NCBI GenBank assembly: GCA_937925385.1
Contig: CALEWN010000091.1
Location: forward strand, 1-12,151
Length of the DNA stretch: 12,151 nucleotides
From: an uncultured Senegalimassilia sp.
GTDB lineage: Bacteria > Actinomycetota > Coriobacteriia > Coriobacteriales > Eggerthellaceae
Direction of reading: 5' to 3'
A model generated the notes under the pieces. That model searched no databases and was not told the origin of the DNA. It saw only the letters and a program-made list of their open reading frames with translations. Positions 1 through 12,151 of the stretch are shown here, piece by piece (within the stretch, counting starts at the first letter, position 1; each line of letters opens with the position of its first letter). The position numbers and the translations under genes are program-made.

Positions 1-30
1 CCGCGCGCGCCAGACTGAAGTCATTAAACC

Positions 31-67
31 AAGCGGCCCGGACAACCCTAGTTTGTCGGGGCCGCTT
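31..67 (-). terminator. Intrinsic terminator of the YidC-TagF/sulfatase operon
   Basis: Arms at 31-45 and 53-67 are complementary at 14 of 15 positions, with a 7-nt loop. Read on the minus strand the hairpin is followed by a short T run (GGTTTAATGA). It lies 22 bp past the stop codon of the sulfatase-like gene. The T tract is weak, but position and stem strength support termination. Confidence 0.65.
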
Positions 68-88
68 CAACCCGGGGAATTCGCAGCG

Positions 89-2290
89 CTACCGCATATT
101 CTTATACAGGTACTTCAACCACTTATCTTGGAATTCCTGCTGGTCGTCAATGTAAACCCACTGCTCAAGGCTGTTGTCGTACACCAGACCCGTAGGCGTC
201 CAATTGTTGGCGTCCAGCGCGTCGCCGGTGATTTGCAGCTCCATCCAACCCTTTTCCGCGAGCGTTTCGTCCTTGATGCAGAAGTAGAAATACCGCGTGC
301 GGTCGGTATCCTGCATGGAAAGCATGCTGTCCGGATACTCCGCAGCGTCGATGTTCGGCGCACCGGTCAGCGCGGTAGCCATAACGTCGACGTTGTCCAC
401 GGCCACCTGCGACACCTGCAGCGGCCTGGAAGCGTCGGTGCTCGACTGCGCGGGCTTGACCAGCATGACCGGGCTCATGACCAGTTCGTTGTTGATGCAA
501 TCGAAGTTCGACTCCGAACGATAGCCATGATCGGCGGTGATGATGATGGTGGCATCGTCGTACACGCCCAGCTGCTTCATCTGTTCGATGTACTCGCTTA
601 CGATGCGGAACGATGCGCGCGTCTGCGTCACGCGGTCGCTGTTGTCGGAAAGTTGCGCGTCGGCATCCAGGATGTACGGGTAGTGTGGGCCATTCAGGTG
701 AATCAACCTGAACGAACCCGTGCTGTCGTTGTCAACCACGCTTAGCTTCTGCGTAGACGACAGCTTCTCATAGAAGCCGGCGTCGTTGGTGATGTACGGT
801 GTGGTATCGATCTGATAACCCGACTCCGTGGTTTTCGCGTCGCCAGAATCGCTGTCGGTGGTGCCCATAGCAACATTGATCTCATCGGTGTAGAACCAGA
901 AGAATGGCTTGAACGCCCACGGCAAATCGCGATACATCGCGCACTTCCACAGCGCCGTGCGCGTTTCGGCGGCATTCGGTTTGATAACGTCAGCGCATTC
1001 CCCGCCGTCCTGCAAGCCGTTAATCGTGTGCTCGTAGGTATCGGGGGTGGTGCCCGGAATCATATCGCTGTACAGGCCAACGTCATAGCCCGCGTTGTCC
1101 AAATCGGCAAGGTAATCGGTGTTTTGCGCCTTTTCGTTGTTGGCGGAATCGGAATGCGGCGCGTTAACCTTGCCCGTGATCAGCGCTGGCAGCGCCTCGC
1201 GCGTGGGGGAAATGCCCGGCGTTGAATTCTGAAACCAGGTGAAGCCGGTCATCTCCGACAGCATGGACGGATCCTGCTCGAGTGCAGGCATGACATCGGT
1301 CTTTGTGTCGCAGCCGTCCAGGATGAACACGACGACGTTGTTCTTTTCCGTTACGTTCATCATACCGGTTTCGGTTACCAGGTAATTCGCGTCGTTGCTT
1401 TTGTTGGTTTCGTTGCCCACGAACAGGCTGGCCAGGCCAACGCCCTGCACCAGCACCAAAGCCACCGAAAGGAACAGCGAACCGAACTGCACCATCTTGC
1501 GGTTCAGCTGGCTGAGCAGCCACGGCAGCACGGCAATAACCACCCACACGCCGGTGGAGATGACCATGATGGTCTTGTACTGCGTCCAATCGACCGTGGC
1601 GCCCGTTGCCGTAGGCAGGCCGCCGTTGAAGCCCATGACCTGCACGTAGCATGCCAGGCCCGCACCGAACACCAGCAGCGCAGCCGCATTGAACACCTTG
1701 CCGCGCAGCGCGCTCAGCACCAAGCCGAGTGCCAGCGCAATCAAGATGCCGGGGACCAAAAAAATGGTCCACGTGCTTGACAGGCCGAACAGCAGGCTGC
1801 TTTCGTTGCCTGCGATGATTTCGCAAGGAGCGATGACCAACACGGTGAACACGGCGAAGAACGATACCGCCATGCCAACCGCCAAGCGCATGACACACTT
1901 CGGCGCATAGCCACTCGGGCGATCGGCGCGCGCCGCATGCGAACCGGCGCGCGAGACGCGGCCATGCTGCTCCGCTTCATCAGCAGCCGTGTACACCACA
2001 TTGCCCGATACGTCAACGCGGTGGACGCGGGGCTCATGTTCCTTGCGGGCATTTTCGTCAACCCCCAAGGCGTTCAGCAGCTTCTTGCGCGTGCGGCGGA
2101 ACGCCACACCGAGCACCGTGGACAGCGCCACGGCCACGCCGGCCACCGCCTGGATGGCATATGTCATAACCGACGGGTCGACGTAAGCGTATGCCGGGGT
2201 GATGAACGCGAACGACAACACCACGGCAACCGCAAACAAGGCGAGCGCATCGTACGCGTACACGCAAGCGCGAGGCAGCACCTTATTCAT
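89..2290 (-). CDS. Polytopic membrane protein with extracellular sulfatase/LTA-synthase-like domain
   Basis: A 733-residue protein of the alkaline-phosphatase/sulfatase superfamily, the fold shared by sulfatases, LtaS and phosphoethanolamine transferases. An N-terminal hydrophobic segment ending PAYAYVDPS is followed by several membrane helices (about 40-63 and 133-310). The catalytic domain spans about 318-640. Visible motifs are FILDG (metal-ligand Asp325), SPTREALPALITG with Thr363 as the likely nucleophile, HLNGPHYPY (His531, His536) and ITADHGY (Asp587, His588). Thr rather than Cys/Ser in a CxPSR motif points to a phosphotransferase (phosphoglycerol or phosphoethanolamine-like) rather than a sulfate-ester hydrolase, but the substrate cannot be read from sequence. 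I chose the ATG at 2290 because AGGAAGGTGG lies just upstream; longer versions lack such a site. It overlaps the end of the YidC-TagF gene by 8 bp, implying translational coupling and a joint role in envelope polymer synthesis or decoration. Confidence 0.85.
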   Translation of the reverse strand: MNKVLPRACVYAYDALALFAVAVVLSFAFITPAYAYVDPSVMTYAIQAVAGVAVALSTVLGVAFRRTRKKLLNALGVDENARKEHEPRVHRVDVSGNVVYTAADEAEQHGRVSRAGSHAARADRPSGYAPKCVMRLAVGMAVSFFAVFTVLVIAPCEIIAGNESSLLFGLSSTWTIFLVPGILIALALGLVLSALRGKVFNAAALLVFGAGLACYVQVMGFNGGLPTATGATVDWTQYKTIMVISTGVWVVIAVLPWLLSQLNRKMVQFGSLFLSVALVLVQGVGLASLFVGNETNKSNDANYLVTETGMMNVTEKNNVVVFILDGCDTKTDVMPALEQDPSMLSEMTGFTWFQNSTPGISPTREALPALITGKVNAPHSDSANNEKAQNTDYLADLDNAGYDVGLYSDMIPGTTPDTYEHTINGLQDGGECADVIKPNAAETRTALWKCAMYRDLPWAFKPFFWFYTDEINVAMGTTDSDSGDAKTTESGYQIDTTPYITNDAGFYEKLSSTQKLSVVDNDSTGSFRLIHLNGPHYPYILDADAQLSDNSDRVTQTRASFRIVSEYIEQMKQLGVYDDATIIITADHGYRSESNFDCINNELVMSPVMLVKPAQSSTDASRPLQVSQVAVDNVDVMATALTGAPNIDAAEYPDSMLSMQDTDRTRYFYFCIKDETLAEKGWMELQITGDALDANNWTPTGLVYDNSLEQWVYIDDQQEFQDKWLKYLYKNMR

Positions 2291-4220
2291 CGCGACCACC
2301 TTCCTCGTTTTCCTCGTCCTGCTTGATAAGCACGCGCTCAAGCAGATATTCACCGGCAACCTCGGCCGCATGGCCCAGATTGAAAATCATCTCGTCACGC
2401 ACGGCCGACACCTTCTCCGACCAAGCATTGGGATGCGCGATCATCTCGGCGACCGCATCGCCCAAGCCCGACAAATCCGCAGGATCGAACGAGCGGCCCA
2501 CCTTGTTGCGCAACGAAATGTCCGTGGGCTCGATGCCCAGCTCGCGCCAATCAGGGTTGCCCACCTTCATGGGCGTGTTGATGAACACGCTCGGGCGCAG
2601 CGTGGAGAACGAGAACTCGCAGAACACGCTGGACCAGTCCGTAATCAACACGTCGGACGTAAACACCGTATCATTCGAAGAGAAATCGCGCTCGAAGTAC
2701 AAGTCGGATTCAGGCACATGGGAATAACGCTCGATCAACGCCATCCAACGAGGACGATAACGTTTCGTGTATTCAGGGTGCGGGCGCACGATAACCTTCC
2801 AGCCACGCCCCAGCAGCTGCGACAGCAACGCATCGGCGCAGGAATCCAGCAGGTTGTCCTCCTGCCACGAGGGCGCCACGATGACAACCGGGCGCTCGTT
2901 GGTCATCTTGCCGGCCGCACGACGAGCGGCCATGGCGGCCACATCATCATCCAGCAGGTCATAGCCGCATTCCGCAAGGTTCTTCGCCGGAAGCTGGTAC
3001 AGCTGTTCTTCGCGACGCAGCTCGGCAACCTGGTGCGGGCCGACGCACAGCACCGTATCGTAGTGGTCGTACGCCTGCTTGGACGGCGTCAGGTGCATAG
3101 ACGTCATATGGTGCGGCATGAACACGTATTCGGTATCTTTGCGCACATACGAACGTTTGATGTAGTAGTTGTCCAAATCCTCCAAGGTGGACACCACCAC
3201 GTCAGCGTCCATCTTCATCATGAGCGTGATGGAGCGCTTCTGGCCGATGTAATACGGCTTGATGCGCGGCTGCTGTTCGGCCAGCGCAAAGATGCGGTCG
3301 TTCGGGTCGTTTGTGATGTAATGGATGTTCACGTCGGAGTTCGCCAGCAAATAATCGATAGCACCCTTGAAGTATTTATAGAAGCCCGAGCCCTCGGAGT
3401 AGAACACAACGTGCTTGCCGGCAATCTTGAAGAAGCGCTTGTAATCCGCACGCTCGCGTTTGGTGAGCGGATCGCGCTTCCACCACGGGGTTTTGCGCTC
3501 GGCCTCAAGCGCCTCAAGCGCCTCGATTTCGGTGCGGCTGGCGGCCAGGTCCTCGTAGTCGATGTGCTTGGCCGGCACGATGCAGATGTTCATAAGCGCC
3601 TGAATGGCAATGGAGGACAGGTTCGAGCAAATCCAATAGAAGCACATGCCCGCGGAGACGAACACGCCAAGAATCAACGATAGGCCGATCGACAAACCAT
3701 TGGTAGTGTTTTTCTCGGCTCGGGACTGCTCGCGCTGCAGCGGGTTGATACGGTTCTGGGCAAAGCCCATCGCTACAGCCGAAAGCCCAGCAAGCAGCGG
3801 CATAATCCAAGACATCCCGCCATCGGTAACCGGCACCATACCTAAAAATTCCGTGCCCGGAGCACCGTTATCGGTGATGGAATGGATGACGTCGACCAAA
3901 CCGAACAGGATGATGACCTGCACCAACAGCGGCACCATGGAAAGCAGCGGATGATAGTGCTTCTCCTTGAACACCGCCTGCTGCTTTTCACCAATGGCCT
4001 CGCGGTCGCCATAGTACTTCACTTTGATGCGGTTGATCTCGGGCATCACGTTCACCATGACGATCGAGTTCTTTTGAACCCACAGCGACATGGGCAGCAG
4101 AACGACCTTCGTAATGAGGGTGAACAGCAAAATGGAAATCCACCAGTTGCCCGTTAAGGCATAGCATGGCTGCACGATAAGCTGCAGCACATCGGCCACA
4201 GCCGAAAAGATCGCATCCAT
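2283..4220 (-). CDS. YidC/Oxa1 insertase domain fused to TagF-like CDP-glycerol glycerophosphotransferase
   Basis: A two-domain protein of 645 residues. Residues 1 to about 220 match YidC/Oxa1: helices at about 28-48, 93-112, 137-155 and 172-215, with a charged cytoplasmic hairpin (about 50-90) after the first helix. There is no lipoprotein signal. A charged Glu/Ala/Lys linker (about 225-260) leads to a teichoic-acid glycerophosphotransferase-like domain (about 265-635). That domain has HVVFYSEGSG (from 270), PHHMTSMHLT (His370, His371), RPHPEY (His481) and the family signature TDWSSVFCEFSF (Asp528). TagF-type enzymes add glycerol-phosphate from CDP-glycerol to a growing chain at the cytoplasmic face, which fits the cytosolic position of a YidC C terminus. 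Lys38 sits where most YidC proteins have a groove Arg. A TTG codon immediately before the ATG is an alternative start with better spacing from AGGA. First gene of a two-gene operon. The polymer made is unknown; the donor could be another CDP-alditol. Confidence 0.88.
   Translation of the reverse strand: MDAIFSAVADVLQLIVQPCYALTGNWWISILLFTLITKVVLLPMSLWVQKNSIVMVNVMPEINRIKVKYYGDREAIGEKQQAVFKEKHYHPLLSMVPLLVQVIILFGLVDVIHSITDNGAPGTEFLGMVPVTDGGMSWIMPLLAGLSAVAMGFAQNRINPLQREQSRAEKNTTNGLSIGLSLILGVFVSAGMCFYWICSNLSSIAIQALMNICIVPAKHIDYEDLAASRTEIEALEALEAERKTPWWKRDPLTKRERADYKRFFKIAGKHVVFYSEGSGFYKYFKGAIDYLLANSDVNIHYITNDPNDRIFALAEQQPRIKPYYIGQKRSITLMMKMDADVVVSTLEDLDNYYIKRSYVRKDTEYVFMPHHMTSMHLTPSKQAYDHYDTVLCVGPHQVAELRREEQLYQLPAKNLAECGYDLLDDDVAAMAARRAAGKMTNERPVVIVAPSWQEDNLLDSCADALLSQLLGRGWKVIVRPHPEYTKRYRPRWMALIERYSHVPESDLYFERDFSSNDTVFTSDVLITDWSSVFCEFSFSTLRPSVFINTPMKVGNPDWRELGIEPTDISLRNKVGRSFDPADLSGLGDAVAEMIAHPNAWSEKVSAVRDEMIFNLGHAAEVAGEYLLERVLIKQDEENEEGGRDE
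2296..2305 (-). promoter_or_regulatory. Ribosome binding site fixing the sulfatase-like gene start
   Basis: Minus-strand AGGAAGGTGG ends 5 nt before the ATG at 2290. It lies inside the last codons of the upstream YidC-TagF gene, so the downstream gene is probably translated by ribosomes arriving from the first. This decides the start at 2290 over upstream in-frame candidates. Confidence 0.7.
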
Positions 4221-4313
4221 CAAAAACTCGCATTCCTAATCCTTGCGGACACGAGCCTTCCGCACGCGTCCTTCCCAATGCACCAAGCCCATCACTTGGC
4301 ACAGCGACCTATT

Positions 4314-4342
4314 ATTGTATCAGCCAGAAGCACCATGAGGAA
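4314..4342 (-). promoter_or_regulatory. Possible promoter of the YidC-TagF operon
   Basis: Minus-strand TACAAT (plus-strand 4314-4319) is a good -10 match. The hexamer 17 nt upstream, TTCCTC, is a poor -35. It lies about 95 bp before the start codon and is the only obvious -10 between the upstream terminator and the gene. Confidence 0.35.
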
Positions 4343-4364
4343 AATGGCCACTCGATAAGCACAA

Positions 4365-4393
4365 GAGGGCCGGCGGGGTAACCGCCGGCCTTC
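4365..4393 (-). terminator. Intrinsic terminator of the ricin/serine-hydrolase gene
   Basis: A very GC-rich hairpin: the core arms GGCCGGCGG (4368-4376) and CCGCCGGCC (4382-4390) pair perfectly around a 5-nt loop, and three more flanking pairs extend the stem. On the minus strand it is followed by CTTGTGCTTATC, a modest T-rich tail. It lies about 30 bp past the stop of the gene at 4425. Confidence 0.7.
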
Positions 4394-4424
4394 CGGACCT
4401 GCTACGTTTTCACTTTAGCAGCCG

Positions 4425-7400
4425 CTACACAAGCTCACCGTGGGCCGCGTCGATCGCAGACATGAGCGCTCTCATCTTCCAGTTGTTCTGCCAAATCTCG
4501 TTGGACATGATCACGCACACATACGGATGGTCGCCATCCATTACCAGGTAGCCCTCGTTATGGACGTTGGTGCTGCCGTTAACCCAGCCGGACTTCGCGT
4601 AGATGGGCACGCCCTTCCACGCCAGCTCCTGACGCGAGTAGATGGCGATGTTGTTGCCGTACACATCACGCGCCCACCAGGCGTCCTGCTCGTTGCCCAT
4701 CAAGTAGTCCGCCATGCCAACCCACAGCTTGCACAGCTGGCGCGGCGTGTACCACACGTAATGCGACGAATAATCAAAGCCCCAGGCATGCGTCCAATCA
4801 ACGAACCAGTCAAGTGTCGACGCACCCAGGTTGTTGCGCAGCTCCGCATACGCCTCGTTGCTAGACACGTTAATGGTGTTGTACAGCGTGTCGCCCCAAC
4901 TGTTGAGCAGCCACGGCTTGTACTTTAGCAGCGACATGACATAGGGGCCCTTGATGGTGCTCGCGCTGTAGAAGTAGTTGTCCATGCCGTAGGAGACGCT
5001 GGCGCCAGAATACAGGTCGATCATCACGAACCCGACGGAATAACCCTCGTTCTCATAATTGCCGATGGCCTTGTAGATGCGATCGACCGTGCCCGAGGAC
5101 ACGCCGTCGAAGCTGCGGTACACGTTCAGACCGCTGCCGCTGAGGGAATCGAGAATCTTGATGCGATCGCTAAAGCTCATGGTATTGCCGAAAGACGTTT
5201 CAACGAAATTCCAACCCTGGAACGGGCTTGCAGCGTTCATCTTGCGCAGCACGATGCCGCTTGCATTGTACGAACCCATGGTGGACAGTGCGTAGTTGCC
5301 CAAAAGCGTCTGGAACATGATGCCGCCCTTGCCGTTCCACACCGCGCACCATTTTTGGTTGTCGGTACCGTACCACCAATTCTGCCACACGATCGCATCG
5401 TCGTCAGCTTTGGAGTTCGCCACCTCCAAAACACGCTGCGACCACACGTTCGTGATGCGGTAGATGTCATCGCCTAAGCTGGTGACCAGCCATTTCTGCG
5501 TGTAGGAACCATCCTGCTCCCACACCTCGGCGTATGCCTTGTTGCTCAGGCTGGAGCCAACCATCTCAAGCGCGTAGTCGCCGTCGTCAAACGAGGTGAT
5601 CAAGTACATGCCGCTGTTGAGCAGCGTGGTTTTGCGCAGGGTCCAGCCGGCGCCCACCAGCTGGCCAGCGCTGCGGTACGCGCGAACGCTGGGGTCGGAA
5701 GAAGCCAAACGCAGCGCCAGCACATACGTGCCATCTGCCGACACGATAGCGAAGTGGCCATCGTTGGTGGGAACCATCTTCCAACGCATGGCGTTGGCGG
5801 CGGAAACATCCTGCTGGCACACCGTACCATCAGCAGATACGCCCAGGTAGCAGCCGGAAACCATGGCGGCAATTAAGTAGGTGCCGTCACCGTTTTCGGT
5901 GATCATGTACTTCTGCGCCATGGAATCGTTGGACGCGTAGCCCTGCAGCTGCGCGCCATCAGCGCGCGAGCCGGACGCCACGTCGAGCACGATGCGGTCG
6001 CTACCGCGGTTGACGATCTCGAACCTGCCGCCGTTATACACGGGCGTAGTGGCGATCAGGCGAAACGCCTGCGCGATGGTGCCGTTACCCTCGTAAATCT
6101 GCACCTTGGTGCCATTGGCGGTGGAACCCGCCAGCACATCGAGCACGCGCCCGCCGAATGCAGACTTCAGCGCGAAGGTGCCATCAACGTTCTTGATGAT
6201 GGTCCACAGCTGCTCGGAGCGGCCGGTGAACCCGTACAGCTGCACCGGGGTGCCATTGGCATCGCTGCCGGCAACGGTCAGCGCCTTGCCAGACGCATAG
6301 CTGACGATGTAGTAATAGCCGCTCCACTCGTCGTACTTGACCGCATAGGCCTGAGCCACGCTGTTATTGGCTTCGTAAATCTGAATCTGCACACCATCTT
6401 CTGTCGAGGCAGCTTCCACATCAAGCACGGCGGACGCACCCGAAGCCATGCCGATGACATAGGCGCCGTCTTCAAAGGAAGCCGTGCAACGGTTCAGCAC
6501 CCATTGCTGCAGCGCGTTCTCGCGCTGCTTCTTCAGCACCACGTTAGCCGCATCGGATACGTCGGTGGCGTCTACCGTCATCAGCAAACCGCTCTTGTAG
6601 TTGACGAAGCAATAGCGGATGGTGCCGTCTTCGCCTTCGACCTGGCGGATATACCACAACTGCGCCTCGGAGCCGTTGAACCCGTATTGGGAAACGTTGG
6701 TGCCGGAAGAGGTTTTGCCGCCCTGCGCCTCAAGCACGCGGCCGGAACCGATATTGGTGATGCAGTAAATCCATTCGTGATTTGCATCGCGCCCCACGTT
6801 GGTGATGCGGAATCGCTGGGACGTAGACTCATTGCCCTCGTAGATCTGAGCGTTGCCCTTATCCGCCATAGAACCGCCCGCAATATCGAGCACGCGATCG
6901 GAGCCGATGCCGAGAATGTAGGCACCGTCCTCGATGCGCTCATACTGAGATGGGTCAACGGCATCGCCGGCATTGCCGACTTCGCCTGCACCCTGCGAAG
7001 GGTCCGCGGGCGCAGCAGGCTGGCTGTCGCCATTAGCGGGCGTCGGCGCCGTGCCTTGCCCGTCGCCATCAGCGGGCACGGGTGGCTGGTCAGCCGCAGA
7101 CTCGCCGGGCTGCGTTGCGGACGTGCCGCCAGTATCATCGGCGCCTTCGCCTTCCCCGGCCTGCACAACATCGGAAGCGACAGGCTGCGTCGCGACATCA
7201 CGTGCGGAAGCGTCAACCCCGGCTGTTTCGCCGGCAGAAGGAACGGCGGCGCTCACATCGGAGGCGTTTTCCGACGCGCCCGCCAACACTTCTTCGGACC
7301 GCGCATGCTGCGCCGCATGCGCGCCGCCTGCCTGGTTGTCATCTGCCCATGCGGGGGCTGCCCAGAACGCCGCGCATGCCGCCGCAAGCGCAACGGCGCA

Positions 7401-7448
7401 GCATACTTGCCCAAGCCCCGCACATCGAATGCGCACTGCATGACTCAT
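4425..7448 (-). CDS. Secreted ricin-type lectin repeat protein with C-terminal beta-lactamase-fold serine hydrolase
   Basis: About 1007 residues. Residues 1-36 form a signal peptide ending AAPAWA-DD. Residues 37-165 are a low-complexity Ala/Asp/Gly/Pro spacer typical of wall-crossing stalks. Residues 168-752 contain twelve related units of about 48 residues, each with a Gly-rich VLD/VLE core and a QLW, QQW, QKW or QAF-like end, as in RicinB_lectin_2 beta-trefoils; twelve units would make four trefoils. Residues from about 760 form a serine-hydrolase domain with the three penicillin-recognising motifs in order: STIK (Ser830, Lys833), SSN (862-864) and KSG (952-954). No ExxLN deacylation motif appears between SSN and YTPRQL, so a DD-peptidase-like or non-enzymatic role is more likely than beta-lactamase activity. 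No LPXTG or membrane anchor is present, so wall retention presumably relies on the lectin units. The ATG at 7448 is preceded by GAGGAAG; a GTG one codon upstream is also possible. Monocistronic between its own promoter and terminator. Confidence 0.87.
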   Translation of the reverse strand: MSHAVRIRCAGLGQVCCAVALAAACAAFWAAPAWADDNQAGGAHAAQHARSEEVLAGASENASDVSAAVPSAGETAGVDASARDVATQPVASDVVQAGEGEGADDTGGTSATQPGESAADQPPVPADGDGQGTAPTPANGDSQPAAPADPSQGAGEVGNAGDAVDPSQYERIEDGAYILGIGSDRVLDIAGGSMADKGNAQIYEGNESTSQRFRITNVGRDANHEWIYCITNIGSGRVLEAQGGKTSSGTNVSQYGFNGSEAQLWYIRQVEGEDGTIRYCFVNYKSGLLMTVDATDVSDAANVVLKKQRENALQQWVLNRCTASFEDGAYVIGMASGASAVLDVEAASTEDGVQIQIYEANNSVAQAYAVKYDEWSGYYYIVSYASGKALTVAGSDANGTPVQLYGFTGRSEQLWTIIKNVDGTFALKSAFGGRVLDVLAGSTANGTKVQIYEGNGTIAQAFRLIATTPVYNGGRFEIVNRGSDRIVLDVASGSRADGAQLQGYASNDSMAQKYMITENGDGTYLIAAMVSGCYLGVSADGTVCQQDVSAANAMRWKMVPTNDGHFAIVSADGTYVLALRLASSDPSVRAYRSAGQLVGAGWTLRKTTLLNSGMYLITSFDDGDYALEMVGSSLSNKAYAEVWEQDGSYTQKWLVTSLGDDIYRITNVWSQRVLEVANSKADDDAIVWQNWWYGTDNQKWCAVWNGKGGIMFQTLLGNYALSTMGSYNASGIVLRKMNAASPFQGWNFVETSFGNTMSFSDRIKILDSLSGSGLNVYRSFDGVSSGTVDRIYKAIGNYENEGYSVGFVMIDLYSGASVSYGMDNYFYSASTIKGPYVMSLLKYKPWLLNSWGDTLYNTINVSSNEAYAELRNNLGASTLDWFVDWTHAWGFDYSSHYVWYTPRQLCKLWVGMADYLMGNEQDAWWARDVYGNNIAIYSRQELAWKGVPIYAKSGWVNGSTNVHNEGYLVMDGDHPYVCVIMSNEIWQNNWKMRALMSAIDAAHGELV

Positions 7449-7498
7449 CACACCACTTCCTCTTCGAAATCGGACGAATAACCTTATCGATTACCCCG

Positions 7499-7504
7499 AG
7501 TATA
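7499..7504 (-). promoter_or_regulatory. Putative -10 element of the ricin/serine-hydrolase gene
   Basis: Minus-strand TATACT lies about 50 bp upstream of the start codon and is followed by CG. No good -35 hexamer is visible at normal spacing, so this rests on the -10 alone. Confidence 0.35.
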
Positions 7505-7670
7505 AAGCTAACTGCACCATGAACCGGCCGAAATCAAGCACGCTTCGGTGAGGAACGAAAAGTTCTTGCGCGCATGCGAAAACCAATATGCCAAACGCAT
7601 GTTTTCCCAGTTAAATCGACCAAAAACCGGCAAGTTGCGCCACTGCGGCGCAGCAGAGCGCCAGTTGCGA

Positions 7671-7676
7671 TATACT
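7671..7676 (+). promoter_or_regulatory. Putative -10 element of the CWB2 gene
   Basis: TATACT in the context TTGCGATATACTCG, about 130 bp upstream of the start codon. No clear -35 at 16-18 nt. Transcription from here would give a leader of about 125 nt containing both hairpins described below. Confidence 0.35.
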
Positions 7677-7693
7677 CGCTGCCAAGCAAGCAC

Positions 7694-7727
7694 ATGCGTG
7701 GGCAGACGCACCCGGCCGCCCACGCAT
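7694..7727 (+). promoter_or_regulatory. Leader hairpin 1 upstream of the CWB2 gene
   Basis: A perfect 10-bp inverted repeat, ATGCGTGGGC (7694-7703) and GCCCACGCAT (7718-7727), with a 14-nt loop. The loop contains a second ACGCA (7706-7710) that could instead pair with TGCGT at 7695-7699, giving a competing smaller hairpin. There is no T tract, so it is not a terminator. It could be an RNA leader structure or a DNA operator dyad. Confidence 0.6.
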
Positions 7728-7746
7728 CATGACCCCGATCGCGGCT

Positions 7747-7780
7747 CACTGGAACACCGTACCTGACCCCTGTTCCAGTG
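7747..7780 (+). promoter_or_regulatory. Leader hairpin 2 upstream of the CWB2 gene
   Basis: A perfect 10-bp inverted repeat, CACTGGAACA (7747-7756) and TGTTCCAGTG (7771-7780), with a 14-nt loop. It ends 14 nt before the ribosome binding site AAAGGA (7795-7800). The stem sequence is unrelated to hairpin 1, but the 10-14-10 geometry is identical. Confidence 0.6.
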
Positions 7781-7807
7781 CAAGCGACCACACGAAAGGA
7801 CGGTTTC

Positions 7808-8920
7808 ATGAGCACTGTCAGCCGATTTCGAAATGCCTGCCTCGCGCTGTGCCTGGCAACCTGCACATGCGCGCCCGGCGTCGCCTGGGCCGCCGACGCA
7901 TCTGCCGATGCTGCCGGCGCAGCCAAAGCGTCGCCGATCACCCGCCTGAGCGGGGAAACCAGCGCCGAGACCGCGCAGGCCATCGCCCTTGCAACATTTA
8001 GCAAGGCGGACACCGCCATCTTGGCAACCGACAACGGCTTCGCCGACGCTATGAGCGCCACGGGGCTTGCCGGCGCGCTTGACGCGCCCATCCTGCTCAC
8101 GGGCAGAGACGAGCTTTCACCGGCGGCGCGCGACGCCATCGAGCGCCTGGGCATCACCAACGTCATCATCGTGGGCGGCGGCGCCGTCATCTCAAGCGAC
8201 GTGGCGTCCGACGTTGCCGAACTACTGGGCGTTTCGGCGAAAGATGTCGAGAACAATCGCTTGTACGGCAACGAGGCCGAGGACACCTCAGTCGCCTGTG
8301 CTGCCGAGCTCACGCGCCTGAATGGGCCGCAAGACAAAGCCATCGTCACTTCGTCGGTGAACTTCCAGGATGCGCTTTCCATCAGCTCATTCGCCTATAA
8401 GTACCAGGTGCCGATTTTCCTTGAGTCCGCCGGCGCCACCTCGGCCGATCGCGCGCTGCCCGACCTGGCCATCACCATGCTCACCGGCAAGGGCTACTAT
8501 TCCGCATCCGAGGTGTACGTGCCGGGCGGCCCCGGCGCCGTGTCCAAGGAGTCGGTCGAAAACACGCTGGGCAGCCGCAGCTACACCCGCATGTACGGCA
8601 ACGACGGCTACGACACGTCCAACGCCATCGCAACGTATATGGTTGAAAAGGGCCTGCTGGTCGCCGACAACGCGGTCATCGCCTGCGGCGCTGAAGACGC
8701 AAAGGGCACCGACGCCATCGCGGGCGCGGCGCTTGCCGGAAAGAACGGCAGCGTGGTGCTGCTGACAAACGGCAATGCGAAGCTCGAAGACAAGAACACC
8801 GTCACCATCGACGACTTCTTGACGAGTAACGCCTCCGCCGTTGAAAAGACTTACGTACTCGGCGGTACGTACGTGTTCCCGAACTCGCTCGTGGATCAGA
8901 TTTCCCAGCTAATCGCCTAA
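7808..8920 (+). CDS. Secreted protein composed of three cell-wall-binding repeat 2 (CWB2) domains
   Basis: 370 residues. A signal peptide occupies residues 1-28 (cleavage near VAWA-AD). The mature protein is essentially three CWB2 repeats (PF04122-type) starting near ITRLSGET, NRLYGNEAED and YTRMYGNDGYDT. Each has a segment such as ATDNGFADAMSATGLA followed by PILLTG-like and VIIVGGGAVIS-like strands; the last ends TYVLGGTYVFPNSLVDQI. In clostridial wall proteins three CWB2 units form a trimeric module that anchors the protein non-covalently to an anionic wall polymer. Here no separate effector domain is attached, so the protein may be a bare wall binder, a partner for other proteins, or an S-layer-like component. 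The ATG at 7808 has AAAGGA 7 nt upstream; an in-frame GTG at 7778 lies inside leader hairpin 2 and is unlikely to be the start. Only plus-strand gene in the window, followed by its own terminator. Confidence 0.88.
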   Translation: MSTVSRFRNACLALCLATCTCAPGVAWAADASADAAGAAKASPITRLSGETSAETAQAIALATFSKADTAILATDNGFADAMSATGLAGALDAPILLTGRDELSPAARDAIERLGITNVIIVGGGAVISSDVASDVAELLGVSAKDVENNRLYGNEAEDTSVACAAELTRLNGPQDKAIVTSSVNFQDALSISSFAYKYQVPIFLESAGATSADRALPDLAITMLTGKGYYSASEVYVPGGPGAVSKESVENTLGSRSYTRMYGNDGYDTSNAIATYMVEKGLLVADNAVIACGAEDAKGTDAIAGAALAGKNGSVVLLTNGNAKLEDKNTVTIDDFLTSNASAVEKTYVLGGTYVFPNSLVDQISQLIA

Positions 8921-8939
8921 GCGATACGCATCTTACGCC

Positions 8940-8988
8940 AATGCGGGGCGCGGTCACACGACTGCGCCCCGCATTTTCTTTCCCTTCC
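8940..8988 (+). terminator. Strong intrinsic terminator of the CWB2 gene
   Basis: Arms 8940-8954 and 8961-8975 pair along their whole length (one G-U), with the GC-rich core ATGCGGGGCGC/GCGCCCCGCAT and a 6-nt loop. TTTTCTTTCCCTT follows directly. It begins 20 bp past the CWB2 stop codon. Confidence 0.9.
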
Positions 8989-9033
8989 CGCTAAGATGGC
9001 AGCAGCGAACAACCTTCTTAGGGAAGGGGAAAG
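8978..9033. repeat. Long imperfect inverted repeat
   Basis: Arm CTTTCCCTTCCCGCTAAGA (8978-8996) is complementary to TCTTAGGGAAGGGGAAAG (9016-9033) apart from a 2-nt bulge and a 1-nt bulge, with a 19-nt loop. It starts inside the T tract of the preceding terminator. It could be a second hairpin or a remnant of mobile DNA. Confidence 0.6.
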
Positions 9034-9145
9034 CTGCGGGAAATCGCAAGGATCATCGCCCTCACAGCCTTGCCGAGCAGCTTGGGACGTGACCCGTATC
9101 ATCTTTTCGGACACGCATGCCGGTGACGACCGAAAGGACGATGCC

Positions 9146-9235
9146 ATGCCCAACCCAGCCGCCAAACACACCGACGAGTTCAGGCGCGAGACCGCCGACT
9201 GCACAATCTCGGCGGGCAGACCGATAGAGCAGTGC
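9146..9235 (+). pseudogene. IS3-family orfA fragment (N terminus)
   Basis: The ATG at 9146 has AAAGGA 7 nt upstream and begins MPNPAAKHTDEFRRETADC, followed by ISAGRPIEQCC. KxTDEFRRE...STGRPI is the characteristic start of IS3-family OrfA helix-turn-helix proteins. Homology stops after about 30 residues, and the frame then continues into unrelated sequence created by the internal deletion. About 70 residues of a normal OrfA are missing. It cannot be a functional transposase regulator, although the retained start signals could still drive translation of a short chimeric peptide. Confidence 0.72.
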
Positions 9236-9251
9236 TGTTCCGACCAGGGAC

Positions 9252-9404
9252 TCCGCCAAGCATGCGTCGATCGAGCTCATCGAGGCACACTGCAACCGCC
9301 GCAGGCCCCACTCGACGATCGGCTACAAGGTGCCGGCAGAGGCTATGGCGGCTTTCTTCGAACGCACGGTGCCCAAGCCCGAAGAGCTTCCCATGGCGGC
9401 CTGA
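9252..9404 (+). pseudogene. IS3-family orfB fragment (transposase C terminus)
   Basis: In a different frame from the orfA fragment, the sequence reads SAKHASIELIEAHCNRRRPH, then STIGYKVPAEAMAAFFERT, ending PKPEELPMAA and a TGA at 9402-9404. The SIxxIExxxNRRRxHSxxGYxxPxE signature is the C-terminal end of the IS3/IS150-type DDE integrase (OrfB). All three catalytic DDE residues are upstream in an intact protein and are gone here, apart from the final E region context. The fragment abuts the right inverted repeat, as expected for the 3' end of an IS3 element. Confidence 0.78.
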
Positions 9405-9544
9405 TTCCTCGAGCTCGCGTTTCCAAAATCTTGGCACAGGCCACCCCCCTGATTCTGCATCTGGTAACACAATCCCAGGGTGAATCCTTAAACTGACATA
9501 TGATTACAAGCGATTCAGTCGACCAAACATGTTGCCATGCGGCA

Positions 9545-9574
9545 AAAGCCCTCTTGTTATTCCAAGAAGGCTTT
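9545..9574 (-). terminator. Probable terminator of nrdG
   Basis: Arms 9545-9556 and 9563-9574 pair at 11 of 12 positions around a 6-nt loop. On the minus strand the distal arm ends GGGCTTT and runs into TTGCC, so a short U run overlaps the stem base. It lies 27 bp past the nrdG stop codon. Confidence 0.6.
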
Positions 9575-9600
9575 CCTGAAATTTACCGTATCTCGGCCCC

Positions 9601-10155
9601 CTAAACCACCATCACATGGCTCACGAACTGCGGATCGTCTCTCCAGGGCTTAACTGTGCCCTGGGCCAACGTTGCCGGCAAATCGATGATGCGCTGGTTC
9701 GACGACCCCCTGAAGCGCAGCGTGATGTCGTGGTGCGCCTGCACAAACGGGCCGTCCACCAACACATCGATCGCCGCAAGCAGGCGATCGGTCACCTCGG
9801 TATGACGTGCGCTTTCGGGGTTCTGCAAATCCTCAAGCAAATCACCCGTGTAACACCAAACCGTCTTCCCAGGATACGTTTCGCGCACGCGCTCGACGAA
9901 ATCAACCAATGCGCGCTGGTTTTCCGGCTCCATGGGCTCGCCGCCCAAAAGGCTCAAACCGTCGACATATTCCGGTGCCAGGCTCTCGAGAATCTCATTC
10001 TGCACCTCAGGCGAAAACGGCTTCCCCGCAGTGAAATCCCACTGCTCGGGGTTGAAGCAACCCGGGCACCCATGACGGCACCCCGACACGAACAGGCTAG
10101 TGCGCACGCCCTCGCCGTTGGCGATATCGAAATATTTGATCTCAGAGTAATTCAT
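9601..10155 (-). CDS. nrdG: Anaerobic ribonucleoside-triphosphate reductase activating protein
   Basis: A 184-residue radical SAM protein that installs the glycyl radical on the class III ribonucleotide reductase NrdD, allowing dNTP synthesis without oxygen. It starts MNYSEIKYFDIANGEGVRTS, the usual NrdG N terminus. The 4Fe-4S/SAM motif CRHGCPGC places Cys26, Cys30 and Cys33 in a CxxxCxxC arrangement, followed by FNPEQWDF. LSLLGGEPMEP is the SAM-binding GGEP motif, and VWCYTGDLLEDL is also typical. The ATG at 10155 fits the family length; extending upstream adds about 40 unrelated residues. The Shine-Dalgarno is weak (GGTGGGAT next to the ATG). NrdD is usually encoded just upstream, but here the upstream neighbour is an FMN oxidoreductase, so the partner must lie elsewhere. 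I see no NrdR box in the 219-bp upstream gap. Confidence 0.93.
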   Translation of the reverse strand: MNYSEIKYFDIANGEGVRTSLFVSGCRHGCPGCFNPEQWDFTAGKPFSPEVQNEILESLAPEYVDGLSLLGGEPMEPENQRALVDFVERVRETYPGKTVWCYTGDLLEDLQNPESARHTEVTDRLLAAIDVLVDGPFVQAHHDITLRFRGSSNQRIIDLPATLAQGTVKPWRDDPQFVSHVMVV

Positions 10156-10289
10156 ATCCCACCAGCCCCATTCGCATAGCACAGCAGCGGTATCAACAAG
10201 TTGGTTGCATCCATCATGATTCTTCGCCCCGCTACACGCAAGCCCTACCACCCGCGTTCCGGCAAGCGGCTGCATCCGCGCAGATCAAA

Positions 10290-10323
10290 AGCCCGCAAAG
10301 AGCTCGCGTCGAAGTGTGACGCG
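10290..10323 (-). terminator. Weak candidate terminator after the FMN oxidoreductase gene
   Basis: On the minus strand CGCGTC-7 nt-GACGCG (10305-10323) is followed by AGCTC-TTTGC-GGGCT, a second small stem, and TTTTGATC. Both stems are short, but they lie about 50-85 bp past the stop codon in an otherwise featureless gap. Confidence 0.3.
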
Positions 10324-10374
10324 TAAGCACCGCAACCCATCTGGAAACAGCCTCCAACCGCACTCGGGCTGGCC

Positions 10375-10959
10375 CTATTCCCCAATCAGCTGGGGGATAC
10401 CGACGATCGCAGCAGCCACCGCTGTGTCAACATCGGTGGTAGGCACGTCGGTTGCATTGGCGCTGATGCAGTCAGCGGCACCGATGCCGTACACCTTCGC
10501 CAGACCCTTCACGTTCTGCCAGCCCAGGTCCTGCTCATCGGTCGCAAAACCACCGCGCGTTGTAATGTAATGCAATTTGCTAGCTCGGCACATCCCAACG
10601 GGACCATGATCGGTATAGCGGTTCACAATGCCCACAACGCTGATGTGCTCGAAATACACCTTCAGCAATGCCGGGTAAGCGCCCTCCCAAAACGGCGCGG
10701 CAATGACGATCTCATCCGCCTCCGCAAACTGATGAGCAAAATCAAACATGGCGTCGTCATAGTCCCCCGCGTAACGCAATTCGTTGCGACGCGCCAACGT
10801 CTTCGAAGTCAACGGAAGAAGGCCCAAGTCTTCAAGAACCAACTGTTCAAGAACGTATTCACCGGTAGACAGCAAATGCTCAACCAAAGCATCTGCGATT
10901 CGCTTCGTACGCGAAGTCTCACGCAACACGCAACTATCGATATACAGCAACCTCTTCAT
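10375..10959 (-). CDS. FMN-dependent NADH-azoreductase/quinone reductase family protein
   Basis: A 194-residue protein with the flavodoxin-like fold of the AzoR/NQO family (PF02525-type). These are cytosolic FMN enzymes that transfer two electrons from NAD(P)H to quinones or azo compounds. The N-terminal strand and phosphate loop read MKRLLYIDSCVLRETSRTK. The second flavin-contacting segment is AAPFWEGAYPALLKVYFEHI (Pro89, Trp91), followed by RYTDHGPVG. The third is HYITTRGGF (Thr133-Gly137), in the same order and spacing as AzoR. Length is close to that of Escherichia coli AzoR (about 200). The ATG at 10959 starts the conserved strand and follows GGTGGGA; upstream in-frame codons add no recognisable sequence. 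It may run into nrdG on the same strand across a 219-bp gap, but that distance and a weak hairpin argue for separate transcripts. The physiological substrate cannot be told from sequence. Confidence 0.85.
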   Translation of the reverse strand: MKRLLYIDSCVLRETSRTKRIADALVEHLLSTGEYVLEQLVLEDLGLLPLTSKTLARRNELRYAGDYDDAMFDFAHQFAEADEIVIAAPFWEGAYPALLKVYFEHISVVGIVNRYTDHGPVGMCRASKLHYITTRGGFATDEQDLGWQNVKGLAKVYGIGAADCISANATDVPTTDVDTAVAAAIVGIPQLIGE

Positions 10960-10975
10960 CAGTCCCACCAATCTC

Positions 10976-11004
10976 AATATGCTCGAATTCAACCGTCTCG
11001 CCAA
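10976..11004 (-). promoter_or_regulatory. Possible promoter of the FMN oxidoreductase gene
   Basis: On the minus strand TTGGCG (plus 10999-11004) is followed after 17 nt by CATATT (plus 10976-10981). Each matches 4 of 6 consensus bases. It lies immediately upstream of the GGTGGGA ribosome binding site, giving a very short leader. Confidence 0.35.
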
Positions 11005-11123
11005 CGGTACCACGCCTTAACTCAAACCAAACAGCAAACCGCAAAAGCTTATGCGGGGAAAGCCAGCAAACTGACCAATGCACCATACATCGGCTCATTG
11101 GAAGGAACAATCCAAAATACAAA

Positions 11124-11155
11124 AGCGGCTTGCCGGACGCAACCGACAAGCCGCT
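11124..11155 (-). terminator. Strong minus-strand intrinsic terminator
   Basis: AGCGGCTTG (11124-11132) and CAAGCCGCT (11147-11155) pair perfectly. After a single C-A mismatch, CGG/CCG pairs inside, leaving a 6-nt loop. On the minus strand TTTTGTATTTTGG follows. It faces transcripts coming from metY, 223 bp past that gene's stop codon, or from an unannotated small RNA between them. Confidence 0.85.
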
Positions 11156-11377
11156 CTTACACCCCATGGAACCATTCGATGTCATATGCGCAAATGACTG
11201 AAGATATCAACTAGTCACATCTCGACAGCATCGCAACGAACATCTTGCAACACACAAAGGCGCCTATAGCCCCTGAAACGTAACCGCAAAAGTCTAGACC
11301 AGTTACCCTCAAGCACAAATCAGACAACAGCCATTGAAGCAAGCGCAAACCTCCCACTTGCCTGCGGCCAATCAGCC

Positions 11378-12151
11378 TTACACCGTTGCGAGCGCCTGCT
11401 CCAGATCCGCCAGCAAGTCGTCAGTAGACTCGATACCGCAGCTCAAACGCACCATATCCGGAGAGATACCGCAAGCCACCAGCTCCTCATCATTCATCTG
11501 ACGATGCGTGGCGTTAGCCGGATGAAGCACGCAAGTGCGAGCATCGGCAACATGCGTGGCAATCTGAGCCAGCTTCAGGCTCTTCATAAACTGCTCAGCG
11601 GCAGCACGACCGCCCTCAAAACCGAAGGAAACAACGCCGCACGTCCCGTGGGGCATGTACTTTTGAGCCAACTCATAGTACGGGTCGCCCGCCAAACCCG
11701 GGAACCTCACAAAGCTGATCTTCGGATGCGCCTGCAGGAACTCGGCAGCAGCCTGACCATTCTTGCAATGCTGAGGCATGCGCACATGAAGGCTTTCCAA
11801 ACCAAGATTCAGAATGAAGGCATGCTGAGGGCTCTGAATCGATCCGAAGTCGCGCATAAGCTGCGAGGTGCATTTCGTGATGAACGCGCCGCCCTGGCCA
11901 AATTTCTCAGCATACACAACCCCGTGATAGCTCTCATCAGGAGTCGTAAGCCCAGGGAACTTGTCGGCATGCGCCATCCAATCGAACGTACCTGCATCAA
12001 CGATACAGCCGCCAACGCACGCACCATGCCCATCCATATACTTAGTAGTGGAGTGCGTAACGATATTCGCACCCCATTTGATCGGATTGCAGTTCACCGG
12101 CGTCGGGAACGTATTATCCACGATCAGCGGCACGCCATGAGCATGCGCCGC
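11378..12151 (-). CDS. metY: O-acetylhomoserine aminocarboxypropyltransferase (sulfhydrylase), C-terminal part
   Basis: The C-terminal 257 residues of a PLP-dependent Cys/Met-metabolism enzyme that joins O-acetyl-L-homoserine with sulfide to form homocysteine in methionine synthesis. The 5' end lies beyond the right edge; the first visible codons read AAHAHGVPLIVDNTFPTP. The Schiff-base lysine is in HSTTKYMDGHG (visible residue 37). ESYHGVVYAEKFGQGGAF, RDFGSIQSPQHAFILNLGLE and RMPQHCKN are MetY-specific rather than cystathionine gamma-synthase-like. DARTCVLHPANATHRQ and RLSCGIESTDDLLADLEQAL form the C-terminal substrate-binding part. Full-length family members are about 425-440 residues, so roughly 170 are missing only because of the window edge. 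The reading frame is intact with a normal TAA stop. The next gene downstream is unrelated, so it is probably transcribed alone or as the last gene of an operon outside the window. Confidence 0.92.
   Translation of the reverse strand, partial: AAHAHGVPLIVDNTFPTPVNCNPIKWGANIVTHSTTKYMDGHGACVGGCIVDAGTFDWMAHADKFPGLTTPDESYHGVVYAEKFGQGGAFITKCTSQLMRDFGSIQSPQHAFILNLGLESLHVRMPQHCKNGQAAAEFLQAHPKISFVRFPGLAGDPYYELAQKYMPHGTCGVVSFGFEGGRAAAEQFMKSLKLAQIATHVADARTCVLHPANATHRQMNDEELVACGISPDMVRLSCGIESTDDLLADLEQALATV

Follow-up and report, generated by a model that had tools for sequence, protein, structure and literature searches.

The TagF and TarL proteins of PF04464 are described as poly(glycerol-/ribitol-phosphate) polymerases. 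Lipid headgroups serve as donors for LtaS and related enzymes, and LicA, LicC and LicD are names that we take to belong to the lic phosphocholine pathway. Small proteins with a single membrane segment are of the kind that YidC inserts. In liposomes, purified E. coli YidC is stated in a preprint (PMC10491306) to be among the insertases that "all scrambled lipids robustly", and the downstream steps of bacterial phosphonyl tailoring are described as remaining enigmatic (PMC6697681). For a protein of YidC-TagF-type architecture, no description was found in the titles and abstract openings of open-licence PMC papers.

A protein of this architecture is encoded in the window, the whole stretch of 12,151 nucleotides from an uncultured Senegalimassilia sp. 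that was analysed here. It overlaps the gene for a partner protein, which was absent from the account given in an earlier note on this DNA. The features of both genes are as follows.

2283..4220, minus strand: YidC-Glyphos fusion protein of 645 aa, in one frame
3588..4145, minus strand: YidC/Oxa1 (60KD_IMP) domain of the fusion, from Pfam/NCBIfam, alignment and structure match
3426..3587, minus strand: charged linker joining the two fusion halves, placed on the cytosolic side as predicted from YidC topology
2583..3425, minus strand: Glyphos_transf (TagF-family GT-B) domain of the fusion by Pfam, with the fold extending to about residue 636
3111..3113, minus strand: H370 codon, aligned with the histidine of the WHG/WHA/WHS motif of canonical PF04464 proteins
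2778..2780, minus strand: H481 codon in the RPHPE motif, invariant in 37/37 rows of alignment A2
2637..2639, minus strand: D528 codon in the TDWSS motif, invariant in 37/37 rows of alignment A2
2283..2290, minus strand: overlap of the fusion stop and the partner start, 8 bases, ATGAATAA
89..2290, minus strand: partner protein of 733 aa, with a signal-peptide-like segment, the YVDPS module, about five more hydrophobic segments (by eye) and an LtaS-like domain
2000..2185, minus strand: YVDPS module, a transmembrane segment and a basic tail with a VDEN motif, probably oriented N-out/C-in
365..1330, minus strand: alkaline-phosphatase-superfamily domain (PF00884) of the partner, 26 bits against a cut-off of 25

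Outside these two genes, the upstream neighbour (4425-7451, minus strand) encodes a protein of 1008 aa, in which seven stretches of RicinB_lectin_2 are combined with a Beta-lactamase2 domain (PF13354) at the C-terminus. The protein encoded at 7778-8920 (plus strand) has three CWB2 repeats for cell-wall binding; domains of this type bind anionic wall polymers in Clostridioides. In the segment 9601-12151 lie genes for an NrdG activase and for a flavoprotein resembling FMN reductases/azoreductases, as well as the end of a gene for an enzyme of the O-acetylhomoserine sulfhydrylase type.

The earlier note had proposed a single protein in which a YidC/Oxa1 insertase is fused to a TagF-like transferase tethered at its cytosolic end, and this architecture was confirmed. 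The 645-aa protein scored above cut-off for both 60KD_IMP (PF02096, 100.7 bits, cut-off 35) and Glyphos_transf (PF04464, 41.9 bits, cut-off 22.1), and its first half also matched TIGR03592 (yidC_oxa1_cterm, 89.0 bits, cut-off 84.3), placing that half inside the YidC/Oxa1 family. The fold of the YidC half is close to that of YidC 3wo7. The structural matches of the transferase half are headed by TagF, level with other GT-B folds. The two halves are joined by a linker with pLDDT of 67 and 62 for residues 231-240 and 241-250, respectively, and the YidC topology predicts the TagF-family half to be on the cytosolic side. Residue K38 of the fusion aligns with R366 of E. coli YidC, presumably the groove arginine, and is at least 90% conserved across the 37 rows of alignment A2 (hand-picked rows from 36 of the 80 loci described below, and the window), indicating a positive groove residue. 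In the transferase half, H370, invariant in 37/37 fusion rows of the same alignment, and H481 and D528 align with four canonical PF04464 proteins, in which we assume their equivalents to be catalytic; the histidines and the TDxS motif are thus present, and PDB titles name TagF variants at H444 and H548.

The fusion is a widespread family and is not peculiar to one genome. Of 7998 candidates scored in a protein search, 5129 matched, and both domains are present in 119 of the 120 matches listed. Scanning species-representative genomes yielded 239 confirmed relatives, and the best 80 of these were combined with the window into a set of 81 loci. Judged by record titles, the 80 loci are mostly from Coriobacteriia, plus Clostridia (Oscillospiraceae, Lachnospiraceae and others) and one Solobacterium, and many of the carriers in the two classes came from gut samples. 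The records of L054 and L055 (54% and 51% identity) are titled Victivallales and Planctomycetia, pointing to horizontal transfer or misbinned contigs. An assembly artefact, with a stop or frameshift between the halves, was ruled out: both halves share one frame in 81/81 sequences, no interruption is present in the window, and among the 80 relatives L012 alone has an in-frame stop. One fusion relative of 1347 aa (P0170) also bears the repeat domains PF13306 and PF13855, which we take to be leucine-rich repeats. Some family members were named merely "membrane protein insertase YidC" by annotation pipelines.

How often the fusion occurs in Coriobacteriia was determined with 196 evenly drawn genomes from the class of G001 (a Gordonibacter). 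The fusion-type transferase was detected in 33 of them (E < 1e-160), each time in an open frame of 638-1430 aa, and the other transferase matches (G154, G172 and G206) represent a distinct type of 417-454 aa. A second survey covered 293 genomes from the class of G017 (an Angelakisella): the fusion type was found in five, one having an internal TAA, the shorter transferase type alone in eight, and both types in G383. The fusion is the sole PF04464 match above cut-off in 14 of 16 Coriobacteriia fusion genomes, the exceptions being G003 (one extra) and G015 (none). Some fusion members fall below the PF04464 cut-off, L049 with 16.7 bits, or go undetected, as in G015 and G021.

Separate yidC copies were counted in 22 fusion genomes. 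All 22 carry at least two PF02096 proteins, one of them a canonical-size YidC, ruling out the fusion as the sole yidC of its genome. In a tree of hand-picked rows from 28 loci and the window together with 12 canonical rows, two of which are long-branched, the 29 fusion YidC rows form one clade (support 100/100) apart from the canonical rows, and this clade sits beside two clostridial canonical YidCs (support 97/96). The separate 100/100 clade also rules out a recent duplicate of the host yidC.

The overlap of 8 bases makes translational coupling of the fusion and the partner likely, as judged from the gene arrangement. The partner begins with a signal-peptide-like segment ending in AYA, followed by YVDPSVMTYAIQ.., a helix and the basic tail. 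In profile searches the partner matched phosphonate monoester hydrolase (4upk, 2e-12), LtaS (2w5r, E 1e-10) and PbgA (1e-6), and with the NCBIfam LtaS equivalog it scored 15.5 bits, below the cut-off of 970. Residues D325, T363, H536, D587 and H588 are invariant in 22/22 rows of alignment A3 (21 hand-picked locus rows and the window); a further alignment, A6, comprised hand-picked rows of 17 loci and the window. From this pattern T363 is a candidate nucleophile and the D/DH residues a putative metal site, consistent with the Thr-nucleophile branch of the alkaline-phosphatase superfamily. The LtaS-like partner was found in 33 of the 196 Coriobacteriia genomes, and these are identical to the 33 fusion genomes, the other 163 having neither (Fisher 3e-38, with kinship ignored). 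According to the coordinates, it lies within 600 bp of the fusion or in the same frame in 32 of the 33 genomes, and elsewhere in G135. In L001, L002, L032 and L040 a single fusion is followed by the LtaS-like partner in two or three tandem copies.

The small YVDPS protein, for which no curated model was found in Pfam or NCBIfam, is the one part of the system that lies outside known families. In Coriobacteriia the YVDPS stretch forms the N-terminus of the partner, and in clostridial loci a stand-alone protein of 61-104 aa is encoded near the fusion. Variants were detected by tblastn in L058, L066, L068 and L069, and no YVDPS protein was found near the fusion in L064. The family gave 5663 matches among 7998 scored candidates; a Pfam domain was present in 0 of the 120 matches listed, whose few names read "hypothetical protein" and, once, a type VI secretion term. 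Three copies searched against Pfam gave only matches below cut-off (the best being DUF2108, E 0.0016, and Inovirus coat B, E 0.0085), and 13 copies searched against NCBIfam gave only two stray matches. Ten YVDPS columns are invariant in 13 aligned rows, including the Y, D, P and S of YxDPS, the I-D of the IDEN motif and an arginine that follows the helix. In an AlphaFold model of L049 residues 1-760, the YVDPS helix (693-728) was placed with low confidence, and the tail (741-760) has pLDDT of 87-92.

The modules occur in several orders. A search with the four-module protein of L049 gave 71 proteins, classified by regular expression: 25 are YidC-Glyphos-YxDPS-sulfatase (the YidC motif being missed in two), 18 are sulfatase-YidC-Glyphos (the YidC motif being seen in 11, and PF02096 listed for all 18), 14 are YxDPS-sulfatase, and the last 14 are incomplete or of other kinds. 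Beyond these, L081, L082 and L049 encode YidC-sulfatase proteins of 929-989 aa, of which the YidC domains form a separate clade (3 rows, 100/100). In L049 and L082 the next gene encodes a Glyphos protein anchored by YIDPG, giving two pairs.

L049, 14268-18335: YidC-sulfatase and YIDPG-Glyphos pair
L082, 2172-6408: YidC-sulfatase and YIDPG-Glyphos pair

By their composition these pairs appear to be a second, parallel version of the same machine. Such repeated reshuffling of one set of modules strongly indicates that they function jointly.

A gene for headgroup activation was found in 31 of the 81 loci, ten of which match by construction because the donor query proteins were taken from them, and no nearby donor gene was found in the other 50. 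The positive loci include 15 with phosphonate genes, 12 with LicC-LicA, five with NTP3-CobD and two with TagD (one weak), three loci being counted twice. For loci of at least 15 kb, a donor gene is present in 23 of 49 and none in 26, and in 20 arbitrarily chosen 20-kb stretches, taken from nine of the same genomes, no donor gene was found. The 12 kb of the window contain no gene for LicC-LicA, PEP mutase/cytidylyltransferase, NTP3-CobD or TagD. In clostridial loci, PEP mutase carrying one or two fused nucleotidyltransferase domains (TIGR02320, 402 and 414 bits; TIGR03297, 458 bits), phosphonopyruvate decarboxylase and an iron alcohol dehydrogenase adjoin the fusion, and by its gene content this set is predicted to be a CMP-phosphonate pathway. 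PEP mutase scored above cut-off in four of 34 Coriobacteriia fusion genomes (TIGR02320) and in eight of 22 mixed genomes (PF13714). At other loci NTP_transf_3 is joined to a CobD-like enzyme; the NTP3-CobD query from L065 gave mostly weak partial matches, carrying little information on Coriobacteriia.

Near some Coriobacteriia fusions, LicC-LicA-type proteins (NTP_transf_3 and choline kinase) are encoded, in L051 together with an EamA transporter. Among the 196 genomes, LicC-LicA (E < 1e-40) was detected in 31 of 33 fusion genomes against 32 of 163 others, and LicD in 31 of 33 against 50 of 163, kinship being ignored in both counts. In 10 of the 33 genomes, no more than 10 kb separates LicC-LicA from the fusion. 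Because LicD is present in 31 of 33 fusion genomes, it could be LicD that consumes the CDP-choline. G138 and G157 have no LicD match, and in these genomes the distance between the transferase match and the start of LicC-LicA is 4.7 and 8.2 kb, respectively; G104 and G110 carry the fusion and LicD with neither LicC-LicA nor PEP mutase. TagD scored above cut-off in three of 22 fusion genomes (one of the 16 titled Coriobacteriia), so that CDP-glycerol as the general donor was not supported; at E 0.001 some TagD match appeared in 10 of the 22, seven of these ten under cut-off only. As to CDP-ribitol made via a second IspD/TarI, a strong second IspD match was found only in G009 and G018, the weaker ones lying mostly in frames of 460-550 aa. 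L064 (Anaerotruncus) carries two divergent fusions, at 6760-8655 (minus strand) and 10016-11854 (plus strand), one beside TagD (205 bits, above cut-off) and the other beside phosphonate genes. To judge from these neighbours, they would form a natural donor-specificity pair.

The fusion and its partner are probably part of a widespread machine that both makes and exports surface decorations containing phosphate or phosphonate. A transferase using CDP-headgroups in the cytosol and an LtaS-like enzyme with its active site expected outside need a component that crosses the membrane. Since LtaS-type enzymes draw headgroups from lipids, a headgroup carried by a lipid is the simplest intermediate, and lipid scrambling by YidC as reported in the preprint (PMC10491306), taken together with this cytosolic/extracellular enzyme pair, forms the basis of a relay model. 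A nucleotidyltransferase encoded elsewhere would supply a small CDP- or CMP-activated headgroup. In Coriobacteriia, among them the likely source of the window, this would probably be CDP-choline or a related alkanolamine compound, and in other carriers possibly CMP-phosphonate, CDP-aminoalkanol or CDP-glycerol. The cytosolic TagF-family half would then move the phospho- or phosphono-headgroup onto a membrane acceptor, most likely a lipid; the YidC-fold half and the YVDPS transmembrane module would pass the polar headgroup across the bilayer by scrambling; and the LtaS-like partner would take it from the lipid on the outside and transfer it to a surface glycan or glycolipid. We infer the donors from their gene families, and propose the lipid acceptor, the scrambling role and the order of steps. 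The identical genome sets of fusion and partner, the module shuffling, the proximity of donor genes in part of the loci and the conserved catalytic residues argue for the relay. Against it stand the donorless loci, LicD in 31 of 33 fusion genomes, the gene content of G104 and G110, LicC-LicA in 32 fusion-free genomes, the inflation of co-occurrence by kinship, the members that score below the PF04464 cut-off, and the low confidence of the YVDPS helix in the four-module model, which leaves any contact with the YidC groove hypothetical. On balance, the chance that the fusion is the membrane-embedded transferase of such a two-sided surface-decoration relay, with all four steps together, appears to us about even.

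If the YidC half were instead a working insertase for its own partner, it would insert the YVDPS protein or the LtaS-like partner and hold it by the transferase. The stand-alone YVDPS protein has the right size and a single clear transmembrane segment, and some of its copies begin directly with MLLYIDPS and lack a signal peptide; the genes of fusion and partner overlap, and the fold near 3wo7 retains a positive residue at the groove position. However, a canonical-size YidC accompanies the fusion in all 22 genomes, many YVDPS copies carry a signal-peptide-like segment, and the four-module proteins would have the client covalently within the insertase; we hold this reading to be unlikely. A mere membrane anchor or scaffold, positioning the transferase and transporting nothing, would agree with the common use of fusions for tethering and with the stand-alone transferase relative that is held by a single YIDPG helix instead. 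One helix suffices for an anchor, whereas the five-helix fold is retained across Coriobacteriia and Clostridia, K38 is conserved in the 37 rows, and the proteins of a separate clade have a YidC-type domain joined to the sulfatase partner as well, making a pure anchor improbable.

The earlier note had interpreted the protein as a TagF-like CDP-glycerol polymerase that couples polymer synthesis to membrane insertion or export. The leading, though tied, position of TagF among the structural matches and the TagD gene beside one L064 fusion are in line with a polymerase, but TagD is scarce among fusion genomes and the neighbours indicate CDP-choline-type or phosphonate donors; choline and 2-aminoethylphosphonate offer no hydroxyl for chain extension. 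The suggested link to export is supported by the presence of an LtaS-like partner in exactly those 33 of 196 genomes that carry the fusion. CDP-glycerol polymer synthesis did not hold as a general function, in view of TagD in three of 22 genomes, LicC-LicA in 31 of 33 and PEP-mutase pathways at 15 of 81 loci, and we consider this interpretation very unlikely.

Returning to the two-sided relay, a tentative extension, which we are inclined to doubt somewhat more than to believe, is that the YidC fold has been recruited as the flippase or scramblase of a four-module transmembrane relay, joined covalently or genetically and comprising an LtaS-like transferase outside, the YVDPS helix, the YidC groove and a transferase for CDP/CMP-headgroups, in which custom phospholipids or phosphonolipids would be made inside and their headgroups spent outside. 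The process would be the export of lipid-linked headgroups and not protein insertion, and in these bacteria it would be a candidate for the transfer step that phosphonyl and phosphocholine tailoring still lack. A headgroup flippase would be a new use of the YidC fold, and Coriobacteriia and Clostridia may thereby have a route to display phosphocholine- or phosphonate-like groups. If true, the relay would also offer a physiological use for the lipid scrambling that the preprint describes for purified insertases (PMC10491306), and phosphonyl tailoring would gain a concrete candidate for its downstream steps, as these are presented in PMC6697681. For annotation, the bare insertase label of some members is a point of caution.

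Compared with the TagF/TarL polymerases, the fusion carries a YidC domain, scores just 41.9 bits with PF04464 and is associated with indications of other CDP or CMP donors. It differs from the YidC/SpoIIIJ/Oxa1 insertases in forming a separate clade, in being an additional copy in 22/22 genomes and in the attached transferase. The partner resembles LtaS and other Thr-nucleophile phosphotransferases in its profile match and in the invariant D, T and DH (22/22 rows); unlike LtaS, it has the YVDPS module in front or adjacent and shares its genome set with the fusion. NTP_transf_3 and choline-kinase proteins near the fusion recall the lic pathway, but here the candidate transferase is the fusion and not LicD, two fusion genomes being devoid of a LicD match. 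The phosphonyl-tailoring clusters with PntC (Rice et al. 2019, PMC6697681) share the PEP mutase-nucleotidyltransferase fusion and phosphonopyruvate decarboxylase that flank 15 of 81 fusion loci; in contrast, the main text of that paper mentions YidC, glycerophosphotransferase and sulfatase 0 times, and cluster genes of this kind are absent from the 12 kb of the window. We regard the system as a variant of the known phosphotransfer systems for surface tailoring.
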